The notes under the pieces: generated by a model
The model's database searches: none
Told to the model about the DNA's origin: nothing
Seen by the model: the letters and a program-made list of their open reading frames with translations, nothing else
Shown: positions 1 to 64,000 of the stretch, piece after piece
Layout: the number at the start of each line of letters is the position of its first letter
How positions within the stretch are numbered: the stretch's first letter is position 1
IMG/VR virus record: IMGVR_UViG_3300050821_002260
Coordinates: 27,992-91,991 of that record
DNA length: 64,000 nucleotides
Source of the DNA: a virus
Reading direction: 5' to 3' (one strand)
Program-made: the position numbers and the translations under genes

Positions 1-66
1 ATACTGACGTAAACTTACAGTAGATTGCTCACTGTCGTAATTTGCGTCATGCTGTTCTTTTCCCAT
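1..66 (-). CDS. Partial hypothetical protein, 3' end outside window
   Basis: An ATG at 66 opens a frame of 22 codons that runs off the left edge without a stop (begins MGKEQHDANYDS). A TGAGGA element sits about 12 nt upstream, and the conserved AAAGTAATTCT motif lies at 104-117, within reach of this start. The frame is closed upstream by tandem stops, so ATG 66 is the only likely start. Too little remains to assign a function. Confidence 0.45.
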   Translation of the reverse strand, partial: MGKEQHDANYDSEQSTVSLRQY

Positions 67-103
67 TGCGCTCTGGTCCTCAGTGATGGTTTCTACTAGC
101 ACA

Positions 104-117
104 CTAAGAATTACTTT
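104..117 (-). promoter_or_regulatory. Putative late promoter element (AAAGTAATTCTTAG)
   Basis: One of about eleven copies of an AAAGTAAYTYT element found just upstream of late-region genes. Here it overlaps the end of the glycosyltransferase gene (stop TAG at 104-106) and lies about 40 nt before the start at 66. Its promoter role is inferred from recurrence and position. Confidence 0.4.
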
Positions 118-1306
118 CTAAGAGTTCTGTTATTTTGCTCGCTACTACGTCTGGTGAAAGCTGTGCTAGACATGGAGGAACAGAGCCAGCAGATCGGCAA
201 CTACCAGTGTCTATGAAGCACCCCGTCGTACAAGACTTCTCGCCGTTCTCTAGCAATCCAGTCACATATGGAACACGCATCCCATGCGCTGTAGGGAAGT
301 AATGAAGAAACGGCTCCCACTCATGGGGTCCATACGTCACTAGACATTTCCCGCCTCTAGATGCCTTCGCATACAAGAGGCCCGTATCCGAGCTACAATT
401 TAGGTGTGATTGTATGACCATCGCTGCTGACTCTCTTAGCGAAAATGCTCCTGATAGATTAGCGATATTTGTGCCCATCCACGGCTCGCCTTTTCGCACG
501 TGAGAATCGAGCACTATCCAGAAGTAGTTTCTAGAGCACAGTCTCACAACCTCTTTCCAGTACGGATAATCCTTGTACATCGTGCTGGCGTGGGGCAGGA
601 GAGTTATGACCTTGAAACCCTTGTTCTTGATAGGCGTTAGGAGCCTGTCTGCCAGCGTGAGTTCTTGCTCAGTAGGATAGTAGTAGACCGTGCGCTCTTC
701 TCTGGTCATATCTTCTGGGCCGACATGAGCGTGCTGGCAATACATGTCCAGTGCGATATGCTTGTAACGCTGGATTACTGAATGACTGGCCTGCTTGACG
801 AAATCTTGTTCATCAGCGTTCAGTTCGCTAGGGTTTTTCCTGAGCAGAGAAACCATGAATTCGTTGAGCTGAGGCTTTGTCCTGAGGTGGATTTTGTAGT
901 CTAGACCACCCTTGAGCGGCACATCATAGTTCAGCCAGTACCAGTCCTCTGTCATGGAATCGAACATATCCTCAGTGGCGTCGTAGTCCAGGAAATGCAG
1001 CACTCTGTCGATGTACGGATTCCCTTTCAGGATATCTGGATAGCGACAGATGTAGACTATGGTACATTTTGGGAATTTCTTCTTGAGACCGTACATGGCG
1101 GGTGTAGAATATAGAACGTCTCCAAGTCCCCACGTGTGATTCACGACCACTGTTTTCCCGTTGAGATCGGTGTCCTTTGTGAATTCTTTCCTGAGAGCAA
1201 GCCTCTTCCTGTAATTTCCCCACTCGTAGTGCCTTACTTTTTGGCCGAGAACGTTTGTGATAATTTCTGCTTTAGAGATAGGGATGCTTGGTGGTACTTC
1301 CTGCAT
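104..1306 (-). CDS. GT9-like (heptosyltransferase-type) glycosyltransferase
   Basis: A 400-residue protein resembling the ADP-heptose:LPS heptosyltransferase fold (GT9, GT-B). The N-terminal half has a typical G-LGD-x-(L/I) nucleotide-binding turn (NHTWGLGDVLYSTPAMYGLK, about residues 56-75) followed by a FPKCTIVYICR strand. The C-terminal half has ITLLPHAST and later HLNCSSDTGLLYAKA, the place where GT9 enzymes keep the S/T-x-D-(S/T)-G sugar-nucleotide loop. ATG 1306 has a good Shine-Dalgarno (TTGGAGG). It overlaps the preceding gene by 72 nt. With the next three genes it forms a glycan-modification cluster. The acceptor is unknown: host surface glycan or virion protein are both possible. 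Confidence 0.7.
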   Translation of the reverse strand: MQEVPPSIPISKAEIITNVLGQKVRHYEWGNYRKRLALRKEFTKDTDLNGKTVVVNHTWGLGDVLYSTPAMYGLKKKFPKCTIVYICRYPDILKGNPYIDRVLHFLDYDATEDMFDSMTEDWYWLNYDVPLKGGLDYKIHLRTKPQLNEFMVSLLRKNPSELNADEQDFVKQASHSVIQRYKHIALDMYCQHAHVGPEDMTREERTVYYYPTEQELTLADRLLTPIKNKGFKVITLLPHASTMYKDYPYWKEVVRLCSRNYFWIVLDSHVRKGEPWMGTNIANLSGAFSLRESAAMVIQSHLNCSSDTGLLYAKASRGGKCLVTYGPHEWEPFLHYFPTAHGMRVPYVTGLLENGEKSCTTGCFIDTGSCRSAGSVPPCLAQLSPDVVASKITELLESNS

Positions 1307-2181
1307 GACTTATCCTCCAAGAATTTCAGTTCATTGGCCTTGAACAACTCGAACGCTGTTTCTGGTGTAGAAAACATGGCGTGGCACGTTTGCCCACTCG
1401 CATAGTTTTCTGGGTCGCAGAACGTACCGCGCATAGACTTTAGATTTGGCGGGAACCACATCGTATGCGGCGTATCTACTACATCAGCCAGGAACCCTAG
1501 GCCAGACGGGAACACAAAGAAGTAGTCTAGCTGGCGGATTATCTCAACAGTCGCGCCAATATGGAAAGCGCCGAGAGTGAGATAGGATGGTATATTATTC
1601 GAGAGCATCCACATGTGAAGCAACTCAGCAATTTGCAAATCATACTCCGCTCCTAGGAAGACGAACTGGGAATCTTTAGGAACGACTTTGATGACCAACT
1701 CTAGAAACTTTCGCCACTCCTCATAGGTCCAAAATCCCCAATGACGAGCGTTGCCATACGCTGAACAGTAGACACCGATTACTGGAGAGTCTTGCAGCCA
1801 CACGCTATTTAGAAATTCTTCAGCATGTGAAATATACTTCTTGTTGTCCATCTCGTAATGGTAGCTAGTTTCGCCAGGAATCCAGTCTGCCACAAGATAG
1901 CCATCCTCTAGCCACTGATTGATTGACAGGAAGTAGTCCCCGTCTGGCAGTGAAGCTAAGTCAGTACCTGGAGGCAGCGTCTGTGTTACTGAAATCATGG
2001 CGTTGTGACCGGCGTACCCACCGTTCTTGACTCCAGGCAAGATATCTAGGAATGGGGACATTCTGTTTGGGCTGTCGTTGGCGGGTTTGATGACCATTTC
2101 TCTGTCTATGTTGCACAATTTTTGATACATAGCAGAGAAATCGCCTATGCCTGGAGGGACGTAGAACGTTAGGCTCACCAT
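1234..2181 (-). CDS. GT9-like glycosyltransferase
   Basis: A 315-residue relative of the neighbouring gene. The N-terminus VPPGIGDFSAMYQKL carries the GIGD turn typical of GT9 enzymes. The middle (SPVIGVYCSAYGNARHWGFW; VPKDSQFVFLGAEYDLQIAELL) matches the Rossmann-like C-terminal domain, and IRQLDYFFVFPSGLGFLADVV corresponds to the sugar-nucleotide loop. ATG 2181 lies only 1 nt after an AGGAGGGG, so GTG 2178 is the better start. The start overlaps the stop of the preceding gene. Probably arose by duplication with the next gene. Confidence 0.65.
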   Translation of the reverse strand: MVSLTFYVPPGIGDFSAMYQKLCNIDREMVIKPANDSPNRMSPFLDILPGVKNGGYAGHNAMISVTQTLPPGTDLASLPDGDYFLSINQWLEDGYLVADWIPGETSYHYEMDNKKYISHAEEFLNSVWLQDSPVIGVYCSAYGNARHWGFWTYEEWRKFLELVIKVVPKDSQFVFLGAEYDLQIAELLHMWMLSNNIPSYLTLGAFHIGATVEIIRQLDYFFVFPSGLGFLADVVDTPHTMWFPPNLKSMRGTFCDPENYASGQTCHAMFSTPETAFELFKANELKFLEDKSCRKYHQASLSLKQKLSQTFSAKK

Positions 2182-3122
2182 CCCCTCCTGACTATCTCAT
2201 CACAGATATATTTCACATCATGCCTCCCATAGTAGAGTGCCATGTGCTTTCCAGAAGCTATCATATCTGGAGGGGACCATGCGCCGTTCATTTTCTCGTC
2301 GAATGACCCATAGAATTCATCAGAGATAGAATCCCCTTTCTGTCTCCAGAATATGGCTGTAGGGATTCTTAGATATTCTGCGACTATCCCTATTCCAGAT
2401 TGGTAAGAGACTACAAATCTAGACTTAGAAATAATCGAATAGGTCTCATCGATTCCAGTTCTCCCTATAAGATCAAGCCAAGAATCGGAATCACGATACG
2501 CGTGAATATACTCTTGAAAATAGCTCTTGTCATACTCTGCGCCAACGACAACGATTCCAAGCCTTAACTCTTCTTGTATAAACTTCCCGAGTGCTATCCA
2601 ATCTTCAGGTTTCCAAATAGGTCCTCTATTGTGCCCTGCTTTCGTATTACCAACTAGAGGTCCCATATAGAACACGCAATACTGCCCTAATGAATTTTCG
2701 ATTTCCAATCCACGTCTTGAAGCCAATTGTGTTATTTTGAAATGCTCCATCACGTTCCAGTTTGTCTTGTATTCTGGCAGCCAATCCTCAAGACGAATCC
2801 CGCGTTCCATAGCGGCATTCGGCATCAGGGTCCAATCAATCCCTTTCACAGAATCAGGACCATCGGGTATATATCTGAAATGCCCATCGACGTCTGTAAG
2901 GATTTCTCTGGGCGGCTGTATTATGTCCACCCTCTTCATGCCGAAAGTGTTTACGAAATCGAATCCCAGAATAAAATCCATTGCACGGCATTCTCTTACG
3001 TCGCTACTACCGACGTTTATGACTATGTCGATAGTCTTGTCCCCAAAAGACTCTGCTATAGACTGAACCTTCGTAAGTGCCCATATAGAATCTCCAATGC
3101 CCTGTGGCACCAAAAATTTCAT
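2175..3122 (-). CDS. GT9-like glycosyltransferase
   Basis: A 315-residue paralogue of the 1234-2181 gene with the same opening (FLVPQGIGDSIWALTKVQ) and length. Other family landmarks are GIVVVGAEYDKSYF and FVVSYQSGIGIVAEYLRIPT, equivalent to the donor-binding S/T-x-x-G loop. ATG 3122 has SD GAAGGAAG and overlaps the upstream stop (ATGA), which suggests translational coupling with the methyltransferase. Base composition is AT-richer than in the flanking genes, consistent with a separate origin. Substrate unknown. Confidence 0.65.
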   Translation of the reverse strand: MKFLVPQGIGDSIWALTKVQSIAESFGDKTIDIVINVGSSDVRECRAMDFILGFDFVNTFGMKRVDIIQPPREILTDVDGHFRYIPDGPDSVKGIDWTLMPNAAMERGIRLEDWLPEYKTNWNVMEHFKITQLASRRGLEIENSLGQYCVFYMGPLVGNTKAGHNRGPIWKPEDWIALGKFIQEELRLGIVVVGAEYDKSYFQEYIHAYRDSDSWLDLIGRTGIDETYSIISKSRFVVSYQSGIGIVAEYLRIPTAIFWRQKGDSISDEFYGSFDEKMNGAWSPPDMIASGKHMALYYGRHDVKYICDEIVRRGW

Positions 3123-3763
3123 GCTTCTTCCTTTTCTAAATGCAAGAGTGTGTTACCGCCTTGAGTCTCTGGAAAATCAAATCTCTTTACATGCAGATTC
3201 AGAGCAATGGGAGATATAACAGCATCCCCAACCCCTTGGTCAACCGTATCCGCATTAGAATCGTCTACGAGTATCCAACGAATACCTGAAGTAATCGCCG
3301 TAAGCACATCATGACGAGTACACTCTCTAGAGTGGCAAGCGTCTATATGGATAAAATCTACAGATGGGAACAAATGAATCCTTTGGCTATCTCCGACTAA
3401 GATAGTAGCTTTGAATCCCAGTTCTTCAAACCAATGTTCTGCCGTAGAGATGTAACTGAGCCCGTCTTCAGTCACGCCGTCGCAATCACTGTCTATTCCT
3501 AGATACCTCGTACTAGGACATGCGTGGAGAAATGCCAAAGCAGAGCACCCTCCACGCACACCAATTTCAAGCATCATACTCGGTTTTAGAACGCTGGCGA
3601 CAGCGTATTTGAAACAAGCGTATTTGATTCTGTAATCTTCCGTGGCATCTCTGAGTCTTATGTGCTCATGTCTTTCTTTGTATGTCAAAAATGGACGATG
3701 GTCATAGCTCAGAGTCGGATACAGAGTCCGTATTTCCTTCACTAGCTCTTCTGGGCTACGCAC
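3119..3763 (-). CDS. Class I SAM-dependent methyltransferase
   Basis: A 214-residue protein with the Rossmann methyltransferase pattern of the CmcI / Methyltransf_24 type. Motif I is PSMMLEIGVRGGCSALAFLHA, the acidic loop after strand 2 is YLGIDSDCDG, and the post-motif segment is SVDFIHIDACHSRECTRHDV with a short DD pair (WILVDDSNADT). The start is GTG 3763 after GAGGATATC, overlapping the preceding gene by 22 nt. The context (a second methyltransferase before, glycosyltransferases after) points to sugar O-methylation rather than DNA methylation; no target-recognition domain is present. Confidence 0.65.
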   Translation of the reverse strand: MRSPEELVKEIRTLYPTLSYDHRPFLTYKERHEHIRLRDATEDYRIKYACFKYAVASVLKPSMMLEIGVRGGCSALAFLHACPSTRYLGIDSDCDGVTEDGLSYISTAEHWFEELGFKATILVGDSQRIHLFPSVDFIHIDACHSRECTRHDVLTAITSGIRWILVDDSNADTVDQGVGDAVISPIALNLHVKRFDFPETQGGNTLLHLEKEEA

Positions 3764-4464
3764 GTTATGATATCCTCGTTTGGATTTCCCGGCCTGATGT
3801 AGCTTTCCTCGTACCCTGTGTAGAGGTGCTTGAACTCGGCCCTCCCAAGCAATATTCCTAATGACTGCTCTGTGTAGAGGAATAGATGCTCCTTAGGTTT
3901 ATAGTGCTTCCAAACTCTGTTAGGTGTCATTCCATGCAGACAAGCGTTGGCGTTCGGTGTCGTGATAGCAATTATCCCGCCCGGGAGCAGGATATCCGAG
4001 ACGTGTTTCAGTATCTGGTCTGGCTCTTGGATATGCTCTAGCACGTCGAACATGGTAACACAGTCATATTTCTTGTGACCGTTAAGATTCTCCATGATTG
4101 TAGAACACGTCCGCTTCTGTGCTTCTCTGGCTGCCACTGGATTCGGTTCGAAACCGTCGCAAGTGTAATGGTTTTCTGCGTACCGGATGAACTCTCCGAC
4201 GCAGCAACCGATGTCCAGCAATGTAGCGTCGTCTTTGAGCCAGCGTGCCACAAGTCCCAAGCGAAACAGGTTCAGGCTTTTGTTGACCGGACTCCTAGCA
4301 TACGCTAGATAGTTCATGGCGTATTGTGTGGAGTACTGCATGGAGTCATAGCTATATTTCGTGCGTATGACTCCACACTCTAGGCATCGCAGGTACTCAT
4401 CGTCCTCAGGAGACACGGTCGATTTGCTCGCACAGATAGGACAGGGTTTTCCACTCGATTTCAT
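3742..4464 (-). CDS. Zinc-ribbon SAM-dependent methyltransferase
   Basis: A 240-residue protein with an N-terminal zinc ribbon (CPIC near residues 8-11 and CLEC near residues 28-31) followed by a Methyltransf_23-type SAM domain: motif I DATLLDIGCCVGEFIRYA, motif II region YDCVTMFDVLEHIQEPDQIL, then LLPGGIIAITTPN. This architecture is common among sugar and small-molecule methyltransferases linked to surface-polysaccharide clusters. ATG 4464 has SD AAGGAG. It leads the glycan-modification cluster, with overlapping reading frames downstream. Confidence 0.75.
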   Translation of the reverse strand: MKSSGKPCPICASKSTVSPEDDEYLRCLECGVIRTKYSYDSMQYSTQYAMNYLAYARSPVNKSLNLFRLGLVARWLKDDATLLDIGCCVGEFIRYAENHYTCDGFEPNPVAAREAQKRTCSTIMENLNGHKKYDCVTMFDVLEHIQEPDQILKHVSDILLPGGIIAITTPNANACLHGMTPNRVWKHYKPKEHLFLYTEQSLGILLGRAEFKHLYTGYEESYIRPGNPNEDIITCVAQKS

Positions 4465-4473
4465 AGTGTCTCC

Positions 4474-5184
4474 TTACTCGTTGTATCGCACTGGGAAACG
4501 GCGCTTGCCGCTCTTGCTTATGAACGGATTGCGGAACGGTTTGCCAGACTGGACAGAACGGCGCAATTTCTTGTGCAGGACCGTCTTGAGTTTGACTTCC
4601 TTTTCTTCCTTGGAAGACATTTTCGTGGCTTCCTTGAGTTCTGCTTGCTGTTGCTCAACGTTGCCTACGATTCCACCACCGACCCGGATATCTATTGCTG
4701 ACATGAGCGCCTTGCGTGCCAGCCCCTTGTGGTCGATTACGATGGCTTCTTGGACCGCTGCTGGACGTGGATGGCGCTTCTCGTAGTCGTAGTATTCTTC
4801 GAGCGCCGCCTCGTACAAGACTTTCAATCGCTTGGCATCCTTGGTGAATCCGGTAGGGATGCAGAGATAGCCGAAACCGTGCCTGAACAGTAGCTTCCTC
4901 TTCTTCTTGGAAATAGCGTCTTCCGGGTCCGCTATATCCAGCACAATTCGCTTGTCGAAATAGAATCGCGCACAGATGCCATCTTTGCCTAGTTCTCTCT
5001 GTAGGAAATCAGGGTGGAAATTGGCCGTGTATCCACCGCCGACTACCATAGAAACGGCGTCTCCCGGCACTCCAAATTCAAATTTCTCAGTAGCACCTAC
5101 TCTGTGCTCACCGCCATAAATGGCTTTGTTTTTCGCATCGACCCCGACAACATCTTCAGCGTAACGTTGCCTCTCAACTTCCAT
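4474..5184 (-). CDS. Hypothetical phage protein
   Basis: 236 residues from ATG 5184, chosen because AGGAGGAAG lies 9 nt upstream; an in-frame GTG at 5214 would add ten residues. The protein is charged, with a middle segment (ICARFYFDKRIVLDIADPEDAI) and a basic C-terminus ending in an RRFPVRYNE tail. It lies immediately after the major capsid gene and its terminator, so a head-related role is possible. No family was recognised. Confidence 0.6.
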   Translation of the reverse strand: MEVERQRYAEDVVGVDAKNKAIYGGEHRVGATEKFEFGVPGDAVSMVVGGGYTANFHPDFLQRELGKDGICARFYFDKRIVLDIADPEDAISKKKRKLLFRHGFGYLCIPTGFTKDAKRLKVLYEAALEEYYDYEKRHPRPAAVQEAIVIDHKGLARKALMSAIDIRVGGGIVGNVEQQQAELKEATKMSSKEEKEVKLKTVLHKKLRRSVQSGKPFRNPFISKSGKRRFPVRYNE

Positions 5185-5223
5185 GGTTTCTTCCTCCTCT
5201 TGTTTAGCACTCACAAAGACAAA

Positions 5224-5248
5224 GAGGGAGCCCGGTTAGGACCCCCTC
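5224..5248 (-). terminator. Rho-independent terminator after the capsid gene
   Basis: Read on the minus strand, GAGGGGGTCC pairs with GGGCTCCCTC (10 bp, two G-U pairs) around the loop TAACC, followed by TTTGTCTTTGT. It lies 26 nt past the major capsid stop codon, where a highly expressed gene would benefit from termination. Confidence 0.7.
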
Positions 5249-5273
5249 TCGGGAACGCGACTTGTTTCCGAAA

Positions 5274-7215
5274 CTAAACCGTGCCATCATCTCCGAGAAA
5301 CAGGAAACGGCTATCAATCATGCCGACCTCAAAGCGGGAACGCGACTTGAAACGGTAAACTTCCATCTGGAACGACTGCCCAGATGCCGGATTCTCTTGG
5401 ATGATTTCCAAGGGGTCGCGGCGCTGAAAGACCAAGCACTTCTTCGGGTCGCCAAGAATCCAAACTTTGGAAGTCAGGAACCTGGATACCAGAAGCTTGT
5501 ACAAGCCTTGCAGCGGGTTCACCGTGTTGACGTAACCCGTAGCGTCAGAGGACGCGGACGGAACAGACGGCTGCAACGTAGAATTCAGCAGCTTGGCTCC
5601 CACGAACTTGTCGATTGGCGAAACCAATAGAGTGTTCGGAGAGACCAAGAACTTGTTTCCAAGTGGGTCCGTAATGTTCATCAGCGAAATATCTGCCGAT
5701 TCTAGGTTAGCTTGAGACAGACGCGTGAAAGTGGCAGGGCGATTGCCCTTCGGTAGAGTGTTGTATGTGCCGTTGCCCACTCCGCCAACGCCTACTGTAT
5801 CGTTGTTGAAAGTCACATCTGGGTCGACAGTGACCCCCTGGACCGTGAATCCAGTGCCGATAATCTTCCCGATCACGTAAATTTCTTCCATGATCTTGAA
5901 GTTTTCGCCCATCTGGGATGCACGGTTCTTAATTTGTCCCGTCTGCATTCTGTTACTTGCTAACCCTGCGACAACTAGCAAAACTATCGCAAGGCGGACC
6001 ACCTGTTTCCAGTGGTCTCTACTTGTCACCAAGCAGTTCGGACTATATCTTTTCGGAGTCATGCTGCCCTCCGAGTCTGGCGTGTAGTCTCTACGGATTT
6101 CATGAGTTTCTGAAAATGAGCCTTCCAGTAAGACCTATTTACATTTGTTCTAGTGTGACAAGGCACGCAAAGAGAAATCAAGTTGTACATCCAACAGTTC
6201 TTCTTATCGTAGTTTATGTGATGAACCGACAGACGCTTTGGGTTTTTCTTATCACACTCTCTACAAGTGTGATTGTCACGAACTAGAACTCTTCTCCTAA
6301 GCCTGCGAGTCCACCGTTCGTGATATGGATGCTCTGTAGAACCACCGTTCCATAGCGGATGATTCTTACCGGCCATGACACCGATGTGAGCCAAACTAAG
6401 AGCATCCTTCTGAGCCTCTGTACGTTTCATACCTAGATTGTGAGAACCGTTTTCTCGATTATATCTCTTCAGTGACCTTGAAATTCTAGAGCCAACTTCA
6501 GGTCTCGAAGCTGGATTTCTCTTTCCAAGTTTAGATTGGCTAATTCTCTTTCGGCCTTCTTTCGTCTGACGACACATTTCTGTGCCATTCTTTTTGAAGA
6601 AAGCTATAACGGACTTACTGATTCGGCGACGGACGGAGGCTCTCTTAGCCGGGTTCTTGCTTCCCAGCTTAGAGGCCCTTATCTTGGCCTTTGTTGCTTC
6701 CGTATGATGCCAACCTTTTCCTCTCATGATCTTTCCTCGGTATTGTCTCGTCAGTTGACGAGAGGTTCACCGATATAGCCAGATTTATCGACGACCAGTG
6801 TTAACAAATCGTCGTCAAACAATTCGCGCTCGAACGCCTCAATCATACCGAATTTCTGGTTGGTCAAGTGGCGGTCGAGTCCAACTACTGGATTGTCCTG
6901 GAACTCTTGACCACGATCAACTCTCTTCGGTAGATTGGGACGGAACAGCGGAGCGTAATACTCTTGGAAGCGGCGGGATGCCACTTCTGTGACTAGATCA
7001 GGATATACGACCGGGACCGTGTTGTAACTGTTGATTGCATAAGTTTGGATACCCGCCCTCAACAGTTGGCCGAATGCAGACTCAGCATTAGCTTCCCGCA
7101 ACCTAGTAGCCTGATTGTAGACAGACTCACGGAGGCGTTTGAAGCTGAGCTGAGGGCTGAACCAATCGATCTTGGCTGCGACCTCTTCCCATGGACCTAC
7201 TGGACGTGTGCTCAT
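5274..7215 (-). CDS. Major capsid protein, gene interrupted by a group I intron (two exons)
   Basis: Exon 1 is 6758-7215 and exon 2 is 5274-5964. Joining them gives 1149 nt, a 382-residue protein. Exon 1 alone would end at a TGA only six codons past the inferred splice site (reading ...GYIGEPLVN-stop). Exon 2 continues with LASNRMQTGQIKNRAS in the frame that the splice restores. ATG 7215 is preceded by GGAGGC. The call rests on gene order (protease-scaffold, decoration-type protein, then this gene), length, and a following terminator; no signature motif was used. The N-terminus carries two L-R-E-(S/A) motifs at residues 28-31 and 39-42, candidate prohead protease cleavage sites. The exact splice junction is inferred from the U-before / G-last rule and frame restoration. 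Confidence 0.8.
5965..6757 (-). other. Group I intron in the major capsid gene (about 793 nt)
   Basis: The 3' part holds AAGATATAGTCC (6040-6051), the classic P3/P7 core sequence of group I introns. The upstream GACTA in the end of the HNH frame can form P7 with TAGTC, and CGGAG/CTCCG can form P8. Downstream hairpins include GACCAC...GTGGTC with a GAAA tetraloop and a GCGATAG/CTA..TCGC stem (P9-type). At the 5' end, CTCGTC and GACGAG around AACT form a P1-like stem over the predicted splice site. The last exon base is T (6758) and the last intron base is G (5965), as expected. P1 shows U-A rather than the usual U-G at the splice site, so the boundaries may be off by a few bases. Confidence 0.85.
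6059..6727 (-). CDS. HNH homing endonuclease encoded in the group I intron
   Basis: A 222-residue protein. The N-terminal half carries NUMOD3-type DNA-binding repeats (HHTEATKAKIRASKLGSKNP and a second copy near KRISQSKLGKRNP). The C-terminal half is an HNH nuclease: CRECDKKNPKRLSVHHINYD with KKN and a closing CVPCH zinc pair. ATG 6727 has SD GAGGAAAG and begins 30 nt into the intron. The 3' end of the frame overlaps the intron core (the P7 strand). It is expected to cut intronless capsid alleles and spread the intron. Confidence 0.88.
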   Translation of the reverse strand: MRGKGWHHTEATKAKIRASKLGSKNPAKRASVRRRISKSVIAFFKKNGTEMCRQTKEGRKRISQSKLGKRNPASRPEVGSRISRSLKRYNRENGSHNLGMKRTEAQKDALSLAHIGVMAGKNHPLWNGGSTEHPYHERWTRRLRRRVLVRDNHTCRECDKKNPKRLSVHHINYDKKNCWMYNLISLCVPCHTRTNVNRSYWKAHFQKLMKSVETTRQTRRAA

Positions 7216-7233
7216 TTTCTTCTCATGCCTCCA

Positions 7234-7755
7234 TTAAATCGTCGTCAACTGCGTGTACTGCGGACGCAGGTTAATCAGGATTTGAGTTACGCCTTGAACG
7301 CCGGTGATTCCGATAGATGCAGAAGCAGAAGTTGAAGCGTATGGACCAGACATAGTGAAGAAGTTTTCAGGGGCGACGTAACCAATGACCGCCGAACCTG
7401 AAGCTGCCGTATGCCTGATTTTCTGGGGATCTGCACCAAACGTGACTGCGTCGCCAACGTTATACGTCGCATTGTCATCAACCGTGAACAAGCACATACC
7501 ACGAGTGATGATAGCGATCCTAGGAACCGGGAGTGCTTGGTTCAAGCTAGGGATGTTGTTCGTATCGTTGGAAACACCGATGAACAGAGCGGCTGCGGTA
7601 GCGGAAGCTGCGTCGGCTGCTACGATAGGAGTCGCGACTAGGTTTACTGCGTCCCATTTCATCATATCGCCGGAGTTGAATTGGGTGATAAGATTGACGG
7701 GAACGCCACTGACGCGCTCCTTTTCTATTTTTACTACGTTAAACGGTTGCGACAC
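7234..7755 (-). CDS. Probable capsid decoration / head structural protein
   Basis: 173 residues starting at GTG 7755 behind GGAGGCG. The sequence is beta-rich and Ala/Thr-rich, with GDMMKWDAVNLVATPI, a segment GDAVTFGADPQKI and a C-terminal INLRPQYTQL. It resembles DUF2190-like or gpD-like decoration proteins, which often sit between scaffold and major capsid genes as here. The start FNVVKIEKERVSGVPV is typical of short capsid-associated proteins. The function is inferred mainly from position. Confidence 0.55.
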   Translation of the reverse strand: MSQPFNVVKIEKERVSGVPVNLITQFNSGDMMKWDAVNLVATPIVAADAASATAAALFIGVSNDTNNIPSLNQALPVPRIAIITRGMCLFTVDDNATYNVGDAVTFGADPQKIRHTAASGSAVIGYVAPENFFTMSGPYASTSASASIGITGVQGVTQILINLRPQYTQLTTI

Positions 7756-7770
7756 TTGTTCGCCTCCAGA

Positions 7771-9084
7771 CTACTCGTCGTCTTTCTTCATGGGCACGCC
7801 AAGTTCGGCCAGCCCTTCTTGGAGATCAGAGTTCTGCCCGGATGTTCCCCAGGATGCAAATCCGCCTCTGGCTCCACTGCCTTCAACTGATTCTTGTAGA
7901 CGTGACAAAGCGCCTTCCGTAGCAGACTCTAGGAAGTACGCCGATTCCTTGATTTTCCTGATTTGCTGCTTGACCGTCTTGCCGAACAGTTGAGGTAGCA
8001 AAACGTTCTTGGCGTTCTCAGGAATAATTTCCTTGTTGACCGCTTCACGGAGCAATCTGCGAGCGGTATCTCCAGAATGGATGTAGAACAGTTTCCCGCG
8101 GAACATCTGGATTCTGTCCTCTTTCTTGGCAACGGATTCGCGGAGACGCCTGACCAGACCCGCCAGATGTTCGATGCGGCGATTCGCTTCTCTGACGATC
8201 GGCTTGGCGACTCGTGCTTGACGGCGATTACGCGCGAAGCGGGAAGTCTTCAGCTTATAGGACTTGCCCACACCTGACGTGGATTTGTCCTGTTTGCCAA
8301 AGTCTTCATCGCTATCGTCATAACCGCGAGTGGGATCTGCTCCCTTGGGAAGTGCGCTATGCCCAGAGTGCCCGAGTCCCCCGGCATAAGACGCTTTCTT
8401 GATTGGAGCCCCTTGACCGCTGTCATCCGCTTCTCGTGACAGACGGCGACCGCGACTGGTACGTACTGGACGGCGGCGATTGCTTGCTTCAGCTGCTACG
8501 TTTGGACGCTCGGTATCAAAGCCTTCATCTTCGAACGCTTCATCCATGTCGTCCATGTCATCGTCGTCGTCATCCATATCACCATCATCGTCGCCTTCTG
8601 TGGAAGCCACAGTGCGTGAAGAACCTGGAGCGCCTCCACCGGCTGGCTGACCTCCGCCCCCGCCCATTCCACCTGCTTGCGGAGGCATTCCACCACCCAT
8701 TCCATCCTCGTCTTCGTCCTCCATGCCTTCGTCTTCAAAGCCTTCCATGCCCTCATCCTCAAGACCTTCCATGCCTTCGTCTTCGATCCCCTCTTCAAAA
8801 TCATCGTCTGATTCTGAGGAAGCCACTCGCCGGCGATTGCCAGAAGCCTTGACCGTTTGATATTTGCCGTCACCGCCGTAGTCGTTGTGGTCGCCGATAT
8901 CGCCACGGTCCTCTTCGTCTTCTACATCGGCTTCTTCAAGCTCGTTTTCGGTGTCTTCTGGGTCCGGTTCGTCTACAATTTGATTGTCTTCCCCTGTCCC
9001 GTCTGAGGCTTGCAGTCGCCGCTTACCTTTGCGGAAACCGCGCTTGCCAGATCCGGCAGAGGCCTTCACGTGCTTTTTCGCCAT
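7771..9084 (-). CDS. Putative internally initiated scaffolding protein (nested in the protease-scaffold gene)
   Basis: Residue 415 of the 851-residue fusion is a Met codon (ATG 9084) preceded by GGAGGTAAGG, the strongest ribosome-binding site in the gene, 5 nt before the ATG. Initiation here would give a 437-residue product: a basic start (AKKHVKASAGSGKRGF), long Asp/Glu-rich and Gly/Pro-rich stretches, then a helical C-terminal region (HLAGLVRRLRESVAKK onward). Acidic plus coiled C-terminus is typical of scaffolds. The arrangement parallels lambda C/Nu3, where scaffold is translated from inside the protease gene. Confidence 0.65.
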   Translation of the reverse strand: MAKKHVKASAGSGKRGFRKGKRRLQASDGTGEDNQIVDEPDPEDTENELEEADVEDEEDRGDIGDHNDYGGDGKYQTVKASGNRRRVASSESDDDFEEGIEDEGMEGLEDEGMEGFEDEGMEDEDEDGMGGGMPPQAGGMGGGGGQPAGGGAPGSSRTVASTEGDDDGDMDDDDDDMDDMDEAFEDEGFDTERPNVAAEASNRRRPVRTSRGRRLSREADDSGQGAPIKKASYAGGLGHSGHSALPKGADPTRGYDDSDEDFGKQDKSTSGVGKSYKLKTSRFARNRRQARVAKPIVREANRRIEHLAGLVRRLRESVAKKEDRIQMFRGKLFYIHSGDTARRLLREAVNKEIIPENAKNVLLPQLFGKTVKQQIRKIKESAYFLESATEGALSRLQESVEGSGARGGFASWGTSGQNSDLQEGLAELGVPMKKDDE

Positions 9085-10326
9085 TGATTCCTTACCTCCA
9101 CTAGGATTGATGTTGCTGTACTGCTCTTCGTTGGACTGACCCGGACCCTTGCCTGAAATAGAAGCAGCGGCATGTAATGTTCGTGACGCCGCGAATGCCG
9201 CTTCTTTTACCTCGTCGGGATTGTCCGAGTTGTAAGCCGAAACGAGAGAGTCAGCAACTTCCTTTAGTTTCTCGGGACTAAGGGACCCTGCTTCTCTCGT
9301 TCTCTTGGATTTGCTGCCCATGATTCTATTTACTTTGTTCCTGCGACTTTCTAGCATCTTGATGAAACCGCCTCGTGCTGCCGGTTCTGTAACGACGTCT
9401 GCACTGTCTACACGTTGAAATTCTTCTACATAATTGACTTCCTCACCGCCCATTTGACCTTGCCGAGTCTTGCCCACGGCGTTGATGGAAATGCCGAACA
9501 GGTTGACCGCCGTGGGGTCAGTCAAAATTGTGTCAATCATGCTGGTCAGCCACTTCGCGGAAGGGAAGAAGTGGAGCTTGCCATTGAGCCTAGTTTTGCC
9601 GGTCTTGGGATTCTTGTCTACGAAGCAGTCGCTGTACCATCCCACCAAATCCTTCATGCTGCGTTCTGGCAGCGTTTTCTCTGTGATCGCGTCTGGATGG
9701 TCGGCGTAGGCTTTGGCACCGTTGAAAACCTTGACGCCAGATTGGAGCGCTTCGGCGGAATAAAAGTTGCGATCGCGCGAATTTCCAATTCCCTCCTCTA
9801 TGATGGTTACTAGATAGACTCTGCCTTTGCCGTTTTGTTTCTTACCATCTAGAGGCTTACTAATTTCGTCTCTACCCTTTTCCGTAAAAGGGTGGTTGAA
9901 TGAAGATTCACGTATCTTAGAAGCCTTGAAACGGCGGGATTCATGAGTCCCGGGCTCAGCGTTATCCCAAGGATGTCCGAATTTCGAGCTAAACTCTTTA
10001 TCTTTATCTAACGCTCTTGCTCCGTTTTGTGCCCATGCACCCATCTTATCCCATTCTCTAGACGTCCCATCACTAGAGTACCAATTTCTAATCTGACTAA
10101 CGTCTTTGTCGTTAGCATTTTGCCTTAGTCTACTAAGAGCATCTGCTATGTGGTCTTCAGATGGAATCTTTGGTCTACGATTAGTGGTGTTTCCAGAACC
10201 TTTTTTCCCGCCTCTAGGTCCTGAGCCTGGACCGCCAGCGCGTATTTGTCGTCCACGCTTATCGGAAATCAATCGCTGGACACCCGATCGTTGAAGCTGT
10301 CCCTGCGAACTTGCTGAGGTGGTCAT
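7771..10326 (-). CDS. Prohead maturation protease fused to scaffold
   Basis: 851 residues. Residues 1-30 are basic; residues 31-37 are the GGPGSGP motif, followed by a hydrophilic module to about residue 165. Residues 166-330 look like a herpesvirus-assemblin-type prohead protease: VYLVTIIEEGIGNSRDRNFY, catalytic His candidate in YADHPD (His210), catalytic Ser candidate in GISINAVG (Ser280), and SADVVTEPA at the domain end. The remainder is scaffold-like, acidic, and may also be made alone from ATG 9084. Several L/I-x-E sites (KIRES, KTRREA-like, RLRES, KIKES, RLQES) could be self-cleavage points. ATG 10326 has no strong SD and follows the extended upstream frame by 3 nt. Confidence 0.75.
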   Translation of the reverse strand: MTTSASSQGQLQRSGVQRLISDKRGRQIRAGGPGSGPRGGKKGSGNTTNRRPKIPSEDHIADALSRLRQNANDKDVSQIRNWYSSDGTSREWDKMGAWAQNGARALDKDKEFSSKFGHPWDNAEPGTHESRRFKASKIRESSFNHPFTEKGRDEISKPLDGKKQNGKGRVYLVTIIEEGIGNSRDRNFYSAEALQSGVKVFNGAKAYADHPDAITEKTLPERSMKDLVGWYSDCFVDKNPKTGKTRLNGKLHFFPSAKWLTSMIDTILTDPTAVNLFGISINAVGKTRQGQMGGEEVNYVEEFQRVDSADVVTEPAARGGFIKMLESRRNKVNRIMGSKSKRTREAGSLSPEKLKEVADSLVSAYNSDNPDEVKEAAFAASRTLHAAASISGKGPGQSNEEQYSNINPSGGKESMAKKHVKASAGSGKRGFRKGKRRLQASDGTGEDNQIVDEPDPEDTENELEEADVEDEEDRGDIGDHNDYGGDGKYQTVKASGNRRRVASSESDDDFEEGIEDEGMEGLEDEGMEGFEDEGMEDEDEDGMGGGMPPQAGGMGGGGGQPAGGGAPGSSRTVASTEGDDDGDMDDDDDDMDDMDEAFEDEGFDTERPNVAAEASNRRRPVRTSRGRRLSREADDSGQGAPIKKASYAGGLGHSGHSALPKGADPTRGYDDSDEDFGKQDKSTSGVGKSYKLKTSRFARNRRQARVAKPIVREANRRIEHLAGLVRRLRESVAKKEDRIQMFRGKLFYIHSGDTARRLLREAVNKEIIPENAKNVLLPQLFGKTVKQQIRKIKESAYFLESATEGALSRLQESVEGSGARGGFASWGTSGQNSDLQEGLAELGVPMKKDDE

Positions 10327-10329
10327 AGA

Positions 10330-11251
10330 TTACCAGTTTGGATTCTTCCCTTTTAAGAGGTCGTTTTTCGGTTTCGCCCAAGAACCAAGAAAATTGTCGT
10401 ACTGTTTGTTTCTTCCCCTGTCATTCTTGTCGACTTCCCCTCGCATCGGTGGTTTGAGCTTGAGATCAGGCGGCGGATCCGATATCGCAGCATTGACTCC
10501 AGGGTTCTTAGCAAAGGGGTCACGCGACTCAAAGACCCCTCCGGCGACTAGTACGCAGCGCTCGGTCGAAATTTCTCATCTTGCTTTCCATGGACATATT
10601 TCCAGCGGTGCGCTTGCGTTCATTAGACTGTGCGTCGTCCTGCGGAATAACTGACATGACGCGTGGCTTGACCGCTTTAGACAGCATTCCCACACCATGT
10701 CCATAGCCGCGATTCTTCATGATATCTGGACGATCTTTGCTTTCGCCCTTTTTCGCGGCGTCGATAGCTTTCAGCTTCTTGCCCTGTTTATCCATATGGT
10801 CTTTGATGTGTTCCATGATGGCGACGCGGCGAGTCTCTGAAAGTTTGGGGTCAGACAGGAGCATTCTATGCTTGAAGATATGCTTGTTGTGGTCGTCGCC
10901 TTCCATGGCTTCATTGATTCGGCCTAGCACAGTGAGCGTCTTGTGCTCGCCGTCTATGATATCGTCATTGTCATAGTTGTCGGCAGAGGTCTTGTCGTTG
11001 GTGGGAACGCCACGCGAGAATTGCGCTTGACCGGTCGGTACGGACGCTTCTCGCAATCTACGCTGCCTGATGGTGGGAGTTTCCTGAAATGTGTCGTTGA
11101 AATATGACTCCGTGTCAGGTGGGAGGCGCTTTCTAGACTCTCTGATTCTGGACTGCTTTGTGACCGGGTTGCGACCGCCGAAACTGTCAATTTCAAACGT
11201 TGCGCCCATTTCCTCTTCTTGAGGAAGTGTGAAATCCGCCGTATTGAGCAT
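10330..11251 (-). CDS. Head-region protein with probable programmed +1 frameshift
   Basis: The zero frame (10529-11251) encodes 240 residues, hydrophilic, with candidate cleavage motifs RIRES and RRLREA. It ends CGG AGG GGT CTT TGA G. A +1 slip on CTT (CUU to UUU) continues into GAG TCG CGT and 66 codons (ESRDPFAKNP... to ...GKNPNW) ending with TAA at 10330-10332, only 3 nt before the next gene. That tail has no usable start codon of its own apart from a late ATG 29 codons from its end. The purine-rich AGGGG followed by CUU UGA copies the logic of the bacterial prfB frameshift site, though spacing is 2 nt shorter. Start ATG 11251 has SD AGGGAG. Function unknown; a sequencing error is the alternative. 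Confidence 0.6.
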
Positions 11252-11358
11252 TATTGATTCTCCCTAGAAGCGATTGGCGGGTGAGGAGGAAGATGGCCTG
11301 ACCCGCCTTCTCGCTGTGCGCTGACATAGGCCAATGCGTCGTGGATTGTCTTTGCCAT
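11251..11358 (-). CDS. Small hypothetical protein (35 aa)
   Basis: ATG 11358 to TAA 11251-11253, the stop overlapping the next start as TAATG. It begins MAKTIHDALAYVSAQREGG and ends Pro-rich. A copy of the AAAGTAATTCT motif lies 16 nt upstream, but no clear SD is visible. The tight overlap argues for translation; there is no recognisable family. Confidence 0.4.
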   Translation of the reverse strand: MAKTIHDALAYVSAQREGGSGHLPPHPPIASRENQ

Positions 11359-11373
11359 GTTATGTTCGCTATG

Positions 11374-11385
11374 TAGAATTACTTT
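11374..11385 (-). promoter_or_regulatory. Putative late promoter element (AAAGTAATTCTA)
   Basis: An exact copy of the recurrent motif, lying in the gap between the stop of the two-helix membrane protein and the start at 11358. Confidence 0.5.
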
Positions 11386-11387
11386 CC

Positions 11388-11591
11388 TTAGAATCTAAAT
11401 CCGTTGCCAGTGAGATGGCCGGTCATGTTCAGGAAGAACAGCAGGCAAATCAGGAAAAGGACCAGTCCAAGTATCATTTTCAGAGTTGGGTCTAATGCCC
11501 ATCCCAGTTTTGCCATGCCCCATTGCAGAATCAGAACGATGATGACCACGCAGATTACGAAGACCACGAACTCGACCATGAACCCTATCAT
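11388..11591 (-). CDS. Small membrane protein with two transmembrane helices (holin-like candidate)
   Basis: 67 residues with two hydrophobic segments: about 5-24 (MVEFVVFVICVVIIVLILQ) and about 38-58 (LKMILGLVLFLICLLFFL), a short linker (KLGWALDP) and a small polar tail. ATG 11591 has SD AAGGAGA. Size and topology fit a class II holin, but the gene lies inside the head module and no endolysin is adjacent, so a structural or other membrane role is equally possible. Confidence 0.5.
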   Translation of the reverse strand: MIGFMVEFVVFVICVVIIVLILQWGMAKLGWALDPTLKMILGLVLFLICLLFFLNMTGHLTGNGFRF

Positions 11592-11612
11592 TTCGTCTCC
11601 TTTAGGCTGGTT

Positions 11613-12332
11613 CTAAAATTCCTTGATGACTACGCCAGAGGTTTCTTGCTTTCTTGGTTGCGGCGGCATGTAGACGCCGGGATTCTTCCAGCCATTGATG
11701 CGCTCGACACCCTTGTGTTGATTGTTGATGAAATCTCCCATCATGTTGTATTGCTCGGAGTCGTCGTCGCGATTGGACTCTTGCGTGCGAGATTCGTTAT
11801 TGTGTTGCGACCATGCTATCTTGAACGCGCCAGGAACGCCAACTTTCTTCTTGAGTTTTCTTACTTGGTCTTCACGACCTGGAGGCGCTGACTCTCGTCT
11901 AGATTCCCCACCCTGAGAATACCCTTTGTCGTGCATCTTCTGAGCATACTTTCCACCCTCTACATCGTAAGGCAATTTCACCATCCTATATTTTCCACCT
12001 ATTTTCTTACGAGTGTAGTAGTGAGTCGGATGTCCATCTTTATCTTTACCTACATCACGATGTCGTGGTCCACTCCCCGGTCCGCCTTCAGCGCCCTCGC
12101 GCTTCTTCACGTCAGCATATCGCGGATCTACGTAGCCTTCGTTCGTCTTTGGTGCTTGATCTTTTGGGGAAACGAATGGATTGCCCTCACGCTGTGAGGC
12201 CCGACGCGCTCCGGTCCCGCTCGCTATCGTCCGTCTCCCAGACCGGTCGCCGAAGGGACCTCCGCATACTGGATTCTTTGGTGCGAGGCTGGCGGGTGAC
12301 CAAATCTGGCTCGACTTGGCGGCCTGCTCCAC
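11613..12332 (-). CDS. Head-region protein with GGPGSGP module, start unclear
   Basis: The frame is open from GTG 12332, but its first 48 codons overlap the C-terminus of the upstream gene in another frame and look non-natural. Natural-looking protein begins near the upstream stop (12187) with REGNPFVSPKDQAPKTNEGY, then EGGPGSGPR followed by a basic module (YYTRKKIGGKYRMVKLPYD) and a hydrophilic C-terminus (VYMPPQPRKQETSG). No ATG precedes the module and no SD is visible. It may be reached by a +1 shift from the upstream gene (GCG TGA G) or from a weak GTG. Function unknown; probably virion-associated. Confidence 0.5.
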   Translation of the reverse strand: MEQAAKSSQIWSPASLAPKNPVCGGPFGDRSGRRTIASGTGARRASQREGNPFVSPKDQAPKTNEGYVDPRYADVKKREGAEGGPGSGPRHRDVGKDKDGHPTHYYTRKKIGGKYRMVKLPYDVEGGKYAQKMHDKGYSQGGESRRESAPPGREDQVRKLKKKVGVPGAFKIAWSQHNNESRTQESNRDDDSEQYNMMGDFINNQHKGVERINGWKNPGVYMPPQPRKQETSGVVIKEF

Positions 12333-13425
12333 GTGGGAATTCGTGACCTAGACCGTCGTCGATTCTGCTGCGAGTGTTGGATTCTCGGCCGAAATTGGCG
12401 ATGCGCTTGCGACGTTTCGCACTTGCCATCATCGGCTTATTCGCGTCTTGGGGATTGAGCTTGACCGGGGGAGCGTTCGGGTCCTGGATATCCTGACTCG
12501 GCTGCTCGGATTTCTTCGGGACAGGGACAGGAGATTGCTTGCCACTGATGCCTGGAGTGGCTTCGGCAGAAGCTTTTAACCCTCTGCTGTTAAGATACTG
12601 ATGGAGTTCTCCAGCTTGGCTTCCTTGGCCAATCAGTCTTTGTCCTCCAGATTGCCCGACTTTGAAATGGTCCCATACACCTTTATGCAGCGTATTCTGA
12701 GAACCATTCATAGCGATGATATCCTTACCTTTTTGAAACTGATGGTAAGGTTGGGTTTTTCCATCATCATCCTTGAAACTAGTAGTTTTGACTTGCTTGA
12801 ACCCATGTTTCTGTAGAACCTTCGCCTTTAGCCTATTCCATTTAGGAATTTTGCTTCCACTAGATTTCTCTTTAGGATGTTTCCCACCTTGAGGACCAGA
12901 ACCTGGACCTCCTTCTCCCGCTTCACTCTGCTGCATCGACTGTCCCTGTTCAGGTTGCTGCTTTCCCTGTTTCGCTTGCTGCTTCGCCTTCGTAAAGATG
13001 TCTTGGTGATGTTCCATCGCGGCGACATGAGCGTGGCCGAGGTCAGAGTCCAGACCAGCCTTGTCCGCCTGCTTCTTGTGAAACATCATGGCGGCTTTGT
13101 TCGCTTTCATGATTGCTTTCGGTGGCAATTCGCCCATCTGGTCGCCGCCGTTCTCGAACATTTCCTGCAAGCGATTCCCTTCGCGAGTATACATCTTAGA
13201 AGCGCGGAAGTGCGCCAATCCACGATTGGTATTGATGCCATGTTTCGCAGATTGACGCAGGTGGAATTCCTTGGCTTCCTTGATGACCTGAGCGCCTGCT
13301 CTGTCTTCGCGCAATCGCTTGATTTCTGTTTTCTGCTTCTTCATGAAGTCGCCAAGCGTCGGCGGCGTATAGTTCGCGCCCGGTTCATCTTCGCCAGCAC
13401 AACCAATTCCAAGATAGTGGCTCAT
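12187..13425 (-). CDS. Head-region structural protein with GGPGSGP module
   Basis: 412 residues from ATG 13425 (SD GGAGGAT). Residues 1-160 are helical and rich in His/Lys/Gln (for example FHKKQADKAGLDSDLGHAHV). GGPGSGP is at about residues 172-178, introducing a compact module (KVLQKHGFKQVKTTSFKDDD ... LHQYLNSRGLKAS) that is AT-richer than its surroundings. The C-terminus is basic and disordered with KESSMRRSLRR. Two paired segments, FHLRQSAKHG and FHKKQADKAG, suggest an internal repeat (each followed by G-L and H-A/F). Likely a minor head or internal virion protein. Overlaps the upstream gene by 4 nt (ATGA-type). Confidence 0.55.
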   Translation of the reverse strand: MSHYLGIGCAGEDEPGANYTPPTLGDFMKKQKTEIKRLREDRAGAQVIKEAKEFHLRQSAKHGINTNRGLAHFRASKMYTREGNRLQEMFENGGDQMGELPPKAIMKANKAAMMFHKKQADKAGLDSDLGHAHVAAMEHHQDIFTKAKQQAKQGKQQPEQGQSMQQSEAGEGGPGSGPQGGKHPKEKSSGSKIPKWNRLKAKVLQKHGFKQVKTTSFKDDDGKTQPYHQFQKGKDIIAMNGSQNTLHKGVWDHFKVGQSGGQRLIGQGSQAGELHQYLNSRGLKASAEATPGISGKQSPVPVPKKSEQPSQDIQDPNAPPVKLNPQDANKPMMASAKRRKRIANFGRESNTRSRIDDGLGHEFPRGAGRQVEPDLVTRQPRTKESSMRRSLRRPVWETDDSERDRSASGLTA

Positions 13426-13991
13426 ACTAGGAATCCTCCATTGACCATCGGATGCTCTGCTGCCAATTCTTCGTCGTCAGGAAAGTTTGCTTTTGTTTTG
13501 ACCAATTCTTCCCACTGGACCTTGAGCAAAATATCTGCTGTAAAAATAAGATTCTTCCAGAACATCTGGTCATGCAGCACGACATGACTGAGGCCAAGCT
13601 GTTTTCGGTGCGGCTTTTCAGCAACCCATCGCTCCAGCAATTCTACTACTCGCAACGCTACGTCTCTGATATTAGAGTTACTTTGTAGGAGCGTGACCAA
13701 ATCTAGGTTGCGCTTGATGGGATTCTTGCCTTCCAGCCTGCCGCGAATGGCTGGTTTATCGTCGGCTTCTACGTACTTGATGTCTATTTTCAGGAAGTCC
13801 CCGTTCTGACCGTTCTCGATGCTGCAATGGAAGTACATGTCCTTGGGGTCTTCTGGACGGTCCATTGCCGTATAGAGAGTATGAGCATAGATAAGCATCA
13901 GGAACTTGGATATTTCCTCATTCTTGTCTAGCACATCCGCCACTAGCTTTGGATGCGTAGATTTCAGGACTTCATAAACGCTGTCGGCCAC
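13422..13991 (-). CDS. Hypothetical phage protein
   Basis: 189 residues beginning at GTG 13991 with SD GGAGGAA. The sequence is mixed alpha/beta, with LVADVLDKNEEISKFLMLIYAH near the N-terminus and a helical VRVVELLERWVAEKP region. No signal peptide or membrane segment. It lies between the degenerate phosphatase and the GGPGSGP head protein, so a head or connector role is plausible. No family recognised. Confidence 0.55.
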   Translation of the reverse strand: MADSVYEVLKSTHPKLVADVLDKNEEISKFLMLIYAHTLYTAMDRPEDPKDMYFHCSIENGQNGDFLKIDIKYVEADDKPAIRGRLEGKNPIKRNLDLVTLLQSNSNIRDVALRVVELLERWVAEKPHRKQLGLSHVVLHDQMFWKNLIFTADILLKVQWEELVKTKANFPDDEELAAEHPMVNGGFLV

Positions 13992-13999
13992 TCTTCCTC

Positions 14000-14701
14000 C
14001 TATGATACAATTACGACACTGTCAGCCATCATATCGAACGCCGCGAGTTTCCCAGAAAATCCCGCTCCCAAGTCTATTCCCAGTTTACCAGCTCTGCGAA
14101 ACGGCTGTCTAAATGGGACGTGGGAAAATACCACTGTCTTGTTTGGAATCTGCCTGCCGTCCTGTAACCACCAGTTGTTCTCCCCGAACACGATTTCTTC
14201 CGGTCTACTTAGGTCCCTGCCATACAGAGTTGGATGGCCTCCGTTGTGAGTTAGCACGAAAGGGAACACGCCGTCCTCGTACCAGTGATTGGGCTCTGTC
14301 TCTTGCATGAACCTGATATGTGGCTCTGGAATTTTCAGCGGTATCTCAGCTAAAGCGGTCCCTTTGCCAGACATGTATATCAATTTCTTGTCGTCGGCGT
14401 AGCTTTTGAAAACCCTTCCGCCGTTCATGTCGCCCCAGATTTTCTGGTGGTACAGAGATGGATTCTCGCTGATGCAGTGACCGAATGCCCACTCATAGCA
14501 CCCCATTAGAAATATCGTGTTGGGCAGTTTCTTCCTGAACGCTATCAGGTAGTCTAGAACGCCTTTGCTATCCGAACCCGGACCAAGATAAGAGCCAAGG
14601 AATACGATGCTGTCGTCAATAGTTGGCGCTATCTTGTCCATCAGCTTTTTCAGCAAGTTGAGTTCACCACGTACATCTGCTATTGCGAATCGTCTTTGCA
14701 T
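14000..14701 (-). CDS. Degenerate calcineurin-like (PPP-type) phosphoesterase
   Basis: 233 residues aligning by eye with phage lambda-type Ser/Thr phosphatases, but with metal ligands lost. The DxHG motif reads ADVRGELNLL (His to Arg), GDxVDRGPDS reads GSYLGPGSDS (Asp lost), and GNHE reads GCYEW (Asn and His lost). Later landmarks survive: FVLTHNGGHP, VVFSHVPF and IDLGAGFSGKLAAFDM (compare IDTGA-GGKLTAL). This pattern indicates a fold kept without catalysis, possibly as a binding protein. Start ATG 14701 overlaps the upstream stop as TAATG. Confidence 0.65.
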   Translation of the reverse strand: MQRRFAIADVRGELNLLKKLMDKIAPTIDDSIVFLGSYLGPGSDSKGVLDYLIAFRKKLPNTIFLMGCYEWAFGHCISENPSLYHQKIWGDMNGGRVFKSYADDKKLIYMSGKGTALAEIPLKIPEPHIRFMQETEPNHWYEDGVFPFVLTHNGGHPTLYGRDLSRPEEIVFGENNWWLQDGRQIPNKTVVFSHVPFRQPFRRAGKLGIDLGAGFSGKLAAFDMMADSVVIVS

Positions 14702-15072
14702 TAGAGTGTCGAGTCGTTCTTGATGGTCAATAGCCCATCGTCTGCTGAGATTAGAATCAGGCCAGTATTGAAAGTCACTTGAACGGAATATCGAAACACG
14801 CCGTCTTTTCCCATGCTTGGCGGAGCGGCTAAGTCGCCAGCCACGAATACGTATTGGACAATCCCGCCGGAAGGATTCGTGATTGTCATATTCACTTGTT
14901 TTGATGGAGGCAGTGGTTTGCTCTTGGTGTCACAGATAACAAACGAGAGTTGGACCTGTGTAGCGCCTGACAGATTGAGCGGCGTGGCCGCAGGGGGAGT
15001 TTGGCTCTGGTCTATGTTCACCAGATTCAGCTGGAGAGTGTTGCCGACTTCTCCGATTGTTAGGTCTGCCAT
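14701..15072 (-). CDS. BppU-like N-terminal domain protein (tail/baseplate)
   Basis: 123 residues from ATG 15072 (SD AAAGGCG; an upstream in-frame TTG is less likely). The sequence LTIGEVGNTLQLNLVNIDQ, then LNLSGATQVQLSFVI, IVQYVFVAGDL and VFRYSVQVTFNTG fits the small beta-sandwich found at the N-terminus of lactococcal phage BppU and many tail proteins. It follows an AAAAGTAATTTTG promoter-like element and lies next to the fibre genes. Probably attaches adhesins to the tail. Confidence 0.6.
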   Translation of the reverse strand: MADLTIGEVGNTLQLNLVNIDQSQTPPAATPLNLSGATQVQLSFVICDTKSKPLPPSKQVNMTITNPSGGIVQYVFVAGDLAAPPSMGKDGVFRYSVQVTFNTGLILISADDGLLTIKNDSTL

Positions 15073-15087
15073 AGTTTCGCCTTTGAA

Positions 15088-15100
15088 CAAAATTACTTTT
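15088..15100 (-). promoter_or_regulatory. Putative late promoter element (AAAAGTAATTTTG)
   Basis: Recurrent motif upstream of the BppU-like gene; shares the form AAGTAATTTTGTTC with the copy before the portal gene. Confidence 0.5.
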
Positions 15101-16419
15101 CAGCCTATCAAATTTCCAAATCTCCTGCTCCCGGCCATTCCATAGTTTAGCTTAGGCCCAGATATGTTTGGGTTGAATGGAATGAGAGCTATAGAAAATC
15201 CAGCGGGGAAAGCGTGGCCGCCACTGTTATCGTCTGTCGCTGAGACTGTGTTAGGGCCAGACAGGTTAGCTATGGTATCAAAGAAACAGAACCCGCCTAC
15301 GCCGGGACTATTCTGACTGCCTGCTCTAGGAGTTCCAGAAAGGGCAGACCAGTTCTGACCGAAACCTTGATAGCCGGTCATAGAAATTATCAATTCTTGT
15401 GTCAATGCTAGAGTAAGTATGTAGTTTATCGTATTGGTCCCGTTGTCACCTGACCCACTACTCGTGTCTTCTGGGTTAGATGGGACTACTCCGGAATATT
15501 CAGCTGCCACTGACTGAAACGGAATAGCAGGAGGAGAAGCACTAAGAATTGTCAGCACGTTAGCCGGTCCCAGACCGTTGCTCCCATTGGTCACGTAGGC
15601 TGCCCAGAAAACGTAGAAAGCTGTACCAAAACTGTCTGCTTCGGCAGCCCCGTCTAGTCTGAAATAGTTGTTGACTTCTGTATCCGTGACCCCGGTCACT
15701 AGATCTACAGAAGTCCCACTCTGAAATATCCCGATGACTATGAGATTGCCATTACTATTTCCGAGCGGGAAAATAGCGTTTGCTGCTGCAGAAACCAGAC
15801 CGCCACTGAAATTAGACACGCGGATATCAGAATTCAAAGTCGTCCCTGCTAGGTACAGACCAGCTATCCCGCTCGCAAATGTCGTATCAGTCACAGAACC
15901 AATTAGCACCCCGTTCTGATAAAAACTAAGTTTAGATCCAAGAGCCTCCGCCCTGAAAACGTCACCGATACTGAACGGCAAAGCAGAATTCTCAAAAAGA
16001 GCTGTAGAATTTCCGCCAACAATGACCAAGATAAGTACATCAGCTGTTCCATTCGCTCTGTCTATGAATGCAAAATCATAGCAGTTATCCTGTGTGCTGT
16101 CTGAGCGTAAAATTAAATCAAATTCGCCACTGTTACTTATGTTGGTCGTTTTTGTCAGAACTGTAACTTCTGCGTACTGATCGTTAGGCCAAGTAATCCC
16201 AGTGTAATTTTCAGCCCCTTGCGGTTCCCCAGCTAACAGGACCGTAGGTTCACAGGTGTCGCTTACGATCTGCAAATTCGGAAATGACCCACTCGGCGCT
16301 AGTGGTGACCAACGCGTAGAATCTAGTGGATTCTCATTTGCCCTGTTGAAAGTGTCTAATGCCAACTGAGTATGTGTACTTCCAGAGTTGTAATTAGACT
16401 CTCTTACGAACGCAATCAC
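15100..16419 (-). CDS. Tail adhesin with concanavalin-like and beta-sandwich domains
   Basis: 439 residues from GTG 16419 (SD GAGGT, overlapping the fibre gene stop). The first half begins LALDTFNRANENPLD and runs through YAEVTVLTKT, FDLILRSDS, LSFYQNGVLIGSV and GIAGLYLAG, a laminin-G/concanavalin-type beta sandwich. The second half (NSNGNLIVIGIFQ, EYSGVVPSNPED, FSIALIPF) matches a second sandwich domain also present at the N-terminus of the 16421-19954 protein and in the 20445-21848 protein. Likely receptor-binding or surface-display protein. Confidence 0.6.
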   Translation of the reverse strand: MIAFVRESNYNSGSTHTQLALDTFNRANENPLDSTRWSPLAPSGSFPNLQIVSDTCEPTVLLAGEPQGAENYTGITWPNDQYAEVTVLTKTTNISNSGEFDLILRSDSTQDNCYDFAFIDRANGTADVLILVIVGGNSTALFENSALPFSIGDVFRAEALGSKLSFYQNGVLIGSVTDTTFASGIAGLYLAGTTLNSDIRVSNFSGGLVSAAANAIFPLGNSNGNLIVIGIFQSGTSVDLVTGVTDTEVNNYFRLDGAAEADSFGTAFYVFWAAYVTNGSNGLGPANVLTILSASPPAIPFQSVAAEYSGVVPSNPEDTSSGSGDNGTNTINYILTLALTQELIISMTGYQGFGQNWSALSGTPRAGSQNSPGVGGFCFFDTIANLSGPNTVSATDDNSGGHAFPAGFSIALIPFNPNISGPKLNYGMAGSRRFGNLIG

Positions 16420-16420
16420 T

Positions 16421-19400
16421 TTACCTCACAATCACGATTCGCATGACGATGCCATTCACTATCACAGTCTCTATCAACTCTTCGTTGAATTGCAGAGTTC
16501 CTGCCACTGGATTGTAGAATATGATGTTTCTAATGATTATGCTGCCAGGAGGCGTGGACAGCGCGAACTCCGTTGGTGATGTGAATATATCTCCAAGTGT
16601 GAACGTTGGAGGATTGGCTCTCCTATTCCATACTGTGAAGTCCGTAGCAAGTCCATTCGCTAGAGTCGCCAGTGTAGGATTGATTTGGTTGACGTAGTCA
16701 GTAGTTGCGAATTTTTGTGGCAAAGCGTTTGGAGGCACGAACGCCAGGAACGCCGTGCTGGTTGGTAGCAATGCCAGAGTCGGTCTGTCTTGACTTACGA
16801 AATTAGGTACAGCATATTTCAGAGTGACAGCTTGCTTGCCGTCAGTAGATTGCCAGCCAGAAATAGTGAACTGAGAGAGCAGCTTGGTCAAGCCGAAATC
16901 ATTTTGCTCTGTAGGACCGGAGTAGGTGAGAACTACAGCACTCTGGCCGATTGTCGATGACCAGTCCGCCGGGTTGGGAATGATTGGCGATACCACGGTC
17001 ACACTGACGTCTTCCACAGCGACAGAAAAATATGTCGAGGAGAAGAATTGGTTTTGTAACGGGACAAACGAAATTGGCAGCAATACCCGTGTAGGATTGT
17101 TCTGAGTTACGAAGTCTGATGCAGCATATTTCAAAACTACAGCACTCTTGCCATCTGTAGACTGCCATCCAGGTAGGAATGTTGTGGCTGCTATCGTTAT
17201 GCCAAACTTAGCAGGAGCAGTCCAATCTGTAGCAGCATATCTCTGGGGTTGAGCATTAGGCACAGTCAAGTCATACAAGAAAACTGGCAGCGTGCCCAAG
17301 TCTGCTTTAATCTGACCGTTCCAGTCTGTAGGAGCATATTTCTGAGGTTGAGCTAGGATTGCGTCGTATGGAATGAACCCTAGCGATGTTAGAACAAGCG
17401 TTGGATTAGCTTGGCTTGAGAAATCGCATTGCAGATAGTTCAGCTCTACAGCATTCTGACCAGTAGTTGGAGTCCAGCTCTCGATTGTCGGTGAAACCAC
17501 TACGATCAAGCCTAGTCTAGTTGGGACAACCAGCCCCGCTTCAGCATATCTCAATACGACCGCATTTTGACCTGTCGTAGAAGTCCAGCTATCTACTGTC
17601 GGAGTAGCAGCCTGAATCAACCCAAATCTTGTTGGAGCAGTCCAAACAGGAGCAGCGTATCTCTGTGGCTGAGAATTGACCCCTAATGTCTCTTGAGAAA
17701 GTGCTTCATTGATTGCTACAGCATCTGCTGGACCAGTACTCGTGTCGCCCATTGAGTACCAATCGAATTTAGGAAAATAAACATCTTCTCCACGCCATGA
17801 AATCGGTGATACAGCGCTCGTAGGAGAGACGACTGCTGGATTTATATCTGACCTGGAACGCGCATACCCTCTTAGATTTTGGACAGCGCCTATCGTTGGG
17901 CTCCAACCAGAGATAGTCACAACTATAGGAGTCGTCAAACCAAACTTCGCAGGCGCTGACCAATCCACAAGCGCATAACTCTGAGGCTGCGACTTTATAG
18001 CGTCGTACAATAAGAATCCCAGAGAAGTCAATACATGAGTCGGCAAAAGTTGATTCACGAAATCAGGTTGAGCGTATTTCAATACTACAGCGTTCTGTCC
18101 AGACGTTGGAGTCCACTCAGACACGAATGTGGTCGCTGGAGCTATGAGACCGAATTTAGCAGGAGCACTGAGATTGTCTCCAGGCTGGAACTTGTTAAAT
18201 TCAGACCATGGAATCTCTGCAAGTCCAGACAAGACTGGCAGCGTAGCGAGAGTAGGTTTCACCTGATTTATGAAATCTGTTAGAGCGTATCTCAAAATGA
18301 CGGCGTTCTGACCTATGGTCGAAGTCCAGCTATCTATCGTAGGCGTTGTTGGAGCTATGACACCAAACTTGGCAGGAGCAGAGAATGTGTCTCCCTGTGC
18401 GAACTTAACGAACTCTGACCACGGTATTTCAGCCAGACCAGAAAGCAGAGTCGGAAGAGTAGCAAGAGTCGGCCTAACTTGGTTCACATAGTCTGATTTA
18501 GTGTAGTTTAGAACTATAGATTTCTGTCCATCTATGCCATACCACTGTGATACGAAAGCAGCCGGTAGATTGAACTTGGCGGGTGACGACGAGTAGTCTA
18601 CAAGAGCATATTTCTGAGGTTGAGCTAGGATTGCGTCGTATGGAATGAACCCTAGCGATGTTAGAACAAGCGTTGGATTAGCTTGACTTACAAAGTCCGT
18701 AGTAGCGTATTTTAGAGTTACAGAAACTTGCCCATCCGTAGATGTTCTTCCTGGCAGATATGTCACAGCCGCCTGAGCAGTAGGAATTAGAACAGGTTTG
18801 ATAGCATCTACAGGTGCAGAATACGTGAGTGGTTGAGAATTTTGTCCGTCTGTGCTCTTCCAGCTGTCTGTCGTGAATATCGGCGGCGGAGCAGCTGGAC
18901 CACCAGAAGATATCGATCTAGCGTACCCTGATATTCTTGAAATACTTCCAATAGTTGGAGTCCAGTTACTAAGAGTTATCGGAGCAGACGTAGGTGGGTT
19001 CGATGGACCGATATCTGGAAAGACTCTAGCGTAGCCCCTAATTTTGAATGTGCTTGTCGGCGGATACTGTCTAGGACCGGTCATCATTGGAACTGTGACT
19101 ATGTTCTGTTGTGGTAGTGTCGGTTTAATCCACAAATCTGGTGAAGCGTGCATCTGCGGTTGCGCGTTCTTAGCTGCCTCTGGATAAACTTTCCATCCTA
19201 ACATCGGCACTGTAGGAATTAATTGCTGAGGAAGGGTAGGCTTCACGAAGTCTGATGAAGATGTAGCAAACGGCGCGACTACAGTCCTATCATAGCCACT
19301 ACCAACTCCAATTCTTTCAGTTGTCATCCAACTAGCAGGCATAGAAACAACAAGTTCTATGACACCCATCGCCCATGCGGTATCAGTGTTCGTGTAAGCA

Positions 19401-19954
19401 ACGGTTAAACTTCCAGGAGCAGTTGCAGTATTATACCCTTGAGCTCCACCTATCAGAGTTGTAGCGTCTACGTGCCCAGCATCAGTTCCTGTACTAATAG
19501 TGAAGGTTCCAGTGCCAGAACCTGCAAATCCAGCAACGATATAGCTGCTAGGATTTTTCGTTGTTAGAGATTGCGTTGGATTTGCGGAACTTTGAGTAGA
19601 GCTGGCAGCGTTTCCGACACCAGAAGCTCCTGTGAAACTAGAAGCTTCAGCTACGAATATAGAATTTCCTGAAAGATTAATAGTCACCGTATTAGAAGCA
19701 TTTGCTGTCTTGGCAAAGGAAACCCAAGTCTCCAGCCTGACAACTGAACCATCGTTTATAGTCGCAGTAGGGATATTGAAATATTTATTCCCAGCTAAGT
19801 CCGTGACAGTTGAAACTATAGAACCGACTGTTATAATCATCACTTGAACGACCACGATGTCCCCAGCTTTCGTGTTGAAAGCCGCAGTCGTTCCAGAAGA
19901 GGTAACAGCACTACTCTGGGCTACTCCTCCATTGGCGTTGAATGCTATCGCCAC
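16421..19954 (-). CDS. Large repetitive tail fibre / adhesin
   Basis: 1177 residues from GTG 19954. Residues 1-205 form a beta-sandwich domain (GDIVVVQVMIITVGS; EASSFTGASG; SSYIVAGFAGSG). The remainder is a long array of imperfect repeats built from W-x-S/P-T-x-G-Q-x-A-V-x-L-x-Y, DF-x-x-Q-x-x-PTL, GFIPYDAILAQPQKYA, and APAKFGL blocks. The C-terminus (IIIRNIIFYNPVAG; LIETVIVNGIVMRIVIVR) is a beta tail. An 82-nt exact duplication inside the gene shows recent repeat exchange. Fits a trimeric or elongated host-contact fibre. Confidence 0.65.
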   Translation of the reverse strand: MAIAFNANGGVAQSSAVTSSGTTAAFNTKAGDIVVVQVMIITVGSIVSTVTDLAGNKYFNIPTATINDGSVVRLETWVSFAKTANASNTVTINLSGNSIFVAEASSFTGASGVGNAASSTQSSANPTQSLTTKNPSSYIVAGFAGSGTGTFTISTGTDAGHVDATTLIGGAQGYNTATAPGSLTVAYTNTDTAWAMGVIELVVSMPASWMTTERIGVGSGYDRTVVAPFATSSSDFVKPTLPQQLIPTVPMLGWKVYPEAAKNAQPQMHASPDLWIKPTLPQQNIVTVPMMTGPRQYPPTSTFKIRGYARVFPDIGPSNPPTSAPITLSNWTPTIGSISRISGYARSISSGGPAAPPPIFTTDSWKSTDGQNSQPLTYSAPVDAIKPVLIPTAQAAVTYLPGRTSTDGQVSVTLKYATTDFVSQANPTLVLTSLGFIPYDAILAQPQKYALVDYSSSPAKFNLPAAFVSQWYGIDGQKSIVLNYTKSDYVNQVRPTLATLPTLLSGLAEIPWSEFVKFAQGDTFSAPAKFGVIAPTTPTIDSWTSTIGQNAVILRYALTDFINQVKPTLATLPVLSGLAEIPWSEFNKFQPGDNLSAPAKFGLIAPATTFVSEWTPTSGQNAVVLKYAQPDFVNQLLPTHVLTSLGFLLYDAIKSQPQSYALVDWSAPAKFGLTTPIVVTISGWSPTIGAVQNLRGYARSRSDINPAVVSPTSAVSPISWRGEDVYFPKFDWYSMGDTSTGPADAVAINEALSQETLGVNSQPQRYAAPVWTAPTRFGLIQAATPTVDSWTSTTGQNAVVLRYAEAGLVVPTRLGLIVVVSPTIESWTPTTGQNAVELNYLQCDFSSQANPTLVLTSLGFIPYDAILAQPQKYAPTDWNGQIKADLGTLPVFLYDLTVPNAQPQRYAATDWTAPAKFGITIAATTFLPGWQSTDGKSAVVLKYAASDFVTQNNPTRVLLPISFVPLQNQFFSSTYFSVAVEDVSVTVVSPIIPNPADWSSTIGQSAVVLTYSGPTEQNDFGLTKLLSQFTISGWQSTDGKQAVTLKYAVPNFVSQDRPTLALLPTSTAFLAFVPPNALPQKFATTDYVNQINPTLATLANGLATDFTVWNRRANPPTFTLGDIFTSPTEFALSTPPGSIIIRNIIFYNPVAGTLQFNEELIETVIVNGIVMRIVIVR
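17332..17413 (-). repeat. 82-nt direct repeat, copy A (within fibre gene)
   Basis: Identical over 82 nt to 18604-18685 (spacing 1272 nt, a multiple of three), ending at G/A mismatches on both sides. Encodes the PTLVLTSLGFIPYDAILAQ unit. Confidence 0.9.
18604..18685 (-). repeat. 82-nt direct repeat, copy B (within fibre gene)
   Basis: Exact partner of 17332-17413. Other repeats in this gene are diverged at DNA level, so this pair is a recent duplication or conversion. Confidence 0.9.
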
Positions 19955-19957
19955 TTC

Positions 19958-20341
19958 TTACCCCAGATTCCAAAAATTAGTCATGCCTTCAGAACCTTCA
20001 GTCACTCTGTGGAAGACTCCTGTTATGGTGAATGGACTCGTAGTCAGGTCACCATTAGAGGTCACGCCAACACTCCAAGCAGTCAATCCAGTAGTACTGG
20101 ACATGTTGAAAGCTGTAGGATCACCGGCATTGAAAGTCACGGAAGTCGTAGTTAAAGCACCTAAAGTAGAGACTCCTACCTGCCAAGAGGTGGAAACCAA
20201 CGGGTCATCTAGAATCAAAGTTATCGGGACACCGGAACCAGACGGTACTGATTGTGTTCGCAAAGCACCTAAATCATTCACGGTAACTTTCCAAAGCTGT
20301 CCACTAGAATCTTTCAGTAAAAATGAAGATACGACTGACAT
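19958..20341 (-). CDS. Small repetitive tail-associated protein
   Basis: 127 residues from ATG 20341 (SD GAGGT). Three related units are visible: LWKVTVNDLGALRT, SWQVGVSTLGALTTTSVTF and AWSVGVTSNGDLTTSPFTI. Each gives a W-x-V-x-V-x-x-x-G-x-L hairpin of about 30 residues. Placed 3 nt upstream of the large fibre, it may be a fibre-associated or chaperone-like protein. No known family assigned. Confidence 0.5.
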   Translation of the reverse strand: MSVVSSFLLKDSSGQLWKVTVNDLGALRTQSVPSGSGVPITLILDDPLVSTSWQVGVSTLGALTTTSVTFNAGDPTAFNMSSTTGLTAWSVGVTSNGDLTTSPFTITGVFHRVTEGSEGMTNFWNLG

Positions 20342-20350
20342 ATCAATACC

Positions 20351-20445
20351 TCACAGTGTGACGTTTATCTGCAATATCTTAGTATGTGGCACTAGAATTA
20401 GTACCAATCCTATAGGAGCAGTAACGATAAGAAGATACGTTTCAT
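20351..20445 (-). pseudogene. Possible broken signal-peptide gene
   Basis: ATG 20445 overlaps the preceding stop (TAATG) and starts MKRIFLSLLLL, then hits TAG. Shifting frame by -1 continues as IGLVLILVPHTKILQINVTL to TGA at 20351-20353. The pair looks like one short secreted or membrane peptide with a one-base lesion, in a region where every neighbour carries a signal peptide. Confidence 0.35.
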
Positions 20446-21848
20446 TAGAAAATTATCCCTTTCCCAGTAGCAGAAGCCAAAGCCGCCTTGAACGCAGAAC
20501 TAACAGAAGCGTATACACCCACTCCGGTTGTGCCATTGCTTGTATTCGTATAGGTGAACGATACCGCGCTGGTATTTGGATTATAATAAAGCGCCCTTCC
20601 ATCGTCCTCATTCAACGTAGAAGCCCCACTTCCAGCTGGACAAGCGTTGTTGTTCCCGCTGTTCGTAGCTGCACCTGCATATATCCCGGGAGATGCCCCC
20701 GTGACCGTACAAGAAAACCAAATCGCCGCGTTGAACACTAATCCATTCGACGTAGTTGGAGTGATGGATTGCGTCACCAAGCTACCGACAGTATTTTGCG
20801 TCCCGGTTGTGGTCGAATCCACGTCATGCGCGGAAGTAGCCGCTCCGGTTACGTCTACCATGACCAAGAAATTAAACCCCAGCGTATCCGTTCCACTATA
20901 GGTAGGGCTGAGGGTCAAGGTATTACTGCAAGTCGCGTTCGAGGAATAAAAAATCTGACCTATATCGGGTCCGCCCGCGTTGGTAACGCTCTGCCCGGTA
21001 GACCACGTATTCGAGGGGCTAGAGCTTAAGGCGCTTAGGGTTACGGCGGCGCTGCTCCATACACCGACTAAAAGATTGCCCGCGCACGGAACCTGCATCG
21101 TGTGCGTGGTGGTGCCGAACGCCTCGCCCTGTAAGCCAATGACACGGATTCCCGTCGAGGAAGGAGCCGTACCTGTTGATGCCGGTTTCAATGCGATGGC
21201 CGTTGATTCCCAAGTGTCCGAATCCGAGGTCGTAAAGGAGGTTGTCTGCGAGCCAGAGGAACCAGTTACTTTATACTGAGCGAATGTTCCCGATCTGTTC
21301 GCGCTGAGGACCGTTCCTCCGCTACTGGTTGCCATGCTGGTGATTGTAGGAGTTAAGGTAGTAACATCAACGGCGGCATGATAAAGATAATCTCCCGAAA
21401 CGGTAGTTGTTAACGTAACGCTACGAGTCGCAGAAGTGTTAGAAACATCTGACGTACAATCAGAGTTATAAAGCTCCACACCGCGAAAGGAAACCGTTCC
21501 CGAGCCACCAGAGGTAGTGGCCGTAATAACCTGTGAGCCAGCGGTAGCTATTCCACGGTAAGTGGCAAGAGTTTGAGCGTTGTTTGTAACGGTAGGCCCA
21601 AGGGTAAGCGTGTCACCTTTGTCGGTCTGCATGGCGCTGACCGTCATACCGGAGTCATGCTCCATGCTGATTGCTAGGCAGTTTCCCGACAATGTTTTGT
21701 TTGGAAACCAAGTCTTCGCGTTTGCCCCTGTAACTTGAGTGTTGTCTCGACCGCTGGAAAGGTACTGCACGACGGTCGGCGTCTGTGCCCAAGCGTGAGG
21801 AGCATATAGCAGGCCAACTAACAGAAATAATACAATCCACCGTTTCAT
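20445..21848 (-). CDS. Secreted beta-sandwich protein with Sec signal peptide
   Basis: 467 residues from ATG 21848, which overlaps the upstream stop (ATGA). The signal peptide is MKRWIVLFLLVGLLYAPHAW followed by AQ, predicted cleavage AWA-Q. The mature protein has two beta-sandwich domains: TVVQYLSSGRDNTQ ... STAIALKPA and a second from GIRVIGLQGEAFG to VSSAFKAAL. The domain type recurs in the fibre and adhesin genes downstream. A phage tail protein would not normally carry a Sec signal, so this may be exported to the host periplasm or surface. Confidence 0.6.
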   Translation of the reverse strand: MKRWIVLFLLVGLLYAPHAWAQTPTVVQYLSSGRDNTQVTGANAKTWFPNKTLSGNCLAISMEHDSGMTVSAMQTDKGDTLTLGPTVTNNAQTLATYRGIATAGSQVITATTSGGSGTVSFRGVELYNSDCTSDVSNTSATRSVTLTTTVSGDYLYHAAVDVTTLTPTITSMATSSGGTVLSANRSGTFAQYKVTGSSGSQTTSFTTSDSDTWESTAIALKPASTGTAPSSTGIRVIGLQGEAFGTTTHTMQVPCAGNLLVGVWSSAAVTLSALSSSPSNTWSTGQSVTNAGGPDIGQIFYSSNATCSNTLTLSPTYSGTDTLGFNFLVMVDVTGAATSAHDVDSTTTGTQNTVGSLVTQSITPTTSNGLVFNAAIWFSCTVTGASPGIYAGAATNSGNNNACPAGSGASTLNEDDGRALYYNPNTSAVSFTYTNTSNGTTGVGVYASVSSAFKAALASATGKGIIF

Positions 21849-22690
21849 TGGGCACAATCCAGTTGGAACGTGATTTGCTTAGGACCGGAAATCGTCGTTA
21901 TAAAAAATCCAAGTGTGTCGTTCGCAGAAAGCGTCGTCGATGTGAAGTCTGTTACCGTCGTCGAATCCACTTTCGTACCAGATGCCAACGAAACTCCGCT
22001 CGTAGAAATCGAATTTGAGCCAACTGTCGGAAGCGCAGTTCCACTGTTAATTCTAGCTGTCTTGATGGTCACGGTACCAGAGTCTGCCATGATGTGATAG
22101 CCAATAATAGTACACGGAAATGGAACTGTAATATAACCGACTTCACTCGTCGTCAAAGCTGAGCCGGTTGCTACGTCTCCGAATGCCCATCCGAGTGTTC
22201 TAACAACACCATGTTGGAACGCGAAATAATTGGTTCCGTCTGTATAAATCGTGGCTCCCTGACCTCCAGGGAGAGGCATACTAGCAGCCGCACTCACATA
22301 ACTTGAACCATTAAAATAACTTATGTTAGAAGTCGTTGGGGTTATCGTTTGAAGGCCCGTACTGATATTTGTAATGTTCCAAACGACCCCTGCTCCACAC
22401 GTGGACGCATTTGGCATTGTCGGCGTCTGAGCAGAAGCGTTGCTCAATTGGACCAATTTCAAACTGTCAGCACAGGTTATTGGATAGTTGGAACCAGTCT
22501 GAAGATTGATGCCAGAATTCGCTACAAAGACATTCTGCGCTTCTAGTGGCGAAGCCAGCATCGAAAGACACATCAGCAGAGCAAACAGCTTTCTTTTCAT
22601 AGTGACACTCCTATATTTAGAGTTACCAGTCTCATTTCCAGCGTTTGACCCTGTGTGGACATGATTCTGTGCCCATGTTGGAGTTGCCAT
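21845..22690 (-). CDS. Fibre/secreted protein with two alternative starts
   Basis: 281 residues from ATG 22690 (SD AAGGAGG), or 251 residues from the in-frame ATG 22600 (SD AGGAG, preceded by a promoter-like GTAACTCTAAATATAG). The short form begins with a signal peptide MKRKLFALLMCLSMLASPLE followed by AQ. The long form prefixes 30 polar residues (ATPTWAQNHVHTGSNAG) that would hide the signal. The body has FANSG-type beta strands, GGQGATIYTDGTNYFAFQHG and a C-terminal sandwich (TIIGYHIMADSGTVTIK) as in tail-fibre tip proteins. The gene may make both a virion form and an exported form. Confidence 0.55.
   Translation of the reverse strand: MATPTWAQNHVHTGSNAGNETGNSKYRSVTMKRKLFALLMCLSMLASPLEAQNVFVANSGINLQTGSNYPITCADSLKLVQLSNASAQTPTMPNASTCGAGVVWNITNISTGLQTITPTTSNISYFNGSSYVSAAASMPLPGGQGATIYTDGTNYFAFQHGVVRTLGWAFGDVATGSALTTSEVGYITVPFPCTIIGYHIMADSGTVTIKTARINSGTALPTVGSNSISTSGVSLASGTKVDSTTVTDFTSTTLSANDTLGFFITTISGPKQITFQLDCAQ
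22616..22629 (-). promoter_or_regulatory. Putative late promoter element (CTGGTAACTCTAAA)
   Basis: A variant of the recurrent motif, 16 nt before the internal ATG 22600 and inside the longer reading frame. Supports independent use of the shorter start. Confidence 0.35.
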
Positions 22691-22702
22691 GTCTTATCCT
22701 CC

Positions 22703-24658
22703 TTAATGCGCTGGATAACAATTCGAAGAGTCAAAACTCAGCAGCGTTGCCGCGCCGTTCGTTGGCCCACCCATAACACTCAGGTAGCATACAGCAGCGG
22801 GAATGTGATTGGCGTGACCCCCGACTCCTGAAATGTTCCCACTAGAAATATCCGGACCATCCGCAGGCCACGGGATAGTTGGTTGTCCAGTCACTCCCCA
22901 CCAAGCCGGTTTCACAGTTAAGAAAAATGATGATGGTAGCGTCTGACTAGAGGGAACAGTATTAGCAAAACCATCAGTCAGCACTGTCGGAATTTCAGCA
23001 TTGACAAAACGAACACCTGGACTACTCACCACATCATAGTTTCCCCAACGTAAAAGACTTGTCGTTGTGTAAGCCTCACTAGCAGGCGCATCTCCAGCGT
23101 ATCCTAGAGAATAAATCTGCACGTCATTGTTGCAGCTGGACGGACTCGGATAGGCGCACTGATACGTTGTGTGGTAGCCGGACGTTCCCAACACATTACC
23201 AACTATGTTCCAAAAACGATTATAGGTGTAAAGAAGAATCGGATTCGTGTTTTGGTTCTTTCCGCCGCTGCTCCCGCCATTAATGTCTCGTCCGCTATAG
23301 TAATTTCTGAAAACCGTGAAGAAATTAGATGTGCCATGGACGTCATCACCGATAGCACCGAAACCTTCATTGCCCTCAAATAAATTGTAAGCGTCCCCGC
23401 TACCGTGATGATAACCTGGACCGCTCTGTTGAAATCCAGTGTCACTTCCAGCTGGAGTTCCTGTGTAATAGTTGTCTATATCAAAATTGTAGTCCTGGAC
23501 TCCACCAATACAGCCCTCTTGCATGTAAGAGAACGCCATGTGTTGCGTGATGTTGTTCTCGAAAAGAACGTCTGCTCCTGCCCAACAAGAATAGACATAG
23601 TTATTAGAAGTCGAAGCAGACCCAAAACCATAGCTATCTCTTATCGTAATGTTCTTCGACTGGTAGCCATAGAACTGATATGTCCCAGAACCATTCAGCC
23701 CTTGCCCAATAAAACGAATATTCTTCACCCACACGTTATAGCAATCGATGCAGAAAATATTCGAGAAGGCTGAATTGCTTCTAGCATCTAGTGACATGCT
23801 CTCTATACCATCATTCTGAATAGGTAGGCCACTATTGCTCCACATCTGCGGAGTACGAGCGCCGGAAATATTTGGCATCCTTATTCCAGGAGAAATTCCT
23901 ATTGTCCATGGTCCAGAACCAGAGATAGAAGTGATTATCTGTGGCTCTTCTTGCGTCGAAGGACGCCAGTTACGTCCGTTGCCAGAACCACCACCGCTAC
24001 AATTGGAAGCCTGACAAACAAAAACCCCGGCTGCTGGAATTGTCGTATTGTCCAACTGATCTAAAAATATAAGACTACCGACTTGCAATCCTGCGATACT
24101 TCCTTTAGTGAATGTATTGATGGTGATACTCGTAGTCCCTACAGCGTAACCTCCTGTCCAACTAGCTAGATTGTTATAAGTCTGATCACCACCATCACCA
24201 TTATTTACGGATTGGAGACAGATATTAGCTCCACCAAATCCGGCGCAGCCGTTTGCGCCCACAGCGGAAGTGAACGTTACGAAAGTCGAATTCGCCCCAC
24301 TACCTCTTAAGGTCACGTTGCTCTTATTAGCAAAGTCAATCATCGTAGTGATAGAAAATGATCCCGATCCAAGTAACACGAAATGGTTCGCTGCACAAGA
24401 AGCTATCGCGCTGTTTATCGCTGTGGCTGTTCCAGAATATGCAGAGATTGTAGAACCACATTGCGTTCGAGTTCCAGTAGGATCTATAACTGCTCCAGCT
24501 TTAGACCAATCGATAGCGCGAGTAGAAGCGAGAATTCCAGTCCAAGGTGGTCCAGAACTCGTCACAGTTATAGAAAGATTCGCCGTAGCTGAACCCTGTC
24601 CGTATACAGGAATAAGTGAAAACAGAAATACAATCAAAGCAGACAACCATTTTTTCAT
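22703..24658 (-). CDS. Secreted right-handed beta-helix protein (pectate-lyase-like)
   Basis: 651 residues from ATG 24658 (SD TAGGAG, ATGA overlap with upstream stop). Signal peptide MKKWLSALIVFLFSLIPVYG then Q. The body shows parallel beta-helix features: FVLLGSGSFSITTMIDFANK, SNVTLRGSGANSTFVTF, followed by repeated N-x-x-I/V-x-D turns (IRDSYGFGS; DVLFENNITQH; LFEGNEGFGAIGDDVHG; FTVFRNYYSGRD). This fold is shared by polysaccharide lyases and hydrolases of phage tails. No catalytic residues could be fixed by eye. A role in degrading host surface or matrix polysaccharide is likely. Confidence 0.6.
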   Translation of the reverse strand: MKKWLSALIVFLFSLIPVYGQGSATANLSITVTSSGPPWTGILASTRAIDWSKAGAVIDPTGTRTQCGSTISAYSGTATAINSAIASCAANHFVLLGSGSFSITTMIDFANKSNVTLRGSGANSTFVTFTSAVGANGCAGFGGANICLQSVNNGDGGDQTYNNLASWTGGYAVGTTSITINTFTKGSIAGLQVGSLIFLDQLDNTTIPAAGVFVCQASNCSGGGSGNGRNWRPSTQEEPQIITSISGSGPWTIGISPGIRMPNISGARTPQMWSNSGLPIQNDGIESMSLDARSNSAFSNIFCIDCYNVWVKNIRFIGQGLNGSGTYQFYGYQSKNITIRDSYGFGSASTSNNYVYSCWAGADVLFENNITQHMAFSYMQEGCIGGVQDYNFDIDNYYTGTPAGSDTGFQQSGPGYHHGSGDAYNLFEGNEGFGAIGDDVHGTSNFFTVFRNYYSGRDINGGSSGGKNQNTNPILLYTYNRFWNIVGNVLGTSGYHTTYQCAYPSPSSCNNDVQIYSLGYAGDAPASEAYTTTSLLRWGNYDVVSSPGVRFVNAEIPTVLTDGFANTVPSSQTLPSSFFLTVKPAWWGVTGQPTIPWPADGPDISSGNISGVGGHANHIPAAVCYLSVMGGPTNGAATLLSFDSSNCYPAH

Positions 24659-24996
24659 AGCACGACTCCTACACTGATTGTTCCCACATTCCCAAGTATA
24701 TCTATCACTTGAACTGTGAAATTAAACGTGCCTGTCGCTGACGGTGTCCCAGTGATATTTCCAGAAGTGTCCATGCCCAACCCCGTAGGTAGAGCACCAG
24801 AAATTACAGACCACATGAATGGTCCAGGTCCTCCAGAAACCGACAGCACAGAATTCAGAGAAGCACTGTATGGAGTTCCTACTGTGGCTCCTGGGAGACT
24901 CCCGATCACAGTTATGACAATTGGATAATTTCTAGCAATAGCGACTGGACTATGACTAGAGGTCGGAGGGCCATGTCTTTGGGAAGCAAATCCCAT
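24655..24996 (-). CDS. Single He_PIG (putative Ig) domain protein
   Basis: 113 residues from ATG 24996 (SD AGGAGG). A single domain covers nearly the whole protein: LPGATVGTPYSASL, GPGPFMWSVISGALPTGLGM, ITGTPSATGTFNFTVQV, the typical He_PIG pattern of G-T-P-Y-x2-L ... G-x-LP-x-GL ... GTP-x-x-x-G-x-F. No signal peptide is evident. The stop overlaps the start of the beta-helix gene, so the two are probably co-translated. Confidence 0.65.
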   Translation of the reverse strand: MGFASQRHGPPTSSHSPVAIARNYPIVITVIGSLPGATVGTPYSASLNSVLSVSGGPGPFMWSVISGALPTGLGMDTSGNITGTPSATGTFNFTVQVIDILGNVGTISVGVVL

Positions 24997-26226
24997 CTAG
25001 CCTCCTACGACATGGAGCATCGGCTTTCGGTACTGTGCTTCTAGCTGTTCGATAGCCAAATCTACAGCGTTTTCTAATCCACCGCCTGGACCATTGCGTA
25101 CCAGTTTAGCGTTTGGATAGAACGGAGACTGTCCTGACTCTAGGAATCTCCAGTCTGAATTGCTAGACAATAGAACAGTGAGCGGCTTTCCAAGCGCGTC
25201 TGCTAGACACATCGGTCCTGTCTCTACTGAAACCACGGCGTCTAGGTTGGAAATCAAAGCGGCCAACTCTTCCCAACTATTGAATTTCACGTTCTCTACT
25301 GGCTTGGGCATCACATGGTCGTGTTGCAGATTCACCCAATGAACTAGGTGGTCCGTCTTGCACACTAGACGCATCGCCTGTCCTTCTGTTAGAGAATGGA
25401 CCCTGCGTCCACCGTGCTTAGATTCGTCTCCCCGCCAGCATAAACCAACTACTGGAAGCTTGGTTCTGGCTAGGGAATATTTCGCTTTCAGCTTTGGCAG
25501 AACTGTGAATTTCTCTGGTAGTTCCGGCACGTCGGCAGGAGTCGCATTGAAATTCGCTGGTAGGGAGACTACGGTAGTCCAGTGAGATTGTGTCGCTTGA
25601 CTGCCAACTCCTATCAATCTATCTGGCCCACACCATGAGGCTCTCTCAAAGAATCCTCTCAGCTCTGGGAACGCGAAATATTTCCAAGAGATTCCCTTCT
25701 TGGTGAGTTCCGGCAACCATCGGCAAAATGTGATTCTGTCACCAATGCCGCCTTCGTCAATAACCAGCAATTCGTCTACGAGTTGTCTCCCGTTCCACGG
25801 TTTGACGTTCATGGACAAACCGACAGTTAACGCTGATTGCTCTTTAGAAGCACGGGCAGAATCGTAGATAGGCCACGTATCGTGTCTGCCTCCCCATCTG
25901 CCACTTCTCAATAAAGATTCAGAGTAGGCTAGTCGCACATATTCTTTTTCATCTGCGACCTGATAAGCTACCTTGAAGCAATCGTGTGCTTTGCCATGCT
26001 CTCCTAAATCCTTTAGAATGAATCCTAGGTTCATAGACGTGTTCGGGTCGTTAGGGTCTTTGCTGAATGCGAGTTGAGCTAGAGGCAGAGCGGCTTGCAG
26101 ATCGTTCAGAGTGAAATAGCAGATTACTAGATTGTTGAGATTTTCAACGGTAGGACGTATAGAGCAGATTTTTTCCAATTGGCGAACTGACGACTTCGCC
26201 TGTTCCACGGTCATATACAGAGACAA
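24997..26226 (-). CDS. TPR-domain glycosyltransferase (GT9-like)
   Basis: 409 residues. Residues 1-120 contain TPR helices (NLNNLVICYFTLNDLQAALP; NTSMNLGFILKDLGEHGKAH). Residues 150-400 are GT9/GT41-like: LLVIDEGGIGDRITFCRWLP, VVGLCWRGDESKHGGRRVHS, and LDAVVSVETGPMCLADALGK, the donor-binding S/T-x-x-GP loop. TPR plus a GT-B transferase recalls O-GlcNAc-transferase-like enzymes that modify proteins. Located among fibre genes, it is a candidate for glycosylating fibre or secreted proteins. TTG 26226 follows GGGGTGATG; ATG 26214 is an alternative. Confidence 0.7.
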   Translation of the reverse strand: MSLYMTVEQAKSSVRQLEKICSIRPTVENLNNLVICYFTLNDLQAALPLAQLAFSKDPNDPNTSMNLGFILKDLGEHGKAHDCFKVAYQVADEKEYVRLAYSESLLRSGRWGGRHDTWPIYDSARASKEQSALTVGLSMNVKPWNGRQLVDELLVIDEGGIGDRITFCRWLPELTKKGISWKYFAFPELRGFFERASWCGPDRLIGVGSQATQSHWTTVVSLPANFNATPADVPELPEKFTVLPKLKAKYSLARTKLPVVGLCWRGDESKHGGRRVHSLTEGQAMRLVCKTDHLVHWVNLQHDHVMPKPVENVKFNSWEELAALISNLDAVVSVETGPMCLADALGKPLTVLLSSNSDWRFLESGQSPFYPNAKLVRNGPGGGLENAVDLAIEQLEAQYRKPMLHVVGG

Positions 26227-26229
26227 GCA

Positions 26230-26565
26230 TCACCCCAATCCTACCGACCTTAGAAAACTTTGCTTCGCTTCCATTCTCTCCAATGCTGCCACGTATGGAG
26301 TACATCTCCCGTCTTTGTGACACTCTGGACACACTAGAGTCCAGCACTTGTGGCAGACCGCTGGAGGTTCTCGTTTCACCTTGCTGACCAGTGTGTGTTC
26401 TGTGCCCTTCGGCAATTCTACATCGCTGGTAGCGTCACCAAACGGTGAAACGTGTACGATACGCTGACAGTGTCCACAGGTGACGGTCTTGACTTCGACT
26501 AATCCGCCAAAGGGGTCGCAGAGCAAAGCGACCCCTTCGCTCTTCTTACTATAGGAAACCTCCAT
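26230..26565 (-). CDS. Small cysteine-rich (zinc-ribbon) protein
   Basis: 111 residues from ATG 26565 (SD GAGGAG). Cysteine pairs: CGHC (residues about 29-32), CHKC, then CPECHKDGRC. Such C-x2-C sets usually bind zinc. The protein begins EVSYSKKSEGVALLCDPFGG. No DNA-binding extension is visible. Function unknown; one of nine such small proteins in this window. Confidence 0.6.
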   Translation of the reverse strand: MEVSYSKKSEGVALLCDPFGGLVEVKTVTCGHCQRIVHVSPFGDATSDVELPKGTEHTLVSKVKREPPAVCHKCWTLVCPECHKDGRCTPYVAALERMEAKQSFLRSVGLG

Positions 26566-26567
26566 GA

Positions 26568-27035
26568 TTACTCCTCGTGGTGAATATGTGCGTTCGCTAC
26601 GCCAGTGTACGCCGGAGCCACGGACGACAGAACAGAGATGCCGATGCCGTTGCCGGCGACGGTAGCGACAACGAGTTGAGCACCTTCTGTCCATGCGTTC
26701 CATGTATATGTCGCACGCTGGTTGATGCCTTCGTCAAACAGAGACGAGTTGGCGGTGTAAGTCGGTTCAGTGGTCGCGTTGGAACCGGCGGTCGCCGCGG
26801 CAGAGGACGGGTCGGTAGCATCCAAGTTACGCGGGGTGACAGCAGTCGTGGTTCCAATCACGGTAGAGCGCTGGAGAATCCATTCCAAAACACCGTCAGC
26901 CGCTGCGCCGGTCGTTGATACGACGAAATGGAAAATCTTCGCCCTCACAGTGGTAGAACCGGTTAGAAGCAGAGGTGTCTTGAAAGAGCTGGATACAGCA
27001 GCGATAGATCCAGGTTCCGCAAATCTCCTTGCCAT
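26568..27035 (-). CDS. Probable small virion structural protein
   Basis: 155 residues from ATG 27035 (SD AAGGAG). Ala/Thr/Val-rich beta protein: RAKIFHFVVSTTGAAADGVL, LEWILQRSTVIGTTTAVTPR, YTWNAWTEGAQLVVATVAGN and a C-terminal HIHHEE. Composition and strand pattern resemble small tail or decoration proteins. A weak copy of the promoter-like motif precedes it. No known family. Confidence 0.55.
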   Translation of the reverse strand: MARRFAEPGSIAAVSSSFKTPLLLTGSTTVRAKIFHFVVSTTGAAADGVLEWILQRSTVIGTTTAVTPRNLDATDPSSAAATAGSNATTEPTYTANSSLFDEGINQRATYTWNAWTEGAQLVVATVAGNGIGISVLSSVAPAYTGVANAHIHHEE

Positions 27036-27050
27036 TTATTTCTCCTTAAA

Positions 27051-27061
27051 TGAAATTACAG
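27051..27061 (-). promoter_or_regulatory. Weak copy of the late promoter-like element
   Basis: CTGTAATTTCA, a diverged copy of the AAAGTAATTCT element, 16 nt upstream of ATG 27035. Confidence 0.3.
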
Positions 27062-27062
27062 A

Positions 27063-27407
27063 CTAAACAGCAGCTACGAAAACTCCAGGCTCACTCTTCA
27101 CAGAAACGTTCTCCTCTCCAAGTCCTTGAGCCAAAGCTGGACCTGGAGCAATTTCTTTCTCTTTGTCTAGCGGATGCTTCTCGGCTTCCATGGCCGTGCC
27201 GTCTAGGACAACGATGTATCCACGGTCCAGGTAATGACGCAGATTGTTGCCGGTGATTCCAGCATATCCGAAATTGCTGAGTGAGGCGTTGCGGACCATG
27301 TTTTCACCAGGAATGGATTCTACGACATACTGGACTTCTTCGTCGGACAGTTTGAGCCACCTTCCCAGCTTGCCATCGGTAATTATTTTCTTGACGCTAA
27401 CGTACAT
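27063..27407 (-). CDS. Hypothetical phage protein
   Basis: 114 residues from ATG 27407 (SD GAGAGG). Mixed alpha/beta: MYVSVKKIITDGKLGRWLKL, then YVVESIPGENMVRNASLSNF and NLRHYLDRGYIVVLDGTAME. Acidic linker and a short hydrophobic C-terminus GVFVAAV. Preceded by a promoter-like element at 27429-27442. It resembles head-completion-sized proteins, but no family was recognised. Confidence 0.55.
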   Translation of the reverse strand: MYVSVKKIITDGKLGRWLKLSDEEVQYVVESIPGENMVRNASLSNFGYAGITGNNLRHYLDRGYIVVLDGTAMEAEKHPLDKEKEIAPGPALAQGLGEENVSVKSEPGVFVAAV

Positions 27408-27428
27408 TTCGTTCCTCTCTCATTACAG

Positions 27429-27442
27429 TAAGAATTACTTTA
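27429..27442 (-). promoter_or_regulatory. Putative late promoter element (TAAAGTAATTCTTA)
   Basis: A near-perfect copy of the recurrent motif, in the gap between the 27444-27698 stop and ATG 27407. Confidence 0.5.
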
Positions 27443-27443
27443 A

Positions 27444-27698
27444 TCACAGCTTCTCTGGATACTGTAAAGGTACGAACCTGACATCATCAGATCCAGTCCC
27501 GTGTAGAAGTGGGGTGCCTGATGATGCGTTTGTAACAACGGTGTCCGCAGCAGCATTCACTAGTTTGCAATTTGTGAAATCATTGCCAGACACTTGGACA
27601 GCGATGCCAGATTTGACCATCGCTCTGGTCGTAACAGGATTCAATGTAGAAGAAACTACGGTAACTCCGTCGCTCTTTTTCAATGTGGCAGTTGCCAT
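27444..27698 (-). CDS. Small hypothetical virion-type protein
   Basis: 84 residues from ATG 27698 (SD AAAGGAG, TAATG overlap with the previous gene). Sequence is beta-strand and Thr/Val-rich (VTVVSSTLNPVTTRAMVKSG; CKLVNAAADTVVTNASSG). No motif recognised. Coupled to the pyrophosphatase-like multidomain gene. Confidence 0.5.
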   Translation of the reverse strand: MATATLKKSDGVTVVSSTLNPVTTRAMVKSGIAVQVSGNDFTNCKLVNAAADTVVTNASSGTPLLHGTGSDDVRFVPLQYPEKL

Positions 27699-29263
27699 TA
27701 TGCACTCCTTTTCTTCTTAAAGATAACTCGCCCGAATAGGCCGGATTTGTTTGCGTGTCTAAGTGCTTCCACTTGCTTCACTCTCCTGAGTTTCCCTTTG
27801 CTGAGAGCGTAGACAGGTATTTTCCTTTTCAGAGCATGAACTGTTTCACTGAACACCCCGGCTGTGAGACGCTTCCCTTTCGCTGGCTTGAGCACGAGGC
27901 GTTTAGATTTATCTATCTTCTCATGGAAATATCCCATGCCTAGCTCTGCGTGCTTCTTTGTCGTTGGAACGCTCACGCCTTCATTCGGGAATGCTTCTTG
28001 GATGCGGTCTATGTTCGCCTCTTCAGCGTCTGTATTGTAGTGAGACATTGGACGAGCGAAATATGTTTTCTTCGCTTCTCTGAGGAAGTTGCCCACTCTG
28101 GACTCGAAGGTCCTAGACGTTTTCATCTCTTTAGGCTTTAGAGCAGAGAGTTTATGACTTCCATTGCTATTGCTGCTCACAGCCATCCTATGACCGGCTG
28201 GCGATTGTACAATAGAATGGATAGCTTGGACTGCTCCTTCTGTACCAGTCAATCGAGAGCCAACTTCTAAAACTTTCCAGCCAAGTTCCTTTAGATGCTC
28301 CAGCGCTTCCTCATGACCACCCTTCAACTCTTCCTTTTGTTGCTCAGGAGTCCGTGGAGTAGTTGGTTGATTTTGCTGCATCTGCTGAGCGGCTTGCTTC
28401 GCTGCTCTATCTTTCTGTGCCTGAGCAATCATATTCAATTGAGGCTGAGTGCGGCTGACGACCTGCATCATGTTCATTGTGCGCGGGTCGTTTTGCAGAT
28501 TCTGCTGCATAGACTTTTGCTGATTGGTTTTGGCTGAACCGGCGTCTCTAGGATTTCTTACTCCCCACTTTTGACCCTTGACGCCATGCTCTCGCACTTC
28601 TGGATTTTCCATTATGTCTTGGTGGTGACCCAGAATCGACTTGGTCATGTCCTGGTCTGTGCCACGACCGGCCATTTGTCCAGTGGTAGCGAGATACGAT
28701 TCGTACTCTGGTTTCTCGAAAACATCTTCTGGAAGCTGAAGTGATGCGCCTGCTCGTGACGCCACTAGTTTCTTCGTCGTGTGCTTCTTTACAAAAGCAC
28801 GCTCCCTGAATTTCCACATTGGAATAGCGTCAATCCCACCGAAGAATTTGTCGTCATCATAATGTTGTTTGAAGCACCGTTTAGCAGCATCGGATGAGGC
28901 AAAACCCAACATGACCTTGTCCTCATCAAATTCTGCTCCGTCTGGCGTGTTGCAATGAACGACGTAGGCGAAAGCAGCATCTTCGTTTGGTCCCACAAAT
29001 ACATCAAGTGCGTCACCATCTACTCCTTCTGTGCCGGGGATGTATCCGTATGGCAGACGCATCTTGGTGCGCCACTCTTCGCCGTCGTCATCGACTCCCT
29101 TACGGACACTCCCCTTGCGATTCTCTATGCTGATTGGGATATTCTGGAACGTGGTCTTACCGTGGAGCTTACGATTTTCACGAAGGCGAATCATCTTCAC
29201 CTTGAAATCGTGAATCTCCTTGGGTCCCTGGAGTATCGTCCGGCCACGATCGTCTACGTACAA
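27698..29263 (-). CDS. Multidomain protein: InPase-like, HGVKGQKW motif, deoxyribosyltransferase-like
   Basis: 521 residues from TTG 29263 (SD AAGGGAAAG). Residues 30-170 match the phage inorganic-pyrophosphatase-like domain: MRLPYGYIPGTEGVDGDALD, VFVGPNEDAAFAYVV, EDKVMLGFASSDAAKRCF, FFGGIDAIPMWKFRERAF. Around residue 235 is EHGVKGQKWGVR. A helical Gln-rich linker follows. Residues 400-500 resemble nucleoside 2-deoxyribosyltransferase-like folds: TYFARPMSHYNTDAEEANID, GYFHEKIDKSKRLVL, LTAGVFSETVHALKRKIPVY. Candidate substrates are nucleotides or NAD-type dinucleotides. A RLREN motif is near the N-terminus. Possibly packaged and processed. Confidence 0.65.
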   Translation of the reverse strand: MYVDDRGRTILQGPKEIHDFKVKMIRLRENRKLHGKTTFQNIPISIENRKGSVRKGVDDDGEEWRTKMRLPYGYIPGTEGVDGDALDVFVGPNEDAAFAYVVHCNTPDGAEFDEDKVMLGFASSDAAKRCFKQHYDDDKFFGGIDAIPMWKFRERAFVKKHTTKKLVASRAGASLQLPEDVFEKPEYESYLATTGQMAGRGTDQDMTKSILGHHQDIMENPEVREHGVKGQKWGVRNPRDAGSAKTNQQKSMQQNLQNDPRTMNMMQVVSRTQPQLNMIAQAQKDRAAKQAAQQMQQNQPTTPRTPEQQKEELKGGHEEALEHLKELGWKVLEVGSRLTGTEGAVQAIHSIVQSPAGHRMAVSSNSNGSHKLSALKPKEMKTSRTFESRVGNFLREAKKTYFARPMSHYNTDAEEANIDRIQEAFPNEGVSVPTTKKHAELGMGYFHEKIDKSKRLVLKPAKGKRLTAGVFSETVHALKRKIPVYALSKGKLRRVKQVEALRHANKSGLFGRVIFKKKRSA

Positions 29264-29264
29264 G

Positions 29265-29897
29265 TTAGTTCTTTCCCTTCATCTTGACTTTGATAACGGC
29301 CACGTTGGACGCCGCATCAGTGACGGTTACGGAGAATGTGAATGACCCAGATGCTGTCGGAGTACCAGACAAGACACCCGACACGCTGAGAGTTATCCCG
29401 GTTGGCAGAGCGCCTGAAGTCACAGCCCATTTGTAAGGAGCAAGACCGCCGGTCGCTACCAGAGTGGTCGAGTAGGCGGTTCCTATTGTCGCGCCGGGGA
29501 GACTGTTCGTTGTGATAGCTAGAGCAGCGTAGACGTTCATCGTGTACGCTTGCGTGATGGATACAGCCGGAGTCTCACTATCGGTCGCTTGGACAGTGAA
29601 AGAAAATGCTCCGGTAGCAGTTGGAGTGCCGGAAAAAACGCCAGTGGTGCTATTGAGCGAAATTCCCGCCGGGAGTGCTCCTGCCGAAATGCTGAATGAG
29701 TATGGCGATAATCCACCAGACGCGGCTATTGACGCCGTGTACGCTAGACCAATCATTCCGTTGGGAACGGTCGCTGTAGAAATCACGACGGTCCCGGCGG
29801 TCACATTAAGCGTAAGAGATTTCGAAACTGTATCTTGTGCCAAAGTGGGAATGGCGAACAATGACAACGCGAGAAACAGACCTAGATATTTTTTCAT
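29265..29897 (-). CDS. Secreted protein with two He_PIG domains
   Basis: 210 residues from ATG 29897 (SD AGAGGAA, TAATG overlap). Signal peptide MKKYLGLFLALSLFAIPTLA then Q. Two tandem He_PIG domains: one around GLAYTASIAASGGLSPYSFS to GVFSGTPTATGAFSF, the other around IGTAYSTTLVATGGLAPYKW to GVLSGTPTASGSFTF. Each is about 85 residues. The C-terminus KVKMKGKN is short and basic. Such domains usually act as spacers or carbohydrate-contact units in secreted proteins. Confidence 0.65.
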   Translation of the reverse strand: MKKYLGLFLALSLFAIPTLAQDTVSKSLTLNVTAGTVVISTATVPNGMIGLAYTASIAASGGLSPYSFSISAGALPAGISLNSTTGVFSGTPTATGAFSFTVQATDSETPAVSITQAYTMNVYAALAITTNSLPGATIGTAYSTTLVATGGLAPYKWAVTSGALPTGITLSVSGVLSGTPTASGSFTFSVTVTDAASNVAVIKVKMKGKN

Positions 29898-30745
29898 TAA
29901 TTCCTCTTTGCTTTCACTATTCTCAAATTGACCCCTGACGAATCTGTAATCGTTATAGAGAAAGCCGCAGAACCTGAACCGGTCGGTGTCCCACTAAGAA
30001 GTCCGGAAGGAGATAGCGTCAATCCAGGCTGGATTGTGCCGCTAGTCACGGCGAAAGTGTATGGAGGCGTTCCGCCAGCGACACCCAAAACTGTCAGCAA
30101 ATTTTGGGAATATGGAATTCCAATCGCTCCAGGTGGAAGGACACTAGTCCCGTTCAGTGTGATAACGGGTAACGGAGTCACTGTGATAGCTGCGGAAGCG
30201 GTCGTTGACGGATTGCTCTGCAACGCTGCGGTCACTGTGCAGATTCCGCCAGATGGAACAATTGATGGTGGGGTGTAGTTCCCGTTAGCGTCTACAGTCC
30301 CACAGCTTGCAGACCAGTTGACGCCGCTAGTTCCATTTGTAACCGTAGACGTCAGAGCTATCGTCGGAGATGCTTGTATGGACGCTGTAGACGGACTAAC
30401 AGATATTGATGGAGGTGGTGGAGCGCCGCCGACAGTGAGAGTCACGACGTTGGAAATTGGGACAGCTGAACCGCCAGCGCATCCGTACATCTCTGCCTGT
30501 ACAGTCGTACCATTCTGAGACACTGTGACATTGGGAATCTGGAAACTAATCGTCGAAGCGATAGCGCCATAGACTCCCTTACCATTGACCAGCCAGTAGC
30601 TACGACACGGACCGCCACTGACAGTGACAGTGAACGTGGCAGTCTGGCCGACCTGGACAGTTTGGCTGGTCGGCTGCTGAGTTATAGACTGCGACTTAGC
30701 TAGAGGTGCTAGAGCCAGTAGCAAGAATGACAGGAATCTTTTCAC
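29897..30745 (-). CDS. Secreted Ig-like / He_PIG protein
   Basis: 282 residues from GTG 30745 (SD AAGGGGA). Signal peptide VKRFLSFLLLALAPLAKS then Q. First Ig-like domain: ITQQPTSQTVQVGQTATFTV (residues about 20-105), second: ISVSPSTASIQASPTIALTS with the bacterial-Ig signature NGTSGVNWSASCGTVDANGN, third: He_PIG (PPGAIGIPYSQNL; LSGTPTGSGSAAFSI). The C-terminus IVKAKRN resembles that of the neighbour. The second domain type is characteristic of Acidobacteriota secreted proteins, in my recollection. Confidence 0.65.
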   Translation of the reverse strand: MKRFLSFLLLALAPLAKSQSITQQPTSQTVQVGQTATFTVTVSGGPCRSYWLVNGKGVYGAIASTISFQIPNVTVSQNGTTVQAEMYGCAGGSAVPISNVVTLTVGGAPPPPSISVSPSTASIQASPTIALTSTVTNGTSGVNWSASCGTVDANGNYTPPSIVPSGGICTVTAALQSNPSTTASAAITVTPLPVITLNGTSVLPPGAIGIPYSQNLLTVLGVAGGTPPYTFAVTSGTIQPGLTLSPSGLLSGTPTGSGSAAFSITITDSSGVNLRIVKAKRN

Positions 30746-30749
30746 GCAG

Positions 30750-31187
30750 TTATTTCCCCTTAGGGCGCTCACTAAGACCCTTCTCTGTAAGTATTTCCGC
30801 TACGTCGTCGATATGAAGACAATCAACCATACAAGCGTAATCGTTGGTTTGTTGAATTATCGCAATGTAGCCGTTACAGTAGTCATTTCCCGGAGTCGCA
30901 CTGTGCAAGACACCAAAAGCCGTGACCTTCCCGCCTTCTAGCTTCACAATTTTATCGCCGTTCTTTGCTTCGCGTCCGTTTCGATAATGCATCTTTGTCT
31001 CTCCTCTGATTTTGAATTGTCTAACCAATGAATCTATAAACTTGTCTCGTGCTTTGTCAGCTTCCTCTTGTGAGCGATATGGATAGAACGGCGGAGGGCC
31101 GAGCCTGCGATGGTGAACGCACTCACAGTCCCTATCAACAATCTGACCATCGCCGACCCATTGATTCCTATCATTGAGTACTCTCAT
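30750..31187 (-). CDS. Hypothetical protein with possible internal start
   Basis: 145 residues from ATG 31187, overlapping the upstream stop (ATGA). The N-terminal part has CECVHHRRLGPPPFYPYRSQ and a helix; an in-frame ATG at 30992 with SD AGAGGAGAG could start an 80-residue C-terminal product (HYRNGREAKNGDKIVKLEGG ... CLHIDDVAEIL). The C-terminal part looks like a small SH3/KOW-like barrel often found in phage accessory proteins. Function unknown. Confidence 0.5.
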   Translation of the reverse strand: MRVLNDRNQWVGDGQIVDRDCECVHHRRLGPPPFYPYRSQEEADKARDKFIDSLVRQFKIRGETKMHYRNGREAKNGDKIVKLEGGKVTAFGVLHSATPGNDYCNGYIAIIQQTNDYACMVDCLHIDDVAEILTEKGLSERPKGK

Positions 31188-31966
31188 GCTGCGATATCCA
31201 ACAAGTCTTGCTGAAAGATCGGCTGTGCGAAACCGACCGGGTTCTTAGCACCAATCCAATCCTTCGAGAACAACGTGTGCGATTCGTCACAGTATTTCAG
31301 CCAGAATGCCCACGTCATCTGTTTCAACTGTCCCCACGTGATGCAAATCGGCCCGATGTTATTGTAAGCCGGACAGAATACCGCGTGACCGCCCCACGAA
31401 TTAGGCTCCGTCGGGTCCGACTTCTTCAACATCTTGGCGAACCAGCTTCTATTGTCGAGTTCTACATCCCAGATGTCCTGCGTCTGCGCCGTGAGAGGCA
31501 GAGCTAGACCGATGTATACCCCGCCGAACAGGTAGATAGATTGCTTGACATGGAGAATATCATTTGGATTCGGGTCTGCATAGCCTAGCAATTCGTGACC
31601 GCCGAATCCGTTGTTCCTCCAGCTGTTGAGAACGGTTATCTCGTCGCCTCCTTGGTCAGTGGAGGAATCTGCCGGGTTGTAGCCGCATTCCTTTTCGTAG
31701 GCATCTAACACGACCGCGTCGGGAACAGTGATTTCTGTACCTAGATTCGCGGTCCAGATTTGGACCGCGTGACCCTTGGCTGCTTCTGTGCAGATGCCGA
31801 GAGTGTCGTTGAGCATCATCCCGAAACTTGTGATGCCCTTCGTGTAGTCCACAGTGACTGGCGGAGGAGGGAGCGCTTCGAACGCTATGTATCGCGCCAT
31901 CCTCAGCGTTCTATGGTCTACTCTGGGAGCTAGTTTGCCTAGCTTCATTGCAGCGTGACTAAGCAT
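31184..31966 (-). CDS. Papain-like fold protein (cysteine-peptidase-like)
   Basis: 260 residues from ATG 31966 (SD AAAGGAAA; an upstream in-frame extension to 32035 lacks an SD). Candidate catalytic landmarks: Cys in LNDTLGICTEAAKGHAVQIW, His in NSWGGHAVFCPAYNNIGPIC, followed by ITWGQLKQMTWAFWLKYCDE. The order Cys ... His fits a papain-type arrangement, but the third residue cannot be fixed. Possible roles are cleavage of peptidoglycan peptides (lysis or entry) or virion processing. Confidence 0.5.
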   Translation of the reverse strand: MLSHAAMKLGKLAPRVDHRTLRMARYIAFEALPPPPVTVDYTKGITSFGMMLNDTLGICTEAAKGHAVQIWTANLGTEITVPDAVVLDAYEKECGYNPADSSTDQGGDEITVLNSWRNNGFGGHELLGYADPNPNDILHVKQSIYLFGGVYIGLALPLTAQTQDIWDVELDNRSWFAKMLKKSDPTEPNSWGGHAVFCPAYNNIGPICITWGQLKQMTWAFWLKYCDESHTLFSKDWIGAKNPVGFAQPIFQQDLLDIAA

Positions 31967-32216
31967 TGTTTCCTTTCTTGGCACTCCACCAATCGGAGCA
32001 CATACTATCCGCTGGATAAGGCAGTTTTGGTCCACCGTTGTATAGGATAAAGTTTGGCTCCCGGCATGTTTTCTTGTCCGGATTCAAGTATTCACAGTTG
32101 AGGCACATTGAACCACCGCGAGGGACAGGTAAGACCGGTTTGTGATTATTGGGAAGCTTGAACTGCCCTGCTTCCCTGAAAGTGCTGAACGTGGATTCTC
32201 GGAGGCGTTTCAGCAT
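31959..32216 (-). CDS. Small four-cysteine protein (HiPIP-like or zinc)
   Basis: 85 residues from ATG 32216. Residues 1-20 contain RLREST and FREAG, the L/F-x-E motifs seen in virion proteins. Four cysteines: CLNC, then KKTCREP, then PADSMCSDWW. The spacing C-x2-C-x8-C-x18-C with a terminal C-x-x-W resembles high-potential iron-sulfur proteins, which end in G-W-C-x-x-W. Phage versions of such proteins exist in head modules. A zinc site is the alternative. Confidence 0.5.
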   Translation of the reverse strand: MLKRLRESTFSTFREAGQFKLPNNHKPVLPVPRGGSMCLNCEYLNPDKKTCREPNFILYNGGPKLPYPADSMCSDWWSAKKGNNA

Positions 32217-32217
32217 T

Positions 32218-32559
32218 CTACTTTCCAGCGACTCTCACACCCTTACCAGCATTTCCCTTAGGCTGAGTATATTTCTCTCCGAAGATGCCGAGTTTGCTTT
32301 TCTTTGTCGCTTCCGCTGCTCGCAGATTTTCTGGCTTGGAACCCTTCTTGACTTTCTTTTTGCCCTTGCTAGATTTCCCCATCGCCTCTGTGATGAATTT
32401 CTTCGCGCCGACTTTGGGCTCAGCAGATTTGTTTGGACCTCTTGAGGATTCTCTGAGGATTCTCTCTCCCATCCCGCGACCCGTGTCAGAGTCAAATATC
32501 GGCCCATAGATGTCATCATCTGGACCAGAATTTTGAACGGGAAAAATTGTAGTTGTCAC
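32218..32559 (-). CDS. Basic hypothetical protein
   Basis: 113 residues from GTG 32559 (SD GCGGAGG). Highly basic and Ser/Gly/Lys-rich (ESSRGPNKSAEPKVGAKKF; KSSKGKKKVKKGSKPENLRA), probably disordered. Contains RILRES, a candidate L-x-E maturation site. A nucleic-acid-binding or internal head peptide role is plausible. Preceded by a promoter-like element at 32576-32587. Confidence 0.5.
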   Translation of the reverse strand: MTTTIFPVQNSGPDDDIYGPIFDSDTGRGMGERILRESSRGPNKSAEPKVGAKKFITEAMGKSSKGKKKVKKGSKPENLRAAEATKKSKLGIFGEKYTQPKGNAGKGVRVAGK

Positions 32560-32575
32560 TGAAACCTCCGCATAT

Positions 32576-32587
32576 TAGGAATTACTT
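32576..32587 (-). promoter_or_regulatory. Putative late promoter element (AAGTAATTCCTA)
   Basis: Copy of the recurrent motif between a hairpin terminator and GTG 32559. Confidence 0.5.
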
Positions 32588-32602
32588 CGGGCAGGAAAGG
32601 GT

Positions 32603-32628
32603 GAGGGGAGGTTTTTAGGCCTCCCCTC
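32603..32628 (-). terminator. GC-rich hairpin, probable terminator
   Basis: GAGGGGAGG and CCTCCCCTC form a perfect 9-bp stem with an 8-nt loop. It lies 48 nt after the 32677-33063 stop and just before a promoter-like element. No clear U-tract follows on the minus strand, so it may be a weak or anti-end-processing hairpin. Confidence 0.5.
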
Positions 32629-32676
32629 TAGTGAGTTTGGGAAACTCTGTGAACTACTGTTGTTTAGACTTACTTC

Positions 32677-33063
32677 CTACTGAGGGATTGGAGTCCCGAG
32701 AGTTACCGATGTGGATGCGGCAGCGCCGGCGACCACGTCGATAGCGTCTACTACTGGAGTCCCTGCTGAACTGCCGTCCGCGTTGAGAAGCGAGAAAGTG
32801 ACATTGACTCCCGTCTTCAACGTTGTCCCACCTACCAAGAATCCGGATGCGATGCTCCCGGCTACTGGAGTCGCGTCCGGTACTACACTTAGAGAAGTGG
32901 GTGAATCTGACACCACTGACACGGTTTGTCCGGGAGCGAGAACTGCCGGATTGTTGTCCTTGTCAACAGCGATTACTGAGTATGGTACTTTGAAATTATC
33001 CTGCAATTGAAAGTTTGCCACGGTTGTGATTCTCCTTTTTGGTTGTACTGATTTCTTTTTCAT
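32677..33063 (-). CDS. Small Ig-like structural protein
   Basis: 128 residues from ATG 33063. Basic start (KKKSVQPKRRITTVANFQLQ), then a beta domain: KVPYSVIAVDKDNNPAVLAP, GQTVSVVSDSPTSLSVV, TTLKTGVNVTFSLLNADGS. Resembles bacterial Ig-like or Big-type strands. Its C-terminus SVTLGTPIPQ closely matches that of the next upstream protein (SVKLGTAVPQ), suggesting a shared end-tag or duplication. Overlaps the upstream gene by 4 nt. Confidence 0.5.
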   Translation of the reverse strand: MKKKSVQPKRRITTVANFQLQDNFKVPYSVIAVDKDNNPAVLAPGQTVSVVSDSPTSLSVVPDATPVAGSIASGFLVGGTTLKTGVNVTFSLLNADGSSAGTPVVDAIDVVAGAAASTSVTLGTPIPQ

Positions 33064-33269
33064 TGCGGCACCGCTGTTCCTAATTTCACAGATATGCTTG
33101 CGATAGGTGAGGGCGCGAGTGCGGCTGCTATCTGTGTTAGCAGCGCAGTTTGCTTTATTTGTTCTTCCTTGATTGCTAGAAGAGTTTGAGCAGTCCCTGA
33201 GATTTCATCTCTGATTTGGCTCAGGAGTCTGTTTGATTCTTCTATCAAGTCGTCTAGTGTGTCGGACAT
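33060..33269 (-). CDS. Small helical hypothetical protein
   Basis: 69 residues from ATG 33269 (SD TTGGAGG). A single amphipathic helix or coiled coil (LDDLIEESNRLLSQIRDEIS; LLAIKEEQIKQTALLTQIAA) followed by a C-terminal strand ISVKLGTAVPQ, nearly the same end as the following gene. Preceded by a promoter-like element. Confidence 0.5.
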   Translation of the reverse strand: MSDTLDDLIEESNRLLSQIRDEISGTAQTLLAIKEEQIKQTALLTQIAAALAPSPIASISVKLGTAVPQ

Positions 33270-33282
33270 CTAACCTCCAACA

Positions 33283-33296
33283 CTTAGAGTTACTTT
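33283..33296 (-). promoter_or_regulatory. Putative late promoter element (AAAGTAACTCTAAG)
   Basis: Copy of the recurrent motif, 14 nt before ATG 33269; also overlaps the 3' end of the 33295 gene. Confidence 0.5.
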
Positions 33297-33969
33297 AGCT
33301 GACCACGAATTTTCCGTAACCGTTTTGCATTACGATTTCATTGTAGACAGCTACCAGCACGTCGTGCAGATTTGCGTTCTTGGGATTGGCGACGCGCACA
33401 TTTTGGCTTTGACCGAGTGCGACACGCGCTCTCGGGAATTCAGCAGACGCTGGCACCGGAGGCGGAGCGGCAGGCAGCAGCGACTGAATAGCCAAAAGGA
33501 TAGTCAAGAACACTGTCGCAGAGCCTGTGATTGTCGCTGCCAGTCCCGGATTGTTGATGTGAGCGGCAGCAAGTAATGCTTGGATGTTGCTGACGATAGA
33601 TTGCACGCCAGCGATAACTTTCCCAAGCAGAGTCGTCTTCGTTGATGCTGAAGCAGCATTGTAAGTGTTGATGATAGCTTGCAATGCCGTCAGACCAGCA
33701 CTGATATCGGTACCGATAGCTGAAATCTCTGCTCCTACTGCGGCGCTGAGGAGTCCTCCGCCCAGAGCAGTCGTTATGATGCCTGCGATATTGGCTGCTA
33801 TCTGGATTAGAGTCGGCAGGTCGTTTTCGAGAGTTGTCAGCCATTGCGCTGAAGTGCAACCCTCTTCTAGCAAAGCGACACCACTGATGCCAGAACCGAT
33901 AGCAGCGGTAACGAGCGCTTTCTTCCCGCTACTTAGAAACCATTCTCTGCGGTCCATTACTGCTTCCAT
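33295..33969 (-). CDS. Hydrophobic protein with Tat-like N-terminus
   Basis: 224 residues from ATG 33969 (SD AAGGAGG). The N-terminus MDRREWFLSSGKKALVTAAI resembles a twin-arginine signal (R-R-x-W-F-L) followed by a hydrophobic stretch and a cysteine in LLEEGCTSAQW. The centre is Ala/Ile/Leu/Gly-rich (IAANIAGIITTALGGGLLSA; VFLTILLAIQSLLPAAPPP), suggesting membrane insertion or hydrophobic helices. The C-terminus is polar. Such proteins occur in Acidobacteriota genomes; the phage role is unknown. Confidence 0.5.
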   Translation of the reverse strand: MEAVMDRREWFLSSGKKALVTAAIGSGISGVALLEEGCTSAQWLTTLENDLPTLIQIAANIAGIITTALGGGLLSAAVGAEISAIGTDISAGLTALQAIINTYNAASASTKTTLLGKVIAGVQSIVSNIQALLAAAHINNPGLAATITGSATVFLTILLAIQSLLPAAPPPVPASAEFPRARVALGQSQNVRVANPKNANLHDVLVAVYNEIVMQNGYGKFVVS

Positions 33970-33984
33970 TTCGTTTCCTCCTTT

Positions 33985-34314
33985 TTATAGATCGATCCTT
34001 TTGAGAATTGACTGCAACCGAATTCTGTTTGTCGCTGCCAGAGCATAGGTGCTGCTTAGGTTGGAAGCCAAAGGCACAATCGATTTTGCTAATCCTTCTT
34101 CCCCCGCCGCCCCATCTTCTGGAGGTAGAGCATGAAGAATCGGGCCAAGTTTTCTTTCTAACTCTGTAATTATCTCAGAAGTGTCTGATGCTACAGCGTC
34201 CAAATTGGACACCTGCTGAAATACTTGCCCGACAACACGTTCAGCTGGATCAGTCGAGACTGCTCTTGTTGGCGTATTTCTCAAACCACCAACTCTCCCT
34301 GTTTCTCCACTCAT
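33985..34314 (-). CDS. Hypothetical helical protein
   Basis: 109 residues from ATG 34314 (SD AAAGGAGG, overlapping the upstream stop). Helical: VVGQVFQQVSNLDAVASDTS, EIITELERKLGPILHALPPE, ATNRIRLQSILKRIDL. No recognised motif or membrane segment. Follows the Tat-like protein's reading direction with 15-nt spacing, so the two are likely co-expressed. Confidence 0.5.
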   Translation of the reverse strand: MSGETGRVGGLRNTPTRAVSTDPAERVVGQVFQQVSNLDAVASDTSEIITELERKLGPILHALPPEDGAAGEEGLAKSIVPLASNLSSTYALAATNRIRLQSILKRIDL

Positions 34315-34556
34315 ACTTTCCTCCTTTTAGATTTTCTTTCTACACATTGTTTGGGGTCACGCCATATCCCATCCGTACAAAGCCGGAAATGTTTGAAACG
34401 GTCGTGCATAGCCTCTAACTGTTTATGTCGTCCCTCTTCGGTCGCAGCCGTGTTCACGTCATTTGTGGTAGTTCCAGCGTTCCTAAAATCAGATGGCTCA
34501 TTTATAATTTGAGTGATAAGAATTCCTGTCTCACCGATGTACTGATAGGTTCTCAC
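34311..34556 (-). CDS. Small hypothetical protein
   Basis: 81 residues from GTG 34556 just after the previous stop. Begins RTYQYIGETGILITQIINEP; the end is basic (CVERKSKRRKV). C-terminal C-T-D-G-I-W and P-K-Q-C contain two cysteines, too few for a clear zinc site. Its stop overlaps the next start (ATGA). Function unknown. Confidence 0.45.
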   Translation of the reverse strand: MRTYQYIGETGILITQIINEPSDFRNAGTTTNDVNTAATEEGRHKQLEAMHDRFKHFRLCTDGIWRDPKQCVERKSKRRKV

Positions 34557-34558
34557 GC

Positions 34559-34936
34559 TTATTCCGATTTCACTTCCAGCTTGTCTTTTAGAGAGGGGTC
34601 CGTGGTTTCCCAGTACGTGAGTCCCTTTTCGGCGGCTTCTAGCGTTGGATAATTTCCATGGGAAACTTTGGCTCCAGTCTCTTTGTTGACGACGTAGAAC
34701 TTGCCGACCCCTGTCCCAGTCTTGATAGCGACACTGTGAGTCGCCTTTGTGACTTCACTGGACCCGTTAGCGTCTGGAACGTGAACGTTACAGTAGGCAA
34801 CCTGATCTCCGCCCACAGAGTACAAATTCACATCGTTAGTCGGTGTGGCCTGTACTCCGCAGACGCTGCATTTCAAGGCGTAAGGAAATGGGATATTGCT
34901 TCCCATGACCGCGCTTGTGATTGGCTGTAGTTTCAT
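34559..34936 (-). CDS. Small hypothetical protein with one CxxC
   Basis: 125 residues from ATG 34936 (SD GGGAGG). CSVCGVQATPTND near residue 23 and a later YCNVHVPD could form a small zinc site (C-x2-C ... C-x-x-H), as in treble-clef-like motifs. The C-terminal half (KFYVVNKETGAKVSHGNYPT LEAAEKG) looks like an SPOR- or DUF-like alpha/beta fold. Promoter-like element upstream. Confidence 0.5.
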   Translation of the reverse strand: MKLQPITSAVMGSNIPFPYALKCSVCGVQATPTNDVNLYSVGGDQVAYCNVHVPDANGSSEVTKATHSVAIKTGTGVGKFYVVNKETGAKVSHGNYPTLEAAEKGLTYWETTDPSLKDKLEVKSE

Positions 34937-35151
34937 GCTTGAGTTCCTCCCGTGTACCTAGAGTTACTTTTCATAGCGACTCCTTTTGCGGCTGCATCTA
35001 TAGCTGGATAAATCAGTTCTGCGAATTGCTGCTCTGTCATACCCAACTTGGAGAAATTTCGACAGACTACATCGACCGTGACTGACCCGCCGAATACCGA
35101 AGCGTGGACTGTCACAGTCGCGTCCTGATACTGGATGACTTGTGTTGGCAT
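34933..35151 (-). CDS. Small hypothetical protein
   Basis: 72 residues from ATG 35151 (SD AAGGAG). A beta-hairpin N-terminus (VIQYQDATVTVHASVFGGSV) and a helix (EQQFAELIYPAIDAAAKG). Its 3' end contains the promoter-like motif (encoding MKSNSRYT). No family recognised. Confidence 0.5.
   Translation of the reverse strand: MPTQVIQYQDATVTVHASVFGGSVTVDVVCRNFSKLGMTEQQFAELIYPAIDAAAKGVAMKSNSRYTGGTQA
34957..34971 (-). promoter_or_regulatory. Putative late promoter element (AAAAGTAACTCTAGG)
   Basis: Copy of the recurrent motif, inside the 3' end of the 34933-35151 gene and 21 nt before ATG 34936. Confidence 0.45.
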
Positions 35152-35160
35152 TTGTTCTCC

Positions 35161-36234
35161 TTAGATTAGTTTATCTGTTGTCCAGATTTCTTCTCGAACT
35201 AAAAACCCGTTCAAGTCTAGATAACCCACGTGCAAACTATCTCCACTGAAATTCAACATGACACAGCCGTTGTAGCCTATCTTGAGCCCTTCGCTGTTTG
35301 GATACTCGCGAGCGTCTGTGAAAGAGCAGAAGCATTTTGAGTTGTCAGGCAGCTTCAGAGGAACGGGCATCCCTCCATTGCCTATCAAGCGACCATAGGC
35401 AGTGACGCCGTTGTAGGTGTATCTATTATAGATTCCCATCCGGTGCTCGTGACCCCAGAACCACAGGAACGGCTTCTTGATAAAACTAGACAATTGCTTC
35501 GCTGGTTCGCTGTACCATTTCTCGAATGAGGACCACGGCTGATAGTGGCTGAGTACAACGATTTCGCGCTGGTCGTCTTCCAACTTCAGATTCGCCAGCC
35601 ATTTCATGTTCTCGTCAGGTATCTTACAGCTTGGCTTGAATGGGCCGAGGTCCAGTCCGGTGGAATTATATGCTGTGTCAATACCTATGATTCTCCAATG
35701 GCTATTCTGAATACAGAAGTAGCTTGCTTTCTGGTCCAACTCTGGCAGCAGGACATCGTAGTAGGAATTCCCATTCGTATACATCTCGTGATTGCCGCAC
35801 AGAGCGAAAGTTCCCTTAGAGCCTCTGGGCCACGCGACCGGTTCGTAGTCGCTGACTTTGAAACCAAGAAAGTTTTCGTCGACTTCCTGTTCGCTTCCTG
35901 TGTAGTAGATGTCGCCTAAGTGGATAGTGTAGTCTGGATTGGCAGCTTTGATTTGGAGCGCTACTTTCTCAGCTTCGTTTGTTCCCGTTCCCCAATCTGC
36001 CGCCATGCCTATCTTCGTGTAGTCGGGCATCGTGTAGACGCCGGTTTCTGGCGGAGCGTAGGACAGGAACTTGTGTCTGGGCTTCAGCCAGTAGGCGCCG
36101 ACATGCGTCAGCCACGCGGCGATATTTGATGGACTGTACGCGCCCAGACTGTTGTAAGCCGCAGACGCTGTACGGAAATGAGACTGAACGGCGACGTGGG
36201 ACAGGTTAGACAAGTCTCCGAGAGTTTTTCTCAT
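35161..36234 (-). CDS. Calcineurin-like metallophosphoesterase
   Basis: 357 residues from ATG 36234, sharing one base with the upstream stop. The full metal-binding set is present: AADWG (DxG variant of DxH), HLGDIYYTG (GDxxY), CGNHEMY (GNHE), VVLSHYQPW and FWGHEHRMGIY (GHxH). This arrangement matches purple-acid-phosphatase / PhoD-like hydrolases. Contrast with 14000-14701, which lost these residues. Target unknown; could hydrolyse nucleotides or host phosphoesters. Confidence 0.75.
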   Translation of the reverse strand: MRKTLGDLSNLSHVAVQSHFRTASAAYNSLGAYSPSNIAAWLTHVGAYWLKPRHKFLSYAPPETGVYTMPDYTKIGMAADWGTGTNEAEKVALQIKAANPDYTIHLGDIYYTGSEQEVDENFLGFKVSDYEPVAWPRGSKGTFALCGNHEMYTNGNSYYDVLLPELDQKASYFCIQNSHWRIIGIDTAYNSTGLDLGPFKPSCKIPDENMKWLANLKLEDDQREIVVLSHYQPWSSFEKWYSEPAKQLSSFIKKPFLWFWGHEHRMGIYNRYTYNGVTAYGRLIGNGGMPVPLKLPDNSKCFCSFTDAREYPNSEGLKIGYNGCVMLNFSGDSLHVGYLDLNGFLVREEIWTTDKLI

Positions 36235-36458
36235 CAATGCCTCAAGTCTGAAATTTTGTAGGTTATGTAAAAACAGATGGCACAGAACACCAGAAAATAC
36301 AGCAGCATGACCAGGATTTCTTTGTTGCCAATTGGCTTCAAGCTATCTCCAAAGTTATGCTGGAGACGCGGACTTTTTACACCACACGCCTCCAGCGATG
36401 AGACTACCTGTTTTGAGACCTCAGCGGAACCGATTCCTTTCCGTGAAAGTTGTCGCAC
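36234..36458 (-). CDS. Small membrane-anchored protein (C-terminal helix)
   Basis: 74 residues from GTG 36458 (weak SD). The C-terminal 25 residues are hydrophobic (ILVMLLYFLVFCAICFYITY) with a short charged end, i.e. a tail-anchored single-pass protein. The N-terminus is polar with KQVVSSLEACGVKSP. The start is uncertain. Could be a spanin-like or holin-like component, but nothing proves it. Confidence 0.4.
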   Translation of the reverse strand: MRQLSRKGIGSAEVSKQVVSSLEACGVKSPRLQHNFGDSLKPIGNKEILVMLLYFLVFCAICFYITYKISDLRH

Positions 36459-36494
36459 ACAAGCACAACTCTACTAGTAAGATTTAACTCCATG

Positions 36495-36689
36495 CTACAC
36501 TTTTAGATAAATCCGTTCCAGATGCTCCATCTGGTCGTCTGAGAGTTTTCCTTTTCTCTGGTACTGAGATTTCACGGATGGGTAGAACTGCTCGCGCTCC
36601 CACTCAGTGAAGTTCTCGTTGTCTTCAATTACTTCGTCGATGGCGTCGAACACTTCCTGGAGCCTCTTCGGGTCGAGAGTGTGGCTCAT
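36495..36689 (-). CDS. Small hypothetical protein
   Basis: 64 residues from ATG 36689, whose ATGA overlaps the preceding stop. Helical and acidic: LDPKRLQEVFDAIDEVIEDN, FTEWEREQFYPSVKSQYQRK. No motif recognised. Confidence 0.5.
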   Translation of the reverse strand: MSHTLDPKRLQEVFDAIDEVIEDNENFTEWEREQFYPSVKSQYQRKGKLSDDQMEHLERIYLKV

Positions 36690-36880
36690 GATGGCACCAG
36701 TCTGTAGTATGTCGGTGGGTCCGTGTCTTTGGTTCTGTAAATGTTCCCGCTCATCAGCCCTCCAGTTTGGATAGGACCTACGATTTCTATCACATCGACG
36801 CACTTGTCGCAGCGTTCGAAACTGCTATGGATTCCCATCTCAACGCAGACGTGCCATTCTCTTATTTTACTAGTTTTCAA
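36686..36880 (-). CDS. Small hypothetical protein with CxxC
   Basis: 64 residues from TTG 36880 with SD AAGGAG at a good distance. Contains FERCDKCVDVIEIVGPIQTG and a C-terminal YRTKDTDPPTYYRLVPS. One CxxC pair only. Translationally coupled to the following gene by an ATGA overlap. Confidence 0.5.
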   Translation of the reverse strand: MKTSKIREWHVCVEMGIHSSFERCDKCVDVIEIVGPIQTGGLMSGNIYRTKDTDPPTYYRLVPS

Positions 36881-36907
36881 ATTCTGTCTCCTTACTTATA
36901 TGAAACG

Positions 36908-37291
36908 CTATTTGCGGGAAAACCATTCGTCATCGAGCCCATCAAGTACTGCGACTATGAGCTGTTCTGTGGCTTCTAGATTGATGGAGGCTGGCTCTGG
37001 TTTGTCGGGTGGTATCCCAGCTAGAATGCTGTCCATGAGTCGCTTCTGGTAGATTCGGTAGGCGTTGGGAGTTTCTTGTGCGATCATTCCACGTTCGATA
37101 GGTCGTGGCAAATATTCTGGATTCTCGTTGCCGCCGGACTCTCTGTAGATTAGCTCGACTTCAACAAGTTTCCAACCTTCTAGATGTTTTCTCCCCGGAA
37201 TAAAAACACGCTCTGGGATGCGCTTCTTTTTGCCAGTGAGGAGTTCTCGCGGGTCTATGTCAGGTCCCAATTTGTCGATTTCGTCGTTCAT
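36908..37291 (-). CDS. Hypothetical protein
   Basis: 127 residues from ATG 37291 (SD GGAAGGAG, ATGA overlap with the previous stop). Contains FIPGRKHLEGWKLVEVELIY and a C-terminal helix ATEQLIVAVLDGLDDEWFSR. No recognised domain. Likely part of the early/accessory small-gene block. Confidence 0.5.
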   Translation of the reverse strand: MNDEIDKLGPDIDPRELLTGKKKRIPERVFIPGRKHLEGWKLVEVELIYRESGGNENPEYLPRPIERGMIAQETPNAYRIYQKRLMDSILAGIPPDKPEPASINLEATEQLIVAVLDGLDDEWFSRK

Positions 37292-37587
37292 AGATGCTCC
37301 TTCCATTCCTGTTTTTCAAACGAGTAACTGATTTCGGACGGGACAGATAGTTGCGCTGTGAGATGGATTATGATGTTTCTGGAGCTCAACTCTCCAGTGT
37401 GCAAGTTGTACCACTTGGAAGGCACTTCGCCAATTGATGGGTCTAGGCAGATTTGACACGGTCTGAAGAAGTCGTGCTGTCTGCACAGAACAGCGTCGTG
37501 CGGTCTATAGATGGGATTGTGAGGGCAGATGGTCCAGCAATGTTCGTCATCGTAGCGTTTGAGGCACTTTTCGCACTGGAGAAGCAT
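37288..37587 (-). CDS. Cysteine-rich zinc-binding protein
   Basis: 99 residues from ATG 37587 (SD AAAGGAG). Two ribbons near the N-terminus: CEKCLKRYDDEHCWTICPHN and VLCRQHDFFRPCQICLD. The remainder is a beta domain (NIIIHLTAQLSVPSEISYSF). Probably zinc-binding; function unknown. Confidence 0.55.
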   Translation of the reverse strand: MLLQCEKCLKRYDDEHCWTICPHNPIYRPHDAVLCRQHDFFRPCQICLDPSIGEVPSKWYNLHTGELSSRNIIIHLTAQLSVPSEISYSFEKQEWKEHL

Positions 37588-37778
37588 TTATGACTCCTTT
37601 CATACACAGAACCCTGCCGGGGCTCGTGGATTCGTAATTTCCTATGTGAATATAGGGGGGAACTAAGACCCTCCACTGGGTCCCACGACTCCACGACAAA
37701 CCGGCTCGCACTCGCACCAAGTCTGTCCATGTCTGCAGAAATATAAATCTGTTCTGTTCACGGACGCTCACTCTGTTC
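37588..37778 (-). other. Intergenic region with GAACAGA repeats
   Basis: A gap of 191 nt. A 12-nt repeat (GAACAGAACAGA on the minus strand) occurs at 37748-37759 and again at 37790-37801 just inside the next gene, with a partial copy between. No credible ORF, promoter consensus or hairpin terminator was identified. Confidence 0.4.
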
Positions 37779-38129
37779 CTACTCTGCACTCTGTTCTGTT
37801 CCCTCTGTAAGAGTCTTTGGAAGCTGAATATGACCACGACGTTCGGTCTGTCTGCGCTCTAGGAATCTAGTCGCTTCCTGGGAGATCTTGTCGACCTCCT
37901 CCTGCTGAATATGACTCGACTCTGTCTTCTTATCCTTGAGCGAATCCACTTCTGCCGCGAGTCTGCCCAACTCCTTGAGAATATGAGTACGATCTAACTC
38001 CATAGACTCCAGCCTCCTGCGTAAGTCATTCATTGCAGATATGATACGCAATGACTCTGCAGAATCTGCTCTACGAGTGGCAGATATGACTCTGGTGCGG
38101 ACACGACTAGACTTCTTCACATTGCCCAT
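37779..38129 (-). CDS. Coiled-coil hypothetical protein
   Basis: 116 residues from ATG 38129 (SD GGAGGAG). Basic N-terminus (NVKKSSRVRTRVISATRRAD), then a heptad-rich helix (MNDLRRRLESMELDRTHILK; LGRLAAEVDSLKDKKTES). Similar in style to the 38517-39035 protein and perhaps a relative. Codons are AT-rich with many AGA/TCT. No family recognised. Confidence 0.5.
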   Translation of the reverse strand: MGNVKKSSRVRTRVISATRRADSAESLRIISAMNDLRRRLESMELDRTHILKELGRLAAEVDSLKDKKTESSHIQQEEVDKISQEATRFLERRQTERRGHIQLPKTLTEGTEQSAE

Positions 38130-38329
38130 GACTCCTCCAGTGCTAGATTCAATCTATTGTGCATCACTTACAGAAGCTACAGAACGTGCAGATTAGAGCG
38201 ATACTCCGCAGTGATCGCTAGAGTCTGGTATAGATCTGTACTGACTAGACTCATGGAATTACGCTGGACTTGCTGAGTCTTTACCAAGTTTGGCAGCAGA
38301 ATGAGCCATTCCACGGCAGTTTTGACCCT
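38130..38329 (-). other. Intergenic region without assigned function
   Basis: About 200 nt with no start codon/SD pair supporting a complete gene. It includes the 3' half of an alternate-frame ORF described among the findings. No tRNA-like cloverleaf or clear terminator was seen. Confidence 0.4.
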
Positions 38330-38485
38330 CTAGTTCGTAGCTGCAATTAGAACCTTCGCTAGGGATCTTGCCTGTCGCTTCGTAATAACGACTATCCTAG
38401 GCACTCCCATTGCAGACGCCTGATAATCCCTATACCTGAGTTCTATACCACCTGTTTCCTTATTCTTCTTGACCTGAATGACCAT
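38330..38485 (-). CDS. Small basic hypothetical protein (51 aa)
   Basis: ATG 38485 is preceded by a strong SD (AAGGAGGAG). The 51 residues read MVIQVKKNKETGGIELRYRD at the start and ITKRQARSLAKVL near the end, a plausible strand-then-helix fold. It ends at TAG 38330-38332. The frame is short and so easily missed, but its RBS is among the best in the window. Confidence 0.55.
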   Translation of the reverse strand: MVIQVKKNKETGGIELRYRDYQASAMGVPRIVVITKRQARSLAKVLIAATN

Positions 38486-38516
38486 AGAATTATCTCCTCC
38501 TTAGCTCTGCTAGACA

Positions 38517-39035
38517 TTAGACTCCTGGTCCCATCACAACTGTTCTACTCGCTTCCACAGAGGTTTCTCTTGACGCGAGGAGTCGCTGTGCTTCCTTCTT
38601 GAGATCAACATGCTCTAATGCGTTCCTGAGTCTCCCTTGAGTTTCTTCCTTAGCTTCCTTAGCGAGCCTTCCTGAGAAGAAATCCAGGAGTTCTTTCTTG
38701 AGGTCTTCCACGATACGATCTAGGGTTAACACCAGATACTCTATTCGGTCGTCCTCGATTCGCATCGTATCTCTGAGCCTGCAATCCTCCGAGACTCTGA
38801 GACTATCTTGACCTTCTAGACGCTTCTCCAGGTCTTCTATCAAATCACTCAGTTTGCAGTCTGCTTCATCTCTCACTTTGAGTTCATCTTGCAGCCTATT
38901 TAGAATCGGCTTATCTATTCCCCTGAACTCCTCATAGAGCTTCATTTCCCTTCTCAGCGATTGGATTTCTACCCACAGAATCTTATACTTTCTATCTGCA
39001 CTAGACTGACGCTTCTTAGCTTTCTTGACCTTCAT
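38517..39035 (-). CDS. Long coiled-coil hypothetical protein
   Basis: 172 residues from ATG 39035 (overlapping the upstream stop). Almost entirely charged alpha helix: IQSLRREMKLYEEFRGIDKP, LSDLIEDLEKRLEGQDSLRV, DRIVEDLKKELLDFFSGRLA. Probably forms a coiled-coil dimer. Begins with basic KVKKAKKRQSSADRKYK. Function unknown; could be a scaffold or nucleoid-like factor. Confidence 0.5.
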   Translation of the reverse strand: MKVKKAKKRQSSADRKYKILWVEIQSLRREMKLYEEFRGIDKPILNRLQDELKVRDEADCKLSDLIEDLEKRLEGQDSLRVSEDCRLRDTMRIEDDRIEYLVLTLDRIVEDLKKELLDFFSGRLAKEAKEETQGRLRNALEHVDLKKEAQRLLASRETSVEASRTVVMGPGV

Positions 39036-39241
39036 TTTATCTCCCTTCCGACACAGGGTCGGTTATTCTTCTTCCTTGTCCATGTCTTACAGACGCCGCA
39101 GCGGAATATGACTCCGATTACTGTCTTATCTGCTTTCCACTGATGGAGCCTGACTGGATTGGTCGCTGTTGGATGGCTGTGGGCGCTTCTATTCTTGTCT
39201 TCCCAGCGGTCGATTGCTTGATTAAGATTTGTTGGTCTCAT
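39032..39241 (-). CDS. Small hypothetical protein with CxxC
   Basis: 69 residues from ATG 39241 (SD AAAGGGAT, ATGA overlap). Contains VIGVIFRCGVCKTWTRKKNN, and a single later Cys in RPCVGREIK. May bind zinc in pairs. Function unknown. Confidence 0.5.
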   Translation of the reverse strand: MRPTNLNQAIDRWEDKNRSAHSHPTATNPVRLHQWKADKTVIGVIFRCGVCKTWTRKKNNRPCVGREIK

Positions 39242-39453
39242 AATCCCTTTAGCTTCCGCGCTATCACTTCTTCCCTCTCTGCTTGTGGCAAACTTTGCAG
39301 CCATTTCTCCCTCTTCAGATCCAGCATCGCTAGGAGAAGCTCATTCTGATCTGCTAACTGTGCGGCGATTTCTCTGAGGAACACGTTTCGAATCCCATCC
39401 AAGCTGATATTTCCGGTCGTAGCACTCATATCTCTAATTTGCTTCGGTGTCAT
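39238..39453 (-). CDS. Small helical hypothetical protein
   Basis: 71 residues from ATG 39453 (SD AAGGGAGA); the longer open frame to 39558 lacks an SD and overlaps the upstream gene. Contains LDGIRNVFLREIAAQLADQN and MLDLKREKWLQSLPQAEREE helices. No motif. Confidence 0.5.
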   Translation of the reverse strand: MTPKQIRDMSATTGNISLDGIRNVFLREIAAQLADQNELLLAMLDLKREKWLQSLPQAEREEVIARKLKGL

Positions 39454-39871
39454 TTGTTCTCCCTTCTGGATTCTCCCACATTCTCCAAAGCCTGACAATC
39501 TTGTATGGACCGCAGTTTGAATATCCTCCCGGCAGATTGCGCTCTCGGTGTTCTTCACTGTCGTAGATGGGCGCGATATGACGCATGTCGCCTAGTTGAT
39601 TCTCCAAACTGTTCAAATCTGGATACTGTTGATTTGTGATAGCTCCCAGTATCATGAGCGGCTTGTAGACGACTTCCATGCAATTTGAGCACGCGAGTTC
39701 TGCCAGCGCCGTGTCTACGCTGGAAAAAATGTCCATGATGCCTCTTGTGTGTTCTTGCGCTTCTTCCTTAGACAGTAGCCTAATCCTGTCTGGGTCGTAA
39801 CCGTGCTCTCGCAGGACTTTGTCACTATCTGGCTGGACTTTCCCATTGACTCGTTTTTTCTTATGTTTCAT
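39434..39871 (-). CDS. Hypothetical protein
   Basis: 145 residues from ATG 39871. Basic start KHKKKRVNGKVQPDSDKVLR, then EEAQEHTRGIMDIFSSVDTA and an internal ACSNCMEVVYKPLMILGA segment. The C-terminus contains YKIVRLWRMWENPEG. Two cysteines only. No family recognised. A 122-nt gap without features separates it from the preceding gene. Confidence 0.45.
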   Translation of the reverse strand: MKHKKKRVNGKVQPDSDKVLREHGYDPDRIRLLSKEEAQEHTRGIMDIFSSVDTALAELACSNCMEVVYKPLMILGAITNQQYPDLNSLENQLGDMRHIAPIYDSEEHRERNLPGGYSNCGPYKIVRLWRMWENPEGRTNDTEAN

Positions 39872-39993
39872 AGATGCCTTTCTTGAAGGTTGTAAACTTG
39901 GTTTTTCAATGCGCCATCATGCCATTAGTGAGCATCGCAGCCAATCTGCCGCATCCAAAATCTCAGCATGTGGGGTGGTAGCCAAACGCCTAC

Positions 39994-40419
39994 TCAACGC
40001 GGCAAAACGCGTCTTTCACCAATAGGCCAGACGTACTTCATGTTTTTCGGTACCGACGCTGGAAACCAGATGCGATAGTGTGATTCGTTTCTGTTGAGCA
40101 AATTAGACTGATGCGACCTGTGGAAACTGCTGTCACCGAGCCACGGAGGGAATACCACTGGGAAGCCGATTTGCAGATAGTCCATGGTATTCGGCTTTCC
40201 TCTGTGTTTCCAGGTGCTGACCATGACATTGTGATACCATGCCAGCGCGTTAGTGAATCCGTTCCACATTTTGCACGCTGGCTCGATATTCCAGCCCTTC
40301 TTGTGTTCCTTGAGCATGGTATAGATTGCGAGCGCTTCTTGACGCTGCTTGCCTAGACGCTCGTCATCTAGACAGCATGCAGATAGGCCGAAGTCTGGGA
40401 ACGGCAAAAATGTGATCAT
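39994..40419 (-). CDS. MSMEG_6728-like protein (pyrimidine-dimer glycosylase-type family)
   Basis: 141 residues from ATG 40419 (SD AGGAG). Follows the family pattern well: MITFLPFPDFGLSACCLDDE, RLGKQRQEALAIYTMLKEHK, KMWNGFTNALAWYHNVMVST, PPWLGDSSFHRSHQSNLLNR and YVWPIGE at the C-terminus. This family is annotated as related to pyrimidine dimer DNA glycosylases in actinobacteria and phages. A DNA-damage or base-recognition role fits, but activity is unproven. Confidence 0.65.
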   Translation of the reverse strand: MITFLPFPDFGLSACCLDDERLGKQRQEALAIYTMLKEHKKGWNIEPACKMWNGFTNALAWYHNVMVSTWKHRGKPNTMDYLQIGFPVVFPPWLGDSSFHRSHQSNLLNRNESHYRIWFPASVPKNMKYVWPIGERRVLPR

Positions 40420-40420
40420 G

Positions 40421-40669
40421 TCAGTCTCCTAGGATAGCTTCTTTGTACTCGGGCTGTTGGATTAGGAATCTCATAAGGCGAATTCGGCCTTCCGTCCCGG
40501 TCTTGTTGAAGATGTTGTAGATGTGGTTCTTGACCGTGTTTTCAGTAATAGACAGTTCTTGGGCTATAGCTTTGTTCGTAAAACCTTTGCAAGCTAGAAT
40601 CGCTATCCTCTTCTCAGCTTTAGAAAGCTGTCTATTGTCTGTGCTGCCATTGCTCTTTGGACCAGTCAT
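40421..40669 (-). CDS. LuxR-type helix-turn-helix regulator
   Basis: 82 residues from ATG 40669 (SD AGAGGAG, ATGA overlap). A lone GerE/LuxR HTH domain without receiver or ligand domain: LSKAEKRIAILACKGFTNKA, IAQELSITENTVKNHIYNIF, NKTGTEGRIRLMRFLIQQ. The T-E-N-T-V-K-N-H recognition helix is canonical. A standalone HTH may repress or activate phage or host promoters. Confidence 0.75.
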   Translation of the reverse strand: MTGPKSNGSTDNRQLSKAEKRIAILACKGFTNKAIAQELSITENTVKNHIYNIFNKTGTEGRIRLMRFLIQQPEYKEAILGD

Positions 40670-40902
40670 AGTTCTCCTCTGCGTCTGCCGCGTTCTTCTG
40701 GTCGCTTCTCCAGTATGATTTTGCGAATATTGCCGTCTCGACACCTCACTTGCCAGCGGTCTAGCTTCTCGTTGTAGATAAACTTGTGGTCGCATTTGTA
40801 GCAGCTGCGACATCGCGTGCACTCGTATTCGAATATGTGATTGCAAGGGAGTTCGTGTGACGGAGGCAGACCTGTAGTGACTTGATATTGTTGGTAGAAC
40901 AT
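40666..40902 (-). CDS. Cysteine-rich small protein
   Basis: 78 residues from ATG 40902. Contains CTRCRSCYKCDHKF (three cysteines with C-x2-C-x2-C), preceded by LPCNHIFEYE. The C-terminus is very basic (EKRPEERGRRRGEL). Possible zinc-dependent nucleic-acid contact. Coupled to the LuxR-type gene. Confidence 0.5.
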   Translation of the reverse strand: MFYQQYQVTTGLPPSHELPCNHIFEYECTRCRSCYKCDHKFIYNEKLDRWQVRCRDGNIRKIILEKRPEERGRRRGEL

Positions 40903-40903
40903 T

Positions 40904-41338
40904 TTAGTGTTTTACGATTACGACTTGGGACAAATCTGGCTTGGGGTCTTCCGAAGGTTTGTTAAGTCCGCCGTGCCACTGATAGGCTCCCCATCCAATG
41001 ATACCTAGATTGCTTCCATAGCTGATACTGTTCCCTGTCTTGCCGCTGATTTCATACCCGACGAGCTGGGCTACGCCATCGAGCGCCATCGTTGTTCCGT
41101 ATTCGCCCCAAGCTGCTCCGTAGTGTCCTTGACAGTTTTCGACATTCGGAATGCGACAACGATGCAAGCCTTCCGCATAGACCGCTCCAGCAATAGCTGT
41201 GGCTATGATTCGTGTCCGTATCGGATGGTCGCGGAATTGCCGTTCCAACCAATTCGGTTTAGGTTGTGAGGAAGATTGTGCTGCGAGCAGAACAGGGAAC
41301 GCAAACAAAAGAAACAGGGATGCGATTATTCGACGCAT
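40904..41338 (-). CDS. Secreted small protein with Sec signal peptide
   Basis: 144 residues from ATG 41338 (SD AAGGAG). Signal peptide MRRIIASLFLLFAFPVLLA then AQ. The mature part has LERQFRDHPIRTRIIATAIA, GLHRCRIPNVENCQGHYGAA and GIIGWGAYQWHGGLN. Two Cys in HRCRIPNVENC could form a disulphide in the periplasm. Similar small proteins occur in Acidobacteriota. Function unknown. Confidence 0.55.
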   Translation of the reverse strand: MRRIIASLFLLFAFPVLLAAQSSSQPKPNWLERQFRDHPIRTRIIATAIAGAVYAEGLHRCRIPNVENCQGHYGAAWGEYGTTMALDGVAQLVGYEISGKTGNSISYGSNLGIIGWGAYQWHGGLNKPSEDPKPDLSQVVIVKH

Positions 41339-41350
41339 GATTTCTCCTTA

Positions 41351-41674
41351 CTATCTGTAAGGCACTATTGCGATGCCAGCCGGAGCTAGATATAGACCAG
41401 CCGGGAGAGGATTGTTGCCATTCGAGAGAGGACAATTGCATATCACGGAAACGTTGTCACTAGCTTGCGGCCACAACCCGTTTGGAGCTATGACATTGCA
41501 AGTGTATTGTGTGTACGATGGATAGGTAGACATGACAGCTGAAGAACAGTTGGAATATGTCACAGTTCCAGTGCTCGCTGGCGCTACGGTCAGAGTTAGC
41601 GTTACGGAAACTTGGTTCTGTGCATTAGCTCTGGATGCAAACAGGAGCAGCAATAGCAATGTCAAGTGTCTCAT
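41351..41674 (-). CDS. Secreted small protein with Sec signal peptide
   Basis: 107 residues from ATG 41674 (ATGA overlap). Signal peptide MRHLTLLLLLLFASRANA then Q. The mature part (VSVTLTLTVAPASTGTVTYS; YTCNVIAPNGLWPQAS; ICNCPLSNGNNPLPAGLY) is a small beta domain with four cysteines, probably disulphide-bonded. Paired with the preceding secreted protein. Confidence 0.55.
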   Translation of the reverse strand: MRHLTLLLLLLFASRANAQNQVSVTLTLTVAPASTGTVTYSNCSSAVMSTYPSYTQYTCNVIAPNGLWPQASDNVSVICNCPLSNGNNPLPAGLYLAPAGIAIVPYR

Positions 41675-41880
41675 GATTTTTTCTTTGTCTTAGAGTTGGA
41701 GCCGTGCTCTACGTCGTACTGTCTCAGCTGTTTCTTCTTCTCTTTAGCGCAATGGGAACAGAATGGAGATTTAATGCCGTAGACAATCTTGCGTTCGTCT
41801 CTTAGAATTATCCTGTCTGGACGCGGACAATTTTCGCCTACGCATAGAGGCCATTCAATTTCTTTCTCGTTTCGATGCAC
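41671..41880 (-). CDS. Small zinc-ribbon-like protein
   Basis: 69 residues from GTG 41880 (SD AGAGGGT), overlapping the portal C-terminus by 26 nt. CVGENC and FCSHCAKEKKKQ give a C-x4-C ... C-x2-C set. Begins HRNEKEIEWPL. Basic C-terminus. Resembles phage cysteine-ribbon proteins of unknown role. Confidence 0.5.
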   Translation of the reverse strand: MHRNEKEIEWPLCVGENCPRPDRIILRDERKIVYGIKSPFCSHCAKEKKKQLRQYDVEHGSNSKTKKKS

Positions 41881-44800
41881 CGTACCCTCTTGGAGAATTC
41901 CGCTTGCCAGATGCTACTCCGTGTGCGGATTTCTCAGTGGGGAAATTCTCTGTCCTGGGCCTTTGGAGGCGCTCACCGTCTTGAGGCTTGAAGGGAGACA
42001 TAGATTCTTTCTGTTTGACACCTAGCATCCCAAATGTTTGTTTCAATTTGCTAATACCATGACCTTCGTCCTGTACTTCACCTTTGCTATTCCTGTGTTT
42101 CCAATGACCATCTGACCAGATTGTCAGTGTGCCTTTATTTGGATGCTTGTATGCCTTGACGTTGGAGTTTCCCTTGAGAAACTTAAATCCACTAGCCTTA
42201 GCTAGTTCCGTAACTTTCTTATGAGGGCCACTTCCAGGTCCACCTTCTTGAATTTCGCGTGGGAAGCGGTAGTGGCCGTCGCTGCCCCTGACCGCTTCCT
42301 TGTTCAGGTTGCCATGCTTCGCAGCTTTCTTTGCTTTGGTAATCAGGTCGCCTCTATCGAGCGACTTTTGGTCTCGCACCTTATGCGGAGACTGAATACG
42401 ATCCTGTCTCCTCCCGACCCCATGACGCTCGTACCGTAGATTTGCTGCTTCCCGTTTGATATTGCTTGCCATGTCACGTGGGTCGCGCCCTGCCCAAGGA
42501 TCATGCTTTCCATCTGCCCCCACGCTTGCGTTATGAGTTGTTGCAATTCCTTGTCTGCCGGGGGATGCTGTTCCGGGAGCAACGTCTTCATCTGATTCCT
42601 CCAAAGCGTTCTTGACGATACTTACGACCTGCCTAGCTTCCTTGTCTTCGCCTTCTTCAGCTTCTCCTGTAGACTGTTTGGAAGAGGATGAGCCAGACCC
42701 GCCTGCTCCTGGAATCTTGCCCATCCCCATTCCGCTTGCGCCTTTTCCACTTCCACCAGAAGACGTTCCACCTCCCTGACCCGTTTGAGCAGAGTCGGTA
42801 CCCTTGGTCACCTGCTGATACGCAGTATTGATCAAGAATTCCTTCATTGCATCTTCCTCTGCGATAGATTGCTGTTCCTGGTCGTAGTCGTAGCTGGTCA
42901 TCTGCATTTCCTTGGCGGCAGCAGATGCCGTCCTGCGATGCGACCACCACGACATAGACTCGCCGAACGCGAAGTCCTTCAGCTTCTCGGACCTGTTCTC
43001 TTCTGCGAGCGCTGGATATGTGGTCTCGACAGTGACGCTGAGGTCGCGCGGTATTTCGCCACGATCTTTGGCGCGTTCGAAGACCCGCTGCGCGTCTTGC
43101 AGGAAAAACTCTTCCATTAACTCTTGCTTGTCTTCAAACGTCTTGATGTCAGGCTCTGTGCCTACGAGCGCTTCTGCTTTCCCGCCGCCAGAACCGCTGC
43201 CCATGTATTGCTGTGATAGACCGACGCCCATGCCGATGATGACCAGCAACATTTCCCAGTCGCCTTGCGTCTCTGGAGCGCCGACTTCTGCCTTGACGCC
43301 GTTAAGTTCTGCCGCTTTGTTATGGATAAAGAAGCCGCCGGGAGTCGGGGGATTCATCATCTGCTGTTGGACCTGCTGGACTGTAGCCGCGTCGCCTTCT
43401 ACCGCGACGTCTAGGATGAACAGATTCGCCATCTTGTTGCGGACTACGCGGTCTGTAGCGTACTCCTTGATGCGCTTGAGCCAGCCCAAGACCGCGAATA
43501 GTTCGCTGCGACCGCGGACTTCGCCTTCCACTGTGTTAATTTTCATGTGGAAGTAATGGAGCGCTGGGACTTGTCGAATGATGAACTTGATTGTTGGGAC
43601 TGGTAGATCAACAAACCACATGTAGCGCGTGGGGTACTGCTGATGGATGTAAAATTCGTTGTCAGCGTCGTCTGGGTCCGTAATCACTTCCCAAACTGTT
43701 GACGGGTCCAGTTGGCGCAACTTCAATCCCCACGGCGCATCGTAGTACCGAATAAACTGTTCTCCAAAGACCAGTAGACTGCGGAGAATTTTCTTGCTCG
43801 TGATGTGCAGATTGTTCTTGGTCCAGTGCCTATCAAGGATGGTCTGGCATTGCACTTTCCAGTCTTGTGGCTGCCTGACCTGCCCACGAGAAATGTTTTG
43901 CGCCATCTGTTGCAGGTTGCCAGCGTTAGGAGTTTGCTTCTTCTGTGCCTGCTCTTCAGCACGAGACAGCGCACGCATCACTGTCATCTTGACGCCTTTG
44001 CCGAGTACGAACTGAGTGATGACATTGACTATCCGCTTGGCGATTGGATTATGTGTAAATGCTTGATAGGCTTTACTGTTGTGACTAAACACACCGATAG
44101 ACAAGGCGAAATTCTGATTCCTGTAATCAGATTCAGCGGTTTCAATGTGATAGACTTTTCGTTTACCTATTGGATAGACTGCCACAACTTTGTGATTCCA
44201 ATATTTTCCCCAACGAGCTCCTAACATTGCACGTATTTGCTTCTCTTTCTTCTTAGGATCTTTGTATCTCTTCTTCAGAGAAGCCACAGTTTTTCTTCTG
44301 CGTTCTGGTGTCCACGTCTTTGGATATTTTCCTTCAGCGTGTGCTTTCTTCTGGGCATCAGATAATTTTTTCCTGCCTTCTTCAGACACCTTTACGCCAA
44401 CCCTACCTTTAGAGATTGCTCTGTAAATCTCATTTCGCTCTCCAGAAGCGTGTTGTCTAGCGACCTCTTTAGAGCGTTTGGCATTCACTTCAGGAGTATT
44501 GTGAGCGCGGTGCAATTCCATGTGCTCAGGATAAGTCACAGCTTTCAGGTTCTGCGGTGTATTATTCGCTTTCCTAAAATCACTGTGATGAATCAAGTAG
44601 TGTTCGCCAGTTTCCTTAAATAATTGTGCTGTAGTCTTTCCGTTTTGATATTCGTAAGAAATCTGATGAGTGAATTCCCACTTTTCTGATTCAGGCTGCC
44701 ATAGACTTTCGTATCCAGACAAACCATTTCTTTTTCTGTAGATACGATACAACGGCATCATACTATCTTCTGGTAACAGTTTTCCAGATTCTTTGAAAGT

Positions 44801-45853
44801 GCCATCCCTCATTAACATCAGGTGGTCTTCTGACGCTATAAAAGACCTGCCACTATCTAGAAGCACGCAGACACATTCCTTCTCACCCATCTCGTACACG
44901 TTGGTCAGCTTGACGGGCTCAATTCGTTGTGAGTCTTGATTGAACTTATAACCCCAGACAAATTTCTTATGTTCTAATTTTTTCTTCAAATCTAGAATTG
45001 TCGGGTTCGTTCCATCGAGCAAGGCTATTTCTGTGTCTCCAGAAAAACAATGTTGATCGAGGTAGTCGAACCAGTACAATTGCTTGTTGTACGGTCCGGC
45101 TATCAGCGGCGTGAAGTCCGGCTCTCTTCCAGCTAGATTGAAACTGTTCCCGCCGTCCCAGTTGGGACTAATCTGCCCTACGCCGCCAGAGCTTCCGATG
45201 TCCTCCTGTGAGAAGAAGTCCTCGCGCAATTTCTTGTACTCGTTGACGAAGCCTGACTCCTTCAGCCTGCGACCGATTTGCCTGTCCACCTTGTTATAGA
45301 GGCCGACCAGCTTGGGATTCAGCCTGACGCCAGCCACGGTCGCTTGTCCGGCTTCTCTCAGCTTGGTTCTTTTTGCTAGACCCGACAATAGCTCCGTCTG
45401 AATCTTGGCTTCTCTCAGCTTTCGGTAGTACGGGGATTTCATGTAGTCAATGAGCGTGGGATAGTGCGCTTCTCTGAATATCCCGTTCTTCATTTGTGCT
45501 ACTGAGGAAATGATCAGCTTAGCGTCCACGTCCATGACGACCGCTTCTTTGTGGTAGGTGATTTGCGTCTGACTGGTTTCGTCTGGACGGGAGATAGCGT
45601 CCATTTCTTCACGAGTCGGTGGCGTGATGTACGGATTGGACATCGTGATATACGGCTTGAACGGGGCGACCTTGGACTCGGGGTCGATTGTGGGGAGCGG
45701 CGCTCCTTCGTCTACGTAGTCCTTGCCATTGTTGAACTGGTCCTTCTCGCGTTCCAGTTTGACGGACTGCTTGCCAGACGCGCTACGAATGAAAGGGAGC
45801 GGCGCGTTCTTGTTGGGAGGCGAGTTGGTCGGGTTGACTACTTTGGAAGCCAT
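41855..45853 (-). CDS. Portal protein precursor interrupted by an HNH intein
   Basis: 1332 residues from ATG 45853 (SD CAGGAG). After removal of the 324-residue intein (residues 269-592) the portal is 1008 residues. Portal character: AYQAFTHNPIAKRIVNVITQ, SKKILRSLLVFGEQFIRYYD, ALHYFHMKINTVEGEVRGRS, EYATDRVVRNKMANLFILDV. The C-terminal 300 residues are an accessory extension with a Gly/Ser-rich linker and a GGPGSGP module near residue 1200, followed by VTELAKASGFKFLKG. L-x-E motifs (KLREA twice, RLKES, KLRED) lie in the N-terminal 210. A promoter-like element lies upstream. Confidence 0.88.
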   Translation of the reverse strand: MASKVVNPTNSPPNKNAPLPFIRSASGKQSVKLEREKDQFNNGKDYVDEGAPLPTIDPESKVAPFKPYITMSNPYITPPTREEMDAISRPDETSQTQITYHKEAVVMDVDAKLIISSVAQMKNGIFREAHYPTLIDYMKSPYYRKLREAKIQTELLSGLAKRTKLREAGQATVAGVRLNPKLVGLYNKVDRQIGRRLKESGFVNEYKKLREDFFSQEDIGSSGGVGQISPNWDGGNSFNLAGREPDFTPLIAGPYNKQLYWFDYLDQHCFSGDTEIALLDGTNPTILDLKKKLEHKKFVWGYKFNQDSQRIEPVKLTNVYEMGEKECVCVLLDSGRSFIASEDHLMLMRDGTFKESGKLLPEDSMMPLYRIYRKRNGLSGYESLWQPESEKWEFTHQISYEYQNGKTTAQLFKETGEHYLIHHSDFRKANNTPQNLKAVTYPEHMELHRAHNTPEVNAKRSKEVARQHASGERNEIYRAISKGRVGVKVSEEGRKKLSDAQKKAHAEGKYPKTWTPERRRKTVASLKKRYKDPKKKEKQIRAMLGARWGKYWNHKVVAVYPIGKRKVYHIETAESDYRNQNFALSIGVFSHNSKAYQAFTHNPIAKRIVNVITQFVLGKGVKMTVMRALSRAEEQAQKKQTPNAGNLQQMAQNISRGQVRQPQDWKVQCQTILDRHWTKNNLHITSKKILRSLLVFGEQFIRYYDAPWGLKLRQLDPSTVWEVITDPDDADNEFYIHQQYPTRYMWFVDLPVPTIKFIIRQVPALHYFHMKINTVEGEVRGRSELFAVLGWLKRIKEYATDRVVRNKMANLFILDVAVEGDAATVQQVQQQMMNPPTPGGFFIHNKAAELNGVKAEVGAPETQGDWEMLLVIIGMGVGLSQQYMGSGSGGGKAEALVGTEPDIKTFEDKQELMEEFFLQDAQRVFERAKDRGEIPRDLSVTVETTYPALAEENRSEKLKDFAFGESMSWWSHRRTASAAAKEMQMTSYDYDQEQQSIAEEDAMKEFLINTAYQQVTKGTDSAQTGQGGGTSSGGSGKGASGMGMGKIPGAGGSGSSSSKQSTGEAEEGEDKEARQVVSIVKNALEESDEDVAPGTASPGRQGIATTHNASVGADGKHDPWAGRDPRDMASNIKREAANLRYERHGVGRRQDRIQSPHKVRDQKSLDRGDLITKAKKAAKHGNLNKEAVRGSDGHYRFPREIQEGGPGSGPHKKVTELAKASGFKFLKGNSNVKAYKHPNKGTLTIWSDGHWKHRNSKGEVQDEGHGISKLKQTFGMLGVKQKESMSPFKPQDGERLQRPRTENFPTEKSAHGVASGKRNSPRGYGASKRERN
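44078..45049 (-). other. Intein with HNH homing domain inside the portal
   Basis: Residues 269-592 of the precursor. Cys1 with block A CFSGDTEIALLDGTNPTILD; block B GRSFIASEDHLMLMRDG (the T/S-x-x-H site); block F KVVAVYPIGKRKVYHIETAE; block G ending FSHN with +1 Ser (SKAYQAF). The middle holds an HNH-type nuclease: HYLIHHSDFRKANNTPQNLK, then NUMOD3-like helices (SEEGRKKLSDAQKKAHAEGK). All splicing residues appear intact: Cys1, penultimate His, terminal Asn, Ser+1. Confidence 0.92.
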
Positions 45854-45866
45854 TTGTTCTCCTGAA

Positions 45867-45879
45867 CAAAATTACTTAT
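45867..45879 (-). promoter_or_regulatory. Putative late promoter element (ATAAGTAATTTTG)
   Basis: Recurrent motif in the gap between the terminase nuclease stop and the portal ATG. Confidence 0.5.
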
Positions 45880-46526
45880 CAATACTGACTCCTGAAGACA
45901 TCATAGGGGTCCCCAATGTGGTGTCTCCTTCCGGTCCCTCCCGCTATCACGACCGCGAATCCCTTGCTAGTGCCGCCAGCGTATTCTTGATTTACGAAGT
46001 CGGGCCCTGTCAGCATGTGGACCACGCCGCACGCCGCGTCCACTGTGTCATCGTGGTCACCGAACGGTGCATCCAGCGCTTCCTTGATGAAACGGCGGAA
46101 ACACGGATGCGCTTCCAGATGTCCATGACTGCCTCTGACGGCGCGGATGCGGACTCTGCCTGTTTCGAAGTGTGGCGTGGACAGCTGCCATTTGTAGACC
46201 TTGTCTCCAGGCTGATCGACTGGGACCACTGGCAATCCCTTTTCCCACGCTTGCTGACCGAGTGCCCACTGGTAGCCATTTCGCTCGACGCCGATTTTCA
46301 CAGAATGCCATGCTACGTGCTCCCTGACCATAACTCTTACTTGATCTGGGAAGGGGATTTGCGCTCTGTACATATCTAGCAGATAGACCAGTTCTTTTAT
46401 CCTGACCGCAGTACACAGACAGAACCAGTCAGCTTGGACCGTTCCATCTGGCTTCACCTTGACGCCCGGATCGTTTTCGGACTTCAAAGCCAAATCAATA
46501 TACTGGAGCGGCCTAATCGTTATCAT
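45879..46526 (-). CDS. Terminase large subunit, nuclease part (separate gene)
   Basis: 215 residues from ATG 46526. RNase-H-like nuclease landmarks of TerL: strand with aspartate QYIDLALK, ADWFCLCTAVRIKELVYLLD (usual T-x-I-V-V...D-A/M-Y pattern), PVVPVDQPGDK, and the C-terminal aspartates in APFGDHDDTVDAACGVVHML. No ATPase motifs are present; these are in 48252-49511. The break falls at the usual ATPase-nuclease linker. The start overlaps the upstream zinc protein stop (ATGA). Confidence 0.75.
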   Translation of the reverse strand: MITIRPLQYIDLALKSENDPGVKVKPDGTVQADWFCLCTAVRIKELVYLLDMYRAQIPFPDQVRVMVREHVAWHSVKIGVERNGYQWALGQQAWEKGLPVVPVDQPGDKVYKWQLSTPHFETGRVRIRAVRGSHGHLEAHPCFRRFIKEALDAPFGDHDDTVDAACGVVHMLTGPDFVNQEYAGGTSKGFAVVIAGGTGRRHHIGDPYDVFRSQY

Positions 46527-46672
46527 TTTGTCGCGTGTTCGCTATTGCATTTCGGGCACTCGTCGTGGCGGTCTAGCTTTGTGCCGCAGATTGAACAGTA
46601 CAAATCGAACCTAGTGCCCTTTGGTCTTTCCGACTGCTTTTTCACTTCTGTTAGGCGTCTGCTTGTTGCCAT
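46523..46672 (-). CDS. Small zinc-ribbon protein (49 aa)
   Basis: 49 residues from ATG 46672 (SD AAGGGGAAG). Basic N-terminus (ATSRRLTEVKKQSERPKG), then FDLYCSICGTKLDRHDECPK with two C-x2-C pairs. A double-ribbon zinc knuckle. Overlaps the 46611-46751 gene and couples to the terminase nuclease by ATGA. Confidence 0.55.
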   Translation of the reverse strand: MATSRRLTEVKKQSERPKGTRFDLYCSICGTKLDRHDECPKCNSEHATK

Positions 46673-46751
46673 TTTTCTTCCCCTTCTTGTTGTGCAACCA
46701 GTCTGCATTTTCTGCTGTATCGTCGATGCGTACAGTTTTTATTTTCTTCAT
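46611..46751 (-). CDS. Small basic protein (46 aa)
   Basis: 46 residues from ATG 46751, whose ATGA overlaps the ADP-ribosyltransferase stop. Reads MKKIKTVRIDDTAENADWLH then a Lys/Asn/Gly-rich tail (NKKGKKNGNKQTPNRSEKAV). Overlaps the zinc-ribbon gene in another frame by 62 nt. The coupling suggests it is translated; function unknown. Confidence 0.45.
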   Translation of the reverse strand: MKKIKTVRIDDTAENADWLHNKKGKKNGNKQTPNRSEKAVGKTKGH

Positions 46752-47914
46752 GTCATTTCCACGTCGCCCTTCTTGAACTTTTCGAACGGTTGGTGATGTC
46801 CCACTATGTATTCTTTCTCGCTAGAATGCGACGAGAACAGCCACGGCGTCGCGCTATGGACAGCCCAGATATTGCTAGGGTCCACTTTGAGTTTGAGCAC
46901 GACATCTCCAAAGCCGGAAGCTACAGATTTAGACTGGCTCCAACTGCTCAAACTGTTGACCGCCAGTTTCACCTCACCGTCGTTTTTGATGGCGTCGATT
47001 ATGTCCTTAGCCGCTTTGCCTGCCACGCCGCGATACAGAACTGAGATGCCCTGTTCTTTTGCGTAGGCTCCAGCGTAGGCTTTCATAGCCATGACAGCCG
47101 GTTTCATCTTGTCAGCATCGCCCTTTGTTTCGTCGTACTCGTCCTTGATTTTGTTGCTGTGACCATCGGTGTATTCACCGCTCGGCTTGCGACCGTAATA
47201 CTCCATAGCGACCATGCGCATCGCTTGCGGCTTGTCAGAATTCACAGTACCAGTCCATGCTCTGACAGCGTATTCCATGCTATCTCTAGAGTCTTGAGAA
47301 ACTCCCATCTCTTTGTAGTAATTGCTGAATAGCTCCTTGGAACCCTTGGGATCGTTTGGTCCCATAGACATGTAATCTTTGGCGAGCTTAGTTGCCTTAG
47401 CTTCTGTCTCTTCGGTCCTCTTCTCAGACTCTGGAGTTTGGACAGACGCTCTATTAGCAACGAATAAGCGAATAGAAGCTTCGTCACCTAGCTTGAACAG
47501 CCCACCTTTGCCAGCGCCAGATATTTCCAGAGACCATCGACCAGTTTGCTTGCCTGCTTTGCGAATACCGTTTAGAGAATGCTTCTGGTCCTGGTCTTCG
47601 GAACTCATCTTCGATTTCAGTTCTGAAAACTTAATCCAATCACCATTTAGAGACTCTAGGAAATTGTACGTCTTCCCTTTCAGTGAGCCATGCTTCCAAT
47701 AGCCTCCGGCTTTGGATGGGTCGATGGTCTTGCTGCCATACTTGGATTTCTTAGGAGTATCGTCTTCCTGTTTATGGTGATGCCACTTCTGGCCGAGGAC
47801 GCCGTGCTCAGTGAGACGTGTGGACTCCACGAATTTCTGCACTCTGACTGTGAATGGCAGCGGTCGATGCAGTATTTTGTTATACTGAGCTATCGACTCT
47901 TCCAGAGACCACAT
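46748..47914 (-). CDS. Mono-ADP-ribosyltransferase-like protein with HGVLGQKW motif
   Basis: 388 residues from ATG 47914 (SD GGAGTGGAG). Near residue 36 is EHGVLGQKWHHHKQ. Residues 60-140 hold a basic beta module (GGYWKHGSLKGKTYNFLESL). The C-terminal 180 residues have the R-S-E triad of ADP-ribosyltransferases: Arg in SVLYRGVAGK, S-x-S-type LSSWSQSKSVASGF, and E-x-E in SSEKEYIVGHHQ, with FGDVVLKLKVDPSNIWAVHS between. Fits arginine-type or related ARTs such as T4 Alt/ModB, which modify host proteins and can be injected. Position inside the terminase operon suggests virion packaging. Confidence 0.75.
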   Translation of the reverse strand: MWSLEESIAQYNKILHRPLPFTVRVQKFVESTRLTEHGVLGQKWHHHKQEDDTPKKSKYGSKTIDPSKAGGYWKHGSLKGKTYNFLESLNGDWIKFSELKSKMSSEDQDQKHSLNGIRKAGKQTGRWSLEISGAGKGGLFKLGDEASIRLFVANRASVQTPESEKRTEETEAKATKLAKDYMSMGPNDPKGSKELFSNYYKEMGVSQDSRDSMEYAVRAWTGTVNSDKPQAMRMVAMEYYGRKPSGEYTDGHSNKIKDEYDETKGDADKMKPAVMAMKAYAGAYAKEQGISVLYRGVAGKAAKDIIDAIKNDGEVKLAVNSLSSWSQSKSVASGFGDVVLKLKVDPSNIWAVHSATPWLFSSHSSEKEYIVGHHQPFEKFKKGDVEMT

Positions 47915-48137
47915 TTCGTCTCCACTCCTTCAATATCAAACTCGCCTCTGTGCCCCAGTCCATAGACCTCATCAGCGCCCCGACCTTGTCCTTGTGGTCA
48001 TCATCCATTTCTGCCTGCCTGCAATAGAGCCATAGACCGATTGCTTGGAAGAATTTACGCTGGATAGTGACTGGCATGGAGTGTGCAAGGACAGGTGCAA
48101 CTCTTTTTTGTGCAGTTGTTATGGTTTCCATGAGCAC
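47880..48137 (-). CDS. Hypothetical protein
   Basis: 85 residues if started at the first Met codon region (48137); ATG 48077 (PVTIQRKFFQAIGL) is another possibility, neither with an obvious SD. Helical (LWLYCRQAEMDDDHKDKVGA; LILKEWRRNVVSGRVDSSV). Overlaps the flanking genes on both sides by up to 83 nt, so the true start is uncertain. Confidence 0.4.
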   Translation of the reverse strand: MLMETITTAQKRVAPVLAHSMPVTIQRKFFQAIGLWLYCRQAEMDDDHKDKVGALMRSMDWGTEASLILKEWRRNVVSGRVDSSV

Positions 48138-48255
48138 ATGCGTGACTCACCCCTTGCGTTTTCATTAGATGTCCATGAGTTTTCTTAGCTCTTCTCTTAG
48201 CTCTCAAATCACTCCATGTAGGTGCATTGAAATGTATTGCTTCAGCCAGCCTCAT
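48055..48255 (-). CDS. Small Cys/His-rich protein
   Basis: 66 residues from ATG 48255 (SD GAGGAG, ATGA overlap with the terminase stop). The C-terminus has ACAHGNHNNCTKKSCTCPCT plus HASH, a dense Cys/His cluster likely binding zinc. The N-terminal part is basic (RAKRRAKKTHGHLMK). Function unknown. Confidence 0.5.
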   Translation of the reverse strand: MRLAEAIHFNAPTWSDLRAKRRAKKTHGHLMKTQGVSHACAHGNHNNCTKKSCTCPCTLHASHYPA

Positions 48256-49511
48256 GCTGCTTTCTCCTCTACTTCTGGCAAGAGATAGTGGTAGCCGTCT
48301 TCTTCGTTGAGGTACAATTGCTGAGAATCAAAAAAGTAGAACCAATCTTTCTTGAAAATTGCTCCCTCACCTTCCTGTATCTCATTCTGCTTCTCTCTGG
48401 AAAATGAAGTGATTCCCTGAGTCACACGGTCCATGAGCAATTCTCGGATGCCCCATCCAAACACCATCGGCTTCTTAGTTTCGGTATCTATCAGTGGCTC
48501 CCCAAAATTGTTCACCTTCTCTGTGGCTGGCCAAAGCACTTCATAATCGTCTGTGAGCAGTTCCACGTCCACGATTTGCTCTTCCGCCTTGACGTCCTGT
48601 AGACCGCGCACGTACCTTCCTGTGTCCGTGATATAGACCCATCCCTCGATTTCCTTGTCTGGATTCTTTGGGTCGGGTATCATCGGATACTTGATGATGG
48701 CTTTCTCTACGTTGTGCTTCCACGTCCGTGTTTCAAGCAATGTATTGTATAGATCTCGTCTGTTTTTCCTAGTTCCAGTAACTCGAAACTGAGTTGGCGG
48801 TTCGCGTAGATTCCAGACCGTGCCCCAGAACCAGTTTTCGATGGTTGCCATGCGTTCGATGGTCTTTGTGTTTTCATCGTCGAGTGGGTCATCGGCATTG
48901 ATTGTCTCAAAATGACCGCCAGTAATACCTCCAAGCACTCCGACTTTCTCATAGGTGTGGTCCTTCTCTACGCTGTCGTGGATATTTCTCTTACAACTGA
49001 ATCTGCTCTTGAGCCAATTGTTCGGGTCGCGTATATCCCCAAAATCTTCGTTGAGATAATGGTTCTCTTCTATAGTGACTCGGACCTGTTCGGCGTATTT
49101 TCCAGCCATCTCATCGGTCTTGGAAATTTGCAGGAATCGGTACGTGACCGCTTCTAAATGGTTCTGTATCAGGTTTTCGTAGATGCGGTAGAGCGGCTGT
49201 CCATACGAGAATATCCAAGATTTGCCATGATCGCGTGGTGCCAGTTCTAGCAGGTATTTCACGCTCCAGAGTTGCAGCCAGCGACGCTGATGCTCTGGCA
49301 ACCGAAATCCAAGGTAGTAAGTGAGGAAGAACTCCGGGCTATGCAGGACCAGTTGATGGCGGAATTCTCTAGACGTGTATTGCCTGATGAGAGTCCGCAA
49401 GCCGTTGATGCCTTGACCCTTGGCTTGCGAGAGCAGGTCAGCTAGCTTTTTCTTGGTCGACTTCTTGAACTTCGGAATTGTCGGCATTTGGAGCAGGAGC
49501 AGGCAACGCAT
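48252..49511 (-). CDS. Terminase large subunit, ATPase part (separate gene)
   Basis: 419 residues (411 from ATG 49487). Walker A-type LELAPRDHGKSWIFSYGQ, adenine-side RRWLQLWSVKY, Walker B-type TINADDPLDDENT, coupling motif VTGTRKNRRDLY. The sequence ends soon after FKKDWFYFFDSQQLYLNEED, the region where a full TerL passes into the nuclease domain. That domain is encoded 1.7 kb downstream (45879-46526). It translocates DNA into the capsid in complex with the portal. Overlaps the upstream gene by 74 nt or 50 nt depending on start. Confidence 0.85.
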   Translation of the reverse strand: MRCLLLLQMPTIPKFKKSTKKKLADLLSQAKGQGINGLRTLIRQYTSREFRHQLVLHSPEFFLTYYLGFRLPEHQRRWLQLWSVKYLLELAPRDHGKSWIFSYGQPLYRIYENLIQNHLEAVTYRFLQISKTDEMAGKYAEQVRVTIEENHYLNEDFGDIRDPNNWLKSRFSCKRNIHDSVEKDHTYEKVGVLGGITGGHFETINADDPLDDENTKTIERMATIENWFWGTVWNLREPPTQFRVTGTRKNRRDLYNTLLETRTWKHNVEKAIIKYPMIPDPKNPDKEIEGWVYITDTGRYVRGLQDVKAEEQIVDVELLTDDYEVLWPATEKVNNFGEPLIDTETKKPMVFGWGIRELLMDRVTQGITSFSREKQNEIQEGEGAIFKKDWFYFFDSQQLYLNEEDGYHYLLPEVEEKAA

Positions 49512-50109
49512 TGATTACCTTGCTCACCGTCTTCCCCTTGACAATCTTGGGCTGGACTTCCTTGCCGCCTCCAGCCATGTTCCTGAAAGCTTCCACGAAC
49601 GCTACCATGATTTCCTGGTCCATCGGCTTATGCAAGTGCTTGACTGAACCGTGCATTTTCACAGCGCCAGATATTTGTTGCTTGCTCTCCACATTCTTTT
49701 TGTAGAAGCCACGACCAGCTAGGAACTTTTCAGCGACGTTGTAGCGGAGATAGTCGTCTGGAGAGTCCATGGCTTCTTCTACGATACGAATTGCGCGACC
49801 CGCTTTGGCATCTAGGCGACCGTCGATGTTTTCGGCGTACTTGGCGGCATAGTGCAGATAGTAGTTTTTGAACAGCTTGTGATAGTGCATGTAGCGGTAG
49901 AACGTGTTGGTATCCATGCCCATCGTCTTGCAGGCATCCTTGACAGTCATTCCGTTGACGACCTTGCGAGCTAGCTTCATTTGCCTGCGAGTCAGCTTGT
50001 CGTAGCCTCTCGGGACTATCTTCTCATCGCGCATCCGCTCTCGCATAGAACGTGTGAGAGGAGCGTCTGGATAGTCTTTGAGGAGCCTTGGGAAACGACG
50101 TATTTTCAT
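49438..50109 (-). CDS. Putative small terminase subunit
   Basis: 223 residues from ATG 50109. N-terminus RRFPRLLKDYPDAPLTRSMR, then an HTH: LTRRQMKLARKVVNGMTVKD, ACKTMGMDTNTFYRYMHYHK. The middle is helical (AKAGRAIRIVEEAMDSPDDY LRYN) and the C-terminus is disordered. HTH plus oligomerisation helix directly upstream of TerL fits the DNA-recognition subunit. A promoter-like element lies upstream, so it starts the late region. Confidence 0.7.
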   Translation of the reverse strand: MKIRRFPRLLKDYPDAPLTRSMRERMRDEKIVPRGYDKLTRRQMKLARKVVNGMTVKDACKTMGMDTNTFYRYMHYHKLFKNYYLHYAAKYAENIDGRLDAKAGRAIRIVEEAMDSPDDYLRYNVAEKFLAGRGFYKKNVESKQQISGAVKMHGSVKHLHKPMDQEIMVAFVEAFRNMAGGGKEVQPKIVKGKTVSKVINALPAPAPNADNSEVQEVDQEKAS

Positions 50110-50363
50110 AGTGGCTTTATTTTATCCTTACTGATAGAATTACTTTGGTCTACGTTGGCAAAAATCTTCTTGTAGCCTCGCGTAACGATGATGATTGTAG
50201 CGACAAAGAGCTGTCCTATGAGATGTGAATAGCGGAAAGGGACAGCTACTTCTGTGCCCTTGATAATCATCTCGTATTGCACGTTTAGATTGCCATGCTT
50301 GTCTTCAGTGATGAGCACGCGAGTTTCGGTAGTGTCCTTGTTGACGACTTCTTCCGCCATCAT
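50106..50363 (-). CDS. Small hypothetical protein
   Basis: 85 residues from ATG 50363, overlapping the previous stop (ATGA). Beta-rich N-terminus (ETRVLITEDKHGNLNVQYEM IIKG) and a hydrophobic helix LIGQLFVATIIIVTRGY. The open frame extends upstream but lacks an SD. No family recognised. Confidence 0.5.
   Translation of the reverse strand: MMAEEVVNKDTTETRVLITEDKHGNLNVQYEMIIKGTEVAVPFRYSHLIGQLFVATIIIVTRGYKKIFANVDQSNSISKDKIKPL
50135..50146 (-). promoter_or_regulatory. Putative late promoter element (AAAGTAATTCTA)
   Basis: An exact copy of the core motif, 26 nt before the small terminase ATG and inside the end of the preceding gene. It marks the switch into packaging genes. Confidence 0.5.
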
Positions 50364-50746
50364 TGCACCGTCGTATTTTCTTCTGGCTCTTTCTCCAGAT
50401 CCATGTTGATATTGCGACCGCACTGTTTCTGTGTTATCTTGATTTCCAGCTCCTGCTCCGTGTCAGCCAGTCTCTGCTCTAGCAATGTGACTGTGACGGC
50501 CATGACGTCCCACACTGTGAATTCCCGCTTAGAGCAAATCAGATTGGTCAAAGCAATCTGACTGGCATGGTTCATGGCTGTTTGGATGTACATCTCACGG
50601 ACCAGCGTATCCAGACCCATGCCGGACTCTGGTATCTCTCCCTGCATCAAATACCAGCCAGAGTAGTTTTCGAAACGCTTGATGCACTTGCCCATGCGAT
50701 TGTTGATTGCTTCCTGCTCAGGAGTTAGCTTTATTTCGTCGGGCAT
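50360..50746 (-). CDS. Hypothetical helical protein
   Basis: 128 residues from ATG 50746 (SD AAGGAA). Helical, with LTPEQEAINNRMGKCIKRFE, LDTLVREMYIQTAMNHASQI, VWDVMAVTVTLLEQRLADTE and an acidic tail. No motif recognised. In the middle of the early/late boundary. Confidence 0.5.
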   Translation of the reverse strand: MPDEIKLTPEQEAINNRMGKCIKRFENYSGWYLMQGEIPESGMGLDTLVREMYIQTAMNHASQIALTNLICSKREFTVWDVMAVTVTLLEQRLADTEQELEIKITQKQCGRNINMDLEKEPEENTTVQ

Positions 50747-51197
50747 GTTTTCCTTTCAGACGCGGGAATCGTGGTATGATACGGATTGCATTTTTCAGAA
50801 AATGTTTCCAAGGCACTAGCCCTATCGCGAAACTTTTCTTGCCGAGGACCATTGCATAGATGGGACAGTTGTTGGCACGCATGACCAGCACTGGAGTTGT
50901 TCCAGGTGCTTTCTTAGCGCCGTCGAGCGTCTGCTGGACCCAACGTTTTTCTTCAGATTGGTGCATCAGCAGGAAGTTTTCAAACCGTATCTTCTTTCGG
51001 TGCTTCATCTCCAGACAAAATGGAAATATCTTTGCTAGTCGCTCTGATATTTCCAAATCGCCTGCCGCACGCGGATGACCGCCGGATAATGTAGACCGCC
51101 AGCAATCCTTCTGCGTGATGCCGAACTTGCTATAGGCTTTCACTATTTCCTTGGCTATCTTACGCTCGAACGCGCTGCCCTTGCCATGACCTTTCAT
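50718..51197 (-). CDS. PD-(D/E)XK nuclease, Holliday-junction-resolvase-like
   Basis: 159 residues from ATG 51197. Motifs: an N-terminal Glu in GKGSAFERKIAKEIVKAYSK, RSTLSGGHPRAAGDLEISER (the motif II Asp), CLEMKHRKKIRFENFL (E-x-K), and MHQSEEKRWVQQTLDGAKKA. The arrangement matches small phage endonucleases/resolvases of this superfamily. C-terminus basic with RFPRLKGKHARRNK. Could resolve recombination intermediates before packaging. Confidence 0.7.
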   Translation of the reverse strand: MKGHGKGSAFERKIAKEIVKAYSKFGITQKDCWRSTLSGGHPRAAGDLEISERLAKIFPFCLEMKHRKKIRFENFLLMHQSEEKRWVQQTLDGAKKAPGTTPVLVMRANNCPIYAMVLGKKSFAIGLVPWKHFLKNAIRIIPRFPRLKGKHARRNKANS

Positions 51198-51562
51198 TAT
51201 TTCCGCCTGTGCTCGCTTACGAGTTTGTCTTTCTCGATATGCTTCTTAGCCTCTTTCAACTTGTGCTTGGTTTGTTTGTAGATAGCCCTGATTTCCTTGC
51301 GCTTCAGTTTGTACTGCTCACAAAGAACTTCGCCTAGACGCCTGCTTTCTGCACCAGATTGAGAGCGTTGCAGCGTCTCGTAGATTGCTAGATTTCTCTC
51401 CTCGTTTTCTATGTCCGTTGTTGATGGGACGTGGACCGTCATGCCGGCGAACACCGTCAGGAACTTTTCCGTGTCCTCTATGCCAAATATGCTATGTATC
51501 TGGGATATCAACGACTGTGGATATAACTTTCCCAATTTTTGGATGAGTGATCGTGCTGGCAT
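51197..51562 (-). CDS. Small helical hypothetical protein
   Basis: 121 residues from ATG 51562 (SD GCGAGGTC), overlapping the sigma-like gene by 70 nt. Begins PARSLIQKLGKLYPQSLISQ; charged helix VLCEQYKLKRKEIRAIYKQT KHKLKEAKKH at the C-terminus. No recognised motif. Confidence 0.45.
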   Translation of the reverse strand: MPARSLIQKLGKLYPQSLISQIHSIFGIEDTEKFLTVFAGMTVHVPSTTDIENEERNLAIYETLQRSQSGAESRRLGEVLCEQYKLKRKEIRAIYKQTKHKLKEAKKHIEKDKLVSEHRRK

Positions 51563-52208
51563 TTGACCTCGCCTCCAGTAGCTTATTTCTTACGACCACT
51601 AGCGAATACTGGCAATACTGCTGAATCTCTTTCTTGTCTAAGCCTAGGTCCTTGAGCTGCCGGACCACGCTGCTCTTGTTGAAGAAGAAATCCCCAGCGA
51701 CCATCGTCTTGTGTATCAGCTTGCAGGCTTTGCGATGTAGCTTCTTTTTCGGTGCTACGAAACCGTTCGTATCGAACGCTTCCACAACGGCGTCGCTTAT
51801 CAGGTTCAAGACGTACTGATTTTCCGGCGTTTGGAAGACTTCCTTGCCGTTCGCTTCTGCTTCCTTTTGGGCGGATTCGTCTGTAGAGAGGCTTGAAACA
51901 GGTCGGTGAAACCTTTTGTTGATCGACTTAGACATGTTGCAAATGACAGCCCACATAAACCCAAAAGCATTTCCCCTCTGAGGCTTGAATTTCGGGATAG
52001 CTTGTAGAACTTTGAGAATGCACTCCTGCTCGATATCTGCTTTGTAGCGTTTGTCATACATCCCCTGTTTTGAGAGTGAGGCTTTGACTAGCGGTAATGT
52101 GAGCGTTAGAATCCTATCGCGTAACTTGAAATCTTTCTTGTTGCGAACATAGCGACGCATCAGTATCGTCATTTTCCGATTGTCGAAGATTGGTTTCTTT
52201 TTAGCCAT
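51492..52208 (-). CDS. gp55-like sigma factor (late transcription)
   Basis: 238 residues from ATG 52208 (SD GAGGGTC). Region-2-like sigma-70 sequence: LRDRILTLTLPLVKASLSKQ, KADIEQECILKVLQAIPKFK, PQRGNAFGFMWAVICNMSKS INKRFHRP. The C-terminus includes LRKEIQQY-like DLGLDKKEIQQYCQYSLVVV RNKLLE. T4 gp55 is a reduced sigma factor of similar length. Together with the AAAGTAATTCT elements this suggests phage-specific late promoter recognition. Its target sequence is unproven. Confidence 0.65.
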   Translation of the reverse strand: MAKKKPIFDNRKMTILMRRYVRNKKDFKLRDRILTLTLPLVKASLSKQGMYDKRYKADIEQECILKVLQAIPKFKPQRGNAFGFMWAVICNMSKSINKRFHRPVSSLSTDESAQKEAEANGKEVFQTPENQYVLNLISDAVVEAFDTNGFVAPKKKLHRKACKLIHKTMVAGDFFFNKSSVVRQLKDLGLDKKEIQQYCQYSLVVVRNKLLEARSNASTITHPKIGKVISTVVDIPDT

Positions 52209-53955
52209 CTGGGACCCTCAGTCTGGAAATGCCTTTCCTCTTCGTCACTGTCCATACTGTTCCTAGTCTGGATTTCAATTCTCGACTGTGCGAGATAACG
52301 AATACGCTGCCGCGCTGCTTACTCAGGATTTCCAACACGCGCTCCCTGCCTGAAGAATCTAAACCATCTAACAACTCGTCGACGAATAGGCAATCTGCTG
52401 TACGCGCGAACCATGAAAAAACAAGCAATAGGCATATATCAATCCTTCGTCTACCGCCAGAAGATTCAGCGGTATAATTATCAGCATTCCTTCGAGTACG
52501 ATAATGTACATTGAACAGTTCCCTCTCATCGCCCTTTTTCGTTTCCTTACTTGGACGGAATTCCAGCTCCACGTCACTTTCGAAGATTTCGCTCGCGTAC
52601 TCTTTCAGCTTGGCGTTCATAGCTGGCAACGCTTCCCGGACTATCAAAGCCTTGACACCCTTGTTTCCAAAGCCTTTCTCCCAGAACTCCAAGTCCTGTA
52701 TTCGCTTCTGTAGCTTGTGCTCTTCGTATTTCAGTGCGAGCAGCTTGGACACTTGCCTAGCGTACTGCTTGGAGGCTTTCTCCAGTTCCTCTTGAAACAC
52801 AGAAGAGGAGCGCCGCTGTAATTCTGCCAGACGCTCCTCTAACTGTGCTTTTCGCAGTCTATGTGAGTCATCTAATTGTTTGAGTTTTTGTAGACGGCCT
52901 AGTTCCTTCCGCCCATCTGTTAGCCTCCTTTCGACTTTGTGTAGCGCCTTGACAGCGACCTGCTTTTCAGCTTTCAAACGAATTTTGTCTCGCTTGAAAT
53001 GTTTGAGAATAGAAGTCAGGCTGTGTATTTCTTGTCCGCAAGTGGGACACGGCTTGCCTATCAACTTTTCTCTGTTCAGTCGCTTCTCGGCGAGAAGTCT
53101 TAGCTGCCTAGAGACATGAGATAGTCTATGTCGAATAGCGGCTTTTCGCTCGATATATTTTTCGACACTGGCGCTGCAATGCCTAATTTCTTTATGAGAG
53201 CCTTTTTCAATTTCTGGTAGCGCCTGCATTTTCCTAAGTATGTCTTGTCGCTCTCGTTTCTGCTCTTGTTTGTAATTCCTAAGGCTATCCGTAAGCGACT
53301 CAATCTGTACTTTAGCAGAGGACGATTTTCCTCGCTGACGTTCCACTTCGATTTGAAGTTGTTGTGACTTCTCTCTACTCTTACTAATTTCATGCTTGGC
53401 TCTCCGTAGCGCGATTTCGAACTTCTCGAATTTGAGAAATGAGTCTAGCAGTTGTTTTTGTTGTGCGTCTGTCTGTAACGCGAACTGCTTGCGCGTGCCA
53501 GAATCGAAACCACCGAACACCACCGAATTGACAAAGCTGTCGTAATCACAATCCAGGATATTCTCAAGGCGCGTCTGAGTGTCATCGCTGTGTCTGGAAG
53601 AAATAGGAATATTTCCCCGTGTGAGTACAAGTTTGTTACCGTGCTTCCAGTGCTTCCGATATCGATAATATGAGTAGCGTTTCCCTGAGGCGGTAAAGGT
53701 CGTTCCAACGAAACAATTTTTCCTAGCTTTCCTATTGACCACTTGTCCATGTTTTAATCCTCGTAGAGTTCTTCCGAACAGGCACCAAAGCAGAGCTTCA
53801 ACAATAGTGCTCTTTCCGGCCATGTTGGAATCGGCTGTTTGGTCATCTTCGTTGCTCCCTTCTATCTGCACGATGCCTTGATTCGCAAGCCTGATAACCG
53901 TCTTACCACGATAGCTCATGAAATTGTGCAACACGAGTTTGCGGAAATGGACCAA
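52201..53955 (-). CDS. SbcC/Rad50-like ATPase (T4 gp46-type)
   Basis: 584 residues from TTG 53955. Walker A with insertion (GSNEDDQTADSNMAGKSTIV, ends MAGKST), coiled-coil arms with a CPTCGQ hook half (about residue 306), signature-type SSGGRRRIDICLLLVFSWFA, and Walker B-type CLFVDELLDGLDSSG. The SMC-like pattern with a zinc hook matches Rad50/gp46. Partner of 54549-55601. Resects DNA ends to feed RecA-dependent replication. Confidence 0.88.
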   Translation of the reverse strand: MVHFRKLVLHNFMSYRGKTVIRLANQGIVQIEGSNEDDQTADSNMAGKSTIVEALLWCLFGRTLRGLKHGQVVNRKARKNCFVGTTFTASGKRYSYYRYRKHWKHGNKLVLTRGNIPISSRHSDDTQTRLENILDCDYDSFVNSVVFGGFDSGTRKQFALQTDAQQKQLLDSFLKFEKFEIALRRAKHEISKSREKSQQLQIEVERQRGKSSSAKVQIESLTDSLRNYKQEQKRERQDILRKMQALPEIEKGSHKEIRHCSASVEKYIERKAAIRHRLSHVSRQLRLLAEKRLNREKLIGKPCPTCGQEIHSLTSILKHFKRDKIRLKAEKQVAVKALHKVERRLTDGRKELGRLQKLKQLDDSHRLRKAQLEERLAELQRRSSSVFQEELEKASKQYARQVSKLLALKYEEHKLQKRIQDLEFWEKGFGNKGVKALIVREALPAMNAKLKEYASEIFESDVELEFRPSKETKKGDERELFNVHYRTRRNADNYTAESSGGRRRIDICLLLVFSWFARTADCLFVDELLDGLDSSGRERVLEILSKQRGSVFVISHSRELKSRLGTVWTVTKRKGISRLRVPDG

Positions 53956-54552
53956 TCATCGTCTCCAGAAATTCTTGCCCCATTTCAACATCATTGCTAG
54001 AACGAAGGCGTGACCCATTTTCTTATTCGTGCATGTTAGCACGTCGATTAGACTCATACCAAACTTTCTTCTGTCATAGCCATCGAAATCCCACAGCCAG
54101 ATTTCATCGTGTTCCTTGTACATCCTTCGCAACTCACTGAATGCTTCTGTCTTAGCTACTGCTCTAGCGTAAAGTGGGATGTAGATTTTCGCCCGTGCTT
54201 GGACGTAGTCGTAGCTCTTTCCATCCCACCAACTATATTCCGGAGAAACGCCTTTGCCCATCGGATATCGGATTGCTCTCTGGCAATCCCAGCCTTCCTT
54301 TGCCCACACGAGCCATCGCTTCGTTGGATGTCCAAGTCCTCCATCTTCGAACTCTGAGTACACCTTGGAATACTGCCAGCCATTCTCCATGTTTCTAGAG
54401 ACGTGTCCACCCCAGAGTTTGCATGGCCCTAGAAGGAACGGACTCAGTTGTCGCCAGAAGCTAGATTTAGATTTAGAGACAGTGCTTATCACCTCCACGT
54501 TTTTCGGTATGTCTTTGTCTCTTGGACCGACCACTATCACGTTGGCACTCAC
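53956..54552 (-). CDS. DUF6939-like protein between the SbcC and SbcD genes
   Basis: 198 residues from GTG 54552. Features: SPFLLGPCKLWGGHVSRNME, NGWQYSKVYSEFEDG, then SPEYSWWDGKSYDYVQARAK IYIPLYARAV and LWDFDGYDRRKFGMSLIDVL. This pattern resembles DUF6939 phage proteins, from memory. It is inserted between two genes that are normally adjacent. Function unknown; an accessory to end processing or a nucleotide enzyme are both possible. Confidence 0.5.
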   Translation of the reverse strand: MSANVIVVGPRDKDIPKNVEVISTVSKSKSSFWRQLSPFLLGPCKLWGGHVSRNMENGWQYSKVYSEFEDGGLGHPTKRWLVWAKEGWDCQRAIRYPMGKGVSPEYSWWDGKSYDYVQARAKIYIPLYARAVAKTEAFSELRRMYKEHDEIWLWDFDGYDRRKFGMSLIDVLTCTNKKMGHAFVLAMMLKWGKNFWRR

Positions 54553-55601
54553 ATTTCACCTCGGTATAGTTTGTTTCCCAGCTTCAAGAGTCTTTCTTGC
54601 CTTTCTCGGCCTGCAATTTCTCTGCGAACGTACTGCCTGAAAGTCCTTCTGAGATTATACTCGTCTCCCATTCTAACGGCGCTGGGAACGTTATCTTCTT
54701 TTCCGCTAACAATCTGGACATGAAAGCCAATCTCTCGCGCCGTTCTCTTGATAGCTTGTTCTGGAAGTCCAGCATGTGGTCTAACTCTGACATAGTCTCC
54801 GTGCCAGCCAGCGGTATCTTTGCGAAAACGACTGAGGCTGGCGTCAGAGTCCCAATTTCGAAACTGAGGAAAACTGGTATACACTCGTTCTGTTGTAAAA
54901 ACTTTTTCTCTATCCAGACTGACACTCCAGATGCAGGGTCTGTGAATCTCACCAAATGAATGCTGCAATGGCGAGCCGAGATAGTAGACATTGTCTGCAA
55001 GACGCTGTCTGGTATGATAATCGGATAGGAGGACGAGTCCAAATTTATCGGCTTTGAGGTCCATAACTGTGATAGCGTTTTTAGGGATGTATCCTTTTGG
55101 TCCTGTTTTGGCACCGTAAACGCCGAAGTGTCCCACAAGACTCGTTTCCTTAGTTGCCCTGCAAGACTTGATTGCCTCTTTAATCTTATCCGCAGATGGA
55201 CTCCAAGGCACCACGAAAATATGCTGCCATACCAATGTCGGTTCTTCCACAATTTTGGCGATGGGCCGAAATGCTCCCAGACTGTGCAGTACGTGTCGGC
55301 CAGATTGTCTAGATACGTCGTGGTTGCCCATGTTGATGCAGATTTCCATGCCTGCTTTATGGAGCATTTGAATCTTTCTACAAGTCGCATCGAACACCTC
55401 AATATCTATGTAGCTGTTTTCTTCGAACAGGTCACCATTGATAAGAATCTTGGTGATACCGCGCTTCTGTGCTTCCTTGAGCAGGACGTCGAAAACGTGG
55501 AGGCAGTTCCATAGGCGACTGTTCATCCCGTCCTTGCGCGTGTGACTGAACTGTTTCCACGCATGGATTTGGAGGTCTCCAGAAATGAGCCATCTGAGCA
55601 T
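54549..55601 (-). CDS. SbcD/Mre11-like nuclease (T4 gp47-type)
   Basis: 350 residues from ATG 55601 (SD CTGGAG). Metallophosphoesterase motifs: ISGDLQIH (D-x-H), LINGDLFEEN (GDxx), INMGNHDVSRQ (GNHD), and VGHFGVYG. The last motif reads LLSDYHTRQ, a variant of the usual GHxH. Pairs with the gp46-like ATPase 52201-53955. Expected to be the nuclease subunit of the end-resection complex. Confidence 0.85.
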   Translation of the reverse strand: MLRWLISGDLQIHAWKQFSHTRKDGMNSRLWNCLHVFDVLLKEAQKRGITKILINGDLFEENSYIDIEVFDATCRKIQMLHKAGMEICINMGNHDVSRQSGRHVLHSLGAFRPIAKIVEEPTLVWQHIFVVPWSPSADKIKEAIKSCRATKETSLVGHFGVYGAKTGPKGYIPKNAITVMDLKADKFGLVLLSDYHTRQRLADNVYYLGSPLQHSFGEIHRPCIWSVSLDREKVFTTERVYTSFPQFRNWDSDASLSRFRKDTAGWHGDYVRVRPHAGLPEQAIKRTAREIGFHVQIVSGKEDNVPSAVRMGDEYNLRRTFRQYVRREIAGRERQERLLKLGNKLYRGEM

Positions 55602-56041
55602 TACTCCAGTTCCACCCTCTCGCCTTTGTAGATGCGCTTCGTGTGCTCCAGATTTAGCCCATAGGCTTTCCGCAGGAATTTCCAGTCTTCTAAGTCGTGG
55701 CGCACTGTTTTCCTAAAGCCTCTAGCTCCCCTCACATGCCCGTCAGGTGGAATGTGATGCAATTCGTGGCGAAGCACCCACAGCTTGTACGATTTCTTCT
55801 GCTTATCAAAACGATTGGCATGGAACGCGATGATGTAATCGTACTGTTCGCTAAATGTACTCCACGGCGGTCGGTTGGGGAATATCTTGCCCATCCACCT
55901 GCTATTTCGCGTGACCATGCCCATCAGTGCGATACGCTTGGTTTTCACGTGAGCCAGAACGGTCGGGAATAGCTTCTTGACGCGCTTGAGAAGTGGACGG
56001 TAGTCGTCGCGAATAATCCATTTCTTAGCGTGCCTAGCCAT
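55601..56041 (-). CDS. Phage putative metallopeptidase-domain protein
   Basis: 146 residues from ATG 56041. Contains a zinc-binding HExxH-type signature VLRHELHHIPPDGHVRGARG followed by RHDLEDWKFLRKAYGL. The N-terminal MARHAKKWIIRDDYRPLLKR and the LMGMVTRNSRWMGKIF segment are typical of the PhageMetallopep family (PF18894, from memory). Substrate unknown; a DNA-associated role has been suggested for such domains by gene context. Confidence 0.65.
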   Translation of the reverse strand: MARHAKKWIIRDDYRPLLKRVKKLFPTVLAHVKTKRIALMGMVTRNSRWMGKIFPNRPPWSTFSEQYDYIIAFHANRFDKQKKSYKLWVLRHELHHIPPDGHVRGARGFRKTVRHDLEDWKFLRKAYGLNLEHTKRIYKGERVELE

Positions 56042-56258
56042 CGTGTGTCACCCTTGGAAATCTGAAGTGCCCGTCGAATCTGTCTCGAAGACTTTGCTTC
56101 GCTATTTTCCTAGTCAAATACTCCAGACGCCATCTATACAGATAGTTCGCATCCAGCACTGTGATAGGTTCTCCTTTCGCCACTTTCTCGACCGCTTTCC
56201 ACAACCTGTTCATAGACGCGCTATTGATTTGCATGATGCGCGGGAATCGCCTAATCAT
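56034..56258 (-). CDS. Small hypothetical protein with RRFPR start
   Basis: 74 residues from ATG 56258 (ATGA overlap with the exonuclease stop). Reads MIRRFPRIMQINSASMNRLW at the start and GHFRFPRVTHDG at the end. Helical with LEYLTRKIAKQSLRDRF. RFPR appears at both termini, a motif seen in several proteins of this region. Function unknown. Confidence 0.5.
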   Translation of the reverse strand: MIRRFPRIMQINSASMNRLWKAVEKVAKGEPITVLDANYLYRWRLEYLTRKIAKQSLRDRFDGHFRFPRVTHDG

Positions 56259-57187
56259 TTGTAGTCCAGCCCTTCGAATGCCGTTATCCATCCACCGAAA
56301 TCCGCCAACAACGACACAAATTTCTGTTCTTGGAAATATTGCTTCACTTTGGCCCTGTCCACTTTGTGCCTTCCCTTGACCGCTTCTTGCACGCACTCTA
56401 CAGCGCCTTTGCAATGGATTGACGCCACGCTCAGGTCTATCAAGCATAGATTCCTGAACGCTATTTCCTTGGCTCCCTCGCTGTAGAGCAGCGCGTAACG
56501 ATTTCCCATCTTATAGACTTTCTTCTCTACTGAAGACGTGAACAGCTTGTCTATGCTGCCATACTTTTTCAGTAACTCTGTGGCCGTTACTTCTCCGAAG
56601 CCAGAAGCGACGCCGGGTATGTTGTCGCCCTTGTCCCCTATCAACGCCCTGAGCTGGAGATACTGGTCTGGCGACATACCCACCACCTTCTTGAACGTCT
56701 CGATACGGTAGAGCGCGGATTTGATTGGTGACCAGACCTGGACATCCTCGCTTACGAGCTGGAACATATCCATATCGCTAGACACGACAATTTTCCTGCC
56801 TTGCAATTTCTGGCACGCGACACTTATCAAGTCGTCAGCTTCTGTCTCTGGGAAATCAGCTTGGCTTACATTGAGCCATTTCAAAGTGTTCTTGATTGAT
56901 TCTGCCTGTATTAGAAAACTCCTGAACTCCTTGGCGTGTTCTAGGTCCAATTCGTGGTCTCGGTTGCCTTTGTACGCCGGATAGATTTTCTTGCGATATG
57001 CTGAACGTCCGGAGTCCCAGCAAACGAGCGCTACGTCTGGCTCGAACTGCTCTATGCAACTTCGCAGTAGACGTAGGAAGCCGTAGACCATTTGGACTGG
57101 TTTCCCGTTCGCAGTGAGAGTTGGGACCACCTTGAGAACGCGCCAGCAAGCGTTATTCGCGTCTATGAGTAGAATTTTCTTCAACAA
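56255..57187 (-). CDS. 5'-3' exonuclease (FEN / PolI N-domain family)
   Basis: 310 residues from TTG 57187. Acidic-cluster motifs: LLIDANNACWRVLK, ALVCWDSGRSAYRKKIYPAY, ADFPETEADDLISVACQ, KIVVSSDMDMFQLVSEDVQV, LRALIGDKGDNIPGVASGFG (helix-hairpin-helix). The full set is present, as in T5 exonuclease, T4 RNase H and Pol I. The polymerase gene in this phage lacks this domain, so this gene probably removes RNA primers or flaps. Confidence 0.9.
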   Translation of the reverse strand: MLKKILLIDANNACWRVLKVVPTLTANGKPVQMVYGFLRLLRSCIEQFEPDVALVCWDSGRSAYRKKIYPAYKGNRDHELDLEHAKEFRSFLIQAESIKNTLKWLNVSQADFPETEADDLISVACQKLQGRKIVVSSDMDMFQLVSEDVQVWSPIKSALYRIETFKKVVGMSPDQYLQLRALIGDKGDNIPGVASGFGEVTATELLKKYGSIDKLFTSSVEKKVYKMGNRYALLYSEGAKEIAFRNLCLIDLSVASIHCKGAVECVQEAVKGRHKVDRAKVKQYFQEQKFVSLLADFGGWITAFEGLDYK

Positions 57188-57405
57188 GAGTCACCGTTAA
57201 CTATGATACAATGTTCCCAGTCCAAATCCTTGACATGCTCTTCACCACACGCTGCTCGAACCATATCCTGTGCAAATTCCAGGTCGTTGTTTTCGTTGGG
57301 ATGCAGGAACTCGAATTTACCAACTGACTTCCCATCTATTTCTACATAATGTCCGCAGCATCCTGTTTCGCACCCATAAGAACCATGTAAAACTAGAATT
57401 CTCAT
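57181..57405 (-). CDS. Small hypothetical protein
   Basis: 74 residues from ATG 57405 (SD GAGGGC, ATGA overlap with RecA). Starts MRILVLHGSYGCETGCCGHY, followed by VEIDGKSVGKFEFLHPNENN and HCIIVNGDSC. Four cysteines. Small mixed alpha/beta fold. A metal site is possible; function unknown. Confidence 0.5.
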   Translation of the reverse strand: MRILVLHGSYGCETGCCGHYVEIDGKSVGKFEFLHPNENNDLEFAQDMVRAACGEEHVKDLDWEHCIIVNGDSC

Positions 57406-58454
57406 TTTTCTGCCCTCACGACTGTGCTCTGTCTGCATTCCTTGTCTAACTGTTCTCTGTGCTTCCGGTAGTATTTCGGGAACTGCTTTCTCGTCATCAC
57501 GGACCCACGATATCTATATGAAGCGTGCTGCTTCTTGAAGATATCGTTCTCTACGCAATACTCCCAGATGGATAGTGATTTGTGGATTCCCTTGTCGAAA
57601 TAAATTGGGAGCAGGCAGCTTCTTTCGGGCGGCGCGACTTTGTTCTTTGTACATTCCATTTTAGAGAGATAGCCGACCTTCTCATCCGCTGAGTTCTTGA
57701 TAACTTTGATTCTAGATATCCTTGCGCGAACCAAAGCGTAAAATCGCAACGCCTTCCCGCCATACGTTGTCTCCTTGCTGCCCCACATGACGCCTAGATT
57801 GGTCCTGGTCTGATTGACGCATATCAAACAGACCTTGTTTACGAATAGGAACCGAACCAGCCGGCGAAATAGCTTCGACATCTGGAGAGCCGACCGGCCC
57901 ATGTCACTGCCTTCGAGTCCGGCTTTGTTGGCGAGTTCTGACCTAGTTGGCGTCGCAGCAATAGAATCCCAACCTATTACGATTGGGGTGTTCTGGTCCG
58001 TCTTACGGATTTCGCCAACGATTGATTTGATCTGAGCATATACGTCCTCCACTGTCTCCACTTCGCAAATGAGCAGCTTACTTTCGTCCAGTCCCACGTT
58101 CTTGGCCCTGCGATGCTCTAGAGAATACTCCGTAGGGAAGAGAATCGTGTAGTATTTATGGCGCTGACTTTCAGCAAGTGTTTCCTCCATGATAGCACTT
58201 TTGCCACTGGCTTCATTGCCGTATATCTCAACAATTCCGGGAGGAAATCCGAGTCCGTAGCAGACAATGCAATCAATAGGTAGAATGCCGCTAGACACGT
58301 AACTTCTAGGCTGGCTAAAAACGCTGTCTCCAAGTAGCGACGTAGAATTGCCATTTTTGTCCTTGTTGTACTTTTTTATGATACGCTGCAACACTTTGTC
58401 ACGGACGCCACGAGGCTCCTCACCCTTCTTCAGTCGTGGAAATCTATGTATCAT
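57402..58454 (-). CDS. RecA/UvsX-like recombinase
   Basis: 350 residues from ATG 58454 (SD AGAGGCC). Walker A GIVEIYGNEASGKSAIMEET, YYTILFPTEYSLEHRRAKNV, Walker B-type TPIVIGWDSIAATPTRSEL, and LICVNQTRTNLGVMWGSKET (L2 region), then GGKALRFYALVRARISRI. Begins MIHRFPRLKKG. Matches phage RecA in length. Performs strand exchange with the UvsY-like and SSB proteins. Confidence 0.9.
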   Translation of the reverse strand: MIHRFPRLKKGEEPRGVRDKVLQRIIKKYNKDKNGNSTSLLGDSVFSQPRSYVSSGILPIDCIVCYGLGFPPGIVEIYGNEASGKSAIMEETLAESQRHKYYTILFPTEYSLEHRRAKNVGLDESKLLICEVETVEDVYAQIKSIVGEIRKTDQNTPIVIGWDSIAATPTRSELANKAGLEGSDMGRSALQMSKLFRRLVRFLFVNKVCLICVNQTRTNLGVMWGSKETTYGGKALRFYALVRARISRIKVIKNSADEKVGYLSKMECTKNKVAPPERSCLLPIYFDKGIHKSLSIWEYCVENDIFKKQHASYRYRGSVMTRKQFPKYYRKHREQLDKECRQSTVVRAEK

Positions 58455-58472
58455 CTGGAGGCCTCTTCGGAA

Positions 58473-58497
58473 GAGGGAGAATAACCGATTCTCCCCC
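58473..58497 (-). terminator. Hairpin terminator after the SSB gene
   Basis: GGGGGAGAAT pairs with ATTCTCCCTC (10 bp with one G-U) around CGGTT, beginning right at the SSB stop codon. Followed by TTCC rather than a long U-tract. Probably reduces read-through from the highly expressed SSB gene into recA. Confidence 0.55.
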
Positions 58498-59462
58498 TAT
58501 TCGTCGTCATCATCTTCCTCATCAGACTTCTTGTGCTTCAGCTTTTTCTTCAGCTTCTTGTATTTCTTCTCTAGGTCTGAGTCGTCTTCTTCGTCGTCGC
58601 TTGAATCGTCATCATCCCCTTCTTCATCGCCATCAGAGTCGGAGTCATCTTCATCGTCCTCTGTCTCCTCCTCATCATCTTCCTCTTTATCCTCATCGTC
58701 TTCATCTTCGTCCCCATGCTCCTTTTCTTCTCGTGCTAGACGCTTGGCTTTCTTCTCTGCCTTTTCTAGGAACGCTTCACACTCTTCCTTGCTGCTGCCA
58801 TGCACGAGAGCGTCCAAGTCGTTGAGAGTTTTCTTGATTGCTATCCTTTTCTCTTCATCGGAGAAAATAGGCGTCATGTGGTCAACTGGACGGAACGTGT
58901 AATTCGTGTCGTCTCTGCCCTTGCCTTCACGCGTCGCCTTGATAAGCCTGCCATAGACGCTGTGCGTGACGCCTAGGATATGCTTGCTGCGATAGTCCTC
59001 ATCAGCGAATATGTCCATCATCAAGTCCTGCCACTTGCGAGATAGGCGCATGACCTTGAATCTGTTGTCCACGTAACGCTTGACGACGATGCCCTTGTCG
59101 GTACGCTTGAATTTCTTAGCGACCAGCACGTTCCACAAGCCTTCAGTATTCTGCTTGATTAGGGACCATAGCTTCTTGCCCTTTGGAGAGCGGTCGGATT
59201 TCAGCTCCTTCAAGCGTATGCAGACGGGACACTTGCGCGGCTTGCCTGTCTTCTCGTCGATGTCGTTTTTACGACAATAGACCCTATCTGTGAAATAGCC
59301 GTGGAACGCCACGTCTTTCCAGAATTCCCCGCCCTTCTTCCATGGGGGACCGATGCGGATATATTTCTGTGTGCCTCCTTCTAGTTTGAACCAGTCTACC
59401 TTGCCTTTCTTCCCACGACGCTTCTTTAGTTCTTGGCGTATTTCCTTTGCAGTTTTCGTCAC
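58497..59462 (-). CDS. Single-stranded DNA-binding protein (T4 gp32-like)
   Basis: 321 residues from GTG 59462 (SD AAGGAGGAAG). Basic N-terminus (TAKEIRQELKKRRGKKGKVD), an OB-type core with zinc ligands YCRKNDIDEKTGKPRKCPVC, KYIRIGPPWKKG and HMTPIFSDEEKR. The C-terminal 85 residues are almost continuous Asp/Glu with a basic end (KKYKKLKKKLKHKK). T4 gp32 also has a zinc site and acidic tail, but here the tail is longer. Central to replication and recombination. Confidence 0.8.
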   Translation of the reverse strand: MTKTAKEIRQELKKRRGKKGKVDWFKLEGGTQKYIRIGPPWKKGGEFWKDVAFHGYFTDRVYCRKNDIDEKTGKPRKCPVCIRLKELKSDRSPKGKKLWSLIKQNTEGLWNVLVAKKFKRTDKGIVVKRYVDNRFKVMRLSRKWQDLMMDIFADEDYRSKHILGVTHSVYGRLIKATREGKGRDDTNYTFRPVDHMTPIFSDEEKRIAIKKTLNDLDALVHGSSKEECEAFLEKAEKKAKRLAREEKEHGDEDEDDEDKEEDDEEETEDDEDDSDSDGDEEGDDDDSSDDEEDDSDLEKKYKKLKKKLKHKKSDEEDDDDE

Positions 59463-59463
59463 T

Positions 59464-59925
59464 TTACTCTTCCTCCTTGAACCCTTCTGACTTCTTGTCG
59501 GCCCTGCGATTTGCATTCAGAGCCATCAAAGAACTTTGCTTCATTTCAATGCCTCTCATGGCGCTGTATTTCAGCGTGCGTTCCGAGTTCTGCCAGTTGC
59601 GCAGCCTTCTTTTCAGCTTCATGTATTTCTCGTTGCGAACCACGTAGAATTTCAGGTCAGTCTTGCGCTTCGCTACATTGGCCTTCGCATACTTGATAAA
59701 CAGGTTCGCTTCCAGCACAGCGAGCCTGTCTTCCAAGTCGGAAACCTTTGCTGACACTTCTGAGTAGAGCGCCGCCCAGAAACCGTACCTTCTGGGATTG
59801 CGCTCTAGTTCTCTATCGAGACTATGCTTATCTACCCTCAACTCTCGCATGAGATCTGCTTCATGGATTTGCTGAGGGTAGATTTGGACAACGACTGGGA
59901 TTTCTGCTAGCTTAGTTTTTTTCAC
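59464..59925 (-). CDS. UvsY-like recombination mediator
   Basis: 153 residues from GTG 59925. Helical: ADLMRELRVDKHSLDRELER NPRRYGFWAALYSEVSAKVS, DLEDRLAVLEANLFIKYAKA, then NWQNSERTLKYSAMRGIEMK. Similar N-terminal D-x-x-L-x2-E-L architecture and length to T4 UvsY-type mediators and their phage relatives. It sits directly upstream of SSB in transcription order. Would load the RecA protein onto SSB-coated DNA. Confidence 0.6.
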   Translation of the reverse strand: MKKTKLAEIPVVVQIYPQQIHEADLMRELRVDKHSLDRELERNPRRYGFWAALYSEVSAKVSDLEDRLAVLEANLFIKYAKANVAKRKTDLKFYVVRNEKYMKLKRRLRNWQNSERTLKYSAMRGIEMKQSSLMALNANRRADKKSEGFKEEE

Positions 59926-59954
59926 ATTTGCCTGCTTACTATAATGAAACGCTA

Positions 59955-62621
59955 TTACTGCAAAAACTGTTTTGGAATGATAAACTGGCCGGGTATCTTC
60001 GTGTGTTCAAGTTCCACCATGTCGCCCATGTTCTTGTCGCCTATCGCACAGTCTGTGTCGAGTGGCACGTTCAATTTCCAGCCAATCGTCTTCAATAGGT
60101 ATTTTCTATCGCTCATGTAGAAATGCAGTTTCGGCACCACGAGTCTCAACTCTTTACGATAGGCATCCAAATAGACAGCGTCGTAAACGTAATTGATTAC
60201 CCTAGTTTTCATCTGATTTCTCAGGAGCCAGTGCTGCATTCTGTACGCTGCGATAAGGTTAATATCGGATGCATCCCCTTGTATCGGCGCGTTGATTCCC
60301 TCTCGTATTGCGTGGTTCGCACGACCTATGTCCTCATCCGCCGCTTCTGGTAGTCTTCTGTGACGATTGTAATGTGAAACGGACAGGCAGTCTTTCCTGA
60401 TGCGTTCCTGCTCAGCTTCTAGATATGCTGCGATGCCGTGATATTTCCCAAAGTACCGGCTCTTGAATTCTTCGGCTTTTTGCAATGACCAGCCAAAATC
60501 CGCTGCGAGCGCTTTGGCGTCACGACCGTACACTAGACCGAATGACACAGCGTTCTTACTATAGCTCCGTAGCTCCTTCTGTTTCTCAGCGGGCAATTTG
60601 TTCCATCTCTTTTCAGTGTACTCGAACGCCGCTTGCGCTCCCTTGGCGTGCGGGTCCTCGCCAGCCATGAACTCGGCAATCATCACTTTGTCTTTGGCCC
60701 TGTCAGCCATCAAGCGCAATTCGATTTGCTTAGAGTCTTGCTTGACTATGACATTGCGTTCGCTGCTCGGTACAAACTGGCTCATCAGCTCATCTGTCAA
60801 AGAGCTGCGAGCAGGCAGGTTGTACATATTCGGGTCTTGACATGACGGTCGGCCAGTCCTGGTCCCATGCGGCAAGTGACTACCATGCACTCTGTTGTCT
60901 GTGCCTATCCACTTCGTCGGGAGCGGCAGGATATATTTCGAGTGTGCCGAGGAATACTTGCCACGTTCTATCATCCGTTTAAGGATTGGACTTTTGTGCT
61001 TCTGCTGCAACTCCTCGATTATCCAGCGCTTGACGGAGTCTAGCCCGGAATCAGTTTCATCCAGCGACTCGTACTCCAGCACCTCAAACAGCAATTTTCG
61101 CCGGATGTCTGGAGAGTTCAGGTTGATTGGCTTTTTGTTTTTCTTGTAAATCTCGAAAACTTTCGCCTTGAAATTCGGCGGTTTCTTTTTGTAGCCTTGG
61201 ACATGTTCGTAAGCGTCCGCAAATGATTTCTCGTCGGCTTCTTTTTGAAGCTGTTTGATTTCTGGATAGCTATAGAGTTTTTCGTCCAGTTTGCTGATGC
61301 GGTCCCTGTAGAGCACGTCTAGCTGGCTGTTACGCTTTTCACTGGCTTTGATACCGACCACTTGCATCATCATACAAATCCAACTTATCGGCATCAATGG
61401 AAACATTAGTGGTTTCTCGAACAGCCCTTCCGCTTTCAGCTTCTTTCTCTGATAGAAAAACAGGCGGCGCGTCGCTATGCAATCGTCGCCGTTGTATGGA
61501 TACAGGATGTCCGTAGGGATTAGATTGTAGTTAGCTCTAGCTTCTGGATTGGTCAGCTTGTACTGTTCCAGCATCTGGTCGTATGATGGCATGTCTACGC
61601 GGCCACACCACTTGTCTAATCCATGCAGTCCTCGCAGTTCGTTAAGAGCGTAACTCGCCAGCATCCCATCGAAATATGCGCCGGTCTTGTGGCCTTTGCC
61701 GCCGAGCCAGATATTGTGCTTGACTCCTACATATCCCACGTCGTAGATGCCGTTCCACACGAGCCATTTCAGCCCTGGATACTCCCAGACTTCCTTGACG
61801 CCTTCTAACACTTCTTCTGGACGCAGCTTGCAGCCCTTTAATCCTACTCTAGCGTGGACCGGAAATTCCCACGAGTGTTCGTTTGTGTCAGCTACACCTA
61901 TTACCCCTGTCTCTGCTTTCGCCTTTCTTGAAAATGGTGACAGCGTGCTGGCTTCTATGTCGGTAGCCGGATATTCGCATTTCTTAATTGCATCCACGGC
62001 CTCTTGCAGCATCTTCCTATCTAGAATTGTCGTGTGGACGCGGTCTGACTTTGCGTGTATCGACCTGGAAGTGGCGGCACGTTTAGCGACTCGCAATGCA
62101 TCAAGGAAGGATTTTCGAGTAGCAGGAGTGTTGTTTCGCAGCAAATAGGCGGGATGGAACATGCAGACATATTTCAGCCTGCCTATATCGATGACTTGTC
62201 CATGTAGTTTAAGGATACCGGATCTATTGAGGATTGATTTAATTGCTGAATTTCCAATGAGCACGACAACTTTAGGACCAGTCGCTCTGATTTCCCTGAG
62301 GATATGCGGTCGACAATGTGCGATTGCGTTGGGAAACTTGCTAAGGTTATTTTCTGGAGGTCGACATCTCACCACGTTCGTAAAACGGCATTTGTCAATT
62401 GGGATTCCAGCGTCTTCAATACTTTGTCTAAGTTCACTACCGCTCTCTCCAGCAAAAGGGTATCCTTCATCATCTTCCTCCCGACCCGGAGCCTCTCCAA
62501 CGAAGAGCCATGTTGGATTCTTGCTGCCTTCACCATTCATCACGGGATGCTGACACAATTTGAATAGACCGCATGGTTCGCAGAACGAGTCTGGTTGCCG
62601 GATTACGTTAAGACTTAGCAT
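59955..62621 (-). CDS. Uracil-DNA glycosylase fused to family A DNA polymerase
   Basis: 888 residues from ATG 62621. Residues 1-190: type 4 UDG with FCEPCGLFKLC, FVGEAPGREEDDEGYPFAGE, NVVRCRPPENNLSKFPNAIA HCRP (the four FeS cysteines) and FHPAYLLRN. Residues 215-330: DnaQ-like 3'-5' exonuclease (ATDIEASTL; WNGIYDVGYVG). The rest is the Pol A palm and fingers: RTGRPSCQDPNMYNLPARSS, KQDSKQIELRLMADRA, NAVSFGLVYGRDAKALAADF, INAPIQGDASDINLIAAYRM, and NYVYDAVYLD. Replicative polymerase with built-in uracil sensing. Confidence 0.9.
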   Translation of the reverse strand: MLSLNVIRQPDSFCEPCGLFKLCQHPVMNGEGSKNPTWLFVGEAPGREEDDEGYPFAGESGSELRQSIEDAGIPIDKCRFTNVVRCRPPENNLSKFPNAIAHCRPHILREIRATGPKVVVLIGNSAIKSILNRSGILKLHGQVIDIGRLKYVCMFHPAYLLRNNTPATRKSFLDALRVAKRAATSRSIHAKSDRVHTTILDRKMLQEAVDAIKKCEYPATDIEASTLSPFSRKAKAETGVIGVADTNEHSWEFPVHARVGLKGCKLRPEEVLEGVKEVWEYPGLKWLVWNGIYDVGYVGVKHNIWLGGKGHKTGAYFDGMLASYALNELRGLHGLDKWCGRVDMPSYDQMLEQYKLTNPEARANYNLIPTDILYPYNGDDCIATRRLFFYQRKKLKAEGLFEKPLMFPLMPISWICMMMQVVGIKASEKRNSQLDVLYRDRISKLDEKLYSYPEIKQLQKEADEKSFADAYEHVQGYKKKPPNFKAKVFEIYKKNKKPINLNSPDIRRKLLFEVLEYESLDETDSGLDSVKRWIIEELQQKHKSPILKRMIERGKYSSAHSKYILPLPTKWIGTDNRVHGSHLPHGTRTGRPSCQDPNMYNLPARSSLTDELMSQFVPSSERNVIVKQDSKQIELRLMADRAKDKVMIAEFMAGEDPHAKGAQAAFEYTEKRWNKLPAEKQKELRSYSKNAVSFGLVYGRDAKALAADFGWSLQKAEEFKSRYFGKYHGIAAYLEAEQERIRKDCLSVSHYNRHRRLPEAADEDIGRANHAIREGINAPIQGDASDINLIAAYRMQHWLLRNQMKTRVINYVYDAVYLDAYRKELRLVVPKLHFYMSDRKYLLKTIGWKLNVPLDTDCAIGDKNMGDMVELEHTKIPGQFIIPKQFLQ

Positions 62622-62833
62622 TGCTCTTTTCTGAAATCGATACTTTCACAGTGCTGCGACACAAACGATAAGTCGCTTAGGTATTGCTCTCGTTCGCCCT
62701 TCAGTCTCCATTGTCTATGTGGTGGGCAGTCTGAATTTCGGCAATTGTGCATTCCTGTTGTCGCGCTATGATACATCGTTCTGCCACAGTGCTCGCACTT
62801 AGGGCATGGACCACGTGGACATTCGCCAATCAT
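62615..62833 (-). CDS. Small zinc-ribbon protein
   Basis: 72 residues from ATG 62833 (SD GGAGGGGG). Contains CPRGPCPKCEHCGRTMYHSA and MHNCRNSDCPPHRQ, six to seven Cys forming a ribbon plus a second knuckle. The start resembles DNA-binding ribbons. Overlaps the polymerase start by 7 nt. Function unknown. Confidence 0.55.
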   Translation of the reverse strand: MIGECPRGPCPKCEHCGRTMYHSATTGMHNCRNSDCPPHRQWRLKGEREQYLSDLSFVSQHCESIDFRKEQC

Positions 62834-62883
62834 TTCTCCCCCTCCGACTGTTTGCCCGTGCCTACTGGCTCACTCGTTAGCTG

Positions 62884-63165
62884 CTAGGCCGCTCGGCTGC
62901 ACAAAGCCTTACCTACTTCCTCTATCCATTTGTCACGGCAAAGCATCGCGTTCTTTGCGTCTCCCACACCTCGCTCATACTCCTCACGTAGCTGCTGTTC
63001 ATGTCGCAAGCCAAAGCCGTCAATCTCGTGATGCTTGCGCACGATGTATCCACCGAGATGCCGCAACCACGCTCCGTGCCAGAACCTAAACTGGAAACGT
63101 TCCAGCCGAAGCTCCTCGTTCAAGCGAATAATCTCGCGCTCCAATTCATTGACTAACCCGTTCAT
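62884..63165 (-). CDS. Small hypothetical protein
   Basis: 93 residues from ATG 63165 (SD GAGAGGGAG). Charged helical start: NGLVNELEREIIRLNEELRL. Then FQFRFWHGAWLRHLGGYIVR and a C-terminal CRDKWIEEVGKALCSRAA. GC content and codon use are higher than in the replication genes nearby. No family recognised. Confidence 0.45.
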   Translation of the reverse strand: MNGLVNELEREIIRLNEELRLERFQFRFWHGAWLRHLGGYIVRKHHEIDGFGLRHEQQLREEYERGVGDAKNAMLCRDKWIEEVGKALCSRAA

Positions 63166-63191
63166 CAAGTTGCTCCCTCTCCGGCCCGCGC

Positions 63192-63497
63192 TCAGGACTG
63201 CTTGGGCGGGCGCTCTGATTCTCTCCAATTCGGCAATGCACAGAACATATCGAACCGCCTCACGATTGGACAAATCGCTGGACTCGTCTTAGTTTGAGTG
63301 TTAGGAATCGGTGCGCAGATAACATCTGGATGAACACGCATGAAAAGGGGCGGCTCTATTCGATGCTCGGCTTGAGCCATGACCACTTGCAGCCATTCAA
63401 GACATTGTTTATCAGATGGTTTCAACTCATCGTTAGTAACACCCATCTTGGTGTAAAGAAAACAACGATACATCGCCAACAGGTCACTGTCTGTCAT
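63192..63497 (-). CDS. Small hypothetical protein
   Basis: 101 residues from ATG 63497 (SD AGAAGGT); an upstream TTG at 63578 is an alternative. Reads TDSDLLAMYRCFLYTKMGVT, then QCLEWLQVVMAQAEHRIEPP and a C-terminal ICPIVRRFDMFCALP. Function unknown. Confidence 0.4.
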   Translation of the reverse strand: MTDSDLLAMYRCFLYTKMGVTNDELKPSDKQCLEWLQVVMAQAEHRIEPPLFMRVHPDVICAPIPNTQTKTSPAICPIVRRFDMFCALPNWRESERPPKQS

Positions 63498-63531
63498 CTC
63501 AACCTTCTTGCTACGCTTAGTTTTTTGTCGC

Positions 63532-63765
63532 TCATCCGGCTTTCGCCTCCTTGTCTGGCTCCTGGCTGGCTTGCTCAACCCATTTACCTTCCAAGAACCG
63601 CTTAAGGTCTTTCTCTAGCGCAGCGCAAACGCTGTCATCTTGAATTAGGAGTTGCGCATAGCTGTGCGGAATCGTTGTAGTTATCTCAACGGACTCCACC
63701 CACGCATCGGGGGCATTATCATTTATGGTCAACGTTACTTCGCTGCGCTTCGCGTTAGCTCTCAT
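63532..63765 (-). CDS. Small hypothetical protein
   Basis: 77 residues from ATG 63765 (SD CAGGAG), overlapping the end of the preceding frame. Reads RANAKRSEVTLTINDNAPDA, WVESVEITTTIPHSYAQLLI and a helical C-terminus. Frames upstream of 63765 in this frame look like a shadow of the 63755-64000 gene, so they are excluded. Confidence 0.45.
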   Translation of the reverse strand: MRANAKRSEVTLTINDNAPDAWVESVEITTTIPHSYAQLLIQDDSVCAALEKDLKRFLEGKWVEQASQEPDKEAKAG

Positions 63766-64000
63766 GTGTCTCTGCTCCTGAATTGCTTGGTGCTGGCTCC
63801 TGGCTGGCGAGGGCACGCAGCACCAGTGCGATTTGTTGGGGGTGGAAAATACCGTATACCTTGCTCTCGAAATGGCGAGCGGCTCCTTGTAGCCCTTCCG
63901 AACGACCTCTTTCAACAGCTGCATTGACCGCTTCATAAGGGCTGCAAATTGGGCAGTTTGTTACTTGCTCTGCGTCGTCGTGTTTGTGCTCGCTCGGCTG
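63755..64000 (-). CDS. Partial hypothetical protein, 5' end outside window
   Basis: An open frame from the right edge to TAA 63755-63757, 81 residues. Contains CPICSPYEAVNAAVERGRSE, GAARHFESKVYGIFHPQQIA and LVLRALASQEPAPSNSG. The composition is natural for a helical protein with one C-x2-C, more so than the overlapping frame. Start codon not in the window. Confidence 0.55.
   Translation of the reverse strand, partial: QPSEHKHDDAEQVTNCPICSPYEAVNAAVERGRSEGLQGAARHFESKVYGIFHPQQIALVLRALASQEPAPSNSGAETHES

What the first reader, a model, noticed from the sequence alone, without database searches (positions are those of the whole stretch)
45879..49511. Large terminase encoded as separate ATPase and nuclease genes flanking an ADP-ribosyltransferase
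The ATPase frame ends where TerL normally enters the nuclease domain, and the nuclease appears as its own gene 1.7 kb downstream. Between them lie a Cys/His protein, a hypothetical protein, an ART-like protein and two small genes. No intron core was seen, so this looks like a true gene split with cargo genes inserted at the domain boundary.
Basis: partly seen in the sequence, partly recalled or inferred. Interest (0 to 1): 0.7.

Follow-up and report, generated by a model that had tools for sequence, protein, structure and literature searches.

The report
Packaging motor split into two genes
A small group of uncultured phages makes the usually single DNA-packaging protein (TerL) as two separate proteins, a motor and a DNA cutter, with a changing set of other genes lodged between them and no sign that the halves are ever rejoined.

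Summary
The ATPase (48252-49487; ORF opens at 49511) and nuclease (45879-46526) match consecutive parts of one TerL profile (phrog_38 260-538 and 563-712). Their predicted structures map onto consecutive parts of one solved TerL (T4 gp17 58-360 and 391-562), so only the linker falls between them; catalytic motifs are intact. No other credible TerL match was found in this 92-kb record or in six relatives' records. The split is fixed: six further virus records (50-81% identical) break at the same linker and form one clade (100/100); the two halves have matching distance matrices (Mantel r 0.90). The inserts (1.1-3.7 kb) differ: ADP-ribosyltransferase, HAD phosphatase, topoisomerase IB, kinase-like protein, Vsr-like endonuclease. 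Splicing is unlikely: no Rfam intron, no shared junction sequence, and the nuclease frame is open only 0-21 codons upstream of its start (5 here), too short for a typical C-intein. Best reading: a two-polypeptide terminase working non-covalently, with an accessory-gene island at its former linker. A homing-endonuclease origin is plausible but inferred. I found no prior report of a domain-boundary split without splicing; known split terL genes are intron-spliced or lose a short N-terminal piece.

The parts
49438..50109 (-). probable small terminase (TerS)
   Evidence: weak PHROG matches to terminase small subunit and DNA-binding families, position upstream of TerL
48252..49487 (-). TerL ATPase half (ORF opens at 49511); Walker A near 49241, Walker B near 48902, coupling-motif candidate near 48782
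   Evidence: phrog_38 260-538; model Z 17.9 to T4 gp17 58-360; start by alignment; motifs
48055..48255 (-). Cys/His-rich small protein, 66 aa, overlaps ATPase stop (ATGA)
   Evidence: ORF; no family
47880..48137 (-). hypothetical protein, 85 aa, GTG start
   Evidence: ORF
46748..47914 (-). ADP-ribosyltransferase-like cargo protein with HGVLGQKW tag
   Evidence: PF07357 E 1.4e-7; 42% to L007 protein; motifs LYRGV, LSSWS, EKEYI
46611..46751 (-). small ORF, 46 aa
   Evidence: ORF
46523..46672 (-). small RLTEVKK zinc-ribbon-like protein (ORF opens at 46708), stop overlaps nuclease start
   Evidence: homologues directly upstream of the nuclease in L002, L007, L013
45879..46526 (-). TerL nuclease half; motif I D11 near 46496, motif II E81, motif III DD159-160
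   Evidence: phrog_38 563-712; model Z 15.2 to T4 gp17 391-562; invariant residues
41855..45853 (-). portal protein with an intein at 44078-45049
   Evidence: PF05136 E 5e-9, phrog_10963; intein borders

Best explanation
A functional large terminase made of two separate polypeptides. The N-terminal protein is the ATPase that drives DNA into the head; the C-terminal protein is the RNase H-fold nuclease that makes the initiation and termination cuts. They most likely act together as a non-covalent complex at the portal, with the probable TerS encoded just upstream. The former linker position is now an island for variable accessory genes in the same operon; several cargo proteins bear a HGxxGxKW (DUF7211-type) tag and may be virion-associated. 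SHOWN: two genes, complete domains, intact catalytic residues, one conserved break in a single clade, no intron or intein signature. INFERRED: assembly of the halves in trans, co-expression, cargo function, and origin from a homing-endonuclease insertion.
For: Consecutive, non-overlapping matches to one profile and to the same solved TerL chains. Seven records split at the same point, 50-81% identical; one clade at 100/100. Mantel r 0.90, 11 of 5040 permutations as high. Third codon positions differ in 60-63% of sites against 24-32% at positions 1 and 2 in both halves: purifying selection on both. Catalytic residues are invariant across split and joined homologues. No other credible phrog_38 match in the seven records. 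No Rfam intron. Gaps of 1093-3720 bp with no shared junction sequence. Nuclease frame open only 0-21 codons upstream of its start, zero in L005 and L013; ATPase frame closes again 1-2 codons past its stop in L002 and L013. A Vsr-type endonuclease lies in the L005 gap and another just after the L013 nuclease, 40% identical.
Against: No experiment or multimer prediction shows that the halves bind. Records may be incomplete. Splicing that joins the last ATPase codons to the first nuclease codons cannot be excluded from DNA alone. The endonuclease origin rests on two of seven genomes; the window gap holds none. Only one clade of seven records is known.
Confidence: 0.8

Rival explanations
1. The halves are rejoined: an undetected or trans-splicing intron, or a split intein, restores one TerL chain.
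For: terL genes of ICP1, Jug phages and Bastillevirinae are intron-spliced (PMC10448857, PMC12363816, PMC11878797); the portal in this window carries an intein.
Against: No Rfam intron in the gaps; nuclease frame open 0-21 codons upstream, so no room for a typical C-intein, and the ATPase half ends about 25-30 residues after its last conserved Trp; gap contents unrelated and 1.1-3.7 kb with no shared junction sequence.
Confidence: 0.07
2. The nuclease acts on its own (for example only in cutting concatemers), not as part of the packaging motor complex.
For: It is a complete folded domain with its own start and intact active site.
Against: Co-inherited with the ATPase half (Mantel r 0.90), same operon, retains the N-terminal strand and TerL-type fold.
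Confidence: 0.09
3. The split TerL is not the working terminase: a complete TerL lies in an unsequenced part of the genome or is borrowed from another phage.
For: Records have no end repeats and may be fragments.
Against: Seven records of 25-104 kb, all with TerS- and portal-adjacent halves and none with another TerL; both halves are under purifying selection.
Confidence: 0.04

Closest known systems
Canonical large terminase (T4 gp17, PhiV-1 TerL)
   Same: ATPase fold with Walker motifs, RNase H-fold nuclease with acidic residues, gene order TerS-TerL-portal
   Different: made as two proteins with 1.1-3.7 kb of other genes between them
Intron-split terL of ICP1 (PMC10448857), Jug phages (PMC12363816) and Bastillevirinae (PMC11878797)
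   Same: terL coding sequence is interrupted, with endonucleases nearby (Vsr type in Bastillevirinae terL introns)
   Different: those are rejoined by RNA splicing; here no intron is found, the break lies at the domain linker, and the insert is accessory genes
Enterococcus phage iF6 terL (PMC10054541)
   Same: terL broken, with Vsr-type endonuclease genes between the parts
   Different: there a 95-aa piece is cut off; here two complete domains are separated
Fractured genes with split inteins (Dassa et al. 2009; cited in PMC10343443; paper not held, details from memory)
   Same: essential gene in two parts, with a Vsr-like endonuclease between them in one member (L005)
   Different: no split intein, and no endonuclease in the gap of most members

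Membership tests
Large terminase (TerL) | ATPase domain with Walker A and B | tested here: met
   phrog_38 match; APRDHGKS and INADD conserved; Z 17.9 to T4 gp17
Large terminase (TerL) | RNase H-fold nuclease with acidic active site | tested here: met
   D11, E81, D159 and D160 invariant; Z 15.2 to T4 gp17 391-562
Large terminase (TerL) | both domains in one polypeptide | tested here: not met
   two ORFs 1725 bp apart in the window, same in six other records
Large terminase (TerL) | packages and cuts viral DNA at the portal | not testable with these tools
   needs experiment
Intron-split terL | self-splicing intron between the exons | tested here: not met
   no Rfam intron in the window or relatives; reading frames closed at the borders
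Fractured gene with split intein | N-intein on the first half and C-intein on the second | tested here: not met
   ATPase halves end soon after the last conserved motif; nuclease frame open only 5 codons upstream in the window
Fractured gene with split intein | homing endonuclease gene between the halves | tested here: inconclusive
   DUF559/Vsr-like gene in the L005 gap and beside the L013 nuclease; none in the window gap

The most novel reading that the evidence does not exclude
The split is adaptive rather than a tolerated scar: motor and cutter can be made in different amounts and exchanged during packaging, the separated proteins may escape host sensors that recognise TerL (such as Avs3), and the former linker has become a stable landing site for virion-borne effector genes.
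Probability: 0.12. Interest if true: 0.85.

Novelty: new variant of a known kind. Interest (0 to 1): 0.66.

Why it matters
TerL is treated as a single two-domain protein of all tailed phages (PMC7824862 calls its C-terminal nuclease domain universal) and is widely used as a one-gene marker. A clade that has separated motor and cutter is a natural test of whether covalent coupling is needed for packaging and end cutting. It also means that annotation pipelines expecting one TerL gene may misread such genomes.

Tried and rejected
Pfam found neither half. tblastn against INPHARED gave only distant TerLs. A genome-contig scan gave no relative. PDB sequence profiles gave nothing useful. One outgroup alignment (A5) set D19 against the DPA motif of joined TerLs; the model ends strand 1 at residue 11, so D11 is taken as motif I. 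Rejected: assembly artefact (same layout in independent records), pseudogene (selection and motifs), intron, intein. Literature searches found no domain-boundary split without splicing, but the library lacks most subscription papers, so absence is not proof. Host and habitat were not determined.

Full report
Observation. The window is bases 27992-91991 of a 91,991-base virus record. On the - strand, 48252-49511 encodes an ATPase and 45879-46526 a nuclease. hmmscan against PHROGs places them on one TerL family, phrog_38, at positions 260-538 and 563-712 of 760. Relatives suggest that the ATPase begins at 49487. Between them lie a Cys/His protein, an 85-aa ORF, an ADP-ribosyltransferase-like protein (DRAT, E 1.4e-7), a 46-aa ORF and a zinc-ribbon-like small protein; each overlaps its neighbour, as in an operon. 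Upstream sits a probable TerS (weak matches) and downstream the portal, with SbcCD, a UvsX-like recombinase and a DNA polymerase further up: an ordinary tailed-phage layout.

Completeness of the halves. AlphaFold2 models (pLDDT 79 and 78) were compared with the PDB. The ATPase aligns to T4 gp17 58-360 (Z 17.9) and PhiV-1 TerL 2-294 (Z 23.5); the nuclease to T4 gp17 391-562 (Z 15.2) and PhiV-1 TerL 355-538 (Z 14.0). Only the linker is not covered. Joined homologues show the same join: L016 has ...YYDRDFLVMQKGRWYF-KARPLNILASVDFAYS where the window has ...FFDSQQLYLNEEDGYHYL at the end of one protein and ITIRPLQYIDLALKS at the start of the other. Walker A, Walker B and the nuclease acidic residues are conserved.

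Conservation. Scans of viral contigs found six further virus records with the same arrangement (L002, L003, L005, L007, L012, L013; L004 is a shorter record close to L003 that ends within the cargo). Pairwise identity is 53-79% for the ATPase and 50-81% for the nuclease; the two distance matrices correlate at r 0.90 (11 of 5040 label permutations as high); third codon positions differ about twice as often as first and second. In a tree with 15 joined TerLs the seven split ones form one clade at 100/100. The nearest joined TerLs are about 30% identical or less, so the ancestral joined gene of this clade was not found.

Cargo. The gap is 1093-3720 bases long with no common junction sequence. Contents: ART-like proteins (window; L007 at 42% to the window; L002 by motif only), HAD-type phosphatase (L002, L003, L005, L007, L013), a pyrophosphatase-topoisomerase IB fusion and a PI3/4-kinase-like protein (L012), a Vsr/DUF559-type endonuclease (L005), and small RLTEVKK proteins just before the nuclease (window, L002, L007, L013). 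Several cargo proteins bear a HGxxGxKW tag, which Pfam calls DUF7211 in L007 and L012. What the tag does is not known to me; virion association is a guess.

Splicing. No Rfam intron was found in the window or relatives at gathering thresholds, nor at permissive ones around the gaps of the window, L005 and L013. The nuclease frame is open upstream of its start by only 5, 5, 8, 0, 18, 21 and 0 codons (window, L002, L003, L005, L007, L012, L013), and the ATPase frame closes again 1-2 codons past its stop in L002 and L013. A typical split intein has no room, and a splice junction would have to lie in the last codons of one gene and the first of the other.

Second TerL. phrog_38 finds only the two halves as terminase matches in the seven records, apart from one match of E 0.016 over 23 positions in G002, which I regard as noise; the L002 nuclease, clear by alignment, was not listed by that search. 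The records may be incomplete.

Origin and comparison. Known split terL genes are spliced in ICP1 (PMC10448857), Jug phages (PMC12363816) and Bastillevirinae, whose terL introns carry Vsr-type endonucleases (PMC11878797); in phage iF6 Vsr-type genes cut off a 95-aa piece (PMC10054541). A Vsr-type gene in the L005 gap and another beside the L013 nuclease, 40% identical, make an endonuclease-driven split plausible, but this is inference from two of seven members. The idea that a split TerL might evade TerL sensors such as Avs3 comes from my own knowledge of Avs3 and the PDB title of 8dgc; it was not tested.

Verdict. A real, conserved, domain-boundary split of TerL with variable cargo. That the halves work together is likely but untested.

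Noticed in passing
window 44078-45049 (-): 324-aa intein with an HNH-like part inside the portal gene; the L003 portal has two smaller inteins at other sites, and none was seen in the L002 and L005 portals.
   Followed up: partly
L012:5253-5485: Permuted tmRNA (RF04321, 85 bits) a short way upstream of the split terminase in a relative's virus record.
   Followed up: no
window 27698-29263 (-): Inorganic-pyrophosphatase-like protein (PF18823) with a HGVKGQKWGVR tag at 28588, the same kind of tag as on the cargo proteins.
   Followed up: no
window 42244, 12912, 12086, 10236 (-): A GGPGSGP motif recurs in four predicted proteins, including the portal C-terminus and a probable head protease; also in L002 and L003.
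   Followed up: no
L013:8981-9691: Vsr/DUF559-type endonuclease directly after the nuclease gene, 40% identical to the one in the L005 gap.
   Followed up: partly
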